This document shows, piece after piece, positions 1 to 64,000 of a DNA stretch of 64,000 nt; the stretch's first letter is position 1, and every line of letters begins with the position of its first letter. The notes under the pieces are model-generated. The model was not told the origin of the DNA and searched no databases. It saw nothing but the letters and a program-made list of their open reading frames with translations. The position numbers were made by a program, and so were the translations under genes. This DNA is from Maricaulis sp. (GTDB lineage: Bacteria > Pseudomonadota > Alphaproteobacteria > Caulobacterales > Maricaulaceae), in NCBI RefSeq assembly GCF_017642925.1, contig NZ_JAEPOL010000003.1:185448-249447 (forward strand). The letters are read 5' to 3'.

Positions 1-916
1 AACGCTTGGCCGAGTCCGGGATATTCTGTCGCTGCCTCCGGCTGCGGATACTGAAGATGAGAATCTTCCTGGCACAATGGATGAGATTTTGATGCGGATG
101 GCGGTCTCGCCTCATCCGCTGGTGAGCGCCGCTGCTTTCCGCATTGCTCAAAAGGCAGAGAAGGAACGCTCTGGTGTGATCTCCTCGGCGCAATCGAACA
201 CGCATTTTCTCGATAGCCCGAAAATTCGTGACAGCCTGGCCAAGTCAGACTTCCGCTTCTCCGATCTCAAAACCGCCGATGCGCCGACGACGATTTATCT
301 GGTGCTGCCGCTCGATCGTCTCTCGACGTTCAATCGCTGGCTTCGGTTGATGATCTCAAGCGCCATGATCGATCTGACCCGCACCCCTGCGAAGTCGGAC
401 GCTGAGCCGGTGCGCGTTATTCTGGATGAGTTTGCAGCCCTCGAAAGGCTCAAGATTATTGAGACGGCCTTCGGGACGATGGCGGGCCTCGGTGTGCAGC
501 TCTGGGCGGTTACGCAAGACCTCTCCCAGCTCATGCGCCTGTATGGCGATAAGGGCTGGCAGACATTCGTCAGCAATGCGGGCGTGTTTCAGTATTTTGG
601 AAGCCGCGACTATGAGACGGCGAAATACGCGGAACATTTGACCGGCATGACGACAATGAAAAAGCGGTCCATCAGCTTCGGATCGTCCTCATCGGCAACC
701 ACGTCTTACCCGAGTAGCTCATCCACTACGGGCCATTCGAAAACTATCTCGTACGATGATGTGCAGCGTCCGCTGGCTTATGCAGATGAGATGATGACTC
801 TTCACCGCGATTTGCAGATTCTCTTCGTGGAGAACAACTATCCAATCATCGCTCGAAAACACTGGTGGTTTCGTCATGTGCAGGCCAGCAAGCCTGTGAA
901 ACCTAAATCCTCATAG
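1..916 (+). CDS. Type IV secretion coupling protein (VirD4/TraG/TraD-like), C-terminal part; 5' end beyond window
   Basis: Frame is open to the window start; ILDEFAALERLKIIETAFGTMAGLGVQLWAVTQDLSQL resembles the Walker B/sensor region of VirD4/TraG ATPases. Confidence 0.85.
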   Translation, partial: TLGRVRDILSLPPAADTEDENLPGTMDEILMRMAVSPHPLVSAAAFRIAQKAEKERSGVISSAQSNTHFLDSPKIRDSLAKSDFRFSDLKTADAPTTIYLVLPLDRLSTFNRWLRLMISSAMIDLTRTPAKSDAEPVRVILDEFAALERLKIIETAFGTMAGLGVQLWAVTQDLSQLMRLYGDKGWQTFVSNAGVFQYFGSRDYETAKYAEHLTGMTTMKKRSISFGSSSSATTSYPSSSSTTGHSKTISYDDVQRPLAYADEMMTLHRDLQILFVENNYPIIARKHWWFRHVQASKPVKPKSS

Positions 917-1049
917 CATCGCAGCCTTTACGGATACGCGGCGCTGAACCGAACCGATCGACACCCATTGCCTGAAAATTGTGTGGCGGGACAGGCGAGG
1001 TGCTCGAACGGTTCGGTCGCCGCAATTACAAACGTAAAGGAGCGACGCG

Positions 1050-1250
1050 ATGTCTCTTCAAATCATTTCAAAGGCGGAAGCTGCCCGCATGCCGATAGCG
1101 CAGCTTCGAGCGCTGCATCAATTGCTCGCTGAAGAGCTGGCAAATAGCGAATGCGATTCAGAGCTTGCTCAAGCGATTGCGCACAATCTGCATATCGTCA
1201 TCAACGAGCTTAGTGCTCGAAATCGGCTGAGCCGTCTGCCACGGCTTTAG
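1050..1250 (+). CDS. Small hypothetical protein of the mobile element
   Basis: 66-aa ORF with upstream aaaggag; no recognised domain. Confidence 0.5.
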   Translation: MSLQIISKAEAARMPIAQLRALHQLLAEELANSECDSELAQAIAHNLHIVINELSARNRLSRLPRL

Positions 1251-1319
1251 CTGCTCTTTCGATTGGGTCGCCCGGCAGAGAGCGGGGCGACCTGGTAGCA
1301 TGGGCCTCAAGTCAGACTC

Positions 1320-1434
1320 TTATGATCCATTTATCATATTTTGGTTTTATGATGATTGGATCATAATCGAGCTTTATGCCCTAAAGATCATATTGACATT
1401 TTATGAGTTTTAGATCATAATTCTGTTAAAGGAG
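1320..1434 (+). promoter_or_regulatory. Putative autoregulated hipBA promoter/operator region
   Basis: ttatgatcc (1320-1328) and ggatcataa (1358-1366) form a 9-bp inverted repeat; further gatcata half-sites near 1386 and 1413; TTGACA (1393-1398)-17 bp-CATAAT (1416-1421); RBS aaaggag before ATG 1440. Confidence 0.7.
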
Positions 1435-1439
1435 TCGCC

Positions 1440-1691
1440 ATGCAAAAAATAATCCGTTCTCCAAAAGATTTTGGTCAACTGATCCGCCATGTACGTAAGC
1501 AGGCGGGGATGACCCAAAGCCAGCTCGCCGTTCGTAGTGGGGTCTGGCAGGAAACCATTTCCAAGATTGAGAACGGCCATGCGGGCTCAAAGCTGGAGAC
1601 AATCTTCGAGATTCTGGCCGCCCTTGATCTGGAGATTACAGGGCAAGAACGCTCGAAAGGATCAACAGACGATTTTGAGGATATGTTCTGA
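1440..1691 (+). CDS. hipB: HipB-like XRE-family antitoxin/regulator
   Basis: HTH (LIRHVRKQAGMTQSQLAVRSGVWQETISKIENG); directly overlaps hipA-like ORF. Confidence 0.85.
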   Translation: MQKIIRSPKDFGQLIRHVRKQAGMTQSQLAVRSGVWQETISKIENGHAGSKLETIFEILAALDLEITGQERSKGSTDDFEDMF

Positions 1692-2992
1692 TGGGGCGGC
1701 GTCGAAGCTACATACCGCTCAATATCTTTCTCAACAATCGGCTTGTTGGACAGATGGAACGTCAAAAGGGCGGCGCGATCAATTTTCAATATGCCAGGGA
1801 GTGGCTCGATTGGGATACGAGCATGCCCATTTCTCTGTCACTGCCGCTGACACAAGATCGCTACACAGGCGGCGCTGTTCTCGCCGTATTTGAAAACCTC
1901 TTGCCGGACAATGAAGCCATTCTACGCCGTGTTGCCGAACGCACGGGTGCGCAAGGCACGGACGCTTACAGCATGCTCTCGGCAATCGGGAGAGATTGTG
2001 TGGGAGCCCTGCAATTCGTTCCAGAAGGTGAGGATTCCACGCCTTCTGAAAAAATCGAAGGCCGTCCCCTGACGGATGCACAGATAGGCAATCTGCTTCA
2101 AAACCTTGATGTCAGTCCTCTTGGCATCCGACCAGAAAATGACTTCAGGATTTCGATTGCTGGGGCGCAGGAGAAAACAGCGCTTCTCTTCCATGAAGGG
2201 CAATGGATGGAACCAGTTGGCACAACACCAACAACCCACATTATCAAGCCGCAGATTGGCAAGCTGCCCAACGGCATGGATTTATCCAATAGTGTCGAGA
2301 ACGAGTTCGTATGCCTGAAGCTGATGGAAAATTTCGGACTGCGGGTTGCCAAGGCGGAGATACAAACATTTGCTAAACAAAAAGCGCTTGTCGTGGAGCG
2401 CTTCGATCGACTTTGGACGCGCAATAAGCGCCTGATACGCTTGCCGCAGGAGGATTGTTGCCAGGCGCTGTCTGTCCCACCTACGCAGAAATACGAAAAT
2501 GTCGGCGGGCCGGGCATCCCCGCGATAATGGAATTGCTACGCGCCAGCGACGAGCCGAATAAAGATCAACGCGACTTCTTCAAAGCGAACATCCTTTTTT
2601 GGCTGATTGGTGCCACGGATGGCCATGCGAAGAATTTCAGCATCAATATTTTGCCCGGCGGACGGTTCCGTATGTCGCCGCTTTACGATGTCCTGACAGC
2701 AGAGCCGGAATATGCCGCGAACCGCATTCGCCGTAAGGATTACAAACTAGCGATGAAGTGGGGAAAGTCGCGTCACTATAAAATCACTGATATACGCGCT
2801 CACCATATTCAAGAAACCGGCTTAGAGTCCGGTTTGTCCAGAGAGGCCATACAGGAAGTCATTCAAGAAATTTTGGATGACGCCGCACCTGCCCTTGAAA
2901 AAACAATTCGCGCGCTGCCGAAATCATTTCCGCAAGTGCTCATTGATGCGCTGTCCGGTGCCATCGAAAGCCGGTGTAAAATCCTTCAATAG
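1691..2992 (+). CDS. hipA: HipA-like serine/threonine kinase toxin
   Basis: 433 aa; RISIAGAQEKTALL, VVERFDR, LIGATDGHAKNFSI and SPLYDVLTA motifs typical of HipA. Confidence 0.93.
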   Translation: MGRRRSYIPLNIFLNNRLVGQMERQKGGAINFQYAREWLDWDTSMPISLSLPLTQDRYTGGAVLAVFENLLPDNEAILRRVAERTGAQGTDAYSMLSAIGRDCVGALQFVPEGEDSTPSEKIEGRPLTDAQIGNLLQNLDVSPLGIRPENDFRISIAGAQEKTALLFHEGQWMEPVGTTPTTHIIKPQIGKLPNGMDLSNSVENEFVCLKLMENFGLRVAKAEIQTFAKQKALVVERFDRLWTRNKRLIRLPQEDCCQALSVPPTQKYENVGGPGIPAIMELLRASDEPNKDQRDFFKANILFWLIGATDGHAKNFSINILPGGRFRMSPLYDVLTAEPEYAANRIRRKDYKLAMKWGKSRHYKITDIRAHHIQETGLESGLSREAIQEVIQEILDDAAPALEKTIRALPKSFPQVLIDALSGAIESRCKILQ

Positions 2993-3026
2993 AAAATCGC
3001 GGTATAGGAGCGATGTCACGTCCAGC

Positions 3027-3527
3027 TTATAGCTGGACGATCCATTGACGATTGCCGAGTTCCAGTTCGGTGACTTCACCGCCCAGGCGCATGTCGCGGG
3101 CAAAGGCCTCGACATCGAAATAGTAGCGCAGGCTTTCCGGTAGCTGGTCAAGAAGCCCGGTGCTCTCGACGTAATCCTCGGCGAATTCGAGAAGCGTGCC
3201 TTCAAAGAGCATCACTTCGTCCAGGCGATCGATGATCTCTTCCGGCGCGATACATTCGTATCCAGCGAGGTATATGGCGCGGGCGGCCTCGTCTTCGTCG
3301 AGGTCTTCAAATTGATCGAACCATAGAGGCAGATTTGCTTGGTTCACGCCGATTGCTTTGAACAGCTCGTAATTGTCGCCATCAATGAACTGAATCTCAT
3401 ATTCTTCGACGGGATCGCCGTACTCGTTGCGATGTCGCGATGCTTTTTCGCGGTACTCATTGAGCGTTTTGAAATAGAAGCCCACCGCTGAAATGTCGTA
3501 GGGCGTAGCATGATAAATGTTGGGCAT
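3027..3527 (-). CDS. ardA: ArdA-type antirestriction protein
   Basis: Acidic protein MPNIYHATPYDISAVGFYF...; strong RBS (aaaggagg) upstream of ATG at 3527. Confidence 0.85.
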   Translation of the reverse strand: MPNIYHATPYDISAVGFYFKTLNEYREKASRHRNEYGDPVEEYEIQFIDGDNYELFKAIGVNQANLPLWFDQFEDLDEDEAARAIYLAGYECIAPEEIIDRLDEVMLFEGTLLEFAEDYVESTGLLDQLPESLRYYFDVEAFARDMRLGGEVTELELGNRQWIVQL

Positions 3528-3713
3528 ATTGTCCTCCTTTGCTTTGAACGCAGGAGGCTCGGGCGACTGGAACAAAGGCACGCTGCAACTGCCTTCACGG
3601 TCACTGGTGCGGAAGGTCGGTTGCAGTGGGCCTGCCAGTCGCCACGGATGCGGTTATCTCAAAGCGGAGGACGGTTTTGCCCAGGCTCGGATGCCTCGGC
3701 TGACAGGAGGCGT

Positions 3714-4316
3714 TCAGGCTTTTCGTAGCGTTTGCTTACATGCCTCGAACATCATCGTCATATGATTGCGCCGGGTCGAACCCAATCGCTTCATAGCTTC
3801 ATCGTCTTTGAGGGCACGGTCGAGTTCAATGTCGCGGAAACGGTCATAGACCAATGCCGTAAGAAACACCGATTTGAAGCTTCCTGTAGGCAGGCCGCGT
3901 TGCTCTGTTCTGAGATGCCGGAGTGTGCGGAGCAGCATGGGGCGCGGCTGGACGAGCGGAAGAAACTCGCACGCTGAACAAAGGCGTCTGTTGCCGAGAA
4001 GGGCTGTTCCTGGGCCATCGACGCTTTCGAACGACTCTCTGATTTCAGACGGACAGTCGAATACGCAAGTGTGAAGGCGCTGCCAAAGCGGATCGTCATC
4101 ATCAGGCCAGTCAAGCGGTAGGCCAGTCTGATGGAATAGCGCGTCAGACCGGGCAATCATGTCGCGCAGTTTGCGCATGGTTTCGGCGGCTGATCGCACA
4201 GAAATACCTGCATTCTCACTGGCAATCGGCACAGAAAAGTTTGAGCAAACCGCCCAAAGGAGCGCTTCGACTTGTTCATTGCTCAGTTTTGAGCGGGCGA
4301 TGTAACGGTTTGCCAT
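3714..4316 (-). CDS. Hypothetical protein of the mobile element
   Basis: 200-aa ORF in lower-GC element DNA; no confident family. Confidence 0.6.
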   Translation of the reverse strand: MANRYIARSKLSNEQVEALLWAVCSNFSVPIASENAGISVRSAAETMRKLRDMIARSDALFHQTGLPLDWPDDDDPLWQRLHTCVFDCPSEIRESFESVDGPGTALLGNRRLCSACEFLPLVQPRPMLLRTLRHLRTEQRGLPTGSFKSVFLTALVYDRFRDIELDRALKDDEAMKRLGSTRRNHMTMMFEACKQTLRKA

Positions 4317-4483
4317 AGAAAATATTATTTAATCTCAGAGGATTAACCTACTCTTCTTCCTCTGATCAGGACAGGTAATTGTCGCATCGCAATAAGCACC
4401 GCATTTTGAGTTCGAACATTGCGAAACGGTGCTTTTATGCCGGAAAAGTTATGCACAAAAAGGGCTGAAAGCCCTGAAAATGC

Positions 4484-4512
4484 TGGACTCTTTAATCCGT
4501 ATACGGCATAAT
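4484..4512 (+). promoter_or_regulatory. Putative recombinase-operon promoter with palindromic operator
   Basis: TGGACT (4484-4489)-17 bp-CATAAT (4507-4512); perfect palindrome ccgtatacgg (4497-4506) inside the spacer. Confidence 0.4.
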
Positions 4513-4561
4513 AAAAATAGAGCCCCCTTCGCGTGCGTGAGACACAAGAAAGGAGTTCAGG

Positions 4562-4858
4562 ATGCCAGACGATCAAAAGAACATCCTGCAATCGTCAACC
4601 GTTGACGGTTTTAATCAGGAGGCTCGCAAGGTTCGTTTCGATCCTGAAGCGTACGCTCACCACATTGCACAACTCGACCTCACCGAGACGCAGAAGCTTA
4701 CGCTCATGCGAACTGTTTGGGACCTTATGGTTCTGTTCGTGGATGCTGGCTTCGGAATCGATGGGCCGACTCTGGCAATGGCTGATAAAGAAAACCAAGA
4801 GGCTGAACGCGAGGACAAACCGCGCAAGCAGCTCGAAACGCCGGAGAGCACACCATGA
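4562..4858 (+). CDS. Small acidic protein coupled to the serine recombinase (possible accessory/directionality factor)
   Basis: 98-aa ORF whose stop overlaps the ATG of the recombinase (4855). Confidence 0.65.
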   Translation: MPDDQKNILQSSTVDGFNQEARKVRFDPEAYAHHIAQLDLTETQKLTLMRTVWDLMVLFVDAGFGIDGPTLAMADKENQEAEREDKPRKQLETPESTP

Positions 4859-6513
4859 TGAATCTAACGAACAAGAAAAGCGAAACCGGCGGAATCGCAG
4901 TGATCTATTGCCGGGTGTCGAACGTCAAACAGACGACGCGCGGCGATGGCCTTGGAAGCCAAGAAACACGTTGCCGGGAATATGCTGGCTACAAGGGCTA
5001 TCGCGTAGAGCAGGTCTTTACAGATGATATGAGCGGCGGCGTCGCTGATCGTCCTGGCATGATGGAGATGCTGGACTGGCTTAAAGAACACCATGCAGAA
5101 AATCCGGTTGTCATCATCGACGATGTGTCGCGTCTCGCACGGGGGCTGGACGCGCATATTCGATTGAGAACGGCAATCGGTGGCGCGGGAGGCCGGTTGG
5201 AAAGCCCATCGATCGAATTTGGGGAGGACTCAGATTCGGTGCTGGTGGAAAACCTTCTGGCCTCGGTGTCGCAACACCAAAGACAAAAGAACGCGGAGCA
5301 AACCACGAACCGCATGCGCGCTCGCGCGATGAACGGTTACTGGGTGTTTGCAGCGCCTAAAGGCTATCGCTTCGAGCGCTCCAACGAAGGCAAGGTTTTG
5401 GTTCGCGATGAGCCTCTAGCCTCAATCGTTCAAGAAGCTCTTGAAGGCTTCGCGTCTGGCCGCTTCGGCACCCAAGCGGAGGTGAAGCGCTATCTCGAAG
5501 CCCAGCCCCTTTTCCCAAAAGATTTGCCGGGCGGATTTATGCGCAACCAGCGTGTGAACGATCTACTCACTCAGCCGCTTTATGCCGGCCTGATCTCAAT
5601 TCCAAAGTGGGGAATTGCGATGCGTGAAGGCCGTCACGAAGCATTGGTCTCTGTCTCGACCTTCGAGAGAATTCAAAAACGACTGGCAAACCCTGACCGT
5701 CAGATCATCCGTAAAGATATGCGGGAAGACTTTCCGCTTCGCGGGGCCGCGCTGTGTGGTGATTGCGATCACCCTCTGACGGCGGCGTGGTCCACGAGCA
5801 AGACCGGCACAAAGCATCCGTACTATCTCTGCTATAACCGTGACTGCGAGAGCCACAGAAAGTCTATCAGACGCGATGCAATCGAAGGGGAGGTCGAAGC
5901 GGCGCTCGCAAGCGTTACGCCTGCCAAGAGCCTGTTTGAGCTAGCGAGAGCGATGCTGAAAGACCTCTGGGATGGTCGTGTCGATCAAGAACAATCACGC
6001 GCGAAAGAAGCTCAAGCGCGTATCAAGGAACTCGACAAGAAGATCGATCAACTCCTCGACCGGATCGTTGATTCTAACTCTTCACGCGTAATCGCGGCTT
6101 ATGAGGCCAAGATCGAAGGATTCGAAAAAGATAAGCTATTGCTTCGGGAACAGACCAATCGTGTAGGCCAAAAACCGCACACCTTCGAGGAGATGTTCGA
6201 ACTCGCCTGCCAATTCCTCGCAAACCCCTATGAAATATGGACAAATGGTACTTTGGCGGTGCGCAAATTGGTGCTGAAAATGGTGTTTCCAGCAGGCATT
6301 ACGTATGATCGGGAAAATGGACTTCGAACCCCAGATTTAGCCTTACCGTTCAAGGTGTTAGGCGGTCTCGATGGGGGTGATTGTAAAATGGCGCACCGGG
6401 GAAGATTCGAACTCCCGACCCCCAGATTCGTAGTCTGGTGCTCTATCCAGCTGAGCTACCGGTGCAGGCCGTATGGCTCCGAGGTCTCAGCCCCGAAGAG
6501 GCGCGGAAACTAG
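4855..6513 (+). CDS. Large serine recombinase/integrase
   Basis: Resolvase N-terminus (AVIYCRVSNVKQTTRGDGLGSQETRCREYA), recombinase domain, zinc-ribbon (CGDCDHPLTAAW...YYLCYNRDC), C-terminal coiled coil; C-terminus runs through antisense tRNA. Confidence 0.93.
   Translation: MMNLTNKKSETGGIAVIYCRVSNVKQTTRGDGLGSQETRCREYAGYKGYRVEQVFTDDMSGGVADRPGMMEMLDWLKEHHAENPVVIIDDVSRLARGLDAHIRLRTAIGGAGGRLESPSIEFGEDSDSVLVENLLASVSQHQRQKNAEQTTNRMRARAMNGYWVFAAPKGYRFERSNEGKVLVRDEPLASIVQEALEGFASGRFGTQAEVKRYLEAQPLFPKDLPGGFMRNQRVNDLLTQPLYAGLISIPKWGIAMREGRHEALVSVSTFERIQKRLANPDRQIIRKDMREDFPLRGAALCGDCDHPLTAAWSTSKTGTKHPYYLCYNRDCESHRKSIRRDAIEGEVEAALASVTPAKSLFELARAMLKDLWDGRVDQEQSRAKEAQARIKELDKKIDQLLDRIVDSNSSRVIAAYEAKIEGFEKDKLLLREQTNRVGQKPHTFEEMFELACQFLANPYEIWTNGTLAVRKLVLKMVFPAGITYDRENGLRTPDLALPFKVLGGLDGGDCKMAHRGRFELPTPRFVVWCSIQLSYRCRPYGSEVSAPKRRGN
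6389..6465 (-). tRNA. tRNA-Arg (anticodon ACG), CCA encoded
   Basis: Reverse complement GCACCGGTAGCTCAGCTGGATAGAGCACCAGACTACGAATCTGGGGGTCGGGAGTTCGAATCTTCCCCGGTGCGCCA folds as a cloverleaf; 7-bp acceptor GCACCGG/CCGGTGC. Confidence 0.97.
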
Positions 6514-6575
6514 CCGCGGCTTTCACCGAATGCAAGTCCCGCAAAGCGGCAAATGCACACCCGTGTGCAGCGGCG

Positions 6576-7574
6576 TCATGCCGCCTGTGTGCGGGCTGCG
6601 TGGACGCCGCGCGCCACGGCCCGGGCCAGCGTGTCGGCACAGGCCGATCCCAGCGCCGCAAGGGCCAGTTCGGCACCGCTCTCCGGCAGCGGGCGCGCCG
6701 ATGTCGAGAGGGCAAACACCACATCGCCGTCAAAGGGCGTGTGCACGGGCCGGATCGCGCGGGCCAGACCGTCCTGGGCCATGATGGCCAGGCGCCGGGC
6801 CTGGGCGGGCGTGAGCGCGGCATCGGTCGCCACGACGGCGATGGTCGTGTTCTCGCGCACGCCGGGATTGACCTTGGCCGCGCCCCAGTCGGCCGGTGCC
6901 GCTTGCCAGCCGGCCGGCGGGCGGCCGCCGCCGAACTCGCCGTCGATCTCGTGGGGCCAGGCCCAGTAGACATCGTCCAGACCGGGCATCGTCACCGAGC
7001 CGAAAGCGTTGACGCAGACCAGGGCGCCGACGGTGTAGCCCTCGCCCGTCACCAGGCTGGCACTGCCGGTACCGCCGGGATGTGTGCCGGCCATTGCTCC
7101 GAAGCCGGCGCCGGCGCGGCCGAGGGCGACCGGTCCGGACGACACGGCGGCCAGCGCGTCGCGTCCGAGATCGCGATAGGGCGGACTGGCGCCCCAGGCC
7201 TTGTCGCCGCCATTAGCCAGATCGTAGAGGATGGCCGAGGGCACGACCGGCGAGCGCGGCACGCCGGGCATGTCGAACAGGGCGAAGCCGCGGCCGGACG
7301 CACCGAGTTCAGCGGCGACGCCATCGGCGGCTGCCAGGCCGTAGGACGAGCCGCCGGACAGCACCACCGCATCGACGGCATCGACCAGGGTGTGGGCGTC
7401 CAGGGCGTCGGTTTCGCGTGTACCCGGACCGCCGCCGCGGACATCGACGGCACAGACCGCCCGGCTGTCCGGCAGGATGACGGTGACGCCGGTCTTTGCG
7501 CCCGCGGCCTCGGCCTGGCCGACGGCAATCCCGGAAACATCCGTCAAACTGTTGGTTTTTCCTGGCATCGCCAT
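6576..7574 (-). CDS. P1 family (S58/DmpA-like) peptidase
   Basis: NSLTDVSGIAVGQAE..., VLSGGSSYGLAAADGV, NEXT-like C-terminal region characteristic of P1 peptidases. Confidence 0.88.
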   Translation of the reverse strand: MAMPGKTNSLTDVSGIAVGQAEAAGAKTGVTVILPDSRAVCAVDVRGGGPGTRETDALDAHTLVDAVDAVVLSGGSSYGLAAADGVAAELGASGRGFALFDMPGVPRSPVVPSAILYDLANGGDKAWGASPPYRDLGRDALAAVSSGPVALGRAGAGFGAMAGTHPGGTGSASLVTGEGYTVGALVCVNAFGSVTMPGLDDVYWAWPHEIDGEFGGGRPPAGWQAAPADWGAAKVNPGVRENTTIAVVATDAALTPAQARRLAIMAQDGLARAIRPVHTPFDGDVVFALSTSARPLPESGAELALAALGSACADTLARAVARGVHAARTQAA

Positions 7575-7641
7575 GATCGGCCCCTTACCTGTTGCGAACG
7601 CTGTGTCTATCGTGACCGGAAGAGAATGAGGGGCAAGTCAC

Positions 7642-9399
7642 ATGTTGCGTATGTTCGAGACCACTACTGCCATTGCCGCCAGCCTGTTGCTGGCCGCCTG
7701 TTCCCAGGCCGGACAGGATGCCGGACCGGCGGCCCCGGCGCCAGCGCCGGACAGTACCGCGCAAGCCCCGGCCGAAGGGCCGGCAATGGTGGCCGCGGCC
7801 AACCCGCTGGCTGTCGAGGCGGGTCTGGAAGCACTGCGCAATGGCGGCGATGCGGTGGATGCGGCGATCGCCGTGCAGGCCGTTCTGGGCCTGGTCGAGC
7901 CGCAAAGCTCGGGCCTGGGCGGCGGTGCCTTCATGCTCTACTACGACGCCCAGACTGGCGAACTGACCGCCTATGACGGCCGGGAGAAAGCGCCGGCCGC
8001 CGCCGGGCCCGATCTCTTCATCGATCCGGAGACCGGCGAACCGCTGAGCTTTTTCGACGCGATCTTCTCCGGCCATTCGGTCGGCGCGCCGGGCGCGGTG
8101 GCGATGCTGGCCATGGCCCATGGCGATCACGGCACGCTGGACTGGGCCGAGGGTTTCACGGCGGCGACGGACCTGGCCGAGAACGGGTTCGAGGTCTCCC
8201 CGCGCCTGCACAACCTGATCGCCGGTGTTGCGCCGCGCACGCCGCTGGATGAGTGGGAAGCGACCCGGGACTATTTCTTTACCGATGAGGGCGAGGCCCT
8301 GCCGGTCGGCCATGTGCTGCGCAATCCGGACTATGCCGCCACCACGCGGGCGCTCGCCGAGGACTGGCGCAATCTCTACACCGGCCGTATCGCCGAGGAG
8401 ATTGTCGCGGCGGTCCAGGCCGGACCGCGCCCGGGCACACTGACGCTGGAAGACCTGGCGAACTACGAGCCGGTGCGGCGCGAGGCGATCTGCCGGGACT
8501 ATCGCGAATGGTCGGTCTGCGGCATGCCGCCGCCGGCCTCGGGCGGGGTGTCGGTCAACGAGATCCTCGGCCTCCTGGAACCCTATGACATGAGCCAGAC
8601 CGGCCCGGACACGGTGGAGGGCTGGCGCCGCTTTATCGAGGCGAGCCGCCTCGCCTATGCCGACCGTGACGCCTATATCGGCGATCCGGACTTTGTCTTC
8701 GTGCCCTCCGAAGGCCTGCTGGACACGGATTATATCGCCACCCGTTCGGCCCTGATCGACCGGGATACCGCGATCGAGCATGCCGTGCCGGGTATTCCCG
8801 AGGGCGTGGACGCGCCGGGCGCCGATGCCACGGCCGACGTTCCGGGCACCAGCCATTTCGTGATCGTGGACAGCGATGGCGATGTGGTGTCGATGACCAC
8901 GACGGTGGAGAGTATTTTCGGCAGCCACCGCATGGCCGGCGGCTTCCTGCTCAACAACCAGCTGACCGACTTCTCGCGCGATCCGCGCGATGCGGAGGGG
9001 CGCCTGGTGCCGAATGCGCCGGATGGCGGCAAGCGGCCGCGCTCCTCCATGTCGCCGACCATCGTCTTCGATGCGGACGGCAATTTCGAACTGGCCACCG
9101 GTTCGCCCGGCGGCTCGTCGATCATCGGCTATGTCGCGAAAAGCCTGGTCGGCATGCTGGACTGGGAGCTGACGCCGCAGGATGCCGTTGCCCTGCCCAA
9201 TGTCGTGGCGCGTGGCGACACGGTGCGGATCGAGGACGGGATGCCGGCAGAGGTGCTGGACGGGCTGCGCGAACTGGGCTTCAGCATTGATGCCAATCGC
9301 GGGGAAAACTCCGGCCTGCACGCGGTGCGGCGGCTCGAGGATGGCTCGCTGATCGGCGGGGCGGACCCGCGCCGTGAGGGCGCCGCTCTGGAGCCATAG
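7642..9399 (+). CDS. ggt: Gamma-glutamyltransferase
   Basis: AANPLAVEAGLEALRNGGDAVDAAIAVQAVLGLVEPQSSGLGGG; TSHFVIVDSDGDVVSMTTTVESIFGS; lipoprotein-like signal. Confidence 0.93.
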   Translation: MLRMFETTTAIAASLLLAACSQAGQDAGPAAPAPAPDSTAQAPAEGPAMVAAANPLAVEAGLEALRNGGDAVDAAIAVQAVLGLVEPQSSGLGGGAFMLYYDAQTGELTAYDGREKAPAAAGPDLFIDPETGEPLSFFDAIFSGHSVGAPGAVAMLAMAHGDHGTLDWAEGFTAATDLAENGFEVSPRLHNLIAGVAPRTPLDEWEATRDYFFTDEGEALPVGHVLRNPDYAATTRALAEDWRNLYTGRIAEEIVAAVQAGPRPGTLTLEDLANYEPVRREAICRDYREWSVCGMPPPASGGVSVNEILGLLEPYDMSQTGPDTVEGWRRFIEASRLAYADRDAYIGDPDFVFVPSEGLLDTDYIATRSALIDRDTAIEHAVPGIPEGVDAPGADATADVPGTSHFVIVDSDGDVVSMTTTVESIFGSHRMAGGFLLNNQLTDFSRDPRDAEGRLVPNAPDGGKRPRSSMSPTIVFDADGNFELATGSPGGSSIIGYVAKSLVGMLDWELTPQDAVALPNVVARGDTVRIEDGMPAEVLDGLRELGFSIDANRGENSGLHAVRRLEDGSLIGGADPRREGAALEP

Positions 9400-9436
9400 G
9401 TGCTCCATACCTGCCCGATAGATACCCCATAAAGAC

Positions 9437-9469
9437 AACGCCCGTGCCACAGCCAGTGACACGGGCGTT
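9437..9469. terminator. Bidirectional hairpin terminator between ggt and a small convergent ORF
   Basis: aacgcccgtg (9437-9446) / cacgggcgtt (9460-9469), 10-bp perfect stem followed by T-rich tract. Confidence 0.75.
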
Positions 9470-9510
9470 TCCTTTGGGGGATTTGGGGGATCTCGTGAAA
9501 CAGGCGCGGA

Positions 9511-9690
9511 TCAGACGCGCTCGACCTCGCGCTCGGCCTCGGCGGCGGCTGCGAGCTGGGCCGGTGTGCGTCCGGTCCAGAACAGGAAAGTGTCGAGCGG
9601 GCTTACCGGCGCGGACGCCGTGCGGCCCGGCTGGTCTTCGCGTTCAACCTTGTCGGCCAGCATGGCCAGTTTCAGCATTTCTTCCGACAT
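9511..9690 (-). CDS. Small protein (59 aa) below ORF-track cutoff
   Basis: MSEEMLKLAMLADKVEREDQPGRTASAPVSPLDTFLFWTGRTPAQLAAAAEAEREVERV*; convergent with ggt across the terminator. Confidence 0.55.
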   Translation of the reverse strand: MSEEMLKLAMLADKVEREDQPGRTASAPVSPLDTFLFWTGRTPAQLAAAAEAEREVERV

Positions 9691-9946
9691 GTACGCCTCC
9701 TGGCTTCAAGGGCGGCCGGACGGCCGCCGGGATCGGTACTCTGCTGCAGCGCCGGAAACCGGGGGACCGGCAGGGAAGGCCGGCGCATGCATAATAAATT
9801 CACGGAGACGGATTTGGTTCCCTCCGCCGGAGCGGAAAGCGTTTTCGATGCGCAACACTGAGACAGAACCGCGCCAGTATCGCACGGCCCGGAGGGGGTG
9901 GGGATAAGTTGGATCGCGGCCCGCCCTGGCGGCAAGCGCGGCCGGA

Positions 9947-11005
9947 TCAGTCGAACGCGTAGAGCAGCGAGATGTCGAGGCGGACATCGGTGGGTTCGAA
10001 ACCGGGACGGTCCTCGAACTCGTGCTCGATGCGCAGACCGGTCTGCACCGCCCAGTCGCCGAACAGGCGGTTGGTCAGCGTGAAGCGCTGGTCGATGCGC
10101 GAACCGCCGCCGGCATAGGCGGTGGTCTCGGAGGCAAAGCGCGAGGTTTCCGACAGATCATAGCTGAAGCTGGAACCGGCCTCGGCGACCCAGTCGGTCG
10201 TCGTCACACCGGTCGCAGCCGCTTCGCGGAAGCGCTGACCGGCACCGGCGCGCAGTTTCCAGTCCATGCGCTGGCGTTCCAGCACGTGCCAGATACCGCC
10301 CGCGGTCAGGAAGGCCGACTGCGAGTAAAGGCCGATCTCGTCGCGGTCATAGGACCCGCCGGCATAATAGCCCGTGCCATTGTCCAGCTCGCGCTCGACC
10401 CGCAGCTCGACCAGCCAGTTGTCGCGCGTGGTGCGGCCGTCATGTTCGGCGATGAAGTATTCGAACTGGCTGTCGACGCGCCAGCCATCCTCCAGCTCGC
10501 GGTCCAGCTCGACGGCGAAGGTGAGATCGGTGAGTTCCGAATTGCCCCGCTCCAGCTGGATGCCGGCCCGGATATGGCCGGCCCATGTGTCGTCCTGCAG
10601 AGCACGCAGCGGCGCGGCAAGCCAGCCGCCCGAGCCCTCGGGCGCTTCGGCCAGATCGACCGGGGCCTCGCCCAGATCGCGATGTTGCGGCTGCGGCGCT
10701 GCCGGAGCCGGCGCCGGCGCGGCCGGTTCCGGATCGGGCAGCGGCCAGTCGGCCACGACACCGGCGCGGCCCGGCAGATGCGCCAGGATGGCGGCATGCA
10801 CTTCGGCGCGACCGCCATCGACCAGCACGGACACCATGTCGGCGGTTTCCAGGAAGCGGTCGTCGGACAGGTCGCGGCTGTCGGCTTCCTGCAGCAGGGC
10901 CAGATAGGTCTGCGGCAGTTCGGCCAGGGCTGCGGGTGCCAGACCCGACAGCAGGACAACAGCGAATGCGGCCCGGACACAGGGCTCGAAACGGCGCGAC
11001 GGCAT
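9947..11005 (-). CDS. DUF481-like outer-membrane beta-barrel protein
   Basis: Signal peptide; GHIRAGIQLERGNSELTDLTFAVELDRELEDGWRVDSQFEYF...; ends LDISLLYAFD. Confidence 0.75.
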   Translation of the reverse strand: MPSRRFEPCVRAAFAVVLLSGLAPAALAELPQTYLALLQEADSRDLSDDRFLETADMVSVLVDGGRAEVHAAILAHLPGRAGVVADWPLPDPEPAAPAPAPAAPQPQHRDLGEAPVDLAEAPEGSGGWLAAPLRALQDDTWAGHIRAGIQLERGNSELTDLTFAVELDRELEDGWRVDSQFEYFIAEHDGRTTRDNWLVELRVERELDNGTGYYAGGSYDRDEIGLYSQSAFLTAGGIWHVLERQRMDWKLRAGAGQRFREAAATGVTTTDWVAEAGSSFSYDLSETSRFASETTAYAGGGSRIDQRFTLTNRLFGDWAVQTGLRIEHEFEDRPGFEPTDVRLDISLLYAFD

Positions 11006-11084
11006 GACGTCCCCTCAAAACGGTGTTTCACCGCCTTGCTGGGCGAACAGGCTTAATATTTCGTTGGTTACGTCGTCAGACCGG

Positions 11085-11540
11085 TCAGTTCACCGAGGTG
11101 AGCGCACCTTCCTGAACAGCTTCGACCAGATCATCGCTCAGCCAGCAGGTGCCGTCCGGCGTCCCGTCCAGCGTGCCGTTATAGCCATAGTCCGGCCAGG
11201 CCTCGCAATGCCGGGTCTCGCCGGTATCCCAGGTGACGGTCAGCGCGCCATCGGCATCGAGGCTCCACTGGCCCACCGGGCCTTCGGGAAGCTCGCTGAA
11301 GGGCCGGCCGTCATGCGGCTGGGTGAGGACACGGATGGTCAGCGCGCCGCCGGGCTGGAATTTGTAGAACCAGTATTCGTCGACCGTCTCGCTGCGCAGG
11401 TCGATCGTCACCTCCACGCCCTCGGGCGGGGTCTGTGCCAGCGCCGTCCCCGCCGGCACGCATGTCAGGCCAAGGGCCGCCAGGCCCGCAAGTGCTCTCT
11501 TCATGAACGCCTCCCCGGTTTGCAGCCAGAAGATGAGCAC
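11085..11540 (-). CDS. Small secreted hypothetical protein (C..WP..CW family member 1)
   Basis: Signal peptide MKRALAGLAALGLTCVPAGTALAQ (start probably 11504); C-terminal HCEAWPDY...GTCWLSDD. Confidence 0.65.
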   Translation of the reverse strand: MLIFWLQTGEAFMKRALAGLAALGLTCVPAGTALAQTPPEGVEVTIDLRSETVDEYWFYKFQPGGALTIRVLTQPHDGRPFSELPEGPVGQWSLDADGALTVTWDTGETRHCEAWPDYGYNGTLDGTPDGTCWLSDDLVEAVQEGALTSVN

Positions 11541-11569
11541 GCGCCGGATTAACGGAGGGTGAGCGCCCT

Positions 11570-11591
11570 CTTCTCCCCGGCCGGGGAGAAG
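11570..11591. repeat. 22-bp perfect palindrome (REP-like)
   Basis: cttctccccggccggggagaag. Confidence 0.8.
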
Positions 11592-11598
11592 AAGTTAC

Positions 11599-11762
11599 CC
11601 ATTTTTCCCGGCCGGATGGCCCGCGAAGGCGGGCCGCAGAGCTTTTTCCCGGCCGCATGGCCCGCGAAGGCGGGCCGCAGAGCCGGGACCGACCGCGCAT
11701 GCCTTCAAGCGATGAGTCTCCCGTCGGTCCCGGATCACGCTGGCGCGTGTCCGGGAAAAATG
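11599..11762. repeat. BIME/REP-like nested palindrome, family A copy 1, with internal 41-bp tandem duplication
   Basis: Bounded by atttttcccgg...ccgggaaaaatgg; arm at 11602-11642 repeated at 11643-11683 with one mismatch. Confidence 0.85.
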
Positions 11763-11789
11763 GAGAGTATTCGGGAGAGGAAGCGCCCC

Positions 11790-12191
11790 CTACTCCGTCC
11801 GTGTCACTGTTACGCGCAGGGTGCCGCCGCCCAGCTCGGGGTCTAGCCAGCAGGCGCCGTCGCGGCGTTCGCCGATTTCGAAATGCGGCCAGCCCCCGGC
11901 GCAGCTGGCATTCTCGAACCGCGGAGCGCCGGTGATCCGGAATTCGCCTTCGCCCGGCTCGCCGATCAGGGTCCAGCTGATCATGCTGGGATAGCCGTTG
12001 CAGTCCAGGCTGCCGATCCCCATCCGGTGCGCCGCATCGCGCGCCTCGACCGTATCGTCGAAACGCAGCGTGCAATGCTCCGTGGACACGGCAATGTCGA
12101 ATTCCTGCCCGGCGGGCGTGTCCGAATTGTCCTGGGCCATGGCGGGCGTGCCTGCCAGCAAGGCCGTGATCGCGATGAGTGCTGTGCGCAT
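11790..12191 (-). CDS. Small secreted hypothetical protein (family member 2)
   Basis: MRTALIAITALLAGTPAMAQDNSD...; C-terminal SCAGGWPHFEIG...GACWLDPE. Confidence 0.65.
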   Translation of the reverse strand: MRTALIAITALLAGTPAMAQDNSDTPAGQEFDIAVSTEHCTLRFDDTVEARDAAHRMGIGSLDCNGYPSMISWTLIGEPGEGEFRITGAPRFENASCAGGWPHFEIGERRDGACWLDPELGGGTLRVTVTRTE

Positions 12192-12255
12192 GATGTCTCC
12201 CCCTGTGTGAGCGTCCAGCCAAACACGGGCCGGATTAATGCAGGGTGAGCGCCCC

Positions 12256-12408
12256 CTTCTCCCCGGTCGGGGAGAAGGAGTCTTCCATTTTTCCCGGCCG
12301 GATGGCCCGCAAAAGCGGGCCGGAGAGCCGGGACCGACCGCGCATGCCTTCAAGCGATGAGTTTCCCGTCGGTCCCGGATCACGCTGGCGCGTGTCCGGG
12401 AAAAATGG
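12256..12408. repeat. Palindrome cttctccccggtcggggagaag plus family A copy 2
   Basis: 12285-12408 ccatttttcccgg...ccgggaaaaatgg nearly matches copy 1. Confidence 0.85.
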
Positions 12409-12509
12409 GAGAAAAATTTCAGATGCACGCAGCCGCGTTTTCAACTAAAGCCCCTCCGCCGCGGGCCGGGGCGGGCGGCCGCCTTCGCGCGGTGGATTTT
12501 GACACACCG

Positions 12510-12839
12510 ATGTCGGACACGGCGTTTGACTGCGTCGCCTGCGGAGCCTGCTGTTTCAGCCGCAATCCGCGCTATCTCGTCCTGCTCCCGGAAGACCGCG
12601 GGCGCGACCTCCCCCGGGACAGCCTCGTCATCGACGGCGAGCGACGCTTCGTCGACTTCTCCTGCGGCCATTGCGTGCACCTGCAACTGGACCTGACCGC
12701 CGGCCAGGCGATCTGCACCGTCTATGACAACCGCCCCGAAGCCTGCCGCGCCTTCCGCGCCGGCAGTTTCGAATGCGGCAAGGCGATCCGCGCCAACGGC
12801 ATACTGGGCGAAAAGGTGCGCGAGGTGCGGGTGGCTTGA
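12510..12839 (+). CDS. YkgJ-like cysteine-cluster (CxxCxxCC) protein
   Basis: DCVACGACCF...FSCGHCVHL...CTVYDNRPEACRAF. Confidence 0.85.
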   Translation: MSDTAFDCVACGACCFSRNPRYLVLLPEDRGRDLPRDSLVIDGERRFVDFSCGHCVHLQLDLTAGQAICTVYDNRPEACRAFRAGSFECGKAIRANGILGEKVREVRVA

Positions 12840-12960
12840 GCGGCCCTTGCCCGCCCACAAACACAAGACGCATTGCCTGGACGGGCTGTCCTTGTCACCT
12901 TCGTGTCGCCTGCCTGTCGTGGGCGACAGGGGGCGGGGCGGCTAGAAGACGAGGCCGCAA

Positions 12961-13413
12961 TTGAACGGGACGGCTCGACCGATGGGACTGAAATCACTGC
13001 GTCTTGAGAAAGGCTGGTCACAGGAACAGCTCGCCGCGATCAGCGGTCTGAGCGACCGCACGATCCAGCGGGCCGAGCGCGGCGAGACCCCGAGCCTGGA
13101 AACCGTGCGCGCCCTGGCCGCCAGTTTCGACCTCTCCCCGGCGCAATTGCGTGAGCTGATCGACACACCGGAGGAGCCCGCCACCATGGCCACGCCCGAG
13201 ACATCCACCCCGCCCGCCGCATCCATCCCCGCCGCCTGGCAACGCGTCATCCTGGCAGCCGCGGCCTCGATCGCCGTCCTGACCGGGCTCGCCCTGATGC
13301 AGGCCTTCGCCGGCTGGGACCCCGAACTCCTGCCCGTCGCCGGCCTCATCGGCGCCGGCATCACCGCCACGCTGATCTTCCTGGCGATGGGACGCGCGAA
13401 GGGGGATGAGTGA
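12961..13413 (+). CDS. XRE-family transcriptional regulator with C-terminal transmembrane segments
   Basis: LRLEKGWSQEQLAAISGLSDRTIQRAERGETPSLETVRALA; two hydrophobic helices; start probably 12982. Confidence 0.8.
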   Translation: MNGTARPMGLKSLRLEKGWSQEQLAAISGLSDRTIQRAERGETPSLETVRALAASFDLSPAQLRELIDTPEEPATMATPETSTPPAASIPAAWQRVILAAAASIAVLTGLALMQAFAGWDPELLPVAGLIGAGITATLIFLAMGRAKGDE

Positions 13414-13428
13414 GGGGTGAGTGAGCTT

Positions 13429-13591
13429 GTCATCCCGGATGAATGCCCCGCGACGGCGGGGCGCAAGTCCGGGACCCATACGCCCGGTGATCATCCAGAT
13501 GTCGCCGGTATCGAACCTGCTTTCGGCCGTCAGCGAGCGTATGGGTCCCGGCCCTCCGGCCTGCCTGCGCAGGCCATACGGCCGGGATGAC
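13429..13591. repeat. BIME-like nested palindrome (gtcatcccgg...ccgggatgac)
   Basis: Outer ends complementary; inner ccgggacccatacg / cgtatgggtcccgg complementary. Confidence 0.8.
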
Positions 13592-13670
13592 ACGCTGTTG
13601 TGTTTGAAGAGAAAAGCGCCACTTCCCCCGGACGTGTTCCGGGGAAAGCGCTTGAGCCCCGGACAGCCTC

Positions 13671-14144
13671 CTACTGCCGCCGCTCCACGGCGGTGACATC
13701 GGGGTTGGTGATCCAGCACAGGGATTGCGGATCGGCGCTTTCGCCCACGGCGATCTGCGGCCATGCCTCGCACAGGGCCTGGTCGGACCCCGCAGCCAGC
13801 AATTGCAGATGATAGGCCGGGTGGGTCCCGAACGGCGGCGCGTCGGACAGGCCATCCACGCCATTGCCCGCGATCTCGACGAAGCCGCGGGCATACCAGC
13901 GGCCGTTTCCACCCGGCTCGCCATAGCCGTCAAACCCGTCCGGCCCGCGCGGGGCCTCTGAGGAGATCTCGGAACCGGCATGGAATGTATAGACCACGGT
14001 CATCCCGCTGACCGGCGGACTGTCCCCGAACGTCACGGCATAGACCTGCCCGGCCGGCGTGGCGTCCTCCCGGGCAAACCCGGCCGCCGGCATGGCCAGC
14101 GCCGCCGCGAGCGCGGTGAGTGTCAGGGTCGAAATCGGGTGCAT
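13671..14144 (-). CDS. Small secreted hypothetical protein (family member 3)
   Basis: Signal peptide; C-terminal LCEAWPQIAVGESADPQSLCWITNPD. Confidence 0.65.
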   Translation of the reverse strand: MHPISTLTLTALAAALAMPAAGFAREDATPAGQVYAVTFGDSPPVSGMTVVYTFHAGSEISSEAPRGPDGFDGYGEPGGNGRWYARGFVEIAGNGVDGLSDAPPFGTHPAYHLQLLAAGSDQALCEAWPQIAVGESADPQSLCWITNPDVTAVERRQ

Positions 14145-14218
14145 GCTGTCCCCCTGTGTGCAAGCTGGCGCTCAGTGTGACCGGGCCGGAATGAAGACGG
14201 TATGAATGGGGGACGCCA

Positions 14219-14354
14219 TTCTCCCCCACCGGGGAGAAGGTGCCGCGAAGCGGCGGATGAGGGCCGCGCGTCAGCGCCGCAAAGAGTCTTGAGTGGGCCG
14301 CTCCCGCGGCCGCCCCTCACCTTTGATTCCTCTCCCCGGCCGGGGAGAGGACGT
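14219..14354. repeat. Palindromic intergenic repeat, family B copy 1
   Basis: ttctcccccaccggggagaaggtgccgcgaagcggcggatgaggg...ctctccccggccggggagagg; near-identical copy at 15279-15413. Confidence 0.85.
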
Positions 14355-14417
14355 GTCTGCCGCGACCACCAAGCGCCACTTCCCCCGGACCCCGTTCCGG
14401 GGCCTGCCAACGGAGGG

Positions 14418-15083
14418 TCAGGCTTGCTCCGCCAGGAGCGCGCTTTCGGGCCGCAGGCGCACGGCGTCGGCCCAGGCGGCGAGGTCGGCATTGCTCATCC
14501 CGTGGTCGCGCAGGAAGTGACCGAATGTCCTTGCCCAGTCGAGACCGCTGAAACCGCTGGAGGGGTGGCTTGCCCAGAAGACGGGGCGCCCGGCGATCCG
14601 GCCGGCCCAGTAGGGATCGCCCCGGCGTCCGTCCGCCACGAAATGCCCGGGCTGTTCGAACCCGTCCCACACCTGATCGCCCAGCAGGACGATATGCGTG
14701 GGATCGACCGCCTCGAACACCGCGACCAGCGCCGCCGAGTCGGCGGCCAGGTCGGCAGGATCGGCCGCCATCCGCGCCGCATCGAGATAGGACTGCAACA
14801 GGTTGGCAAAGCCGATCCGCGCATAGAAGGCGCCGCGATCCACATAGGCGTGGTGCAGACCGGTCGCCATCTGGATCAGCCCGGAATAGAAGCGCAACCC
14901 GACGGTCTCGCCAATGTGCAGATTGATCGCGTCGCGCGTCAGACCGGGCGTCACCGGCTGACCGCCAAACCCTTCCTCATAATGACTGTGCCCGACAAAG
15001 ATCGGCCGGAAGCGCGACACCCGGAATTCAGCCCCGATCCAGGGCTCGGCATTGAGGCCGTCGATCTGCTGGACGAGGTTCAT
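14418..15083 (-). CDS. Hypothetical protein, possibly uracil-DNA-glycosylase-like fold
   Basis: MNLVQQIDGLNAEPWIGAEFRVSRFRPIFVGHSHYEEG...VLLGDQVWDGF...FWASHPSSGFSG; start inferred downstream of repeat DNA. Confidence 0.55.
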   Translation of the reverse strand: MNLVQQIDGLNAEPWIGAEFRVSRFRPIFVGHSHYEEGFGGQPVTPGLTRDAINLHIGETVGLRFYSGLIQMATGLHHAYVDRGAFYARIGFANLLQSYLDAARMAADPADLAADSAALVAVFEAVDPTHIVLLGDQVWDGFEQPGHFVADGRRGDPYWAGRIAGRPVFWASHPSSGFSGLDWARTFGHFLRDHGMSNADLAAWADAVRLRPESALLAEQA

Positions 15084-15115
15084 TGTGTCTCGCTTTGCTG
15101 CACGACGCCCCACTT

Positions 15116-15205
15116 CCCCCGGACCCGTTCCGGGGCCTGCCGCCCCTGGCAATAACGCACGAAACCGCGACGCTCACCAGACCCCGGAACGGGTCCGGGG
15201 AAAGC
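15116..15205. repeat. Inverted repeat pair ccccggacccgttccggggcctgcc / agaccccggaacgggtccgggg
   Basis: Same motif recurs near 14390, 15435-15525 and 63470-63550. Confidence 0.7.
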
Positions 15206-15278
15206 GGGTGCGTGTGCGAGGAAGAGCGCGCCCGGCGCGCAGCCAGCCATAAATCGCTTGCCAGCAGGGGGACTTCTC

Positions 15279-15413
15279 TTCTCCCCCACCGGGGAGAAGG
15301 TGCCGCGAAGCGGCGGATGAGGGGCCGCGCGTCAGCGCCACAAAGAGTCTTGAGTGGCCGCTCCGCGGCCGCCCCTCACCCTGCCCTCTCCCCGGTCGGG
15401 GAGAGGAGGCACC
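15279..15413. repeat. Palindromic intergenic repeat, family B copy 2
   Basis: Near-identical to 14219-14354. Confidence 0.85.
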
Positions 15414-15593
15414 GGCCGCGACCACCAAGCGCCACTTCCCCCGGACCTGTTCCGGGGCCTGCCGCCCTCCCCCGTCCAGGCACCCCTGCGCGACCCTCAC
15501 AAGACCCCGGAACGGGTCCGGGGAAAACGGGTGAGTGTGTGAGGAAGAGCGCGGCCGGCGCGCAGCCAGCCTTAAATCCCTTGCCGGCAGGGG

Positions 15594-15675
15594 GCCGTAT
15601 TGAATTCCCGCGGTCAAGGGTGAGAACCGCGAAGCGGCGGCTCCGCCGCCCTTGACCGCGGGAATTCAATACGGC
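15594..15675. repeat. Perfect 27-bp inverted repeat with 28-bp structured spacer
   Basis: gccgtattgaattcccgcggtcaaggg (15594-15620) and its exact reverse complement (15649-15675); spacer contains cggcggctccgccg. Confidence 0.95.
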
Positions 15676-15814
15676 TGGGTCTCGGCATGGGGTTTATGGG
15701 GCGGTGTGGGGGGGCATCAGAAAACGGTGCGTGTCCTCGTTTTTAGTCCGAGCTCTTCCAATTTTCGGCAGAATCATTATGTTCCTAAATTGTTCTGCGC
15801 GAGGATGGGGTCGT

Positions 15815-16207
15815 ATGCGCATTCCACTTATTACAATCATCGGCTTTGTCGCTGGCGCCTTGGTGCTTTTCATTCTCGCCGTTTTGGCAGGAACTTTTTT
15901 CAACTCCAATGTAGCGAGAGAGTCAGCATCTATAAACTACACAGATTTTATATCAATATTGTTATCCGCGATATCACTATTGATGACATTGCTTGCATTT
16001 TTTCTAGCTGTTCTTGGTTTCATCGGATGGAATGCTCTGAGTGAAAAAGTGTCAAGCAAGACTGAAGAATTCCTCGAAAACGGCTTCAAAACCGGAGAGG
16101 ATCTACATAAGTTACTAGAATCAAAAGTAAAAGAAGTGATGTACCAAGGAGTTTCCCAAGTAGATGGAGATGCGGAGGAAGACGTCAGAGAGGAAGACCC
16201 ACTATGA
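15815..16207 (+). CDS. Small membrane protein with two predicted TM helices and cytosolic coiled-coil-like tail
   Basis: MRIPLITIIGFVAGALVLFILAVLAGTFF...ISILLSAISLLMTLLAFFLAVLGFIGW; stop overlaps next start (ATGA); longer ORF from 15704 possible. Confidence 0.75.
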   Translation: MRIPLITIIGFVAGALVLFILAVLAGTFFNSNVARESASINYTDFISILLSAISLLMTLLAFFLAVLGFIGWNALSEKVSSKTEEFLENGFKTGEDLHKLLESKVKEVMYQGVSQVDGDAEEDVREEDPL

Positions 16208-16713
16208 GTGGCCTCATTATAGACCGCGCAAATGAAGATGAGCTGAAAATCGTTCGAGATTTCACTTCAGAAAAACCCGTGCGAGTCGCTCGGCTTGCGC
16301 GAGCCCTTGGCTTAGACGTCAAACTCGCAAGCCTAAAGCCGAACATTTCTGGAATGATTCGACCTAGCGACGTGTCGCCGTCTGGCTTCGAAATTCGCAT
16401 TAACAAATTTGAGATGCCGGAAAGGCAAAGGTTCACTATTGCCCATGAAATTGGACACTTTTTGCTACATAAAGAGCACATCGGAAATGGTATTGTAGAC
16501 TCTGTTCTATACAGGTCAAAGCTCTCAAATACGCTTGAGGCACAAGCCAACAAAGCCGCTGCAGACATAATTATGCCCGCAGCACTAATTCGCGAAGACC
16601 TACGCAAGCTGCGCTCGCGAGGCGCCTACAGCGAGAAAGAAATTCTGGACGTGCTTGCAAGAAACTATAACGTGTCAAAGCAGGCAATGAGTATCAGAAT
16701 TGGCGCGAAATAA
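16204..16713 (+). CDS. ImmA/IrrE-family metallo-endopeptidase
   Basis: HExxH motif in RFTIAHEIGHFLLHKEH, followed by EAQANKAAADIIMPAALI. Confidence 0.92.
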   Translation: MSGLIIDRANEDELKIVRDFTSEKPVRVARLARALGLDVKLASLKPNISGMIRPSDVSPSGFEIRINKFEMPERQRFTIAHEIGHFLLHKEHIGNGIVDSVLYRSKLSNTLEAQANKAAADIIMPAALIREDLRKLRSRGAYSEKEILDVLARNYNVSKQAMSIRIGAK

Positions 16714-17769
16714 ATGCTTGAAGCGATCGACTACGTTCCCATTTTACATACGCGGGTTGCGGAGATCAAAGCGCTAAAGAATGTACCCACCCTTCTCAAA
16801 GATCTGACCCTTCCCGTTCTGGTCTTGCGCCCTTGGCAGAACGCTTCGCGCATTAATTTTTTTTGGGACAAGGTAGAAGACGCGATCGCCCGAAGGCCAT
16901 TCGCTCTGGATTTGGATTGGGGCTACGAGCTACGCGAGAATCGTAGCGCCGACCAAGAGTTTGGAGAGCTGAGAAACCCGGACAACGGGTTTCAACAATA
17001 TTTTGATTTCGTTCGGGGCGGCTCAAACTTCGCGATACCCGTCATCCAGCACCGAGGCGCCGACGGCGACTGTTTTCGGGAGCAGGTTGATAGAGCCAAC
17101 ACACTTGGCCGTGGGGCCTTCTACCGTATGCCGGTGAACGACGCGGGAGCGTTGGTGGCTCTACAGCGATACTTGTTGGATGAAGTAGAGCGGTTGGTCA
17201 TCGTAGTAGATGCCGGTTGGGGCTCCCATATTCTTGAACATGAGCTATCCGCTAGCAGGCTGGTGGAAATGGGTTTGGCCGCAACAAACCCGCCGGAATT
17301 CGTGATTGCGGGAAGCAGCTTTCCCGATAGCTTCGGACACATCTTGGGACGTGCAGAGATACCTATACGCGAGCGGCAACTATACAACGCAGTTTCGCGT
17401 CGACATAACGAAGCAGAACTCACCTATGGCGACTGGGGAAGCACCCGCCCGCCCAGTCGCGGCGGCGGAGGCGGTGAAATTCCGCCTCGGATTGATTGGC
17501 CTCGTCTAGCAGAATGGGTGTGCTTCAGAGCCTCTGGTGGGGAAACCTACCAAGATATGGCGAACGCTGTTCTTGAAGAAGACGATTGGGACGCCGATCA
17601 CAGCAGTTGGGGGATGTACCTAATTCAGGCAACTGCCGAAGGCGCTCCGAATGCAATTCGCACTCCGGGCGCAGCAGCAGCCGCGAGAATAAACCTGCAT
17701 TTGATTTCTCAGGCGGCACATGAAGTGCACGACTGGACGGAAGATGACGAACCTTATCCAGACGACTAG
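16714..17769 (+). CDS. Beta family protein (T4 beta-protein-like)
   Basis: 351 aa; AIPVIQHRGADGDC, SSFPDSFGHI, IPIRERQLYNAV and YGDWGSTRPP segments; starts directly after the upstream stop (taaatg). Confidence 0.7.
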   Translation: MLEAIDYVPILHTRVAEIKALKNVPTLLKDLTLPVLVLRPWQNASRINFFWDKVEDAIARRPFALDLDWGYELRENRSADQEFGELRNPDNGFQQYFDFVRGGSNFAIPVIQHRGADGDCFREQVDRANTLGRGAFYRMPVNDAGALVALQRYLLDEVERLVIVVDAGWGSHILEHELSASRLVEMGLAATNPPEFVIAGSSFPDSFGHILGRAEIPIRERQLYNAVSRRHNEAELTYGDWGSTRPPSRGGGGGEIPPRIDWPRLAEWVCFRASGGETYQDMANAVLEEDDWDADHSSWGMYLIQATAEGAPNAIRTPGAAAAARINLHLISQAAHEVHDWTEDDEPYPDD

Positions 17770-17812
17770 TTAGTAGGTCGCTCCTCCGACTTCGTCACCC
17801 TCTCACCACTTT

Positions 17813-17850
17813 AAAAAAAGAGGGACGTGTACCCAAGGTACATGTCCCTC
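17813..17850 (-). terminator. Rho-independent terminator of thiC
   Basis: gagggacgtgtacc/caa/ggtacatgtccctc stem (17820-17850) followed on the minus strand by TTTTTTT (17819-17813). Confidence 0.9.
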
Positions 17851-17859
17851 CGCCGAGCC

Positions 17860-20339
<2,480 letters not shown>

Positions 20340-20408
20340 ACCGCCCTCGCCGCGTGAACGGTCAGACAGGCACGGGACGGTGCATCAATGCCTCATGGGA
20401 AAGGCAAG

Positions 20409-20497
20409 GTTCCATCCCGACGCCGGCATGACCCGGATCCGGTCCTAAGGGTGAAGTCTCAGCCCCTGCCCGCATGAGCAGGGACACCCCTTGGAAC
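20409..20497 (-). ncRNA. TPP (THI-box) riboswitch
   Basis: Minus strand GTTCCAAGGGGTGTCCCTGCTCATGCGGGCAGGGGCTGAGACTTCACCCTTAGGACCGGATCCGGGTCATGCCGGCGTCGGGATGGAAC; contains GGGGTG, GCTGAGA, ACCCTT, GGATCCGGGTCATGCCGGCGTCGGGA and closing P1 GTTCCA/TGGAAC. Confidence 0.95.
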
Positions 20498-20542
20498 TGT
20501 TGATGGCGAGGATGGAGAAGCGCGGCCGATTTGGCAACCGGG

Positions 20543-21100
20543 TCAGGCCTTGGCGACCTGCTCACGGATCAGGCGTTCGACGCCGCGCGGGTCGGCGATG
20601 CCGAAGAAGCCGAAATCGGTGAGATGGCCGGCCTGCTCTTCCGGATCGCCGCTGCCGCGCGGCAGGGCATCGCGGAAGATGATGTCGCCGCGGCGGGTGC
20701 CGCGCCGGAACAGCGAGCCCAGATCGCCGGCGCCGAAACTGCGCGACCGGCCGCCACCGGTCAGCACGATCGCCCGCTTGTCGGTGAGCGCATACAGCGT
20801 GCCGCGCACGGCGAAGGCCTTGATCAGCGAGGAGACGAACAGCCAGATGCCGAACAGGAAGAAGAGCGGCCCGATCACCATCGCCACGCGGAAGAAGACC
20901 TGGCTGTCCTCGCGTCCGGCGGAGAACAGCCAGGCGATGCCGGTCCACAGGATGGAAAAACCGGTCCAGGGAATGGCGAAGAGCGCCGTCTTGCCGCCAC
21001 GCAGCCAGGCGAGCCGGATGATGTTCGGCCGCCCCGTCCACAACAGTTTTTCGCCCGCTGCCAGTTCCGGCCGTACGGCCGCCTCGATCGCTGGATTCAT
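20543..21100 (-). CDS. Membrane protein with PH-like domain (paralogue of 19806-20339)
   Basis: ELAAGEKLLWTGRPNIIRLAW...two TMs...GTLYALTDKRAIVLTG. Confidence 0.75.
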   Translation of the reverse strand: MNPAIEAAVRPELAAGEKLLWTGRPNIIRLAWLRGGKTALFAIPWTGFSILWTGIAWLFSAGREDSQVFFRVAMVIGPLFFLFGIWLFVSSLIKAFAVRGTLYALTDKRAIVLTGGGRSRSFGAGDLGSLFRRGTRRGDIIFRDALPRGSGDPEEQAGHLTDFGFFGIADPRGVERLIREQVAKA

Positions 21101-21244
21101 CCCGGTCTCCCTTGTCCCGCCGCCGGAGATCAATACCCGGTTCGGCCGGTTCCGCTATTGCCCGCGTGCGGGGGACCGTCACTCCCCTGTTCAGGGCATT
21201 CAGCCGGCATTCAGGAATGCGGAGCGAGGGTCTGATATCCGCGC

Positions 21245-21817
21245 ATGAGGCATGAGGAGGACGCACCGATGATCCTGGCCATGACACTCGCCGCCAGCCT
21301 GGCGCAATCCTGGATGCGCCCGCCGGTGGAAAATCCGGCCGGGCCGGACATCTCCGGCCGCTATGCCGAACTGCAGGCCAGCGGCGTGTCGGGCTGCAAT
21401 ACGGCCGGCGTGCCGCGCACGCTGGATATCCATATCCTCGCCGAACCGCCCCATTATCGTTCCGCCAATATCGGCGAGATGGCCTATGATCTGGGCGAAG
21501 GCGACGCGCCGGGCGGCAGTTTCACCGTCGCCGGGCAGCCGGACCGCACAGCGCTGGCCGACGGGTCCGAACGCGTGGGCTTCGGCGGCGGCTGGGTTCA
21601 CACGGCCGGGCGCTATGTCGACGGGATAACCGACGGGCAATTGCGCGGCCGGGTCGAGGTGGAACTGGACCGGCTGGCCGACGGCACGTTGCGCCTGGTC
21701 TCGATCACCCGGGCCGAACGCCAGAATGATGAGGGCGTACCGGTCGTTACGGATGGCCGCCTGCCCGACGGCACCGAACTGCGCCCCTTTTCACGCTGCG
21801 GGGACACGCGGCACTAG
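21245..21817 (+). CDS. Secreted hypothetical protein
   Basis: ORF with signal-like N-terminus; start probably 21269. Confidence 0.55.
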   Translation: MRHEEDAPMILAMTLAASLAQSWMRPPVENPAGPDISGRYAELQASGVSGCNTAGVPRTLDIHILAEPPHYRSANIGEMAYDLGEGDAPGGSFTVAGQPDRTALADGSERVGFGGGWVHTAGRYVDGITDGQLRGRVEVELDRLADGTLRLVSITRAERQNDEGVPVVTDGRLPDGTELRPFSRCGDTRH

Positions 21818-21836
21818 CGCCGGCGGAGGGACACCG

Positions 21837-21947
21837 TCAGACGCCGCCCGCCACGCGCAGCGAGGCCGGTGCAGACTGCACGATTACCGCGACGATCACC
21901 GCCGCCAGCAGGGCGACTGGCAGAAGAAGTTTCAGCAAGGCTTTCAT
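21837..21947 (-). CDS. Tiny single-TM protein (36 aa)
   Basis: MKALLKLLLPVALLAAVIVAVIVQSAPASLRVAGGV*; below ORF-track cutoff. Confidence 0.35.
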   Translation of the reverse strand: MKALLKLLLPVALLAAVIVAVIVQSAPASLRVAGGV

Positions 21948-22002
21948 CGCCGGCCAGACTAGCCGCCCGGCCGGCGCGGCACCCTCCCCTGAAGAGGGGA
22001 CG

Positions 22003-22974
22003 CTAGTCGGCAGCGCCGTCCTCGGACGCGCCATCCGGTGCGATGACGAGCATGTAGGGCGAGCCGGCATTGATGGCCACGGGGATGTTTTCCGGGAGCG
22101 CCTGCATGAGATCGATCCCGCGCATGACCCGGTAGCGCAACGGCGTGCCGTGCTGCGCCTCGAACGCCGCGGCATAACCATCGGCAAGAGCGCGCCGGTC
22201 GAACACGGCCAGCCGGTAAACCTGGCTGCCGTCCGGGCGGGTCTCGCCCTCCAGCGCCAGACGGTCGCCGCCGCCGGACCCGTCATTGTCCTGCTGCGGC
22301 AGGGATTGCACATTGCCGCTGTTCGCCTGCGCATACAGCGGCACGTAGAAAAGCTGACCGTCGACCAGATGGCGCAGATCCGCCGCCGTCTCGCCGCCAC
22401 CGTCAGCCTGCGCCCGGGCATGGGCATGCCGTTCCAGCGGGGTCGCCGGCACCGGCTCGCCCTGGGCAAGTGTGACCTCCTGACGTGCCTGGCGCGCCCG
22501 CGCGGCCAGAAAGCGGAGGAAGACGGGATCGATCACCAGCGGCTGGTCGTAACTCGCATTGATATACAACACCGCCTCGCCGCTCATCTGCTGGTTCAGC
22601 AGAACCAGAAAGCCGCCGGCCTGCCCGCTGAACTCGCCCATCGGCTCACGCTGTTCCTCGGTGAAATTGGCCTCGGCCCAGCGCAGGAGGCGGCCCGGCG
22701 TGTCAAAGCCCGACAGGGCCGGCAGATCGCCCTGGCGGCCGACCAGAAAACGGCTGCCCTGCTCCGCCCCCGGCAGGCGCACAAAGTAGAGCGTGCTGTC
22801 CAGCAGGGCGTCTTCGACCGCCCGGCGCGCTTCCACCCGGCGCTCCTGCGGCGCGCTGTCCTGAGCCGCCAGCGCCCGGTCGAGCGGCGTTGTTCCGGCC
22901 TGCGGCAGCGCGGCGCCAGCCATGAGCGGGATCGCCGCGAGAACGGCGGCCAGTGTCCGGATCGTGCGGAGCAT
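22003..22974 (-). CDS. Secreted SseB-like domain protein
   Basis: Signal peptide; two SseB-like halves (DSTLYFVRLPG...GRQGDLPALSGFDTPGRLLRW; DGQLFYVPLY). Confidence 0.5.
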   Translation of the reverse strand: MLRTIRTLAAVLAAIPLMAGAALPQAGTTPLDRALAAQDSAPQERRVEARRAVEDALLDSTLYFVRLPGAEQGSRFLVGRQGDLPALSGFDTPGRLLRWAEANFTEEQREPMGEFSGQAGGFLVLLNQQMSGEAVLYINASYDQPLVIDPVFLRFLAARARQARQEVTLAQGEPVPATPLERHAHARAQADGGGETAADLRHLVDGQLFYVPLYAQANSGNVQSLPQQDNDGSGGGDRLALEGETRPDGSQVYRLAVFDRRALADGYAAAFEAQHGTPLRYRVMRGIDLMQALPENIPVAINAGSPYMLVIAPDGASEDGAAD

Positions 22975-23072
22975 TCCGCCCCTCCCCTTTTTGCTGGCCG
23001 GGACCCTCGCACGCCATCCCGCCGCCCGCCATCCCCGGACTGCGGGAGGCGCCGGGTTTTCAGGCAGAAGCG

Positions 23073-23417
23073 CTAGCCATGAAGCGCCCGGCTGTCGGCC
23101 GGGGCTTCGGTCCGGTCGTCGAGGCCGTAATCGCGGATGACCTGTGCCACGCGCAGCCGGTAGGCGGCGATCACGCCCTCGCGCCCGGCTGCCTGGGCCT
23201 TGCGATGGCTCGCCCGGTTGCGCCAGTCGCGCACGGCGGCCTCGTCACGCCAGGCCGACAGGGAGAGATAGCGGCCCGGCACAGCCAGGCTTTCGAAACG
23301 CTCGATCGAGATGAAGCCGTCGATGGATTCCAGTTCCGGCTTCAGCGCCGCGGCCAGATCGAAATAGGCCTCCCGGCCGTCCTCTGCCGGGTCGAGTTCG
23401 AACAGGACCAGGATCAT
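23073..23417 (-). CDS. Antibiotic biosynthesis monooxygenase (ABM) family protein
   Basis: [43 protein letters not shown]...[17 protein letters not shown]. Confidence 0.8.
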
Positions 23418-23731
23418 GCTTCCACCCGGCGCAGAAAACTGCGCGCCTCGCCCAGGATCAGCCGTTCCGCTTCGGCGAAGGCAAAATTGGCCCGGCCATC
23501 CTCATCGCTGCGCAGCCGCGCCCGATAGGCCTCGTAGTCCGCCAGGCTGTCGAACTCGATCAGGCCCAGCGCAATGTCATTCGTGCCCTCGTGCGGCATG
23601 AAATAGCCCAGCAGCCGGCCGCCGCAGGCCGGAATGACGCGCAGCCATTCGCGGGCATAGGTCTCGAACGCCTCCCGCTTGAACGGATCGATCCGATAGC
23701 GGATGCAGCATAACAGGCTCATCGCCCCCAC
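23414..23731 (-). CDS. NIPSNAP family protein
   Basis: [54 protein letters not shown]. Confidence 0.8.
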
Positions 23732-23832
23732 TCCTTCGTGTTTGTGCGGGGCGAGACTAGGGCCGGCGCACCGGCAATGTTTCGCCCGGGAACGAAGTAT
23801 GGAACCGCCGCAATCATGCTAGCGTCGCCGCC

Positions 23833-24546
23833 ATGAGCCACGGACCGGACATTGCCCGCATCGGCGCCCTGATCGGCGACCCCGCCCGGGCCGCCATGCT
23901 GACCGCGCTGATGAGCGGCAAGGCGCTGACAGCCAGCGAGCTGGCCCGTGTGGCCGGCATCGGTGCGCCGACGGTCTCGGCCCATCTCGTCAAACTCACC
24001 GAAGGCGGGCTGATCGCGGTCGAGAAACAGGGCCGTCACCGCTATGTGCGGCTGGCCGGCGCCGAGGTCGCCGAGGCGCTGGAAGCCTTGCTGGGGCTGG
24101 CCCAGTCACGCGGCCACCTGCCCTTCCGCCCCGGCCCCGACGACCAGGCCATGCGCCGGGCGCGCGTGTGTTACGACCATCTCGCCGGCGAGATGGGCAT
24201 CGCGCTCTATCGCGCCCTGCAGGCGGGCGGTGCCCTTGCGCTGACCCCGGACGGGCTCGCACTGACCGATCGCGGGCAGGGCCTGCTGGACGGGCTGGGC
24301 CTGGACATGCCGGCCCTCATGCGGGCGCGCCGCCCCGCCTGCCGTACCTGCCTGGACTGGAGCGAACGCACCCATCACCTCGCCGGCGGGGCAGGCGCGG
24401 CCCTGCTGACCCGTTTCCAGGAGCTCGGCTGGCTCAGGCCGCGCCAGACCAGCCGTGCCCTGCGCGTCACGCTGGAGGGCGAACGCGAATTGCCCCGCCT
24501 GTTCGAACGGCTGGGGCAGGCAGGCCAGGGTCCACCCGGGCCCTGA
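23833..24546 (+). CDS. ArsR-family transcriptional regulator
   Basis: LIGDPARAAMLTALMSGKALTASELARVAGIGAPTVSAHLVKLTEGGLIAVEKQGRHRYVRLAG. Confidence 0.88.
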   Translation: MSHGPDIARIGALIGDPARAAMLTALMSGKALTASELARVAGIGAPTVSAHLVKLTEGGLIAVEKQGRHRYVRLAGAEVAEALEALLGLAQSRGHLPFRPGPDDQAMRRARVCYDHLAGEMGIALYRALQAGGALALTPDGLALTDRGQGLLDGLGLDMPALMRARRPACRTCLDWSERTHHLAGGAGAALLTRFQELGWLRPRQTSRALRVTLEGERELPRLFERLGQAGQGPPGP

Positions 24547-24595
24547 CACCGGGCTCGCCCCGCTTGCGGGGGAAGACGGAGATCGCGCCTTCGCC

Positions 24596-25921
24596 CTACT
24601 CCGCCGCCGCTGCTTCCTCGACGGCCCGCATCACGCGCAGGATATTGCCGGACCACATCATCTCTATCTCGTCGGGCGTGTAGCCGCGGCGCAGGAGTTC
24701 CTCGGTGACCGCTGCGGTCTCGCTGGCGTCTTCCCAGCCGCCAACACCGCCACCGCCATCGAAGTCGGACGCGATACCGACATGCTCGATCCCGGCGACC
24801 TCGACGGCATGGTCGATATGGTCGGCCAGCACAGCGATATCGACATCGCCATGCTCTTCGCGCAGCGCGGCCAGACCCTCGCGATAGGCGGCGATGATTT
24901 CCGGCGTCGCCGCCTCGCGGCCTTCCGGCGTGTCGAGACCCAGCTCAGCGGCCAGGGCACGCTGGCCGTCGGTAACGGCCTGCGGCATCTCGCCGATATA
25001 GCGGCGGAAGGCGACCATGTGCGCCACACCGCCATTGTCGCGGATCGCGCGCAGCTGCTCGTCGTCCAGATTGCGGGCATTGTCGTAGACGGCGCGGGCG
25101 CCGGAATGCGAGGCCATGACCGGCGCGCGCGACAGCTCGATCGCGTCGAGCATGGTCTGCTTGCCGACATGGGAGACGTCGACAATGATGCCGTGATCGT
25201 TCAGCGCGGCGACCAGTTCGCGGCCCAGATCGCTCAAGCCCGGATCCTCGGCCGGCTCGCCGGCCTCGGTGTCGGGATTGGAGGAGCCGCCGAACTGGTT
25301 ATTGCCGAAATGGGTGATCGACATGTAGCGCACGCCGCGCTCGGCCCACATGGGCACGTCGTCGACGCTTGGCCCCAGCGGATAGGCGTTTTCCATACCG
25401 ATCAGGGCGACCAGACGTCCGGACGCGGCGATCTCTTCCACCTCGTCGGCGGTGGTCGCCAGGGCGATGCGGTCGGGATCATTGGCCAGCATGCGCGAGA
25501 TGCCGCGATACTTCTCCTCGGCCGCCTCGCGCGCCGCGGCATAGCCCTCTTCGGTCAATTCATCCTGGCCGACATAGACAATGAAGAAAGCCGAATCGAG
25601 CCCGCCCTCGACCATTTTCGGCAGGTCGACCTGGGCATGGGTGTGCTCACCCGGATCGAGCGCCTCGGTGCCATAACCCGGGCCGATATCGACATGGGTG
25701 TCGAGCGTGAAGGTGCGGTCGTGGATCTGCGCCGCGGTGGAGACGGGATAATCGTCCTGCCCCATCGCCGTGTCCGTGGCGGCGCTGTCCTCAGCAGCGG
25801 CCGGCGCCGCAGCGGGCGCCTCTCCGGCCGGCGCATCGGCTTGCTCCTCGCCGGCAGGCGCGCACGCCCCCAGAACCAGAGCCAGAACCAGCGCAGACAC
25901 TCCGAAACGATCGACCCGCAT
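24596..25921 (-). CDS. Membrane dipeptidase (M19 family), lipoprotein
   Basis: Lipobox LVLGACAPAG; HDRTFTLDTHVDIG...VDLPKMVEGGLDSAFFIVYVG; HIDHAVEVAGIEHVGIASDFDGGGG. Confidence 0.92.
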   Translation of the reverse strand: MRVDRFGVSALVLALVLGACAPAGEEQADAPAGEAPAAAPAAAEDSAATDTAMGQDDYPVSTAAQIHDRTFTLDTHVDIGPGYGTEALDPGEHTHAQVDLPKMVEGGLDSAFFIVYVGQDELTEEGYAAAREAAEEKYRGISRMLANDPDRIALATTADEVEEIAASGRLVALIGMENAYPLGPSVDDVPMWAERGVRYMSITHFGNNQFGGSSNPDTEAGEPAEDPGLSDLGRELVAALNDHGIIVDVSHVGKQTMLDAIELSRAPVMASHSGARAVYDNARNLDDEQLRAIRDNGGVAHMVAFRRYIGEMPQAVTDGQRALAAELGLDTPEGREAATPEIIAAYREGLAALREEHGDVDIAVLADHIDHAVEVAGIEHVGIASDFDGGGGVGGWEDASETAAVTEELLRRGYTPDEIEMMWSGNILRVMRAVEEAAAAE

Positions 25922-26158
25922 GACATATCCCCTCTCAAGCGTTGGCGCGAAGTCTAGGGGCCTGCGAGGCGAAGGCAAGGCCAAGCCTTTGGCATTCCAT
26001 CCCGTTTTGGGTCAGCCCGGTGGCCTGTTTTGAGAGCCGGTTACCGGAAAGCCTCGAATGTGCCGGGCTATCTTCATGTTTCGTTTACGGATTTGGCGAG
26101 ACCCGCCCATCCGCACGCCGCTTGCACCGCGACCGGGGATAACCGGGAGTGGGATCAT

Positions 26159-27253
26159 ATGAGCAAGCTTGGCTTTCTGTTCCGCGACGGCCTTGGCCGT
26201 CTTGAAGACAAGTCCAACAATTTCACCGCGATGCGCATCGTTTTCGCGCTGATGGTGCTGTACGGACACGCCATCCTGATCCCGCTGGGCAAACCCTATA
26301 CCGGCAGCTGGAGCCTGACGGTCGACTTCGTCGTACAGTGTGCGCTGGACGGTTTCTTCATCCTGTCCGGCTACATGATCACCGCCAGTGCGATGAAGAC
26401 GAAAGAGATCTCGCGCTATGCCACGGCGCGCATCTTCCGCATCTTCCCGGGCCTGATTGCGGCCGTGCTGATCGTGTTTGCGGTCTACCCCTTCTTCACC
26501 TCGCTCTCGCAGGCGGAATACTGGTCGAGCGCGCAGACCTGGGCCTTCCCGCTGAAGCTGATCGGCCAGGTCGATCCGCTGGCCGGCCTGCCGGGCACGT
26601 TCGAGAACTCCCCCGTCGGCCACAGCGCCAACGGTCCGCTCTGGACGATCCGTTATGAGCTGATGGCCTATCTGGGTGTCGGCATCCTGGCCCTGATCGG
26701 GCTGTATTCCGACCGGCGCCTGGTGGTGTTCTGGGCCGCACTGACCTGCGTCTTCGGCGCCCTGGTCGCCACGTTCGGCTATACCGGCATCGGCGAAGGC
26801 ACGATCACCACGCTGGCGCGCTTCGGCCCGGCCTTCATGATCGGCGCCTTCTTCTTCGCCGCTCGCGACCTGGTGCGCATCACCCCGGCCTTCATCGCCC
26901 TGGCGGGCGTGGCCGCGCTGGCCGCCCACGAACTGGCGATCGGCTGGATGATGCTCGACATCTTCCTGGCCTCGGCCTTCCTGTGGCTCGGCCATGCGCA
27001 TATCGGCGGCCGGATCGGCCATGCCGTGCGCAATGTGGAAGACGTCTCCTACGGCATCTACATCCTGCACTGGCCCATCGGCCTCGTCGCCTTCGCCCTG
27101 ATGCCGGGCCTCAACACGACCCAGCTCGCCCTCATCATGGCCCCCGCCGCCATCCTCGCCGGCTGGGTCCTGCGCGAAACCGTCGAGAAGCCAGCCCTGG
27201 CCTGGAAGGACAGACTGCAACCGCGGCGGAAGGTGCGTGTGGCGGCGGTTTAG
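26159..27253 (+). CDS. Acyltransferase 3 family membrane protein
   Basis: NFTAMRIVFALMVLYGHAILIP; many TM helices; YGIYILHWPI. Confidence 0.9.
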   Translation: MSKLGFLFRDGLGRLEDKSNNFTAMRIVFALMVLYGHAILIPLGKPYTGSWSLTVDFVVQCALDGFFILSGYMITASAMKTKEISRYATARIFRIFPGLIAAVLIVFAVYPFFTSLSQAEYWSSAQTWAFPLKLIGQVDPLAGLPGTFENSPVGHSANGPLWTIRYELMAYLGVGILALIGLYSDRRLVVFWAALTCVFGALVATFGYTGIGEGTITTLARFGPAFMIGAFFFAARDLVRITPAFIALAGVAALAAHELAIGWMMLDIFLASAFLWLGHAHIGGRIGHAVRNVEDVSYGIYILHWPIGLVAFALMPGLNTTQLALIMAPAAILAGWVLRETVEKPALAWKDRLQPRRKVRVAAV

Positions 27254-27273
27254 GCATCGCTCTCTCGCCCCCA

Positions 27274-27395
27274 CCATTTTTCCCGGAAGCGCGTCAGCGC
27301 TGTCCGGGACCAACGGGAGACTCATCGCTGGAAATGACGCGCGGTCGGTCCCGGCTCTGCGCCCGGCCCAAGGCCGGGCTCCGGCCGGGAAAAAT
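27274..27395. repeat. Family A BIME-like element, inverted orientation
   Basis: ccatttttcccgg...ccgggaaaaat with core gggaccaacgggagactcatcgctgg = reverse complement of copies at 11.7/12.3 kb. Confidence 0.8.
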
Positions 27396-27455
27396 ACGGG
27401 TTGTTGAAAGCGCGGCGTCGGACAGGGGCAGCCGCGCAAGCGGCCACGCAAGCCT

Positions 27456-27530
27456 CTTCTCAAGCGCGGCCTTGCCGCGCGCCCCTCATCCGGCCTCCGG
27501 CCACCTTCTCCACCGTCGGGGAGAAGGGGT
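27456..27530. repeat. Partial family B-like palindromic repeat
   Basis: cgcgcccctcatccggcctccggccaccttctccaccgtcggggagaag. Confidence 0.65.
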
Positions 27531-28820
27531 TTACCCCCTGAACGGGTCCTGCATCAGGATGACGTCTTCGCGCTCGGGGCTGGTGGAGACCAGGGCGATC
27601 GGGCATTCGATGAGTTCTTCCAGGCGGCGGACATATTTCACCGCTTCGGCCGGCAGATCGGCCCAGGAGCGGGCGCCGGCGGTGGAACCCTGCCAGCCTT
27701 CCAGCTCTTCATAGACCGGTGTCACCTTGGCCTGGGCTTCCTTGCCGGCAGGCAGATGGTCGAGACGGCGGCCGTCGAGCTCGTAGCCGACACAGACCTT
27801 GATCGTCTCGAACCCGTCCAGCACGTCCAGCTTGGTCAGGGCGACACCGTCGACACCGCCGACCTGCAGGGTCTGGCGGGTGATCACGGCATCGAACCAG
27901 CCGCAGCGGCGCTTGCGCCCGGTGACGACGCCGAATTCATGGCCGCGTTCGCCGAGCCGCTGGCCGTTCTCGTCGAACAGTTCGGTCGGGAAGGGTCCGG
28001 AACCGACGCGGGTCATGTAGGCCTTGGCGATGCCCAGCACATAGCCGACATCCTTGGGACCTACGCCCGTGCCCGCCGAGGCCTGGCCCGAGACGGTGTT
28101 GGAGGAGGTCACGAAAGGATAGGTACCGTGATCCACGTCCAGCAGAGCGCCCTGGGCGCCCTCGAACAGGATTTTCTGGTCGCTATCATTGGCATTTTTC
28201 AGCACGCGCCAGACCGGTGCCGCATAGGGCAGGATTTTCGGCGCGATATCGAGCAGTTCCGCGACCAGCTTGCCGGCGGGATATTCCTCATGCCCCAGGC
28301 CGCGGCGCAGGGCGTTGTGATGGTGCAGGATTTCGGTGACACGGGCACGCAGCGCCGCCTCGTCGGCCAGGTCGATGACGCGCACGGCGCGGCGGCCGAC
28401 CTTGTCCTCATAGGCCGGACCGATGCCGCGGCGGGTGGTGCCGATGGCCTCGCCGTCATCGCGGTTCTCGCGCAGGGCGTCGAGTTCGCGGTGGATCGGC
28501 AGGATCAGCGCGGCGGTCTCGGCGATCTTGACGACTTCCGGGGTGATCTTCACACCCTGTTCGGCGATCCGGTCGACCTCGGCCACGAAAGCCCAGGGGT
28601 CGACGACGACGCCATTGCCGATCACGGAAAGCTTGCCGCGCACCACACCGGAGGGCAGCAAAGAGAGCTTGTAGACCTTGTCGCCGACGACCAGCGTATG
28701 GCCGGCATTGTGGCCGCCCTGGAAGCGCGCCACCACATCGGCGCGGTGCGACAGCCAGTCGACCAGCTTGCCCTTGCCTTCATCGCCCCACTGGGCGCCC
28801 ACGACGGTAACATTGGCCAT
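27531..28820 (-). CDS. purA: Adenylosuccinate synthetase
   Basis: [45 protein letters not shown]. Confidence 0.99.
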
Positions 28821-29013
28821 TTCTGCCTCCGCGACTATGCCCGCCGCCCGAGAGACATCGCCTGCCGGACCGCGGGGTCCGGACGGGGGCCGCAGGGCGG
28901 CAGATGTCGGTCGTCAGATCAATGAAACGGCGGGCTCGAACGGGCGGCAGGCTTAGAACAGATTGCGGGGCCTCACAAGAGAGGGATCAGCCCCGCAACC
29001 GGCGTCCTGTGGA

Positions 29014-30537
29014 TCAATCCACACGTTCGTAGACATCCCCGTCCCAGTCGAGCCGGACGATGGCGCCGGAGGCGTCGCGCTCGAAGGCGAAACGGTCGGG
29101 TCCGTAGAAGGCGTGGGCGACGCCGCCGAACAGATCCGGGCGGGCCGGCTCCAGCTGCAGCCGCATATCACCGAGGCTGGCGACAAGGCCGCCGCCCTCT
29201 TCGACAATCGTCACGACGCCATAGGGCTCGCCGGAGGTATAGGTGCCGGCATATCCGGCCCGCTCGGCAGCTTCCGGCTGCCAGGTCCAGCCGCCCCAGG
29301 CCTCGTCGGCGCGGTTCTCGGCCTCGCGGTTGGTGCGATGTTCCAGATAGCGGGCGATCTGCTCAGGATAATACTCCACCCGCGTATCTGCCCAGCGTTC
29401 GGCATCGGGATGTTCGGTCAGGAATTGCAGGAACATCACGATGGTCCGGCCCGACAGCCAGCCCGTCATGTTGTCGGAATTGGAGAAGGCGGCGATGCCG
29501 ACACCCAGATCCGGCGAGAAGGCCATGCCCGTCCGCGCCCCGGTATAGCCGCCGCCATGGATGTAGAGCGTATGGCCGTCGAAATCGCAGATATTCCAGC
29601 CCAGCGAATAGCCCGAGCAGGGCAGTTCATAGGCGTTGCGGCCGTCTTCCATGTGCGTGTCCACACCGGATGCATGCGCTTCGGCGACCACCGCATCGGT
29701 GAGCCCGCTGCCGTCGGGCCCGTGGCCGCGCAGCTGCAGCTGCAGCCAGGCCGCCATGTCGGTCGTCGAGGTCACCAGGCCGCCCGCCGACTGCATCATG
29801 CCGTCGGTCTTGGGCGGCACGTCGTACCAGCCGGCGTCCTCGCCCTGCCAGATGTGGTTCCAGGACTGTTCCTCGAGCAAAAAGTCGGAGGTGCGCCCGG
29901 AGGTACGCGTCATGCCGGTCGGCTCGAAGATCACGTCGTCCAGCCAGTCCTGCCAGGTACGGCCGGTCGCGGTTTCCAGGATGGCGCCATAGATGTTGTA
30001 GCCCAGATTGTCGTAGTCGAAGCCGGGCTCGCGGGCCTCACCATATTGCGCGATCAGGGCGGGATAATCCGCCGGATCGACCCGGGTGACATAGGCTTCC
30101 AGCATGGTCAGCTGTCCGACCGAGATCGGCACCTGGTGGGTCAGGAGATCGCGCAGCGTCCAGGCGGACGGGTCCACGCCTTCCGGGAACTCCACATCGG
30201 GCCAGTGATCGGTGATGGTGGAATCCAGATCGAGAATGCCCTGCGCATCCAGCCAGCTCGCCAAGAGGCCGACATAGGCCTTGGTCTGCGAGGCGATATA
30301 GAGCGGCGTATCGGTCGTCAGCGGATCGCCGGTCGACACGCGGCGCACGCCCTCCACCCGGTTCAGCAAGACCTCGTCGGCCGTCACGGCGACCACGGCA
30401 TAGCCCGGTTCGATACCCTCGAACCGGTCGAGAAAGGCGTCCAGCCGGTCGGCCGCACCCCGGGGTGTTTCGGCCTGGGCAGCAGTTGCGGCAACAAGGG
30501 CGGCCGCAGCAACGGCCAGCGGGGAAGAAAAACGCAT
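29014..30537 (-). CDS. Serine hydrolase, beta-lactamase class C-like
   Basis: DTPLYIASQTKAYVGLLASWL (SxxK), YDNLGYNIYGAIL (YxN), HGGGYTGARTG. Confidence 0.88.
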   Translation of the reverse strand: MRFSSPLAVAAAALVAATAAQAETPRGAADRLDAFLDRFEGIEPGYAVVAVTADEVLLNRVEGVRRVSTGDPLTTDTPLYIASQTKAYVGLLASWLDAQGILDLDSTITDHWPDVEFPEGVDPSAWTLRDLLTHQVPISVGQLTMLEAYVTRVDPADYPALIAQYGEAREPGFDYDNLGYNIYGAILETATGRTWQDWLDDVIFEPTGMTRTSGRTSDFLLEEQSWNHIWQGEDAGWYDVPPKTDGMMQSAGGLVTSTTDMAAWLQLQLRGHGPDGSGLTDAVVAEAHASGVDTHMEDGRNAYELPCSGYSLGWNICDFDGHTLYIHGGGYTGARTGMAFSPDLGVGIAAFSNSDNMTGWLSGRTIVMFLQFLTEHPDAERWADTRVEYYPEQIARYLEHRTNREAENRADEAWGGWTWQPEAAERAGYAGTYTSGEPYGVVTIVEEGGGLVASLGDMRLQLEPARPDLFGGVAHAFYGPDRFAFERDASGAIVRLDWDGDVYERVD

Positions 30538-30617
30538 CTGTGTCTCCTGTCAGTCCGCTCCACACCTAACCGGCCGGCAAGCGGCGGTCTTGAACGGATG
30601 CAACCCGGCGAACCGGG

Positions 30618-31382
30618 TCAGGCGGCGAGGAGAAAACGGCGCAGGCTGCCGGGCGTCAGCCCGGTCTGGCGTCTGAGGCAGCGCGTCATGTGCGCCTGGT
30701 CGGCGAACCCGGCCTCGGCGGCCGCGTCGCCGGGCGCCGATCCGGTGGCCAGCAGACCGACGGCGCGTCCCACCCGGCGCTGCAGCCGGTAGGCCGTCGG
30801 AGCCACGCCGTAATGGGCCGCGAACACCCGTGCGAGATAGACACGGTGCACACCGGCCTCGTCGGCAATGGCGGCGATCCCGGTCAGATCGGCAGGATCG
30901 TCCAGCCGGTCGCGGATCCGCTTCAGCCAGGCCGGTGGCGAAGTGCGGTGCGTCCTCCGGCCGGGACCGAGTCGGGCCAAGAGATCGACCACCGCGTCGC
31001 CGGCCGCATCCCCGTCCGCAGCCAAAAGCGCGTGAAGCTCGCGCATCCGGTCCGGCGGCGTATCCGGCGACCAGTGCCAGTCGTCCGGACCCAGGCCGGC
31101 CAGCGCGGCATCCGCGCCCGGCTGCAGATTGATGGACAGGATGAGCGCACCGTCGCGCCCGTGATAGCGGTTGTCATGCTCGAAACCCGCCGGCTTCAGG
31201 CCGATCCCGCGCTGATGCATTTCGCGCGAGGCCCCGCCATGTCCCTCGCTCAACCCGCCGCCCAGCAGGAAGGAGACCTGGTCGAAATCATGACTGTGCG
31301 CCCCCATGCCGAGGCCGGGGCCGTAATAGCTCAGCTTCACATTGAGCGCGTCGGTCTCGTAGACCCGCCGTGTCCGGAACAT
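30618..31382 (-). CDS. AraC-family transcriptional regulator
   Basis: C-terminal IADEAGVHRVYLARVFAAHYGVAPTAYRLQRRVGRAV...DQAHMTRCLRRQTGLTPGSLRRF. Confidence 0.88.
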   Translation of the reverse strand: MFRTRRVYETDALNVKLSYYGPGLGMGAHSHDFDQVSFLLGGGLSEGHGGASREMHQRGIGLKPAGFEHDNRYHGRDGALILSINLQPGADAALAGLGPDDWHWSPDTPPDRMRELHALLAADGDAAGDAVVDLLARLGPGRRTHRTSPPAWLKRIRDRLDDPADLTGIAAIADEAGVHRVYLARVFAAHYGVAPTAYRLQRRVGRAVGLLATGSAPGDAAAEAGFADQAHMTRCLRRQTGLTPGSLRRFLLAA

Positions 31383-31461
31383 GCTGCCCATCCCGCCCGT
31401 CTTCCTCGTCGCTATAGCAACCGGATGCTCGCCAAGCCCTGATTGGATGATGACATCTTCG

Positions 31462-32403
31462 TCATTCCGGAACGCGCGTATCTCCGGACGCTGCAGCATC
31501 GCCATGCGCCGCGTCGATGATACCGCGTATCAGGCCGGCAACATGGCGGATCGCCGGGTCGGCGTCATTGCGCCGGTGCCAGGTCAGATCGACCATGAAA
31601 CCGTCCATCTCCAGCGGCGGATCGCAGACACAGAAGCCGCTCCCGGCATTCTCCGGCAGACAGGTACTGGGCAGGAGCGCGATCATGTCGGACCGCGCGA
31701 CGATTTCCGGCACCGCAAGAAAGCTGGGCACAACGATACCGACCCGCCGCTTGAGACCGCGTTCGGCCAGCCGGTCGTCGAGATGGCTGCGCCGCTCGCT
31801 GCGACCGGACACCATTACGTGCGGCCACTCCAGCCAGTTCTCCAGAGTCAGCTGCCCGGCAGCGGGATGGTCGCGCCGCAGGATGGCCCGATAGTGCTCG
31901 CGGAAGAGTTCCATGCGCACGATATCGGGGTCTGGATCGTCGACCACGGCAAGGGCCAGATCGGCGTCGCCCTGGCGCAGGGCCTCCACCGTGCGGGCCG
32001 GGCCGCGCCAGGGCTGGATCACGAGATCGATCCCCGGCGCGGTCTCCGCCAGCCTCTCCAGGAGAGGGACAATGGCCTCGCGGGCCGGCATGTCGGCCAT
32101 CACCATGCGCACGACCTGTCTGAGCGAGCGCGGATCGGGGGGCGGCGGATCGAGCACCCCGGTGACCCCCGCGAGCAGGGTTTTCAACGGACCGCGCGCG
32201 GCCTCGGCCCTCGGCGTCAGCACCATGCCTGCCGCCGTGCGCTCCAGCAGGGGATCCCCGAACAGGTGCCGCAGGCGGGCGAGTGCGTTCGACGCCGCCG
32301 GTTGCGACATGCCCAGACGCAGGGCAGCCCGCGATACATGGCGCTCGTCGAGCAGGGCATCGAGAACGACCAGGAGGTTGAGATCGATCGACCTTAAATT
32401 CAT
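31462..32403 (-). CDS. LysR-family transcriptional regulator
   Basis: MNLRSIDLNLLVVLDALLDERHVSRAALRLGMSQPAASNALARLRHLFGDPLLERT. Confidence 0.93.
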   Translation of the reverse strand: MNLRSIDLNLLVVLDALLDERHVSRAALRLGMSQPAASNALARLRHLFGDPLLERTAAGMVLTPRAEAARGPLKTLLAGVTGVLDPPPPDPRSLRQVVRMVMADMPAREAIVPLLERLAETAPGIDLVIQPWRGPARTVEALRQGDADLALAVVDDPDPDIVRMELFREHYRAILRRDHPAAGQLTLENWLEWPHVMVSGRSERRSHLDDRLAERGLKRRVGIVVPSFLAVPEIVARSDMIALLPSTCLPENAGSGFCVCDPPLEMDGFMVDLTWHRRNDADPAIRHVAGLIRGIIDAAHGDAAASGDTRVPE

Positions 32404-32486
32404 AAGATGAATAGTGACTGATATCGGATATCCATTGGATCGATTATGCAGCCGCGACCAGTCTGTCCGCAAGACAGGAGGTTGCG

Positions 32487-33056
32487 ATGACGCATACACG
32501 GATCATGCTTTTCCACCCGGATCTGACCCGCTCCACCGCCAATGCCGCGCTCGCCGAAGCGGCCTGGGGCATGCCGGGGGTCAAGGTTGTCGACATGTAT
32601 GGCCGTTATGGCCGCAGCGGTGTCGACACCGACCGGGAGGTCCGCGAACTGCTCGCTGCCGACCGGCTGGTGCTGCAATTCCCGGTACACTGGTATGCCC
32701 CGCCCGCCCTGCTGCAGGACTGGCAGGCCGCTGTCCTGACCCGGATGTTCTATATCAACGCCGAAGCCGAGGGCCGCTGGCTCGAGGGCAAGCCGCTGCT
32801 GATCGCCGCGACGGCCGGCAATGTGCCCTCCGCCTATTCCGCAAGCGGCCAGAACGGGTTTGCGCTGGAAACCCTGTTGCAGCCGCTGCAGGCCACGGCG
32901 CGGCGTTGCCGATTGCGCTGGGCTGCGCCCTTCCTGCTCTACGAGGCGAACCGGTTGAAGCCGGCCGGACTCGAGCGTGCGGCCCGCGACTATCGCCGGC
33001 ATCTGCGTCACTGGATCGACGAGACCGCGCCCCTGCAACTGACCGCTGCGGAATAG
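32487..33056 (+). CDS. NAD(P)H-dependent oxidoreductase (flavodoxin-like fold, KefF/MdaB-like)
   Basis: ELLAADRLVLQFPVHWYAPPALLQDWQAAVLTRMF; divergent from LysR gene. Confidence 0.88.
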   Translation: MTHTRIMLFHPDLTRSTANAALAEAAWGMPGVKVVDMYGRYGRSGVDTDREVRELLAADRLVLQFPVHWYAPPALLQDWQAAVLTRMFYINAEAEGRWLEGKPLLIAATAGNVPSAYSASGQNGFALETLLQPLQATARRCRLRWAAPFLLYEANRLKPAGLERAARDYRRHLRHWIDETAPLQLTAAE

Positions 33057-33163
33057 TCCCTGCGGCCAGCCGCGCGGATTTGCCGGTGAGTGGACGGGGG
33101 CCGGCTTGCCGGTCTCCGGCCCGCGTGCCAGCCTGATGTCAGGACCGAGCGGGGAGGCACGGC

Positions 33164-33727
33164 ATGACGATCTTGCGGACATTGGCGGCTGCAGCTGCGC
33201 TGGCTGCAGCGCCCGTCCCGGCAGCATGGGCACAATCCGGCCCGCCGCCGGGCTGCGCCGAAGCGGTGCACGACGATTTCGATTTCTGGCTGGGCACGTG
33301 GAATGTCTACGCCCCCGATGACGGCCCCTATCAGGGCCGCAACACGATCGTGAAATCCCAGGGCGGATGCCTGATCACCGAACGCTGGGAGGGCGCCGGC
33401 GGTTCGACGGGCGAAAGCCTGAACGCCTATGACCCGCTGGCCGGCGCCTGGCGGCAGGTCTGGGTCAGCCCCGGCAATTTCATCGACTATACCGGCGGCC
33501 TCGACGCGGCCGGCGCGATGGTTCTGGAAGGCGAGATCTTCTACCCCGGCAATGGCACCCGCGCGGCCTTCCGCGGCAGCTGGACCCCGCTGGCCGACGG
33601 CACGGTGCGCCAGCACTTCCAGCAACAGGACGCAGACGGCGAATGGGCCGACTGGTTCACCGGCATCTATGTCCGCGTGGAGGACGATCCGCGGGCGGAC
33701 GAGGCGGAAGCGGCGCGGACGGGTTGA
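33164..33727 (+). CDS. Secreted hypothetical protein (DUF1579-like)
   Basis: Signal peptide; DFDFWLGTWNVYAPDD...ITERWEGAGGSTGESLNAYDPLAGAWRQVWV. Confidence 0.65.
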   Translation: MTILRTLAAAAALAAAPVPAAWAQSGPPPGCAEAVHDDFDFWLGTWNVYAPDDGPYQGRNTIVKSQGGCLITERWEGAGGSTGESLNAYDPLAGAWRQVWVSPGNFIDYTGGLDAAGAMVLEGEIFYPGNGTRAAFRGSWTPLADGTVRQHFQQQDADGEWADWFTGIYVRVEDDPRADEAEAARTG

Positions 33728-33756
33728 GCATTTGTCAGAGCCCATGCCCCTGAACC

Positions 33757-33900
33757 GTCATCCCGACGAAGGTCGGGACCCAGATCACAAAGCGAGATTT
33801 GGGCTGGATGAGGTCCGGCGCGAGTTCGCATCGTAAAGACAAGTGCGAGATCGCGACGACCCAGCCTTATGAACTGGGCCCTGACTTTCGTCAGGGTGAC
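33757..33900. repeat. 144-bp BIME-like repeat, copy 1
   Basis: gtcatcccgacgaaggtcgggacccaga...tgggccctgactttcgtcagggtgac; ends inverted-complementary, each itself a hairpin. Confidence 0.9.
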
Positions 33901-34026
33901 GGTAGATGTGGCGAGGGATATCGGTACTCCCTCACTCCGCGTCCCCCTCAGTCTGCTGAAGCGGGAAACTCCCCAGCAAGCGCGCCGAGCCCTTCTTCAA
34001 CACCCCTGCCTCAGTGCCTACAGACC

Positions 34027-34170
34027 GTCATCCTGACGAAGGTCAGGATCCAGATCGTGAAGCGAGATTGGGGCTGGATGAGTTCCGGCGCGAGCTCGCA
34101 TCATAAAGACAAGCGCGAGATCGCGACGACCCAGCCTTATGAACTGGGCCCTGACTTTCGTCAGGGTGAC
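34027..34170. repeat. 144-bp BIME-like repeat, copy 2 (direct repeat of copy 1)
   Basis: Same length, about 11 differences counted by eye, with paired compensatory changes in one stem. Confidence 0.9.
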
Positions 34171-34242
34171 GGCAGATGTGGCGTACGCGGTACGGCTTGA
34201 AGACTGCGGGTCCCCCTCCCCACGATGTGGGGAGGAAAATTC

Positions 34243-34815
34243 CTACCGTCCCCAGCGATAACCGATGCGGATGCCGGCATTGTCCAGGGCCTGGTTGCGG
34301 CCGGAGGCCAGGATCTGGCCGTGGGAGATGTGTTCGTAATAAGCGCCGACCGACCAGTGATCATTGAGATCGTAATCGAGCCCGATCGCGTTGTGGAACA
34401 GGATCTCATTGCCCATCAGCGAGCGCGTCGTGGCGAGGCGGATACGCGTCGGATCGTCCGGCGGGGAGTTCGGGTCGATATCCTCGACGCCGTCATTATA
34501 GCTCAGCCCGGTGCGGAATTCGAAATTCCAGTTCTCGGAAAACGCCCAGTTCCAGGCGAGACCGGTCGCGCCGAAATTGGTCAGCCCGTTCGTGTTGAAC
34601 GAACCATAGAGATAGGGCCGCGGCGACCAGATCAGCTCGAGAAAGTCCGGCGAGGCGAACAGCGCGTCGACCGTGATGTTCGGCCCGTCCTCGACATGGT
34701 CGGCCAGATCGTGGGCCGTCACGCCGAGACGGAATTCCATCCCGCGCTCATCGTCGGCAAAAGCCGGAGCGGCCAGGCATGCAGCGGCCAGTGCGGCCAG
34801 TCCCAAACGCGTCAT
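34243..34815 (-). CDS. PagL-like acyloxyacyl hydrolase / outer-membrane lipid A deacylase family
   Basis: Signal peptide; C-terminal WSVGAYYEHISHGQILASGRNQALDNAGIRIGYRWGR. Confidence 0.65.
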   Translation of the reverse strand: MTRLGLAALAAACLAAPAFADDERGMEFRLGVTAHDLADHVEDGPNITVDALFASPDFLELIWSPRPYLYGSFNTNGLTNFGATGLAWNWAFSENWNFEFRTGLSYNDGVEDIDPNSPPDDPTRIRLATTRSLMGNEILFHNAIGLDYDLNDHWSVGAYYEHISHGQILASGRNQALDNAGIRIGYRWGR

Positions 34816-34861
34816 AAGTGTCCCCCCTCAAGAGTGTGCCGGCGCAGCGATACAGCGCCGG

Positions 34862-36055
34862 TCAGAGTGCGTCCAGCGCTTCACGATAGGCCCAGTCGAG
34901 CCACGGCCCCAACGCGGCCAGATCGTCGGCCTCGATGGTCGGGCCGCACCAGATGCGGATCCCCGGCACCGAAGCCCGGTGCATATTGACGTCCAGACCC
35001 GCATTCTCGCGTTCGAGCAGTGTGGTAATGCCCTTGGTCAGCGCCCATTGCTGTTCGGTATCCAGCGCGGCGGCCTCCGGCGCAACATATTTCAGCGCAA
35101 CCGAGATCGGCGACCGGGCGCGCTCGTCCTCGCACAGATAGCCGGCCCAGTCCGACTGGCGCACCCAGGCGTCCAGCGTCTCGAAATTGGTCTTGCTGCG
35201 GCGGATCAGCTCCGGCAGGCCGCCAATGCGCGACCCCCATTTCAGCGCGGCGAGATAGTCCTCGACCGCCATCAGGGACGGCGTGTTGAGGGTGGAGCCC
35301 TCATAGAGCGCCATATCGGCCTTGCCGTTCTTGTGCAGCTGCAGGATCGCCGGGATCGGCCGGTCGGGGCGGAAGCTGTTGAGACGTTCGATGGCCCGCG
35401 GCCCCATCACCAGCATGCCGTGCTGGGCTTCCCCGCCCATGCATTTCTGCCAGGAGAAGGTCAGCACATCGATCTTCGACCAGTCGATATCGACGGCGAA
35501 AGCGGCGGACGTCGCGTCGCACAGGGTCAGGCCCTCGCGGTCGGCATCGATCCAGTCATAATCCGGAATGCACACACCGGCCGCCGTGCCGTTGAGCGTG
35601 AAGACCGCGTCGCGCTTGCCGTCATACTTGGAAAGATCGGGCAGAGTGCCGGCCGGGGTCTGGAAAGTGCGCAGATCGTCCAGCTTCAGCTCGTCGCGGG
35701 CATCGCTCGTCCACTTGTTGCCGAACACATCCCAGGAGAAGACGTCCGTGCCGCGCGCGCCGAGCAGCGACCACATCGCCGCTTCCATCGCACCGGTGTC
35801 CGAGCCCGGCATCAGCGCGACATGATAATCGTCGGGCAGTTCCAGCAGGGCTCGCGTACGTTCGAGCGATTCCTTGATCCGCTGGATCGCGGTACCGGCG
35901 CGGTGGGTGCGCGAGAGCGGCGCATCGGCCAGCGCTTCCCAGCTCCAGCCGGGGTATTTCTTGACCGGTCCACAGGAAAAACGCGGATCGGCGGGCCGCA
36001 GCATCGGCTTGGGATTGTCGGTGCGGGCGGGGGCGGTCAGCGTATCGTCGGCCAC
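34862..36055 (-). CDS. serC: Phosphoserine aminotransferase
   Basis: NPKPMLRPADPRFSCGPVKKYPGW...MPGSDTGAMEAAMWSLLG...SWQKCMGGEAQHGMLVMGPRA. Confidence 0.93.
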   Translation of the reverse strand: MADDTLTAPARTDNPKPMLRPADPRFSCGPVKKYPGWSWEALADAPLSRTHRAGTAIQRIKESLERTRALLELPDDYHVALMPGSDTGAMEAAMWSLLGARGTDVFSWDVFGNKWTSDARDELKLDDLRTFQTPAGTLPDLSKYDGKRDAVFTLNGTAAGVCIPDYDWIDADREGLTLCDATSAAFAVDIDWSKIDVLTFSWQKCMGGEAQHGMLVMGPRAIERLNSFRPDRPIPAILQLHKNGKADMALYEGSTLNTPSLMAVEDYLAALKWGSRIGGLPELIRRSKTNFETLDAWVRQSDWAGYLCEDERARSPISVALKYVAPEAAALDTEQQWALTKGITTLLERENAGLDVNMHRASVPGIRIWCGPTIEADDLAALGPWLDWAYREALDAL

Positions 36056-36143
36056 AGGGCTCTCCTGGCAGCGGGAAACAAAGGTGTATTCGTGACGGGC
36101 TGCACGTTGACGCCCTCTTCCCGCCGGGGCAAGAGGCTAGGCC

Positions 36144-37280
36144 ATGATCCCGTCCCAGCGTGACCTTTTCGACATCCCGCGCGAGCGCGTCTATCTCAAC
36201 ACGGCCTATATGGGGCCGATGCCGAAAAGCGCCATCGCAGCCGGCCTGGCCAGCTATGCCGCCAAGGGCCAGCCCTGGGCCTATGACGTGCAGCAGGACT
36301 TCTTCGGCCTGCCCGAGCAGCTGCGCGAGCGAGCGGCGCGTCTGTTCGGTGCGCAAGCCGCCGATATCGCGCTTGTGCCCTCCGCCTCTTACGGCCTAGC
36401 CACGGCAGCGCGGAACCTGGCCCCGCAGAGGCGCTCGGAAATCCTCGTGCTGGACGGCCAGTTTCCTTCCAATGTCTATGTCTGGCAGGCGCTTGCTGCG
36501 CAGTATGGCGCCCGGCTTGTCACCGTGAAACGCCAGTCCGGCCAGGGCTGGACGGAAGCCCTGATCCGCGCCATCGGTCCGGCGACCTCGATCGTCGCCT
36601 GCCCGCACGTGCACTGGCTGGATGGCGGCCAGCTGGACCTCGCCCACATTTCCAACACGGCCCGCCGCCAGGGCGCCGCCCTGGTGCTGGATCTCACGCA
36701 GTCGCTGGGCGCTCTGCCCTTCGACATGCCGTCGATCCAGCCCGACTTCGCCGTCGCGGCGGGCTATAAATGGCTGCTGGGCCCCTATTCCACCGGCCTG
36801 CTCTACGTTGCCCCGCATCACCACGCCGAGGGCGAACCGCTGGAGCAGAACTGGATCACCCGCGAGGGCGCGGACAATTTCAGCCGTCTGATCGACTACA
36901 CCGAAGCCTACGCCCCCGGCGCCCGGCGTTTCGATATGGGCGAGCGCTCGGCGATGCAGCTGGCGCCGGCAGCCCTGGCCAGTCTCGACCAGGTGCTCGA
37001 CTGGGGCGTCGACGCCATCGCGCAGACTTTGGCAGAACGCACGGCCGCCATCGCCGAGGCCACAGCACCGCTCGGCCTCGCCGACGACATGATCGAACGC
37101 GCGCCGCACTATCTCACCCTGGGCCTGCCGGCCGGTGCTCCTGACGATCTTCTGGCCCGTCTGGCCGCGCGCAATATCCATATCTCCCAGCGCGGCGACC
37201 GCCTGCGCATCACCCCGCACCTGTTCAATGACGACACCGACATCGCCGCCTTCGCCGACGGGCTGAGGGCGGTGTTGTGA
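36144..37280 (+). CDS. Class V aminotransferase family protein
   Basis: YLNTAYMGPMPKSAIAA...LVLDLTQSLGALPFDMPSIQPDFAVAAGYKWLLGPYSTGLLYV. Confidence 0.88.
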   Translation: MIPSQRDLFDIPRERVYLNTAYMGPMPKSAIAAGLASYAAKGQPWAYDVQQDFFGLPEQLRERAARLFGAQAADIALVPSASYGLATAARNLAPQRRSEILVLDGQFPSNVYVWQALAAQYGARLVTVKRQSGQGWTEALIRAIGPATSIVACPHVHWLDGGQLDLAHISNTARRQGAALVLDLTQSLGALPFDMPSIQPDFAVAAGYKWLLGPYSTGLLYVAPHHHAEGEPLEQNWITREGADNFSRLIDYTEAYAPGARRFDMGERSAMQLAPAALASLDQVLDWGVDAIAQTLAERTAAIAEATAPLGLADDMIERAPHYLTLGLPAGAPDDLLARLAARNIHISQRGDRLRITPHLFNDDTDIAAFADGLRAVL

Positions 37281-37480
37281 GGGCGGGAAGCCAACGCAAG
37301 GCTTCCCCTGCGCAGCGGGGGAAGTGGCCGAACCCGGCCTGGGGCCGGGTGAGGCCGAAGGGGGTGAGTCCATGCGCGCTGACGCGCTTGGCGCCGCTGC
37401 GCGTCGCCCCCTCAGCCGGCTGCGCCGGCAGCTCCCCCGCACGCGGGGCGAGCCCTTGCCGGAGCACGCCTTGAAGCCCG
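37276..37480. repeat. Palindrome-rich intergenic region
   Basis: gggaagccaacgcaaggcttccc, aacccggcctggggccgggt, ccggctgcgccgg; ORF 37324 reads through it artefactually. Confidence 0.5.
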
Positions 37481-37503
37481 CTCATGCCCACCTGCCGGGC
37501 CTG

Positions 37504-38376
37504 ATGGACTGGGCGGCGCTGGTCTTGCTCACCGTGCTGTGGGGGTCGGCCTTTGCCTTTATCAAGCACGGGGTGGAAACCCTGCCGCCCGGCGGGCTGA
37601 TCTTCGTGCGCATCGCGCTGGCAGCCCTTTTGCTGGCCGGCTGGGCGCTGTTGCGCGGTCATCGCCTGCCGGCACTCAATGACAAGCGCTGGCTGTGGTT
37701 CGCAGGGCTGGGCTTTTTCGGGAACACCTTGCCCTTCTATCTGGTCAGCTGGGGCCAGCAATATATCGACAGTGCGCTGGCCGGCATTCTGGTGGCCACC
37801 ATGCCGCTGGCGACCGTGGCGATGGCGCATGTCTTGGTCCCCGGCGAACGCCTGACCCTGCGGCGCCTCGCTGGCGTGATCACGGGCTTCGCGGGCGTTG
37901 TGCTGCTGCTGGGACCGGCCGCACTGACCGATCTGGGCGGCGCCGATGTCTGGGCCCAGCTGGGCGTGGTCGCAGCGGCGGTCTGCTACGGCATCAATGC
38001 GATCCTGGCGCGGCTGATCCCGCCGACTTCACCCTCGGTCTCCGGCGCGGGCATGCTGATCTGCGGCGCGCTCTTCGCCCTGCCTGTGGGATTGTTCGAA
38101 CTGGCACAGGCCGGACCGGTCGCCCCCACCGCCTGGCTTGCCGTCATCTGGCTGGCCGCCGGACCGACGGCGCTCGCCTCGGTGGTTCTGATGCAGGTGG
38201 CGGGCACGGCAGGACCGAACTTCCTCGCCATTGCCAATTATCTCACCCCGATCGCCGCGATGATTACCGGCGTGCTGATCGGCGAGACCATCGGCTGGCA
38301 TGCCGTGCTCGCCCTGGCGGTGATCCTGACGGGTGTCTGGCTGGCCCGGAAGCGGGCGGCGGATCCCGCTCGCTAG
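37504..38376 (+). CDS. EamA/DMT-superfamily transporter
   Basis: MDWAALVLLTVLWGSAFAFIKHGVETLPPGGLIFVRIALAALLL; about 10 TM helices. Confidence 0.92.
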   Translation: MDWAALVLLTVLWGSAFAFIKHGVETLPPGGLIFVRIALAALLLAGWALLRGHRLPALNDKRWLWFAGLGFFGNTLPFYLVSWGQQYIDSALAGILVATMPLATVAMAHVLVPGERLTLRRLAGVITGFAGVVLLLGPAALTDLGGADVWAQLGVVAAAVCYGINAILARLIPPTSPSVSGAGMLICGALFALPVGLFELAQAGPVAPTAWLAVIWLAAGPTALASVVLMQVAGTAGPNFLAIANYLTPIAAMITGVLIGETIGWHAVLALAVILTGVWLARKRAADPAR

Positions 38377-38380
38377 AAGG

Positions 38381-39190
38381 TCAGGGCCGCACCACCCACA
38401 TGTGGTCCACCGGACCGTGGCCGGCGCCGAAGCCCGGCGCGCGGCGTATCGCTTCGTGCAGATAATCGCCGGCCTTGCGCACGGCTTCCGGCAGCGGTTC
38501 GCCGCCGGCCATCCGCGCGGCAATCGCCGAGGCCAGGGTGCAGCCGGTGCCGTGGGTATGCTTCGTGCGGATGCGCGGACGTTCCATCAATTCCATGCCG
38601 CGCGTGGAGACGAGCACATCGGTGACGGCATCGCCGTCCAGATGCCCGCCCTTCACCAGCGCCGCCTTCGCGCCCATGCCGACCAGCGCTTCGGCAGCCG
38701 CCAGCTGCCCCTGCACATCCTCCACCGTGAGCCCCGTCAGGCGGGCCGCTTCGGCCGTATTCGGCGTGACCAGTGTGGCCAGAGGCACGAGCCGGTCACG
38801 GATCGCAGCCTCGGTCCCGTCATCGACCAGCCGGTCGCCCGATGTGGCGATCATCACAGGGTCGAGCACGAGCGGCAGGGCCGGATCGGCGGCTTCCAGC
38901 GCCGCGGCGACGAGTTCGACAATCTCCACCGTCGCCAGCATGCCGGTCTTCACCACGTCAGCACCGATATCGTCGAGCACGGCCCGGATCTGACCTTCAA
39001 CGATGGCATTGGGCACCGGATGGATGGCGCTGACGCCCAGCGTGTTCTGGACGGTGATCGCCGTGATCGCCGTCGCCGCATAGCCGCCCATGGCCGAAAT
39101 CGCCTTGATATCGGCCTGGATACCGGCGCCGCCGCCACTGTCTGAGCCGGCGATGACGAGCACCCGGCCGGCCGGTTCGTCTGCTTGCAT
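38381..39190 (-). CDS. thiD: Hydroxymethylpyrimidine/phosphomethylpyrimidine kinase
   Basis: VLVIAGSDSGGGAGIQADIKAISAMGGYAATAITAITVQNT...HGTGCTLASAIAA. Confidence 0.97.
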   Translation of the reverse strand: MQADEPAGRVLVIAGSDSGGGAGIQADIKAISAMGGYAATAITAITVQNTLGVSAIHPVPNAIVEGQIRAVLDDIGADVVKTGMLATVEIVELVAAALEAADPALPLVLDPVMIATSGDRLVDDGTEAAIRDRLVPLATLVTPNTAEAARLTGLTVEDVQGQLAAAEALVGMGAKAALVKGGHLDGDAVTDVLVSTRGMELMERPRIRTKHTHGTGCTLASAIAARMAGGEPLPEAVRKAGDYLHEAIRRAPGFGAGHGPVDHMWVVRP

Positions 39191-39215
39191 GATGAGTGTC
39201 CTGACTGGCTGGAGA

Positions 39216-40199
39216 TCAGCGCTGCTGGAGTTCGCGCAGCCGGGCCCGCGCCCGGGCGGCCTCGGCGTCGGAGATGGCATAGGACGCCGCCTGCGAGTAG
39301 AGCTCGCGGGCTTCGGCGGTCTCGCCCTGTTCGGCCCGCACTTCGGCCAGTGCGATCAGCGCCCGGAAATCGTCCGGGGCAAAGGCGAGCATCTGTTCAT
39401 AGATGATGGCCGCCGGCTGCAGCTCGCCGGTCCGCGTCAGGCAGGCTGCGTGGCGGTGCAGGCTTTCATCATCCCAGGGGTTTTCGGCTACCGCCGCACC
39501 GGTCTCGGCACACTCACCCGTCGCGTTGGACGCGGCGGCGGCCACCGGATTGGCCGGTGCTGCCGAGCTGGAAGGCGCGGGCGTATCGCTGGCCGGGGCG
39601 TGCGTGTCGTCTGCAGCCGGCGCATGCCCGTCCCCGGCATCGGCGGCATGATCGTCCACCGTACCGGCAGCGCCCGCAGCCCCGCCGGATGCGGCATGAC
39701 TGTCGCTACCCGAAGCCGGCTGGCCATGGCTGGCCGCGGCGTCCGTACCGTGATCCGAGGGCGCCGCCGATACTGCCGCGGTAGTCGTCGCAGGCGCGTG
39801 TGACGGTGAGGCCGGGCGGGTCTCCGCGGCGATCGGAGCATCCAGGCTGAAACTGACGAGCACACCGCCCTGGCGCAGTTCGGCGCGAACATCCTGCCAG
39901 GCGGCGGCCTGGCCAAGTTCCACCAGGGCACCATCGGCCACCGGGGTGATCGAGACACGGCTGACGAGGTCGGCGCGGTAGGGCGACACTTCCCGGCTGC
40001 GCACGTCGACGCCCCCGATCATCAGGCTGACGCGCCCGGCCGTCTGCGACAATTCCGCCGATCGCGGCTGTTCGTCAAAGGCGAGCCAGACCTGACCGTT
40101 CAAGCCATCGGCACGGGTCAGGACATCGCGCAGCTCGGCGCTTGCCGGGCCGGCGATCAGACCGGTGCAGAGCGTGGAGATCAGAAAGGCTCGGTGCAT
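39216..40199 (-). CDS. Secreted TPR protein with His/Asp/Ala-rich low-complexity linker
   Basis: N-terminal AMIN-like segment, linker SDSHAASGG...DDHAADAGDGHAPAADDTHAP, C-terminal TPR. Confidence 0.6.
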   Translation of the reverse strand: MHRAFLISTLCTGLIAGPASAELRDVLTRADGLNGQVWLAFDEQPRSAELSQTAGRVSLMIGGVDVRSREVSPYRADLVSRVSITPVADGALVELGQAAAWQDVRAELRQGGVLVSFSLDAPIAAETRPASPSHAPATTTAAVSAAPSDHGTDAAASHGQPASGSDSHAASGGAAGAAGTVDDHAADAGDGHAPAADDTHAPASDTPAPSSSAAPANPVAAAASNATGECAETGAAVAENPWDDESLHRHAACLTRTGELQPAAIIYEQMLAFAPDDFRALIALAEVRAEQGETAEARELYSQAASYAISDAEAARARARLRELQQR

Positions 40200-40247
40200 G
40201 CGTCTTGTCCTCAACCTGTCGCGTGCCGCAAGGCTGTATCTGGCGGG

Positions 40248-41126
40248 CTAGCCCGCAGCAGCGGCCTGCGCCGTCGTTACCGGCACCGCATTGCAAGCGT
40301 CATAGCCCAGCGCGCCGATCAGCGTTCCATCGGCCTCGCGAACCGACTCGTAGACATAACAGCCCTCGCCGAAGTCGGGAAAGACGCCGCGCACGAATAT
40401 CGGATCACCTTCCCCGAACAGCGCGTCCGCCGAATCGATCTGGCGAAGCGAATTGACCGCCCGGCCCTCGTCCCGCGTGGCGCATTCCCAGGTCTGCGTG
40501 CCGGCATCGACGATCCGCACCCCCGTTGCACCGCCACTCATCGTATAGGCCAGCGAGACATGGGCCGGCCGGTCGCCGAACTCGGCCAAGCAGGCATCGA
40601 TGGCCGGCAGATAGCTCATGATATAGTTCGACCAGCGATCGTCCTGCGCCTGTTCCCGGGCACAACCGGCCTGGACCGTCTCGCCGATCCGCAGCGCCGC
40701 AAAATGCGTGAAGCCGCTTTCACCCGCCGCCTCGCAGGGGCCGGCCTGCAGCTGCAGCTCGGCCGGTTCGCCCGAAGCCGTTGTGCCGTGGAAACGCCGG
40801 ACGCCGCCATCCAGATAGGGCATGGCAATTTGCAGATCCGCCGCCTGTTCTGCGCCGTCGGCATCGGCGAGAAGCAATGCGACCCGGATGGCACCGCCAC
40901 TATCGTCCTCATAGGTCAGATCGCCCGACCAGCCCGACTGTCCGGTAAGTTGATAGCCAAAGCCGCGCGGTGCACCGCGCCGGTCGGCCCGCGGATGGTC
41001 GAAGACGGAACCGGCAACATCGTCCGGTCCGCCGCCCACGCCCATCATCTCGCTGCCGGTCGTCGCGCAGCCTGCCAGCAGCACCAGCGCTGTCATCGCC
41101 AGAAATCCCGTGACCTGCCGTTTCAT
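40248..41126 (-). CDS. Hypothetical lipoprotein
   Basis: Lipobox ALVLLAGCATTG; no recognised domain. Confidence 0.6.
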   Translation of the reverse strand: MKRQVTGFLAMTALVLLAGCATTGSEMMGVGGGPDDVAGSVFDHPRADRRGAPRGFGYQLTGQSGWSGDLTYEDDSGGAIRVALLLADADGAEQAADLQIAMPYLDGGVRRFHGTTASGEPAELQLQAGPCEAAGESGFTHFAALRIGETVQAGCAREQAQDDRWSNYIMSYLPAIDACLAEFGDRPAHVSLAYTMSGGATGVRIVDAGTQTWECATRDEGRAVNSLRQIDSADALFGEGDPIFVRGVFPDFGEGCYVYESVREADGTLIGALGYDACNAVPVTTAQAAAAG

Positions 41127-41174
41127 GCCGTACCCCCTGCCTGGTCCACACGCGCCCTTATAGCGCCTGTGCGG

Positions 41175-42065
41175 CTAGACGACACCGTCAAACCGCTTGG
41201 CCAGATAGTCGACGAAGGCGCGCACCCGGTGCGTCATGTAGCGGTTGGACGGGAAGACGGCCCAGAGGAAGCGGTGTTCCGGCGACCAGTCCGCCAGCAC
41301 GTCGATCACCTCGCCGCGCTCCAGCGCATCGACGGCCGCCCAGCGCGGCGAACAGGCCACGCCCAGACCGGCTTTGGCCGCCGACACGGCCGCCACGGCA
41401 CCGTTGAGGGAGAGGCGGCCATTGACGCGGACCTCGACCTCCTCGCCCTCGCGCTCGAATTTCAGCAATTGCGGGCTCGGCTTGTTGCGGTCGATGATCA
41501 TGTCGTGACGGGTGAGGTCGTCGGGATGCTGCGGCATGCCGTTGCGCTCGACATAGGCCGGCGACGCCACGCAGGACATGCAGGCCGGTGCGAGACGGCG
41601 AGCAATCAGGGCGCTGTCGGGCAGATTGCCGATCCGCACGCCGACATCGAAACCCTCATTGACCAGATCGACCATGCGGTCGGCCATCGACAGGCGCACA
41701 TCGACCTTGGGCCATTCGGTCATGAAGTCGGCAATGATCGGGATCAGGCGGCGGGCACCGAAATCCACCGGCGCCGTCACGCGCAACACGCCGGCCGGTG
41801 CCAGCCGCGCGCTCGCCACGCCCTCTTCCATCGCGTCATACTCGTCGAGCCAGGGCTGAACGCGGTCGAGCAGGGCCGCGCCGGCATCGGTGAGGCGGAC
41901 CGAGCGGGTCGTGCGTTCGAACAGGCGCGCCTGCAGCCGCTGTTCCAGGGCCGTGATCTGCTTGGAAGCCGCACCGGGCGTCATCGCCTCGCGATCGGCC
42001 GCCTTGGTGAAACTGCCCAGCTCGGCCACCGAGCAGAAGAGGCGCAGGGCATCGATCCGGTCCAT
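41175..42065 (-). CDS. LysR-family transcriptional regulator
   Basis: MDRIDALRLFCSVAELGSFTKAADREAMTPGAASKQITALEQRLQARLFERTTRSVRLTDAG. Confidence 0.95.
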   Translation of the reverse strand: MDRIDALRLFCSVAELGSFTKAADREAMTPGAASKQITALEQRLQARLFERTTRSVRLTDAGAALLDRVQPWLDEYDAMEEGVASARLAPAGVLRVTAPVDFGARRLIPIIADFMTEWPKVDVRLSMADRMVDLVNEGFDVGVRIGNLPDSALIARRLAPACMSCVASPAYVERNGMPQHPDDLTRHDMIIDRNKPSPQLLKFEREGEEVEVRVNGRLSLNGAVAAVSAAKAGLGVACSPRWAAVDALERGEVIDVLADWSPEHRFLWAVFPSNRYMTHRVRAFVDYLAKRFDGVV

Positions 42066-42162
42066 TTATTCCTCACCAGAAAGAGAAAGCTTCGATCGGG
42101 CATACTTATCCCTTGCGGGCGAAAATACCAGATTGCGGGCTCGACTTTCCGGAGTACCCCTC

Positions 42163-42933
42163 ATGCCCCTCGGCCCGCTCTTCATCTCGCACGGCGCCCC
42201 CGACGTGCTGACCGTGCCCTCGCCCGCCCACGACGCCCTGAAAGCGCTCGGCCTGGCGCCGCAGACCCGTGCTGTCCTGGTTGTCTCGGCACACTGGGAG
42301 ACGGAGGCGCCCGTGCGGGTCCAGTCGGGCGCCACACCGGACACGATCCACGACTTTCGCGGCTTCGGCCCGGTGCTGGAACGGACGATCTATGCCGCTC
42401 CCGGATCGCCCAGCCTCGCCGCAATCACGCTCGATCTCCTGCGCGAGGCCGGTATCGAAGCGGAAGCCGAGCGGCATCGCGGACGCGACCACGGCGCCTG
42501 GGTCCCGCTCGCCCTGATGCGGCCGGAAGCCGATATTCCGGTCTTCCAGGTCAGTCTTCCCGCCAGCGACACGGCCGCCATTGCGCTGGGCCGCGCGCTG
42601 GCGCCTCTCGCGGACCGCGGCGTCCAGATCATCGGCTCGGGCTCGCTGACGCATTCACTGCGCGCATCGCTCGCCGCGGCCGAGGCGGCGGCGCCGCATC
42701 CCGGCGCCCAGGCGTTCCGCGACTGGATTGTGCCGAAAATCGCCAGCGGCGATGTGGAGGCGCTGACCGGCTGGCAGGACGCACCGCTGGCCGGTTTCAA
42801 CCATCCCACGCCGGAACATTTCCGCCCGCTGCTCGTGGCGATGGCCGCTGCGGGAGCACCCGGCTCAGAACTGATCCACACCTCCTGGAGCCGCAGCGCC
42901 CTGGCCATGGATATCTGGCGGTTCGGCAGCTAA
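42163..42933 (+). CDS. Class III extradiol dioxygenase (DODA/YgiD-like)
   Basis: MPLGPLFISHGAPDVL...AVLVVSAHWETEAPVRV...HTSWSRSALAMDIWRF. Confidence 0.9.
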   Translation: MPLGPLFISHGAPDVLTVPSPAHDALKALGLAPQTRAVLVVSAHWETEAPVRVQSGATPDTIHDFRGFGPVLERTIYAAPGSPSLAAITLDLLREAGIEAEAERHRGRDHGAWVPLALMRPEADIPVFQVSLPASDTAAIALGRALAPLADRGVQIIGSGSLTHSLRASLAAAEAAAPHPGAQAFRDWIVPKIASGDVEALTGWQDAPLAGFNHPTPEHFRPLLVAMAAAGAPGSELIHTSWSRSALAMDIWRFGS

Positions 42934-42947
42934 GGCATTTTCAGCAA

Positions 42948-44066
42948 TTAACGCCCCTGGACGCAGACACGGAAATGCCGGCGCTCGAGCCGCACGGGCA
43001 TGTCGAAATCGAGCAATTGCTGCGCGCCGATGCTGCGCAGCAATTCTTCCGCCTGCGACCGCGCCTCGCCGTCCAGCGAGTCCAGAAGATCGGTCACGCG
43101 CTGCAACATCCACAAGGGATAGGGAATGACCGCGCGATCGGTCTCGACGACCGTGTCGCCATGGCCGATCCTGGCCTTGTGGAAACCCAGTACACGCGGC
43201 ACTTCCGCCATATCCGGGTTCTCGTCTGCCCAGGCTGCAAGGCGGTCCGCCGTGTCGATGAGAACGGGCAATTGCTGCGCAGCAAACATGCGCAGCATGG
43301 GCAGCAGGGTTTCGGGCAAATCGCCGTCCGGCAGGAAGTCGCCGGTCAGTGCGTGCTGGGGCGCATGGCAGCGCAGCGCCCAGTCGGCAACGCGCGGCGC
43401 CAGGCGGCGCATGATCTCGCCGGAGGCCGGGTCCCGCAGCAGATGCGCATAGAGCGGTCCGAGGAAGCCATAGTCGGCGATCGAGGGCCGGGAGCCGAAC
43501 AGGAAGTCGTGCCGGGCCAGATGGGCCTCGAAGGCAGCGAGAAAGGCCTCATAGGCCGCCTCGACCGCCGGCACGCTGTCCGGATTGATGCCCAGCCCGG
43601 GCAGGGCGCCGGAAAAATACGCCACCGGCTTCGCAACCCGCTCCCGCTGCTCCTCCGGTGACAGATCCGGGAAGGAGAAGGCGCCGAACTCGCCATGGGC
43701 AAAGTCGCGATTATAGGCCCAGCGATAGTGCATGGCCGGGATCACCAGCCACTCATCGCCGAAGAGTTCCAGGATCAGGGCGGCCAGGCGCTGACGCACA
43801 CTGTCCGGATAGACCGACGGCCCCGGCTCGTGCTGCTCGACATAATCGATGATGTCGGTCGTGTCCTGCAGGGTGAGGCCCGTGTCCGAGCCGTCATGGT
43901 GCACAACGACCGGAATGACCGACCAACCGACCCGCGGCAGGATCTCGCTCTTGTAGACCTCGCGCGTCGACATCTCTTCGCGAAACGGCACATTCTTCCA
44001 GCGCAGATAACCGCGCACCTTGCCGGTATAGAGCGACACCGCTGCACCGATCAGCGTGTAGGTCAT
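42948..44066 (-). CDS. Glutathione S-transferase family protein
   Basis: MTYTLIGAAVSLYTGKVRGYLRWKNVPFREEMS...IPVVVHHDGSDTGLTLQDTTDIIDYVE. Confidence 0.85.
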   Translation of the reverse strand: MTYTLIGAAVSLYTGKVRGYLRWKNVPFREEMSTREVYKSEILPRVGWSVIPVVVHHDGSDTGLTLQDTTDIIDYVEQHEPGPSVYPDSVRQRLAALILELFGDEWLVIPAMHYRWAYNRDFAHGEFGAFSFPDLSPEEQRERVAKPVAYFSGALPGLGINPDSVPAVEAAYEAFLAAFEAHLARHDFLFGSRPSIADYGFLGPLYAHLLRDPASGEIMRRLAPRVADWALRCHAPQHALTGDFLPDGDLPETLLPMLRMFAAQQLPVLIDTADRLAAWADENPDMAEVPRVLGFHKARIGHGDTVVETDRAVIPYPLWMLQRVTDLLDSLDGEARSQAEELLRSIGAQQLLDFDMPVRLERRHFRVCVQGR

Positions 44067-44128
44067 GCTCGCCTCCCACTTTGAGCATGACCAGACTAAC
44101 TTGATTTCACGCGGGAAAAAGGCGGTTT

Positions 44129-45292
44129 TCACTCTTCGGGTACGGCAACCTCGTACCAGTGCTGCACGGCGTCCCCGCCAACGATTTCGCCAGCACGCCG
44201 CCGCACCTCCTCCGGTGCAAGCAGGCCGCGGTCGAGGGCAGATTTCAACCAGTCCTCATAGCGCCCGCCGCGCTGGTCGAAACCGTCTTCCTTCATGGCG
44301 TGATAGAGCGCAGCCGCCAGCATGTGCATGCCGCCATCGGCCCGCCGCCAGCGCGCTGCCGGATCGCGGGCCACGCCCAGCCGTTCGGACACGATCTGGT
44401 CGAGCGCCTGGGTGGAGTCCTCGTTCACCACACCCTGGAAACTGTTGTAGCCGAAGGCCGGGTCGTGGTTCTCGACGATGGAGCGCATCCAGGGATCCGC
44501 CTCCAGCCCGGCAAGGCGGGCGAACAGGCCTTCATCCTCCAGGTCGAAGGGCGGATGCAGGATTTCGTGCGCCGCATTGCGCAACTGGGTCTGCGGATCG
44601 TAGCTGTGGTGCGCCAGGAAGCGCTGACCATAGACGCTGATGCCGTAGGGCTTTGAAAAACACATCAGATCGATCTCGATCTGCGGCGACAGCCCCCGGC
44701 CGACAAGACGCTCCTGCTGGGTGATGACGTCATGGGGAACGAGCTGGCGCTGCATCCCGGCAGCGGCCGCCTCGACCTGCGGGCGGCAATGCGCGTCGTA
44801 CCAGGCGCCATAGCCGAACGCCTTCAGCCCTTCCAGCGCAACCACCATATCGGGCATCAGCGCGAAAATGGCCTCCGCACGCTCGGCATCCCAGCCCGGC
44901 GTCTCCTCAAGGTTCGGACGAAGCCGCTCTTGCGGATCACGGGCCGAGGCGACGATCTCGTCGAGCGATCCGGTCGGTCCGGCCGAAAGGATATTCGCCA
45001 TGACCGGCCCCGTCAGGAGCCCGCGCTCGATGCGCATACCCCGGTCGAGCCGGTCGAGCGCCCCCAGGGTGTCTTCGGACAATTGCGGCCGCACGTCGGC
45101 AATGAGTTCGGCATAGATTTCCGACTGCATTTCATCGCCCGACAGAATGCCGACGAGCAGGACGGCATCGAGCGCCGGCGAGGGGCGGACAATCCATTCC
45201 GTCCCGGCAGGCTCACGGTCCGGAAGGGGTTGGGCCGATGCGACCGGGATCAGGACAAGAAGGGCGAGAAGCGGCGCCAATCGGAATTTCAT
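44129..45292 (-). CDS. Secreted hypothetical protein
   Basis: Signal peptide; 387 aa; no recognised family. Confidence 0.65.
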   Translation of the reverse strand: MKFRLAPLLALLVLIPVASAQPLPDREPAGTEWIVRPSPALDAVLLVGILSGDEMQSEIYAELIADVRPQLSEDTLGALDRLDRGMRIERGLLTGPVMANILSAGPTGSLDEIVASARDPQERLRPNLEETPGWDAERAEAIFALMPDMVVALEGLKAFGYGAWYDAHCRPQVEAAAAGMQRQLVPHDVITQQERLVGRGLSPQIEIDLMCFSKPYGISVYGQRFLAHHSYDPQTQLRNAAHEILHPPFDLEDEGLFARLAGLEADPWMRSIVENHDPAFGYNSFQGVVNEDSTQALDQIVSERLGVARDPAARWRRADGGMHMLAAALYHAMKEDGFDQRGGRYEDWLKSALDRGLLAPEEVRRRAGEIVGGDAVQHWYEVAVPEE

Positions 45293-45372
45293 GCAGACAA
45301 CCTCGACACTTGGACAATTCGAGGCGCCACGGAAGCACGGACATTATCGGCCCGTCTTGAACGGAATTGATG

Positions 45373-46041
45373 TCAGCCGGCGCGCAGACTGCGCGGGGTC
45401 AGACCTGTTGCCTGACGCAGGACGCGGGTGAGATGCGGCTGGTCTGAAAAACCGGCCAGCACCGCAGCTTCTGCAATACCGGCCCCCTCACGCAAGGCGC
45501 CCAGAGCCGCGCGTATCCGGCCTTCCCGGCGCAGTCTTATCGGCGTGTCGCCATACCAGTGCCGCACAATGCGGCCCGCATGCTCGGTTGTTACGCCGGC
45601 GCGGCTGGCGGCACGTGCGGCCGGCTGACCGTCCATGATATCGGCGAGGAAGCCGCCGACCCAGGCAGGCGGCGCGGCCGGAGCCCGGGCGGTGCCCGAG
45701 GCCGCTACCGCCTCGACTACACGATCCGGCCGGCTGCGGAGCTCCGTCAACAGGCCGTCATGGCCTGCGATGTCGGTCACGCGATAGCCCAGCCGGTCGG
45801 CTGCATCCCGAGGCAGCGGAATGTTGACGACCCGGCCGCCGTCCGCGCCGAAACGGTCGGCGTGGCAATGGAATGCGGGATGCACGACCAGCGTGCCGGG
45901 CACGCAACGAAAGCATCCGTCCAGGCTGGTTTCCTCGTACACGCCCTCGACGACAAGAGCGGCATACGCCTCGCGATGCCGATGCGCGCCAAGACTGGCG
46001 CCGCTTGCGAAGGTTTCCGCGGGCACTTGCCGTTCGCTCAT
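45373..46041 (-). CDS. AraC-family transcriptional regulator
   Basis: RAGVTTEHAGRIVRHWYGDTPIRLRREGRIRAAL...FSDQPHLTRVLRQATGLTPRSLR. Confidence 0.85.
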   Translation of the reverse strand: MSERQVPAETFASGASLGAHRHREAYAALVVEGVYEETSLDGCFRCVPGTLVVHPAFHCHADRFGADGGRVVNIPLPRDAADRLGYRVTDIAGHDGLLTELRSRPDRVVEAVAASGTARAPAAPPAWVGGFLADIMDGQPAARAASRAGVTTEHAGRIVRHWYGDTPIRLRREGRIRAALGALREGAGIAEAAVLAGFSDQPHLTRVLRQATGLTPRSLRAG

Positions 46042-46877
46042 CCCGTTGCATCCGGCTTGCGCGCGATCACTTCCAGCACCATCGGTGTCGTCATCAGGGA
46101 GACGGGGTCCTGCTGGCGGGCTTTCAGGAAGAGGCGGAAAGCCTCGGCATCGTCCGGTGCGAGAAAGCCGAGTTCCACGAGGCGGTCGGGAGCCTGTTCG
46201 AGCCAGGCGATGGGCCAGCTCCAGATCCAGTCGCCAGGGCGCGCGGCGTGGATGACCGGTGTCATCGGCCCGAGCTCCCAGCCCTGGTTGGACAGGATGG
46301 CCGGCAGGCGGCGCGCGATCTCGGGATCCCCGCCAAAATGCAGCCAGCTCTGGCGCACCGCTTCGATGAAGCGCTCGAAGACGGGTTCGCAGGGTTCGAT
46401 GCGGAAGCTGCGATAGTCGACATATTCCTGGGCGATGAAAGTGCCGCCGGGTTTCAGTGCCTGGTCGATGCCGGCGATCACACCGGGAACATTGGGCACA
46501 AAGGACAGGCACCAGCGCGACCAGACCGCGTCGCAGACCGCCTCGGGCCAGTCGACATCGGCCAGATCGCTCTCGATGGTCTCGATGTTGGAAAGCCCGC
46601 GCTGCCGGGCACCGTCACGCAGTGCGGCGAGAAAGGCCGGGGCCTGGTCGACCGCGATGACGCGGCCCTGAGGTCCGACCAGCCGGGCCAGATCGAAAGC
46701 GGCATAGCCGGGGCCGGCCCCGACATCCATCACCGTCATGCCCGGCCGCAAACCTGCGCGGCGCCAGCCGGCAAGGGCCGTTTCGCGCCAGATCGCGTGC
46801 TGCTGACCCAGCCGGGCAATTTCCACGGCATCGGTGCCGATGATGTAGTCATCATCTTCGAGGCGGGCGTCGGACAT
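46038..46877 (-). CDS. SAM-dependent methyltransferase
   Basis: LRPGMTVMDVGAGPGYAAFDLARLVGPQGRVIAVDQAPAFL; overlaps AraC start. Confidence 0.9.
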   Translation of the reverse strand: MSDARLEDDDYIIGTDAVEIARLGQQHAIWRETALAGWRRAGLRPGMTVMDVGAGPGYAAFDLARLVGPQGRVIAVDQAPAFLAALRDGARQRGLSNIETIESDLADVDWPEAVCDAVWSRWCLSFVPNVPGVIAGIDQALKPGGTFIAQEYVDYRSFRIEPCEPVFERFIEAVRQSWLHFGGDPEIARRLPAILSNQGWELGPMTPVIHAARPGDWIWSWPIAWLEQAPDRLVELGFLAPDDAEAFRLFLKARQQDPVSLMTTPMVLEVIARKPDATG

Positions 46878-46975
46878 CTCGGTCTCCTGCGTCGAGCGCA
46901 TGAAGACTAGAGCATTTTTTGCGGAAGTGGGGGGACCGGTTCTGCGGTTCGAGATTACGGCCGCTCAAAAAGGCC

Positions 46976-47005
46976 GGAGCCACTTCATTGCGATGAAGTG
47001 GCTCC
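46976..47005. repeat. Strong 13-bp hairpin (ggagccacttcat-tgcg-atgaagtggctcc)
   Basis: Perfect 13-bp stem with 4-nt loop inside an intergenic repeat-like segment starting near agagcattttttgcggaagtgggg. Confidence 0.8.
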
Positions 47006-47061
47006 AGTGCCGGTTCCAGCCTTGCGGCCACCCGAAAAGTGCGCCCCCCGGCGCCCCCGGT

Positions 47062-47283
47062 TCAGCGAACGGTTTCGCTGTCCTTGATGATCGATTTGAG
47101 CATTGGCACGGCGAGGCCGGCTTCCTGGCGCCAGGCCACATAGTCCGCGGTCTCGGACGCGGTCTGGTACCCGTTCCACGCCGCCCAGCCGAGCGCGCCG
47201 GTCAATGCGAAGGCAACGGCCCAGATCGCGAATGCGGCGGAGCGCACCCGTGACGGCCAATGATATCCGGTTCTCTGCAACAT
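47062..47283 (-). CDS. Small single-TM protein
   Basis: MLQRTGYHWPSRVRSAAFAIWAVAFALTGALGWAAWNGYQTASETADYV. Confidence 0.5.
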   Translation of the reverse strand: MLQRTGYHWPSRVRSAAFAIWAVAFALTGALGWAAWNGYQTASETADYVAWRQEAGLAVPMLKSIIKDSETVR

Positions 47284-47449
47284 CGGGTGTAGTCCTGCCC
47301 CGCAACGCCCCAAGCGCCTGTTGGAGCGCATAGTGACGCTCCGGCTGGTTAACGCACCGAATATTGTATTAACCCTGTTTTTACGCCTCTTAACGGTCGG
47401 GTTTCTCGCGCAAATTCAGCGGGTTGGGCGCAATTTATAGATTATGCAA

Positions 47450-48060
47450 GCGATGACAGAACTTCGCCCGGAAGGCGAATTCATCCGAAAACGGCTTTTA
47501 TATCGGGATGTTGAAGCGATCTGTCCGGACCGAAAAACGGGCGCCCCAAAAGCACCAACCGCCCGTCCCCGGCTCGCAAGGAGCAGGGAGGCGGGCGGCC
47601 GTGTTGCTTCCGGTTCGGGTTTTGACACCCTGTCCTTCGGCGCACCCCGATCGGCGGACCGGGGCCAGCGAACCCCCGAAAGGGTCGGCTGTAATCGCGG
47701 CTTCCTGGTCTGTGCCCTTGCGGGCGCGTCAGTCTCTCCGGTGCGGAAGGGCTTTCAAGCTGGGTGTCCTTGCGGATCCTGGCTTTCGGCCTGGCCTGGG
47801 GGAACCCGCCCTTTCGGGCCTGTTCCGGGGCCGCTCGTCCGGTCGCCGGTCCTTGCGGACCGTCTCCCCTGGAGCCTTCTTTTCCGGCGATCCCCGGGCC
47901 GGGAGGCCCGCTTCGGTCGCTGTCGATGGATTGAGTAGACCACCGGACCGCCGTCCCGGCAACGCACGAAACACCCCGTTTCGTGGACAAGTCGGCCCAA
48001 TCAGTGGAAAGGTTTTCGCTTTCTGTGGAAATCCTGGTGAAAACTTCCAACACCCCGAAA
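47450..48060 (-). ncRNA. Candidate structured non-coding RNA (unassigned)
   Basis: Minus strand has a series of short GC stems capped by GNRA loops (ggtccGCAAggacc, gcccGAAAgggc, ggccGAAAgcc, gatccGCAAggac, gcccGCAAgggc) and hairpin cacgaaac/gtttcgtg (47965-47985); no convincing CDS. Confidence 0.35.
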
Positions 48061-48083
48061 ACACGCCCCGAATAGCGGCAAAG

Positions 48084-48117
48084 AAAAGCCGGCGCAACAC
48101 GCGTTGCACCGGCTTTT
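48084..48117 (-). terminator. Terminator hairpin downstream of fadJ-like gene
   Basis: aaaagccggcgcaac...gttgcaccggctttt. Confidence 0.8.
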
Positions 48118-48139
48118 GCAGTCTTTATGCAGTCGCGCT

Positions 48140-50353
48140 TCAGGCGGCTGCGGCTTCCTTCGTGCCGAAGCGGCCGTAGAAGGTCTCGCCCTTCTCGGCC
48201 ATCTCCTTGAGGAGGGCCGGCGCCTTGAACTGGTCGCCATACCTGGCTTCGAGTTCTTCGGCGCGCTTCACGAAGGCCTTGGCGCCCACCGTGTCGATGA
48301 AGGACAGCGTGCCGCCGGTATAGGGCGCAAAGCCCCAGCCCAGGATCGAGCCGACATCGGCCTCACGCGGATCGGCGACGATTTCCTCTTCCATGCAGCG
48401 CGCCGCTTCCAGCGCCTGGGTGTAGAGGATGCGATCCTTGACCTCGTCGGCCGTCGGCTGTTCGGCGGCGTACTGGCCACCCGGCGCGAACTGCTCCAGC
48501 TCCGGCCAGAGGCGTTTCGGCTGGCCCTTCTCGGACGGGTAGTCGTAGAAGCCCTTGCCGTTCTTGCGGCCCAGACGGTCGTAGTCCTCGACCATCTTGA
48601 ACAGGATCGGCTCGGTGCCGTTGGGCTGGTACTTGTCGCCCAGATCGGCCTTGGTCTGCTTGATCAGCTTCACACCGAGATCCAGTGCCACCTCGTCCTG
48701 CAGGGAGAGCGGACCGACCGGCATGCCGGCCATCCTGGCAGCATTCTCGATCAGGGCCGGCTTGACGCCCTCGCCCAGCATTTTCAGGCCTTCGCCGACA
48801 TAGCGCATGACGCAGCGATTGGCGTAGAAACCGCGCGTATCGGCCACCACGATCGGCGTCTTCTTGATCTTGGTGACGAAGTCGATCGCACGCGACAGGG
48901 CATAATCGCCGGTCTCGCCACCCATGATGATCTCGACCAGATTCATCTTCTCGACCGGCGAGAAGAAGTGAATGCCTATGAAGTTGGCCGGACGGGCCGA
49001 GGCCTTGGCCAGATCCGTGATCGGAATGGACGAGGTGTTCGAGCCGAACACGGCCGTCTCGCCGATCTGTTCCTCGGCCATCTTGGTGATCTTGGCCTTG
49101 AGTTCGGAATTCTCGAACACGGCCTCGACGACCAGATCCACATCCTTGATCAGGGTGTAGTCGGTGGTCGGCGTGATCAGGGCAGCCAGGGCGTCGGCCT
49201 TGTCCTGGGTCAGCTTGCCGCGCGCGACACCTTTCTCGAAATGATCGGTGCAGTGCTTCTTGCCCTTTTCGGCGCCTTCCTGGGTGGCGTCGATCAGCAC
49301 GATCTCGATACCCGCCTGGGCCGACACCGTGGCGATGCCCGCACCCATGAAGCCGGCACCGATGATGGCGATCTTCTTGATATCCGCCTTGGACTGGCTG
49401 GCCGGACGGCGGCCGCCCTTGTCCAGGTCCTGCTTGGACAGGAAGATGGAGCGGATCATGTTGCGGCTTTCCGGGCGCAGCAGGAGCTTGGTGAAATACC
49501 GGCTCTCGATGCGGATCGCCTGGTCCATGGAGACCTGGGAGCCTTCATAGACACACGAAAGAATATAGCGCTGGGCGGGATAGTTGCCGTAGGTGTTCTT
49601 GCGCAGCATCGGCGACGCCGCACCGAAGACCTGGGCGCCGGCCGGATGGTAGGGGCCACCGCCGGGGAATTTGAACTTGTCGCCATCCCAGGGCTGTTTC
49701 GCACCCTTGGGGTCTTCCTTGACGATTTCCTTAGCCTTCGCGACCAGCTCGGACAGCGGCACGACGGCGTCGGCAATGCCCAGGCCCTGGGCCTTGGCAG
49801 CATCAAGCTGCTGGCCCTGCAGCAGGACCGGTGCGGCATTCATCACGCCGACGAGACGCGGCAGGCGCTGGGTGCCGCCGCCGCCCGGCAGCACGCCGAC
49901 CATGGCTTCCGGCAGGCCCAGCTTGGCCTTGGGATTGTCGGACGGCATGACGCGGTAATGGCAGGCCAGCGCAATCTCGAACCCGCCGCCCAGGGCGAGG
50001 CCGTTGATCGCCGCAGCAATCGGCTTGCCGCAGGTTTCCAGGGCGCGGAAGGTCTTGTTGAGACGGAAGCACTGTTCGAACAGTTTCTGCTTCATCTCCT
50101 CTTCCGGCAGCTTGGCCAGCGCGTCATTCGCCCCGCCCAGCTCGGACAGGTCGGCGCCGGCGCAGAAGGCGTCCTTGCCGGAGGTGATGACGACACCCTT
50201 GATGCTGTCGTCCTCGATGATGGTCTTCGTCAGCGCGTCGAAGTCGTCCATGACATCGGCGGAGATGACATTCATCGACTTGCCCGGGCTGTCGAACGTG
50301 ACCAGGGCAATGCCGTCTTTATCGGTTTCCAGTGTGAAGTTTTTCAGGGACAT
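48140..50353 (-). CDS. fadJ: Fatty-acid oxidation multifunctional protein (enoyl-CoA hydratase / 3-hydroxyacyl-CoA dehydrogenase)
   Basis: [21 protein letters not shown]...[29 protein letters not shown]. Confidence 0.95.
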
Positions 50354-50610
50354 CAGGATTTCTCCTCGTCGGACGCATCGCCGTCGCTGGCGGCGTCCCG
50401 CTTGTTCTTCAATTCCTTTGCCTTGGCAGCGCCGAAGGCGAGAGAGAGTGACATGCCGAAGGCGACACCGAGAGAAATCCCGATCGCGAGGCTTTCCAGC
50501 GCCACACCCAAGGATACACCCAGGGCCAGGCCGATCGGCAGGCCGAGGGGCAGACCCAGAGCGAGGGCGTTGTCCTCGGATTGAGGGGTTTCGTCTTTGT
50601 CGCCGCTCAT
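50353..50610 (-). CDS. Small glycine-zipper-like membrane protein
   Basis: [46 protein letters not shown]; between fadJ- and fadA-like genes. Confidence 0.65.
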
Positions 50611-50614
50611 CGGC

Positions 50615-51820
50615 CTACACCCGCTCGATGATCGTCGCGGTGCCCATGCCGCCGCCGACGCAGAGCGTGGTCAGCGCGGTGGACTTGCCGGAGCGTTCCA
50701 GCTCGTCGAGCACGGTGCCCAGGATCATCGCGCCGGTGGCCCCCAGCGGGTGACCCATGGCGATGGCGCCGCCATTGACGTTCATGATGTCATGGTCGAT
50801 CTCGTAGGCCTGCATCAGGCGCAGCACGACGGCGGCAAAGGCCTCGTTGAGCTCCCACAGGTCGATGTCCGACGCATTCATGCCGGCTTTCTTGAGCACT
50901 TTCTCGGTCACCGGGACCGGGCCGGTCAGCATGATGGTCGGTTCCGAACCGATCGAGGCCATGGCCCGGATGCGGGCGCGCGGCTTGAGGCCCGCCTTCT
51001 CGCCGGCTTCCTTCGAGCCGACCAGCACCATGCCGGAGCCGTCAACGATACCGGAGGAATTGCCGCCCGTGTGGACCCAGTTGAGGTATTCCACTTCCGG
51101 ATAACGCTGGGTGGCAACAGCCTCGAAGCCGACGAAATCGGACAGATCCTTGAAGGCAGACTTCAGCGAGCCCAGGCCCTGCATGTCGGTGTCCGGACGC
51201 ATATGCTCGTCATGGTCGAGAATGGTGACGCCGAGCTGGTCCTTCACCGGCACGACCGATTTGGCGAACCGCTTCTCGGCCCAGGCGCGGGCCGCGCGCT
51301 TCTGGCTTTCCACGGCATAGGCATCGACATCGTCGCGGGAGAAGCCGTACTTGGTGGCAATCAGGTCGGCCGAGACGCCCTGCGGCACGATATAGTGGTC
51401 GAAGGAAATCTCCGGATCGGAGCCCATCGCGCCGCCATCCGAGCCCATCGGCACGCGCGACATGGCTTCCACACCGCCGCCGATGGCGAAATCGGCCTCG
51501 CCGGACATCACCTTGGCGGCCGCGACATTCACCGCTTCCAGGCCCGAGGCGCAGAACCGGTTGATCTGGTAGCCGGCGGTCGTCTCGGCGTAGTTGGCAT
51601 TGATCACGGCCGAGCGCGAGATGTTCGCACCCTGCTCGCCCACCGGCGAGACAACGCCCATGATCACATCGTCGACCAGGGAGGTGTCGAGATTATTGCG
51701 GTCACGGATCGCCTCGAGCTGCTGGGTGGCCAGCTGCAGCGCGGTGATCTCGTTGAGCGCTCCGTTTTTCTTCTTGCCCCGCGGGGTTCGCGTGGCGTCG
51801 TAGATATAGGCTTCGGTCAT
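50615..51820 (-). CDS. fadA: Acetyl-CoA C-acyltransferase (thiolase)
   Basis: [50 protein letters not shown]. Confidence 0.96.
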
Positions 51821-52038
51821 CTTGGCTTCCTTTCCCTTTGCGGGCTGGTTTCCTTTATCGACTCTGGACGCATTTCCGTCCTCCTCCTCGATGGGGGAGG
51901 GGGACCACGGCGCAGCCGTGGTGGAGGGGGTGGGGGCGAGGTATTTGCTTGTTCTTCGTCACCGGGTTTCACCCCTTCCGACCCGGCGCTACGCGCCGGC
52001 CCACCTTCCCCATCAAGGGGAAGGATGAATTCCATTCG

Positions 52039-52647
52039 CTACTCATCCTCATCGTCCTCCTGGTCTTCGACCATGTGGAAGGCGACGGCGTGTTCGCCGC
52101 GTTCGTTGAGGGCGTGCGCCAGGCGCAGGCGCTCCTCGACGGGCTTGTTCTGGGAGAGCTTGGCCTTGCCCTCCAGGCGGTTGATCTCGAACTCGAAGGC
52201 CTGGATCCCGGCCTCGAGGCGGGCCCGGCGCTTGGGATCGATATCGGTGATCCGCCATTCGGCTTCAAAGTCGGCGATCTGCGACGAAAGCGCCCGCTCG
52301 GCCTCTTCGCCTTCCAGCGGCACCAGCGTACCGAAAGCGTGGACGGCGACATAATTCCAGGTCGGCACATTAACCGACGGGTTGGCGTACCAGGTGGGCG
52401 AGACATAGGCGTGCGGGCCGGAGAAGACGGCGATCGCCTCCTTGCCCTGGCGGATCGCCTCGGCCATCGGATTGGCCGCCGCGACATGGCCGATCAGCAC
52501 CTGGCGCTCATCGGCCAGCTTCAGCGGGATATGCGTCGCCGCCAGGTCCGGCATGCCCGGCACCAGCACCAGCGCAAAGTCATAGGTGCGCATCACCGAG
52601 CGCATCTCGGACTCATCGGTCATGCGGAAGGCGGGCGGGATGTACAT
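52039..52647 (-). CDS. FMN-binding negative transcriptional regulator (PaiB-like)
   Basis: MYIPPAFRMTDESEMRSVMRTYDFALVL...VFSGPHAYVSPTWYANPSVNVPTWNYVAVHAFG. Confidence 0.92.
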   Translation of the reverse strand: MYIPPAFRMTDESEMRSVMRTYDFALVLVPGMPDLAATHIPLKLADERQVLIGHVAAANPMAEAIRQGKEAIAVFSGPHAYVSPTWYANPSVNVPTWNYVAVHAFGTLVPLEGEEAERALSSQIADFEAEWRITDIDPKRRARLEAGIQAFEFEINRLEGKAKLSQNKPVEERLRLAHALNERGEHAVAFHMVEDQEDDEDE

Positions 52648-52657
52648 CTAGGGGGCC

Positions 52658-52984
52658 TCAGTAAAGCGACACATTGCGATGCTCCTGCACTGAGTGCATC
52701 AGATCAAACATCTGCCCGGCCACTCGCGAAAGCGTTTCGCGGCGGCGGCGACGAACGGACGCGTGCGCTGTCCCCTCTCCTCTTACTTCCGGCTCCCGAG
52801 AGCTAAAAAACTCTCTGATCCGCTCTAGCTGCGCTCGTGTGTTGTCGTCGGGCAGATCGTCATCAAGCAATGTACCAATGTGATATATGTATGCATTCAC
52901 GAGCCGCTCACCCATTGGCTTCGCGCTGGTGGCGAGCAGCCTTACGGCTTCAGTGGTGTGTTGAGCGGCTCGGGTGTACAGCAT
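52658..52984 (-). CDS. Hypothetical protein
   Basis: 108-aa ORF in slightly lower-GC DNA between PaiB-like and acyl-CoA dehydrogenase genes. Confidence 0.45.
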   Translation of the reverse strand: MLYTRAAQHTTEAVRLLATSAKPMGERLVNAYIYHIGTLLDDDLPDDNTRAQLERIREFFSSREPEVRGEGTAHASVRRRRRETLSRVAGQMFDLMHSVQEHRNVSLY

Positions 52985-52987
52985 TCC

Positions 52988-54157
52988 CTACAGCGTCCTC
53001 GCAATGAGCAGTTTCATGATCTCGTTGGTGCCGCCATAGATGCGCTGGACGCGGCTGTCGCGCCACATGCGGGCGATAGGGTATTCATTCATGTAGCCAT
53101 AGCCGCCGTGCAGCTGCACGCATTCGTCGATCACCTCGTTCTGGGCATCCGAGACCCAGTATTTGGCCATCGAGGCGGTGGCGGCATCCAGCTCGCCCTT
53201 CATCAGGCGTTCCGAACAGTGATGGACGAAGACTTCGGCGAGGGTCGCTTTGGTCTTGCATTCGGCGAGCTTGAACTGGGTGTTCTGGAATTTCAGGACC
53301 GGCCGGCCGAAAGCCTCGCGTTCCTTGACGTAATTGATCGTCTCATGGAGCGCGCGCTTCATGGCGCCGACGCCCTGCACCGCGATCTGCAGGCGTTCCT
53401 GGGGCAATTGCTGCATCAGCTGGATGAAGCCCTGGCCTTCTTCCAGACCCAGCAGGGCGTCCGCCGGCACCCACATGTCCTCGAAGAAGAGCTCGGCCGT
53501 GTCCTGGGCCTTCATGCCGACCTTGTCCAAGAGGCGGCCGCGCTTGAAACCCTCGACCTTGTCGGTCTCGACCATGAAGAGCGAGACACCGTCGAACCCC
53601 TTGGTCGGGTCGGTCTTGGCGACAACGATCACGAAATTCGCCGAGCCGCCATTGGTGATGAAGGTCTTGGAACCGTTGATGCGGTAGCCATTGCCATCCT
53701 TGACGGCGGTCGTCTTGACGTTCTGCAGGTCCGAGCCGGTGCCCGGCTCGCTCATCGCGATGGCGCCGATCAGCTCGCCGGAGACCATGCGCGGCAGGAT
53801 GGATGTCTTCTGCTCGTGCGAGCCGTAGTGGATGACGTAGGGCGCAATGATGGAATTGTGCAGACCGACGCCCCAGCCCGACGCGCCGACTTCGGCTCCG
53901 GCGGTGTGGAAGACGTATTCATGGCCCCAGTCGCCGCCGGCCCCGCCGTATTCCTCGGGCACGGACGGGCACAGGATCCCGGCCTCGCCGGCCTTGGTCC
54001 AGATCGCGCGATCGACCATGCCGGCCTTCTCCCAGGCCTCGGCATTGGGCACGCATTCGCGCGCCATGAAGCCGCGTACGGCATCCTCGAAGATGCGCAC
54101 ATCCTCGCGTTCGAGAAAATCCGGCCGCGGTACGTTGAGCGGGTCCTGAAACATCAA
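52988..54157 (-). CDS. Acyl-CoA dehydrogenase
   Basis: IGAIAMSEPGTGSDLQNVKTTAVKDGNGYRINGSKTFITNGGSANFVIVVAKTD; RVQRIYGGTNEIMKLLIAR. Confidence 0.96.
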   Translation of the reverse strand: MMFQDPLNVPRPDFLEREDVRIFEDAVRGFMARECVPNAEAWEKAGMVDRAIWTKAGEAGILCPSVPEEYGGAGGDWGHEYVFHTAGAEVGASGWGVGLHNSIIAPYVIHYGSHEQKTSILPRMVSGELIGAIAMSEPGTGSDLQNVKTTAVKDGNGYRINGSKTFITNGGSANFVIVVAKTDPTKGFDGVSLFMVETDKVEGFKRGRLLDKVGMKAQDTAELFFEDMWVPADALLGLEEGQGFIQLMQQLPQERLQIAVQGVGAMKRALHETINYVKEREAFGRPVLKFQNTQFKLAECKTKATLAEVFVHHCSERLMKGELDAATASMAKYWVSDAQNEVIDECVQLHGGYGYMNEYPIARMWRDSRVQRIYGGTNEIMKLLIARTL

Positions 54158-54268
54158 CCATCCTCCCCAGGGGTCGTTCTTGTCCTTGTTGTATGCCGGC
54201 GCCGTGTATCGGTGGCGCGACAGGCGGGCCGCTTCTTCATGAACGGTCCCGCCCGGTCAGCCGTTTGC

Positions 54269-56059
54269 CTAGAAGGCCTCTTCTTCCAGCGCCATCATCG
54301 TGTCGGCGCCGGCTTCGACCTTGGCCAGATGCATTGCCGCTTCCGGGACCCAGCGGTCGAGGAAATAGCGGCCGGTCTTCAGCTTGGCGGCATAGATCGG
54401 ATCGGTGTCGCCCGCCGCGATCTTCGCCGAAGCCGTCTTGGCCATGCGGGCCCACATATAGGCCAGGCAGGTCAGGCCGAAGAGGTTGAGATAGTCGTGG
54501 CTGCCTGCACCGGCATGATCGAAATTGTTCAGCGCATTGTTCATCAGCCAGTCGGTGGCCTGCTTCAGCTTGCCCTTGCAGCCGGCAACGGCATCGACAA
54601 AGGCCTGCGTCTCGTCATTGCCGCCTTCGGCGACAAAGGCGTCGATCTCGGCAAAGAAGGAGGTGATCGGGCGCATGCCGTTCATCGCCAGCTTGCGGCC
54701 CACAAGATCGAGCGCCTGGATACCGTTCGTGCCCTCATAGATCATGGTGATGCGGGCATCGCGCAGAAGCTGGGACGCGCCCCACTCCTCGGTGAAGCCG
54801 GAGCCGCCATGCACCTGCAGGCCGTTGGAGACCATGTCATAGCCCTTGCCGGTGAGGTAGGACTTCACGATCGGGGTCAGCAGCGCCATGTAGTCGCCGG
54901 CCTTCTCGCGCACGGCCGGATCGTCGGACTTCTCTTCCAGATCGCCCTGCAGCGCGGTCCACAGCGCGAAACAGCGCGCGCCTTCCACAAAGCATTTCTG
55001 GTCCATCAGCATGCGGCGCACATCCGGGTGCACAATGATCGGATCGGCCGGACCGTCCTGGTTCTTCGGACCGGTCAGCGAACGGCCCTGCAGGCGGTCC
55101 TTCGCGAAGGCGAGGGATTGCTGATAGGCGGCCTCGGCAATGGCATAGCCTTGCAGGCCGACACCGAGGCGGGCTTCGTTCATCATGATAAACATGACTT
55201 TGAGGCCCTTGTTCTCCTCGCCCACGAGCCAGCCGGTCGCCTCGTCATAGTCCATGACGCAGGTGGCGTTGCCGTGAATGCCCATCTTCTCTTCCAGGCC
55301 GCCGCACTTCAGCGTGTTGCGTGTCCCGGGATCGCCGTTTTCGTCGGGAATGAATTTCGGCACGACGAAGAGCGAGATGCCCTTCACGCCATCCGGCGCG
55401 CCCTCGATACGGGCCAGGACGAGATGGACGATATTCTCGGCCATGTCGTGCTCGCCGGAGGAGATCCAGATCTTCTGGCCGGTGATCTTGTAGGACCCGT
55501 CGGCCTGCGGCACGGCCTTGGTGCGCAGGAGGCCCAGATCGGTACCGCAATGCGGCTCGGTCAGGTTCATCGTCCCGCCCCACTGGCAGGAGATCATCTT
55601 GGGCAGATAGAGCTGTTTCTGCTCGTCCGTACCGGCAGCCGCCAGCGCGGCGGCCGCGCCCAGCGTCAGGCCCGGATACATGCCGAAGGCCATATTGGCC
55701 GACGACACCATCTCGTTGACGGCCAGGTTCAGCACATGCGGCAGGCCCTGCCCGCCATATTCCGGATCGGACGACAGGGCCGTCCAGCCGCCTTCGGCCA
55801 TCTGCTTGAACGCATCCTTGAAGCCGGTCGGCGTTTTCACATTGCCGTCCGCATCGCGCGTACAGCCTTCCACATCGCCGACCTTGTTCAGCGGCGCCAG
55901 CACGCCCTCGGTGAACTTGGCACCCTCCTCGAGGATGGCATCGACGGTGTCGGTGTCGGCATCGGCAAAGCCGGGCAGGCTGGAATACTGGGCGATATCG
56001 AGCACGTCGTGCAGGACGAAACGCTGGTCGCGGACCGGGGCGCGGTAGGAGGCAGTCAT
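54269..56059 (-). CDS. Acyl-CoA dehydrogenase with C-terminal extension (long FadE-like)
   Basis: MNLTEPHCGTDLGLLRTKAVPQADGSYKITGQKIWISSGEHDM; ITMIYEGTNGIQALDLVGRKL. Confidence 0.95.
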   Translation of the reverse strand: MTASYRAPVRDQRFVLHDVLDIAQYSSLPGFADADTDTVDAILEEGAKFTEGVLAPLNKVGDVEGCTRDADGNVKTPTGFKDAFKQMAEGGWTALSSDPEYGGQGLPHVLNLAVNEMVSSANMAFGMYPGLTLGAAAALAAAGTDEQKQLYLPKMISCQWGGTMNLTEPHCGTDLGLLRTKAVPQADGSYKITGQKIWISSGEHDMAENIVHLVLARIEGAPDGVKGISLFVVPKFIPDENGDPGTRNTLKCGGLEEKMGIHGNATCVMDYDEATGWLVGEENKGLKVMFIMMNEARLGVGLQGYAIAEAAYQQSLAFAKDRLQGRSLTGPKNQDGPADPIIVHPDVRRMLMDQKCFVEGARCFALWTALQGDLEEKSDDPAVREKAGDYMALLTPIVKSYLTGKGYDMVSNGLQVHGGSGFTEEWGASQLLRDARITMIYEGTNGIQALDLVGRKLAMNGMRPITSFFAEIDAFVAEGGNDETQAFVDAVAGCKGKLKQATDWLMNNALNNFDHAGAGSHDYLNLFGLTCLAYMWARMAKTASAKIAAGDTDPIYAAKLKTGRYFLDRWVPEAAMHLAKVEAGADTMMALEEEAF

Positions 56060-56114
56060 GGGTAAAGTCTCCGAAGGGGCGTTGTGTGGTTCTCGGAACG
56101 GGGTGTTGTTCGGG

Positions 56115-56615
56115 TCAGCCGGCGCTCACCCCCGACCAGGGGTCGAGGCGCGCCTGGGCCAGTGCCTCGAAGGCACGGGCACGGCGGCGGACATCGTCCG
56201 GCGGCGTACGGTCTTCCAGGCGCTCGCGCATCCAGTCGAGGCCGGCCTGAAGCTCGGCAATGGCGCGCTCGACATCCTCGCGCTGGCGCTTGAGCACTTC
56301 GATACGGCCGACAAAGCGGTCGATCGCCGGCTCCAGGCGCTCGCGGCCGCCGCGGTCGATCGCCTCGAGATCTAGGATTTCCTTGATCTCGTCGAGGGCG
56401 AAGCCGACGCGCTTGCCGCGCAGGATGAGTTCGACCCGGGCCCGGTCGGCGGCGGAATAGATCCGCGCCGCGCCACGGCGATCCGGATTGATCATCCCTT
56501 TCTGTTCGTAAAAGCGCAGGGTGCGCGGGGTCACGCCGAACTCGTGGGCGAGCTCGCGGATGGTGAATTCGGAATCGGGAGCGACCGGTTTGACCATGGA
56601 GTGAATGGTGTTCAC
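56115..56615 (-). CDS. MerR-family transcriptional regulator
   Basis: FTIRELAHEFGVTPRTLRFYEQKGMINPDRRGAARIYSAADRARVELI. Confidence 0.93.
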   Translation of the reverse strand: MNTIHSMVKPVAPDSEFTIRELAHEFGVTPRTLRFYEQKGMINPDRRGAARIYSAADRARVELILRGKRVGFALDEIKEILDLEAIDRGGRERLEPAIDRFVGRIEVLKRQREDVERAIAELQAGLDWMRERLEDRTPPDDVRRRARAFEALAQARLDPWSGVSAG

Positions 56616-56718
56616 AAACTTACGCGAACGTCAACGTCAAATCTGTGACATCGGGCAATTCTGTGGCAGACCCGCCTTTGCCCTTCCATCGCGGCGCCAC
56701 TCGCGGCAGAGTCGCGCC

Positions 56719-58326
56719 ATGCCGATCCTTGACCGTTCTTTCGCGTATGCCCTCGGGGCCCTGTCCACCCTGCTCGCCGCCGCCCCGTCCGGGCTGGCGC
56801 AACAGGCCGATGCCCCCCAGCCCGAACCGGGCTTTTCCATTCTCGATCCGGATGCGGAGCGGGACGAGGCAACGCCTCCCGCCACGAACGAAGCCTCGGC
56901 AGCCGTGCAGGCCGCCATCGCGGGCCCCTGGCTTGATCGCGAACACTACCTCCAGGCCCGCGGCAATCGCAGCGACGCCGTCATCCGCACCCGCTGGCGG
57001 GTCGAGACTGTCTCCGTCGAAGGCGAGCGTATCGGCACGGAACAGCGCGAGATCGTCATCGGCGACGGCTATGCCACGGAGCCGGGATCGAGCGAGGACC
57101 GCACCATCCAGGACTTCGCGACCGGTCGCACACTCACCCGGATCCAGTCCCTGGACGGCCCGGTCATGCGCAACACGCCGATCGTGGCCCACGTCCATCG
57201 CCAGATGAATACATTCGCCTTCTACACCCAGGGCGGCGAGCTGTCCGAGGTGACCGGTCCCGGCGGCATCCAGTTCGAACGCTTCTGGATCGAGGCCGCC
57301 ATGGGGGTGCGCCTGTCCAGCGTCGACCTGCTGGTCGAGATCGATGACGAGGGCCATACCGGCGTGCGGCGCTCGACGCTGGGCAGCGAGATTTTCGGCT
57401 TCGACACCGACAATACCGGCACGCGCGAACAAGCCGAACTGTTCCGCGCCTGGATGCGCCACGCCCTGGCGATCCACCCCGACGCCCTGTCTGAGCTCGA
57501 CCCGGAATTCGGCATTCCCGAGCGTTTCAGCTTTGTCGTGTTCAGCCCCTCCAGCCCGGCGGGCCGGCGCGAGACCTGGACCCGGCTCAATGCCAGCACG
57601 GGCGAAGCCGCCTTCCCCTGGCCCGAGAACGTCCCGCCGGCCCCGGCGGAAGGTTATGAGGTCGCCAATCCGGCGACGACGCGCCTGCTCGCAGCGGGGC
57701 TTGAAGCCATGCGCGCGCCGGCTGCAGCCCGGCCGACCGATTCCACCTTCATTGCCGCGTCGCAGGCCGCCCAGCGGCGCGCCGACATGGCCGGCGCCTA
57801 TCTCGCGCTCTACCAGTCCGGCCATCATTCCGGCCCCTGCCAGCCCCGCTCCGCCCGGCCGTTGTGCAACCGTTTCAGCCAGATCACGGCCGCCGGCATC
57901 GGCAATGCCGAGTTCGAGACCCTGTCCTCGGCGATGGCGGCAATGAGCGACAACCCGGCCGCCGCGCTGGACACTTTCCGCACTCATCTGCACCGCGATG
58001 CCTTTGCCGGTGCAGCCGCCCATGCACTCGCCGCCCAGACCGTTGCCGCCCTGCGCACGACGGATGGTGAAGCCGCAACCGACCTCGATCCGCTCGCCCT
58101 GTTTGCCGACAGCGCAGAAGACGATCCCCATGCCCCGCTGACCTATTGGCATGCCGGCCGGTATGCCGCCGGGGCCGGGGATGTCGAGTCGGCCTGGCTG
58201 CTGTTCGACCTTGCCCGCGCCCTGCCGGCCGACGGACCGCTTCCCATCACCCAGGAAGCCACGGCAATGCAGGAACAATTGCGGACACTTGCGCCCGGTT
58301 TCTTCGGTCCCGCCCAACAGCGTTAA
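56719..58326 (+). CDS. Secreted hypothetical protein
   Basis: Signal peptide-like MPILDRSFAYALGALSTLLAAAPSGLAQ; long ORF. Confidence 0.65.
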   Translation: MPILDRSFAYALGALSTLLAAAPSGLAQQADAPQPEPGFSILDPDAERDEATPPATNEASAAVQAAIAGPWLDREHYLQARGNRSDAVIRTRWRVETVSVEGERIGTEQREIVIGDGYATEPGSSEDRTIQDFATGRTLTRIQSLDGPVMRNTPIVAHVHRQMNTFAFYTQGGELSEVTGPGGIQFERFWIEAAMGVRLSSVDLLVEIDDEGHTGVRRSTLGSEIFGFDTDNTGTREQAELFRAWMRHALAIHPDALSELDPEFGIPERFSFVVFSPSSPAGRRETWTRLNASTGEAAFPWPENVPPAPAEGYEVANPATTRLLAAGLEAMRAPAAARPTDSTFIAASQAAQRRADMAGAYLALYQSGHHSGPCQPRSARPLCNRFSQITAAGIGNAEFETLSSAMAAMSDNPAAALDTFRTHLHRDAFAGAAAHALAAQTVAALRTTDGEAATDLDPLALFADSAEDDPHAPLTYWHAGRYAAGAGDVESAWLLFDLARALPADGPLPITQEATAMQEQLRTLAPGFFGPAQQR

Positions 58327-58360
58327 TACGGTAATCCACACATTTTACGGCGCGTTAACC

Positions 58361-58514
58361 GAGTCAGAGCCTTGTGTTGACTCATGAAATTGGCTTGTGG
58401 GTCAACGCCTGCGATTCGGTGTGAAAACACTACATCTTGGGTCCCGGGCTTCGGTTTACACAATATTAACCGCAGAATAGCGTGGAGCGGTTAGGTTTGA
58501 GCGAGCGATTCGGA
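58361..58514 (+). promoter_or_regulatory. podJ-like gene upstream region with clustered GANTC (CcrM-type) sites
   Basis: GAGTC 58361, GACTC 58379, GATTC 58413, GATTC 58507. Confidence 0.5.
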
Positions 58515-61500
58515 ATGTCGTCCAGTGGTCCTTGGAGCGTGAAAGGGATCGATCCCCGCGCCCGGGCGCGCGCCAAAACCGCGGCGCGGCGCGAGGGTCT
58601 GACGCTGGGCGAATGGATCAACCGTGTCATCCTCGACGGTTCCGACCCGTCCAACCCGCAATGGGACGATGCGCTGGAAGCCTATCCGGGCTTCGGCGGC
58701 GGCTCTGCCCTGAGCGAGGAGGACGACCGTCTGCTGCGCGCCATGGTGAACCGTCTCACCGAGCGCGTGGAATCCTCCGAGAAACTCTCCGCCCGCACCC
58801 TGTCCGGCATCGACAAGGCGATCACCCAGCTGGCGGACAAGATCAGCAAGAATGGCGAGCGCTACAGCGCCGAGCTGGCCGCGGCCCAGGAAAGTCTCGA
58901 ACGCGTCCGCAAGGGCCAGGACGAGCTGGGCGATCGCGTCCGCTCTCTGGAAACCACGCCGCCGGGCTCCGGTTCCACCGAGGATGTGCGCGCGGTCGAG
59001 ACCACGATCATGAAGCTGGCGCGCCGGCTCTATGAACATGAAAACGACACCGCCGCGCGGTTGCACGCCGTCGACGAGGACACGCGCTCGGTCTCCGAAA
59101 CGCTGGAAGCGCGCCTCGCCCGGCTGGAAGCGCGCGCCGAGGACACGGTCGACCGCAATCGCAAGCGGGACGATGAGACCGCCCGCACGATTAGCGGCCT
59201 GCGCACGGCCACCGAGACCCTGAAGGCCCGCGTCGAGGGGGCCGAACGCATCACCAATGACGCCGCGCGTGCCCTGGAGAGCTCGGTCGCCCGTCTCGAC
59301 GATCGCATGCGGAATCTTGAGACCCGCAATTCCGGCGACACGGTTGAACTGGAACGCCGTTTCGAACGCCTGTCCGACGATGTCGCGCGGATCATCGCCG
59401 AAACCCGCAGCCAGGTCGCCCAGGCCGTGTCCGGTGCCGCCTCCGAGCCGCGCATCGACCGTCTCGAGGATGCCCTCACCCGGGCGATGACCCGGATGGA
59501 CGAGGCCGAGCGCCGCCAGGGCGACAACATGTCCCGGCTGGGTCGCGAGATCACCAAGCTGGCCGGCGCCATCGACCGCCGCCTCAGCGAGAGCGAACGC
59601 CGCTCGGCCGAAGCGCTGCGCGAGAGCCAGTCCGAGAGCAAGCTGGACCGCCGCCTCGATGCGGTGCGCCAGGAAAGCCGCGACGCCATCAAGCAGATGG
59701 GCGAGGACGTCACCCGCCTGGGCCGCTCGCTTGCCGACCGGATCGAACAGTCCGAACGCCGCTCCAATGCCGTCGTCGAGACCGCGACCGACCGCATGGC
59801 GGAGATGATCGAGAAATTCGACACCCACCGCACCGCCCGCGAGGAAGATCTCGAGGACCGCCTGCGCCAGTCCGAAGAGCGCACCGCCAAGCGGATCGAG
59901 GATGCGCTGGGCAGCGTCCAGGAACGCATGGCATCGGTACGCTCGGAGACCGAGGAGGCCCTTTCCCCGGTCCAGCGCGCGATGTCGGCACTGGCCGACC
60001 GCCTCGAGGCGATCGAGGGCCGTCAGGCGCCGAAGTCCGCTCCCGACGATACGCCCGCCGACAGCGCTGACGAGGCAGAAGAGGACTTCGATTTTGACAC
60101 ACCGCTCGGCCCGCCGCCGCAGGCGGAAACGCCCGCCGGCGACTTCGACGATGGCGAAAACGATCCTTTCCTGGCCGAGATGAATGCCCAGCCGGCACCG
60201 CGCCCGCAGCGGCCGGCCGAGCCTCAGCCGCAACCGGAACGCCCGCGCCGCCGCCGCGCCCGTACCGAAGCTGCACCGGCGGAAGCCGTGCTTGCCCAAC
60301 CGGCCCCGGTCCAGCCGCAACAGCCGCCGGCGCGCCGTCCGCGCCCGTCCGGACGTCTCGGCGCCACGGCCGATGCCGACTTCCTCGCCGCCGCCCGCGA
60401 ACGCACCCGCTCGACCGCCTATCACCCGGGCACCGACACGCCGCAGCGCCAGTCCCGCGTGGGCCGCCTGGCGCTCTATGCCCTGCCCGTGATCGCCCTG
60501 GTCATGCTCACCGGCGCCGGTGTGATCCTGGTCTGGGAAGCGATGCAGGGTGACAGCGAACGCGAGACCGCAATGCCGCGGTCGAGCGCGACTTCATCGC
60601 CCAGGTCGAAGCCGGTTTTTCCAGCGAGGCCGGTGCCACCACGCCGGCATCGGGGCCGGAGCAGGTTGGCGCCCCGCCCGCGGAAACACAGGCCGCCGGA
60701 ACGCAGATCGCCAACGCGTCCGACGTCCCCGCGCCGCCGGCCGACGAGCCTGTTGCCGGCGCGCCTCCCGCCCGGGAGCCCGCCACACGTGAACCGGCCA
60801 CCCCGCCGTCGAACACCGTTGCCGATGCCTCCGGCACCGTCATGCCCGCCAGCGAACCGGTCAGCGCGCCGGAGCCGGCTGCCATCCCCGCCGCGGGCAG
60901 CGCCACTGGCCGCATGACGCTGGAAAGTGCCGCCTCGGAAGGCCATCCGGTTGCCCGCTACCAGCTGGGCCTGCAGGCGCTGGAGAGCGGCGACGCCGAA
61001 ACCGCCGCCATCCTGCTGCGGCGCGCCGCCGAACAGGGCGTGCCGGCGGCGCAGTATCGCTATGCCAAACTGCTGGAAACCGGCGAAGGCGTCGAACAGG
61101 ATCTGGAAGACGCCCGCCGCTGGACCGAACGCGCCGCCAATGCCGGCCATCGCCGCGCCATGCACAATCTGGGTGTGATGTACTACTATGGCACCGGCGT
61201 TGCGGAGAATATCGAGACCGCGGCGCGCTGGTTCCAGGAGGCCGCCTTGCTTGGGCTGCGGGATTCCCAGTTCAATCTTGCCCTGCTCTACGAGTCCGGC
61301 GACGGCGTGCCGCTGAGCCTGCCGGATGCCTATGCCTGGTTCACCATCGCCTCGATGACGGGCAGCGATCCGACCGCCGGCGAGCGCGCCCGCGCCGTGT
61401 CCGAACAGCTCGATCCGGCGGCCCTGGCCGAAGCCCAGGCGACGGCGGACGGCTTCACCCCGCGTCCGCTCGATGCCGAGGCCAACGGGCTCTATAACAA

Positions 61501-61720
61501 CCTCCCCTGGGACCGCACGGTGACCACGGACGCCGCCCAGGTCCGCCGCGCCCAGGGCTTCCTCTCGGTGCTCGGCTATGCGCCGGGTCCGATCGATGGC
61601 GAGATGGGCGGCCGCACCCGCGACGCCATCATGGCGTTCGAAGCCGATCAAGGCCTGCCCCGCACCGGACGTGTCGACGCCGTTCTCATCGAACGGCTCG
61701 AGCGTGCGGCGGCGGGCTAG
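58515..61720 (+). pseudogene. podJ: PodJ-like polar localization protein split by an apparent frameshift near 60555-60590
   Basis: 58515-~60580 encodes cytosolic coiled coil plus TM (LALYALPVIALVMLTGAGVILVW); 60554-61720 in another frame encodes Pro/Ala-rich periplasmic linker, Sel1 repeats and peptidoglycan-binding domain. Confidence 0.75.
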
Positions 61721-61727
61721 TCCGGCG

Positions 61728-62666
61728 GTGCAGATCTACCTCCCGATCGCGGAAATTTCGGTCAACGTCTTCGTGCTGCTCGGTCTCGGGGCCGGGGTCG
61801 GTTTCCTGTCGGGCATGTTCGGCGTGGGCGGCGGTTTCCTGATGACGCCGCTGCTCTTCTTCATCGGCATCCCGCCGGCTGTTGCCGTGTCGACCCAGGC
61901 CAACCAGATCTGTGCCTCCTCCGCCTCCGGCGCCCTGGCCCACTGGAAGCGCAAGACGCTCGACCTCAAGATGGGCCTCCTCCTGCTGGCCGGCGGCTCC
62001 GCCGGCTCGATCCTCGGCGTCCAGCTGTTCGCCTATCTGCGCAGCCTGGGCCAGATCGACCTCTTCATCTCGCTCTCCTATGTCGGCTTCCTGGGGATTA
62101 TCGGCGGGCTGATGTTCCTGGAGAGCGTCCGCGCCATCCTGCGCCGCAATGCCGGCGGGGCCCGCCGCGCCGGTGCCGGTGGCGGCCGCCGGCGCCGCAC
62201 CTGGATCGACCGCCTGCCCTTCAAGATGCGCTTCCCGACATCGGGCCTCTACATCTCGGTCATCCCGCCCGTCGCGATCGGCTTCCTGGTCGGCACGCTG
62301 GCCGCCATCATGGGCGTGGGCGGCGGTTTCGTGATGGTGCCGGCGATGATCTACATCCTGCGCATGCCGACCAATGTCGTCGTGGGCACCTCGCTGTTCC
62401 AGATCCTGTTCGTTACCGCCCTGACCACCGTGCTGCAGGCCGGCCAGAACCAGACGGTCGATATCGTGCTGGCCATGCTGCTCACCGTCGGCGGCGTGAT
62501 CGGCGCCCAGTTCGGCGCCCGCGCCGGGCGGCACATGAAGGCCGAGGAATTGCGGGCCCTGCTGGCCTTCATGGTCATCGCCGTCTGCCTGAAGCTGGGC
62601 TGGGACCTTGTGGTCACGCCGGCCGACCTGTTCGAGGTCATGCAGCACGGGCGCGGGGGGCTGTGA
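61728..62666 (+). CDS. TSUP-family membrane transporter (TauE/SafE-like)
   Basis: GTG start; GVGFLSGMFGVGGGFLMTPLLFFIGIPPAVAVSTQANQICASSASGALAHWKRK...GTLAAIMGVGGGFVMVPAMIYIL. Confidence 0.95.
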   Translation: MQIYLPIAEISVNVFVLLGLGAGVGFLSGMFGVGGGFLMTPLLFFIGIPPAVAVSTQANQICASSASGALAHWKRKTLDLKMGLLLLAGGSAGSILGVQLFAYLRSLGQIDLFISLSYVGFLGIIGGLMFLESVRAILRRNAGGARRAGAGGGRRRRTWIDRLPFKMRFPTSGLYISVIPPVAIGFLVGTLAAIMGVGGGFVMVPAMIYILRMPTNVVVGTSLFQILFVTALTTVLQAGQNQTVDIVLAMLLTVGGVIGAQFGARAGRHMKAEELRALLAFMVIAVCLKLGWDLVVTPADLFEVMQHGRGGL

Positions 62667-62667
62667 G

Positions 62668-63426
62668 ATGATCGGCGCCCTCCTTGTCTCGCTTGCCCTG
62701 CAGGGCCAGCCCACCCTGTTGACCAGCGAACCGCCCAGCATCGTGGCGGCGCTGACCCACGAGACCGTCGAGATCCGCGAGGACTTCTCCGGCCAGGAGC
62801 TCGTGCTCTACGGCGCCACGCGCGGCATGACGATCCAGGACGAGATCGTCGTCGTGCTGCGCGGCCCGGCGCGTGATCTGCGGGTGATGGAGAAGCAGCG
62901 CAATTTCGGCATCTGGGTCAATTCCGCACCGCTCGAATTCGAGAACATCCCCAGCTATTACGCCATCGCGACCTCACTGCCGCTGGAGGAGATCGCGACG
63001 CCGGAAAGCCTGGCCGGATCGGGCATCGGCCTGCCCGCCACCCTCGCCATCCGCGCCGCACCGACCGCCGCGCAGACCGAACGCGACATCCGCCCCTATC
63101 TCGACGCGATCGGCCGCGCCGGCAGCCGCAACGATCTCTATGCCGAAGCCCAGCGCGGCGTGGAAATCCTCGATGGCGGCCTGTTCCGCGCCACCATTTC
63201 CCTGCCGCCCCTGACCCCGGTCGGCAACTACGTCGCCGAGGTCTATCTCTTCCGCGACGGCCGCGCCGTGGCCAGCCGCTCGGCCAGCCTGCGCGTGGAA
63301 AAGGCCGGCCTGGAACGTTTCGTCTACGAATTCGCCCATGACTGGCCCTGGCTCTACGGCCTGTTCTGCGTCGTCCTCGCCGTCCTCGCCGGCTATGCCG
63401 GCTATCTCGCCTTCAACCGCCGCTAG
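62668..63426 (+). CDS. TIGR02186 family membrane protein
   Basis: HETVEIREDFSGQELVLYGATRG...VVVLRGPARDLRVMEKQRNFGIWVNS; C-terminal TM; directly downstream of TSUP gene. Confidence 0.9.
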   Translation: MIGALLVSLALQGQPTLLTSEPPSIVAALTHETVEIREDFSGQELVLYGATRGMTIQDEIVVVLRGPARDLRVMEKQRNFGIWVNSAPLEFENIPSYYAIATSLPLEEIATPESLAGSGIGLPATLAIRAAPTAAQTERDIRPYLDAIGRAGSRNDLYAEAQRGVEILDGGLFRATISLPPLTPVGNYVAEVYLFRDGRAVASRSASLRVEKAGLERFVYEFAHDWPWLYGLFCVVLAVLAGYAGYLAFNRR

Positions 63427-63572
63427 GCGGGATTGGCGTCGCTCTGTCTATCTCCCCCACTCTGCTCCACTTCCCCCGGCCTTGTGCCGGGGCCCGGTTT
63501 AGTCTGCATCTGAAACGCCGCCAGGCCCCGGAATAAATCCGGGGGAAGCGGAAGTGCGCATTTCAACCGCTC

Positions 63573-63692
63573 CCATTTTTCCCGGACGAAAGCCTGCGCA
63601 GGCAGGCTGCAGATCCGGGATCTACCGACCGGCGTGAAGCGTGAGCCGCGTCCAGTCGGTCCCGGACAGCGCTGCGCGCTTCCGGGAAAAAT
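63573..63692. repeat. Family A BIME-like element
   Basis: ccatttttcccgg...ttccgggaaaaat. Confidence 0.8.
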
Positions 63693-63743
63693 CGTGTGTG
63701 TTTGGAGAAGAGGAAACACGAAATCCTCCACGGCGCTGGGCGC

Positions 63744-63998
63744 CTAGAGCGATGAGAGGGGTGCGGGATGCACGGCGGACATCGTGTCCGGATTTGAAGG
63801 TTTGGTGGTGATGCCCGAGGCATCCCGCACGCGGAGATTTACCCGGGTCCCTTGCGGGCCCGTCTCGAAACCTGCAGGCACGCTCCGGTCGAGCTTTTTG
63901 CCGGTGTCCCCGCAGATGGCCACGCCGGAGCCTGATGCTGTCACCCACCAGGCGCGGACGAGCTCCGCACGCTCCCGGGCACAAGGGACTGAGCTCAT
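63744..63998 (-). CDS. Possible CDS (C-terminal part), partial at window edge
   Basis: ORF ...VAICGDTGKKLDRSVPAGFETGPQGTRVNLRVRDASGITTKPSNPDTM...; no recognised family. Confidence 0.35.
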   Translation of the reverse strand: MSSVPCARERAELVRAWWVTASGSGVAICGDTGKKLDRSVPAGFETGPQGTRVNLRVRDASGITTKPSNPDTMSAVHPAPLSSL

Positions 63999-64000
63999 GC

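Follow-up and report, generated by a model that had tools for sequence, protein, structure and literature searches.

We find that three abutting genes of Maricaulis sp., encoding a small membrane protein with two transmembrane helices (2TM), a stand-alone ImmA/IrrE peptidase, and a Beta protein, form a unit that is kept together in the same order across genomes and is carried on phage contigs and plasmids. In the 64,000-nucleotide stretch analyzed here (contig NZ_JAEPOL010000003.1; hereafter the window), the trio lies beside thiC, in a slot that holds other cargo, much of it of defense type, in sister genomes. A role in anti-phage defense is likely for the trio. More tentatively, and with a confidence that falls somewhat short of even, we propose that it belongs to the P4 gop-beta lineage as a variant, mobile system of the abortive-infection type that works by the mechanism set out below.

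Gene content and layout of the cassette

The three-gene cassette described in the sequence-only reading is present in full, with the 2TM, ImmA/IrrE, and Beta ORFs abutting on the forward strand. The 2TM gene is best placed at 15815–16207, since its ATG has a GAGGA motif about 10 nt upstream and agrees with the alignment of homologues; ATG 15779 and GTG 15704 are alternative starts. The ImmA gene (16204–16713) overlaps the stop of the membrane gene by 4 nt (ATGA), and the Beta gene (16714–17769) begins directly after the ImmA stop (taa-atg). The DNA is AT-rich, as first noticed, with GC dropping from 66–71% to 42–57% over 15750–17750 in surroundings of ~66% GC, beside thiC. By contrast, the start originally given to the cassette, 15594, lies in a noncoding palindromic repeat region (15549–15713), which was delimited by a repeat search, blastn against sister genomes, and a copy count in its own genome. 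This repeat contains a long, near-perfect palindrome at 15594–15675, with arms of about 27 nt (15594–15620 and 15649–15675) and a 28-nt spacer, and is essentially single-copy in its own genome. An intergenic ACCCCGGAACGGGTCCGGGG-type repeat is found further out, at 13626, 15117, 15181, 15439, and 15504 (5 copies in the window vs 0 expected). At the other end, a hairpin at 17820–17850 (−25.2 kcal/mol, z −7.0 by strand folding) separates the convergent trio and thiC (17860–19809, reverse strand), and is a probable bidirectional terminator. Promoter and terminator scans gave scores no better than shuffle level.

Profile searches of the three proteins bear out the M78 peptidase and Beta assignments, and leave the 2TM protein with no Pfam, PADLOC, or NCBIfam family above cut-off. 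Specifically, the 2TM genes tested have no meaningful match in PADLOC 2.0.0, and its gop model finds none of them, yet recovers P4 gop at 4.8e-70. The 2TM protein was also considered as a Gop homologue and rejected at the sequence level (hhalign probability below 1% against P4 Gop), agreement being limited to the 2TM topology and the gene position. The protein consists of two TM helices, a short helical/charged stretch, and an acidic C-terminal tail, and this tail is acidic in 88% of members (net charge of −3 or less over the last 16 residues). Outside the membrane, most members expose just a short loop.

The second protein is a bare 169-aa zinc peptidase domain (Pfam Peptidase_M78, 3.2e-15), whose best PADLOC match is CapP (capP, 2.5e-27) and whose nearest solved structures are CapP (7t5t, the best PDB match) and IrrE (3dte). 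Its M78 ligands are intact, with HExxH at 81–85 plus E112, and H81, E82, H85, and E112 are invariant in 68 sequences. The likeness to the CapH/CapP regulator of CBASS stops at this domain: the trio has neither a CapH-type HTH partner nor CBASS genes, and its peptidase has no C-terminal domain beyond the peptidase itself. In agreement with the original observation that an HTH partner is missing, Pfam, PADLOC, and NCBIfam detect no HTH in the peptidase or in the other two cassette proteins. By the measure used for the 2TM tails, no ImmA protein has an acidic tail, and prediction gave no candidate ImmA cleavage site.

The third gene belongs to the Beta family, as had been proposed: Pfam Beta_protein (PF14350) matches at 6.8e-43 over profile positions 1–340 of 342, PADLOC beta at 4.7e-36, and tblastn recovers P4 beta at 1e-7. 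The PD-Lambda-2_C model of PADLOC matches weakly (9.3e-7). An AlphaFold2 model built from 12 sequences (mean pLDDT 87.6) predicts a TIM-barrel-like fold. Foldseek with this model yielded generic TIM barrels alone (best PDB E 1.4e-4, TM-score about 0.4 on the query), and therefore we claim no enzyme activity for Beta; a sequence search against the PDB returned nothing meaningful. Ten residues (E17, D240, S243, R259, D261, R272, R325, N327, H329, and Q333) are invariant or nearly so, which suggests a conserved pocket. Beta tails are acidic in 68/68 sequences by the same measure as above, and among the Betas examined a strongly acidic tail is confined to those that have 2TM partners, the ones with Xre-ImmA or sce7726-only partners lacking it.

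Conservation and spread of the trio

Homologues were collected through Pfam and protein searches (several hundred genomes), a scan of viral contigs, and a search that took one genome from each species. In the last of these, 70 of the 75 named genomes with a Beta relative carry 2TM, ImmA, and Beta in this order; the 75 loci were located by patterns from trio Betas, and the fraction hence describes linkage among such Betas rather than among all Beta proteins. The patterns came from a 7-row Beta alignment, a 15-row alignment being too diverse, and a single-protein scan of the genome contigs with the window Beta gave no match. The 5 exceptions are contig-edge or fragmentary copies, one broken-frame copy, and one fused copy. 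ImmA starts no more than 20 nt from the end of the 2TM gene, or inside it, in 63/70 loci, and the same gene order recurs in about 20 further loci from the other searches. The neighbors are therefore conserved together, and a chance insertion is ruled out.

The three genes are also recovered by profile in 9/11 viral loci; of the other two, one contig ends upstream of ImmA (L044), and in one the ORF filter kept 2TM and Beta but missed ImmA (L050). Neighbors on the viral contigs include a tail hub gene (L045), a cytosine methylase (L048), and an integrase (L049), and a further trio resides on a conjugative Neorhizobium plasmid. Spread is patchy, with 1/19 sampled same-genus genomes and, in the order, 10/299 genomes with a Beta match, and in the reverse search the five best peptidase matches in these 299 genomes all adjoin a Beta gene. 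The three proteins also have correlated pairwise distances (Spearman 0.56–0.61), as expected for joint inheritance. Taken from sequence comparison, these patterns support a mobile, horizontally spread, phage-borne unit. Two damaged copies were also seen: a trio split by insertion sequences in an Aeromonas caviae record (L019), and a decaying trio with its Beta gene broken into pieces (G357, L015–L017).

The Beta tree resolves two well-separated groups, each with 100/100 support. The first holds Betas with Xre-ImmA or sce7726-only partners, i.e. a PD-lambda-2-like arrangement; PD-lambda-2 itself is absent from the tree, and the Xre-ImmA loci serve as its stand-ins. The second holds Betas with 2TM partners, namely those of the trio and of gop-type loci, including P4 and Pasteurella phage Pmp11, such that trio and P4-type Betas lie on one side of the tree (100/100). 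Within it, gop-type Betas form one group nested in a grade of trio Betas, with moderate support and some long branches, and because of this nesting ImmA may be ancestral in the 2TM-Beta lineage and lost in P4.

Gene content varies around this theme. A convergent sce7726/cII gene, sce7726 being the counterpart of P4 cII, is added in 26/70 trio loci, and a viral example matches PADLOC cll at 4.5e-15 (L045); the window cassette has no cII, and thiC comes after the trio. Two genomes of the order carry 2TM and ImmA with no Beta in the flanks read (L178 in G978, L179 in G874), which may represent the system in its minimal form, and the Sphingomonas sp. 7/4-4 chromosome (L148:8967–9977) encodes a natural in-frame 2TM::ImmA fusion. 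The Beta-less pairs and this fusion suggest that the 2TM protein and ImmA are the working core. Two other loci of the same order (L040, L041) combine a Gop-like 2TM gene, Beta, and a convergent sce7726, and the PADLOC gop model does not recover the 2TM gene of L041.

A variable slot on the 3' side of thiC

Comparison with same-genus genomes reveals a variable cargo slot (window 15713–17854; L079–L089) that runs from the 3' end of thiC, a conserved host gene by the ORF list and sister-genome comparison, to the palindromic repeat. The repeat marks its outer edge, and blastn places it at the matching position in several genomes of the genus. Named by PADLOC and Pfam, the cargo of the slot includes DzbA (6.5e-89) and DzbB of Dazbog (G001), HEC-01A (9e-155) and HEC-01B (G002), PDC-S45 (1.6e-111; G010), a PD-T7-3-like gene (1e-20) next to an FRG-like gene (G003), TIR proteins (G004 and G015), and an HSP90-like ATPase (G005). 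Another slot holds a gene that neither PADLOC nor Pfam names (G012), and one has no AT-rich cargo (G007). G008, with a ThiC 99% identical to that of the window, has different AT-rich DNA in its slot. On proximity to known defense genes, a point left for checking by the sequence-only reading, the slot provides a defense-type genomic context, with Dazbog, HEC-01, TIR, PD-T7-3-like, and PDC-S45 genes at the same site in sister genomes, and the 3' side of thiC seems to accommodate cargo rich in defense genes in Maricaulaceae relatives.

A trio also adjoins thiC in a Euryhalocaulis genome (G021). Its Beta nests with Sphingomonas and Phenylobacterium Betas and not with the window Beta, so the two trios were probably acquired separately. 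A search for an att-like direct repeat around the trio found no second thiC 3' end in the window. In two sister loci, a second partial thiC 3' end lies in direct orientation just past thiC (L081:705–820 and L084:729–849), a possible trace of integration at thiC, and extra thiC 3' matches of a similar kind occur in G037 and G041. Across other genomes, the 115 immediate neighbors of the 75 loci include scattered matches (DRT, type III methylase, PD-T7-1, and retron PRTase, along with integrases and resolvases) among many housekeeping genes; as the count has no control set, we give it little weight.

Candidate mechanism and relation to known systems

The sequence-only reading knew of no characterized system with this composition. 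For the exact trio our literature search, with most subscription papers and preprints outside its reach, likewise found no description of a 2TM-ImmA-Beta system; however, two tested systems that share parts with it had been overlooked, gop-beta-cII (PMC9122126) and PD-lambda-2 (PMC9519451). In P4, gop-beta-cII confers protection from lambda and P1, and Gop proves toxic when Beta is missing (PMC9122126, Rousset 2022). In PD-lambda-2, the Xre-peptidase is toxic and the first gene rescues, and the Beta-related third gene is needed for defense and not for neutralization (PMC9519451, Vassallo 2022). The trio resembles gop-beta-cII in its small 2TM protein directly upstream of an acidic-tailed Beta of the same clade, in its phage carriage at variable cargo sites, and in the cII/sce7726 gene of many loci; it differs in carrying an ImmA peptidase, which P4 lacks, in a 2TM protein with no detectable Gop similarity, and, for the window copy, in the absence of cII. 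With PD-lambda-2 it shares a three-gene operon in which an ImmA/IrrE peptidase gene is followed by a Beta-related gene at the end. By contrast, the trio opens with a 2TM gene that PADLOC does not match and PD-lambda-2 with a HigB-like gene, the PD-lambda-2 peptidase carries an Xre domain that the bare M78 domain of the trio lacks, and the trio Beta sits away from Betas with Xre-ImmA partners.

The earlier suggestion of a stress or anti-phage module fares well in its anti-phage part, given the defense-type context and phage-borne spread, and poorly in its proposed control by a membrane sensor. Nothing supports the 2TM protein as a sensor; its small size, its acidic cytosolic tail, and the analogy with P4 Gop make an effector role no less probable, and control may therefore run in either direction.

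We infer a defense function for the trio, together with the effector, substrate, and trigger that the following scheme would assign. An HTH-less ImmA would either have been added to a small 2TM protein and Beta or have been kept alongside them. The 2TM protein would be a membrane-damaging effector kept inactive via its acidic cytosolic tail, ImmA would be bound beside it as a protease switch, and Beta, with its TIM-barrel-like fold, conserved pocket-like residue set, and own acidic tail, would restrain or sense. Upon infection the restraint would be lifted and ImmA would cut the tail or the restrainer, and the freed 2TM protein would then disrupt the membrane, such that the infected cell stops before phage release. 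Bacterial gasdermins, in which an adjacent protease licenses a membrane effector, offer a working analogy only, and we claim no homology. We favor this scheme because it explains the 2TM::ImmA fusion, the Beta-less pairs, the relationship to gop, the intactness of the active site, and, as candidate control elements, the acidic tails. Against it, the Beta-less pairs imply that Beta is not the sole antitoxin in this lineage, the 2TM protein shows no detectable homology to P4 Gop, and the toxic part of PD-lambda-2 is the peptidase, not its partner (PMC9519451). The scattered defense matches among the neighbors and the lack of a predicted ImmA cleavage site count against it as well. The two precedents, P4 gop-beta and PD-lambda-2, disagree on which part is the poison.

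Close behind ranks a PD-lambda-2-like arrangement, rather unlikely on its own account, in which ImmA would be the harmful protease effector, the 2TM protein its anchor and inhibitor (antitoxin), and Beta an infection sensor that releases ImmA. The roles found in PD-lambda-2 (toxic Xre-peptidase, rescuing first gene, Beta-related gene for defense only; PMC9519451) speak for it, and the Beta-less pairs and the 2TM::ImmA fusion would fit a self-contained protease/inhibitor pair, but the trio peptidase has no Xre domain, its partner is a membrane protein and not HigB, and in the tree its Beta sides with those of P4-gop type, apart from the Xre-ImmA stand-in loci. We regard as improbable a plain toxin-antitoxin or element-maintenance module of phages and islands with no phage-specific trigger; P4 gop/beta is a precedent for such a pair (PMC9122126) and the trio does travel on phage contigs and plasmids, but unrelated defense genes occupy the sister-genome slot, which argues for selection for defense and not for maintenance. 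The patchy, phage-borne spread and the defense hotspot weigh against stress signaling too, as do the cassette's missing HTH repressor and the short exposed loop of most 2TM members. Stress or induction circuits are where ImmA/IrrE peptidases typically operate, but we consider it very improbable that the 2TM protein serves as an envelope-stress sensor that switches on ImmA to act on Beta or a distant host regulator.

Beyond the effector scheme for this cassette, it is conceivable, albeit somewhat unlikely, that the trio represents a widespread, unrecognized anti-phage class in which a bare ImmA proteolytically licenses an adjacent 2TM effector, with Beta as an add-on sensor or restrainer and P4 gop-beta as a protease-less cousin; 2TM-ImmA, 2TM-ImmA-Beta, and 2TM-ImmA-Beta-cII would then be versions of it. 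The trio is not a new category, because its Beta belongs to one tested lineage and the combination of ImmA and Beta to another tested system. As the tested 2TM genes have no meaningful PADLOC match, gop included, PADLOC 2.0.0 would not recognize the cassette as complete. Beta proteins are part of two experimentally tested defense systems, and the trio links both and shows which parts swap; its natural variants, with no Beta, no ImmA, or a fused 2TM::ImmA, make the roles of these parts testable.
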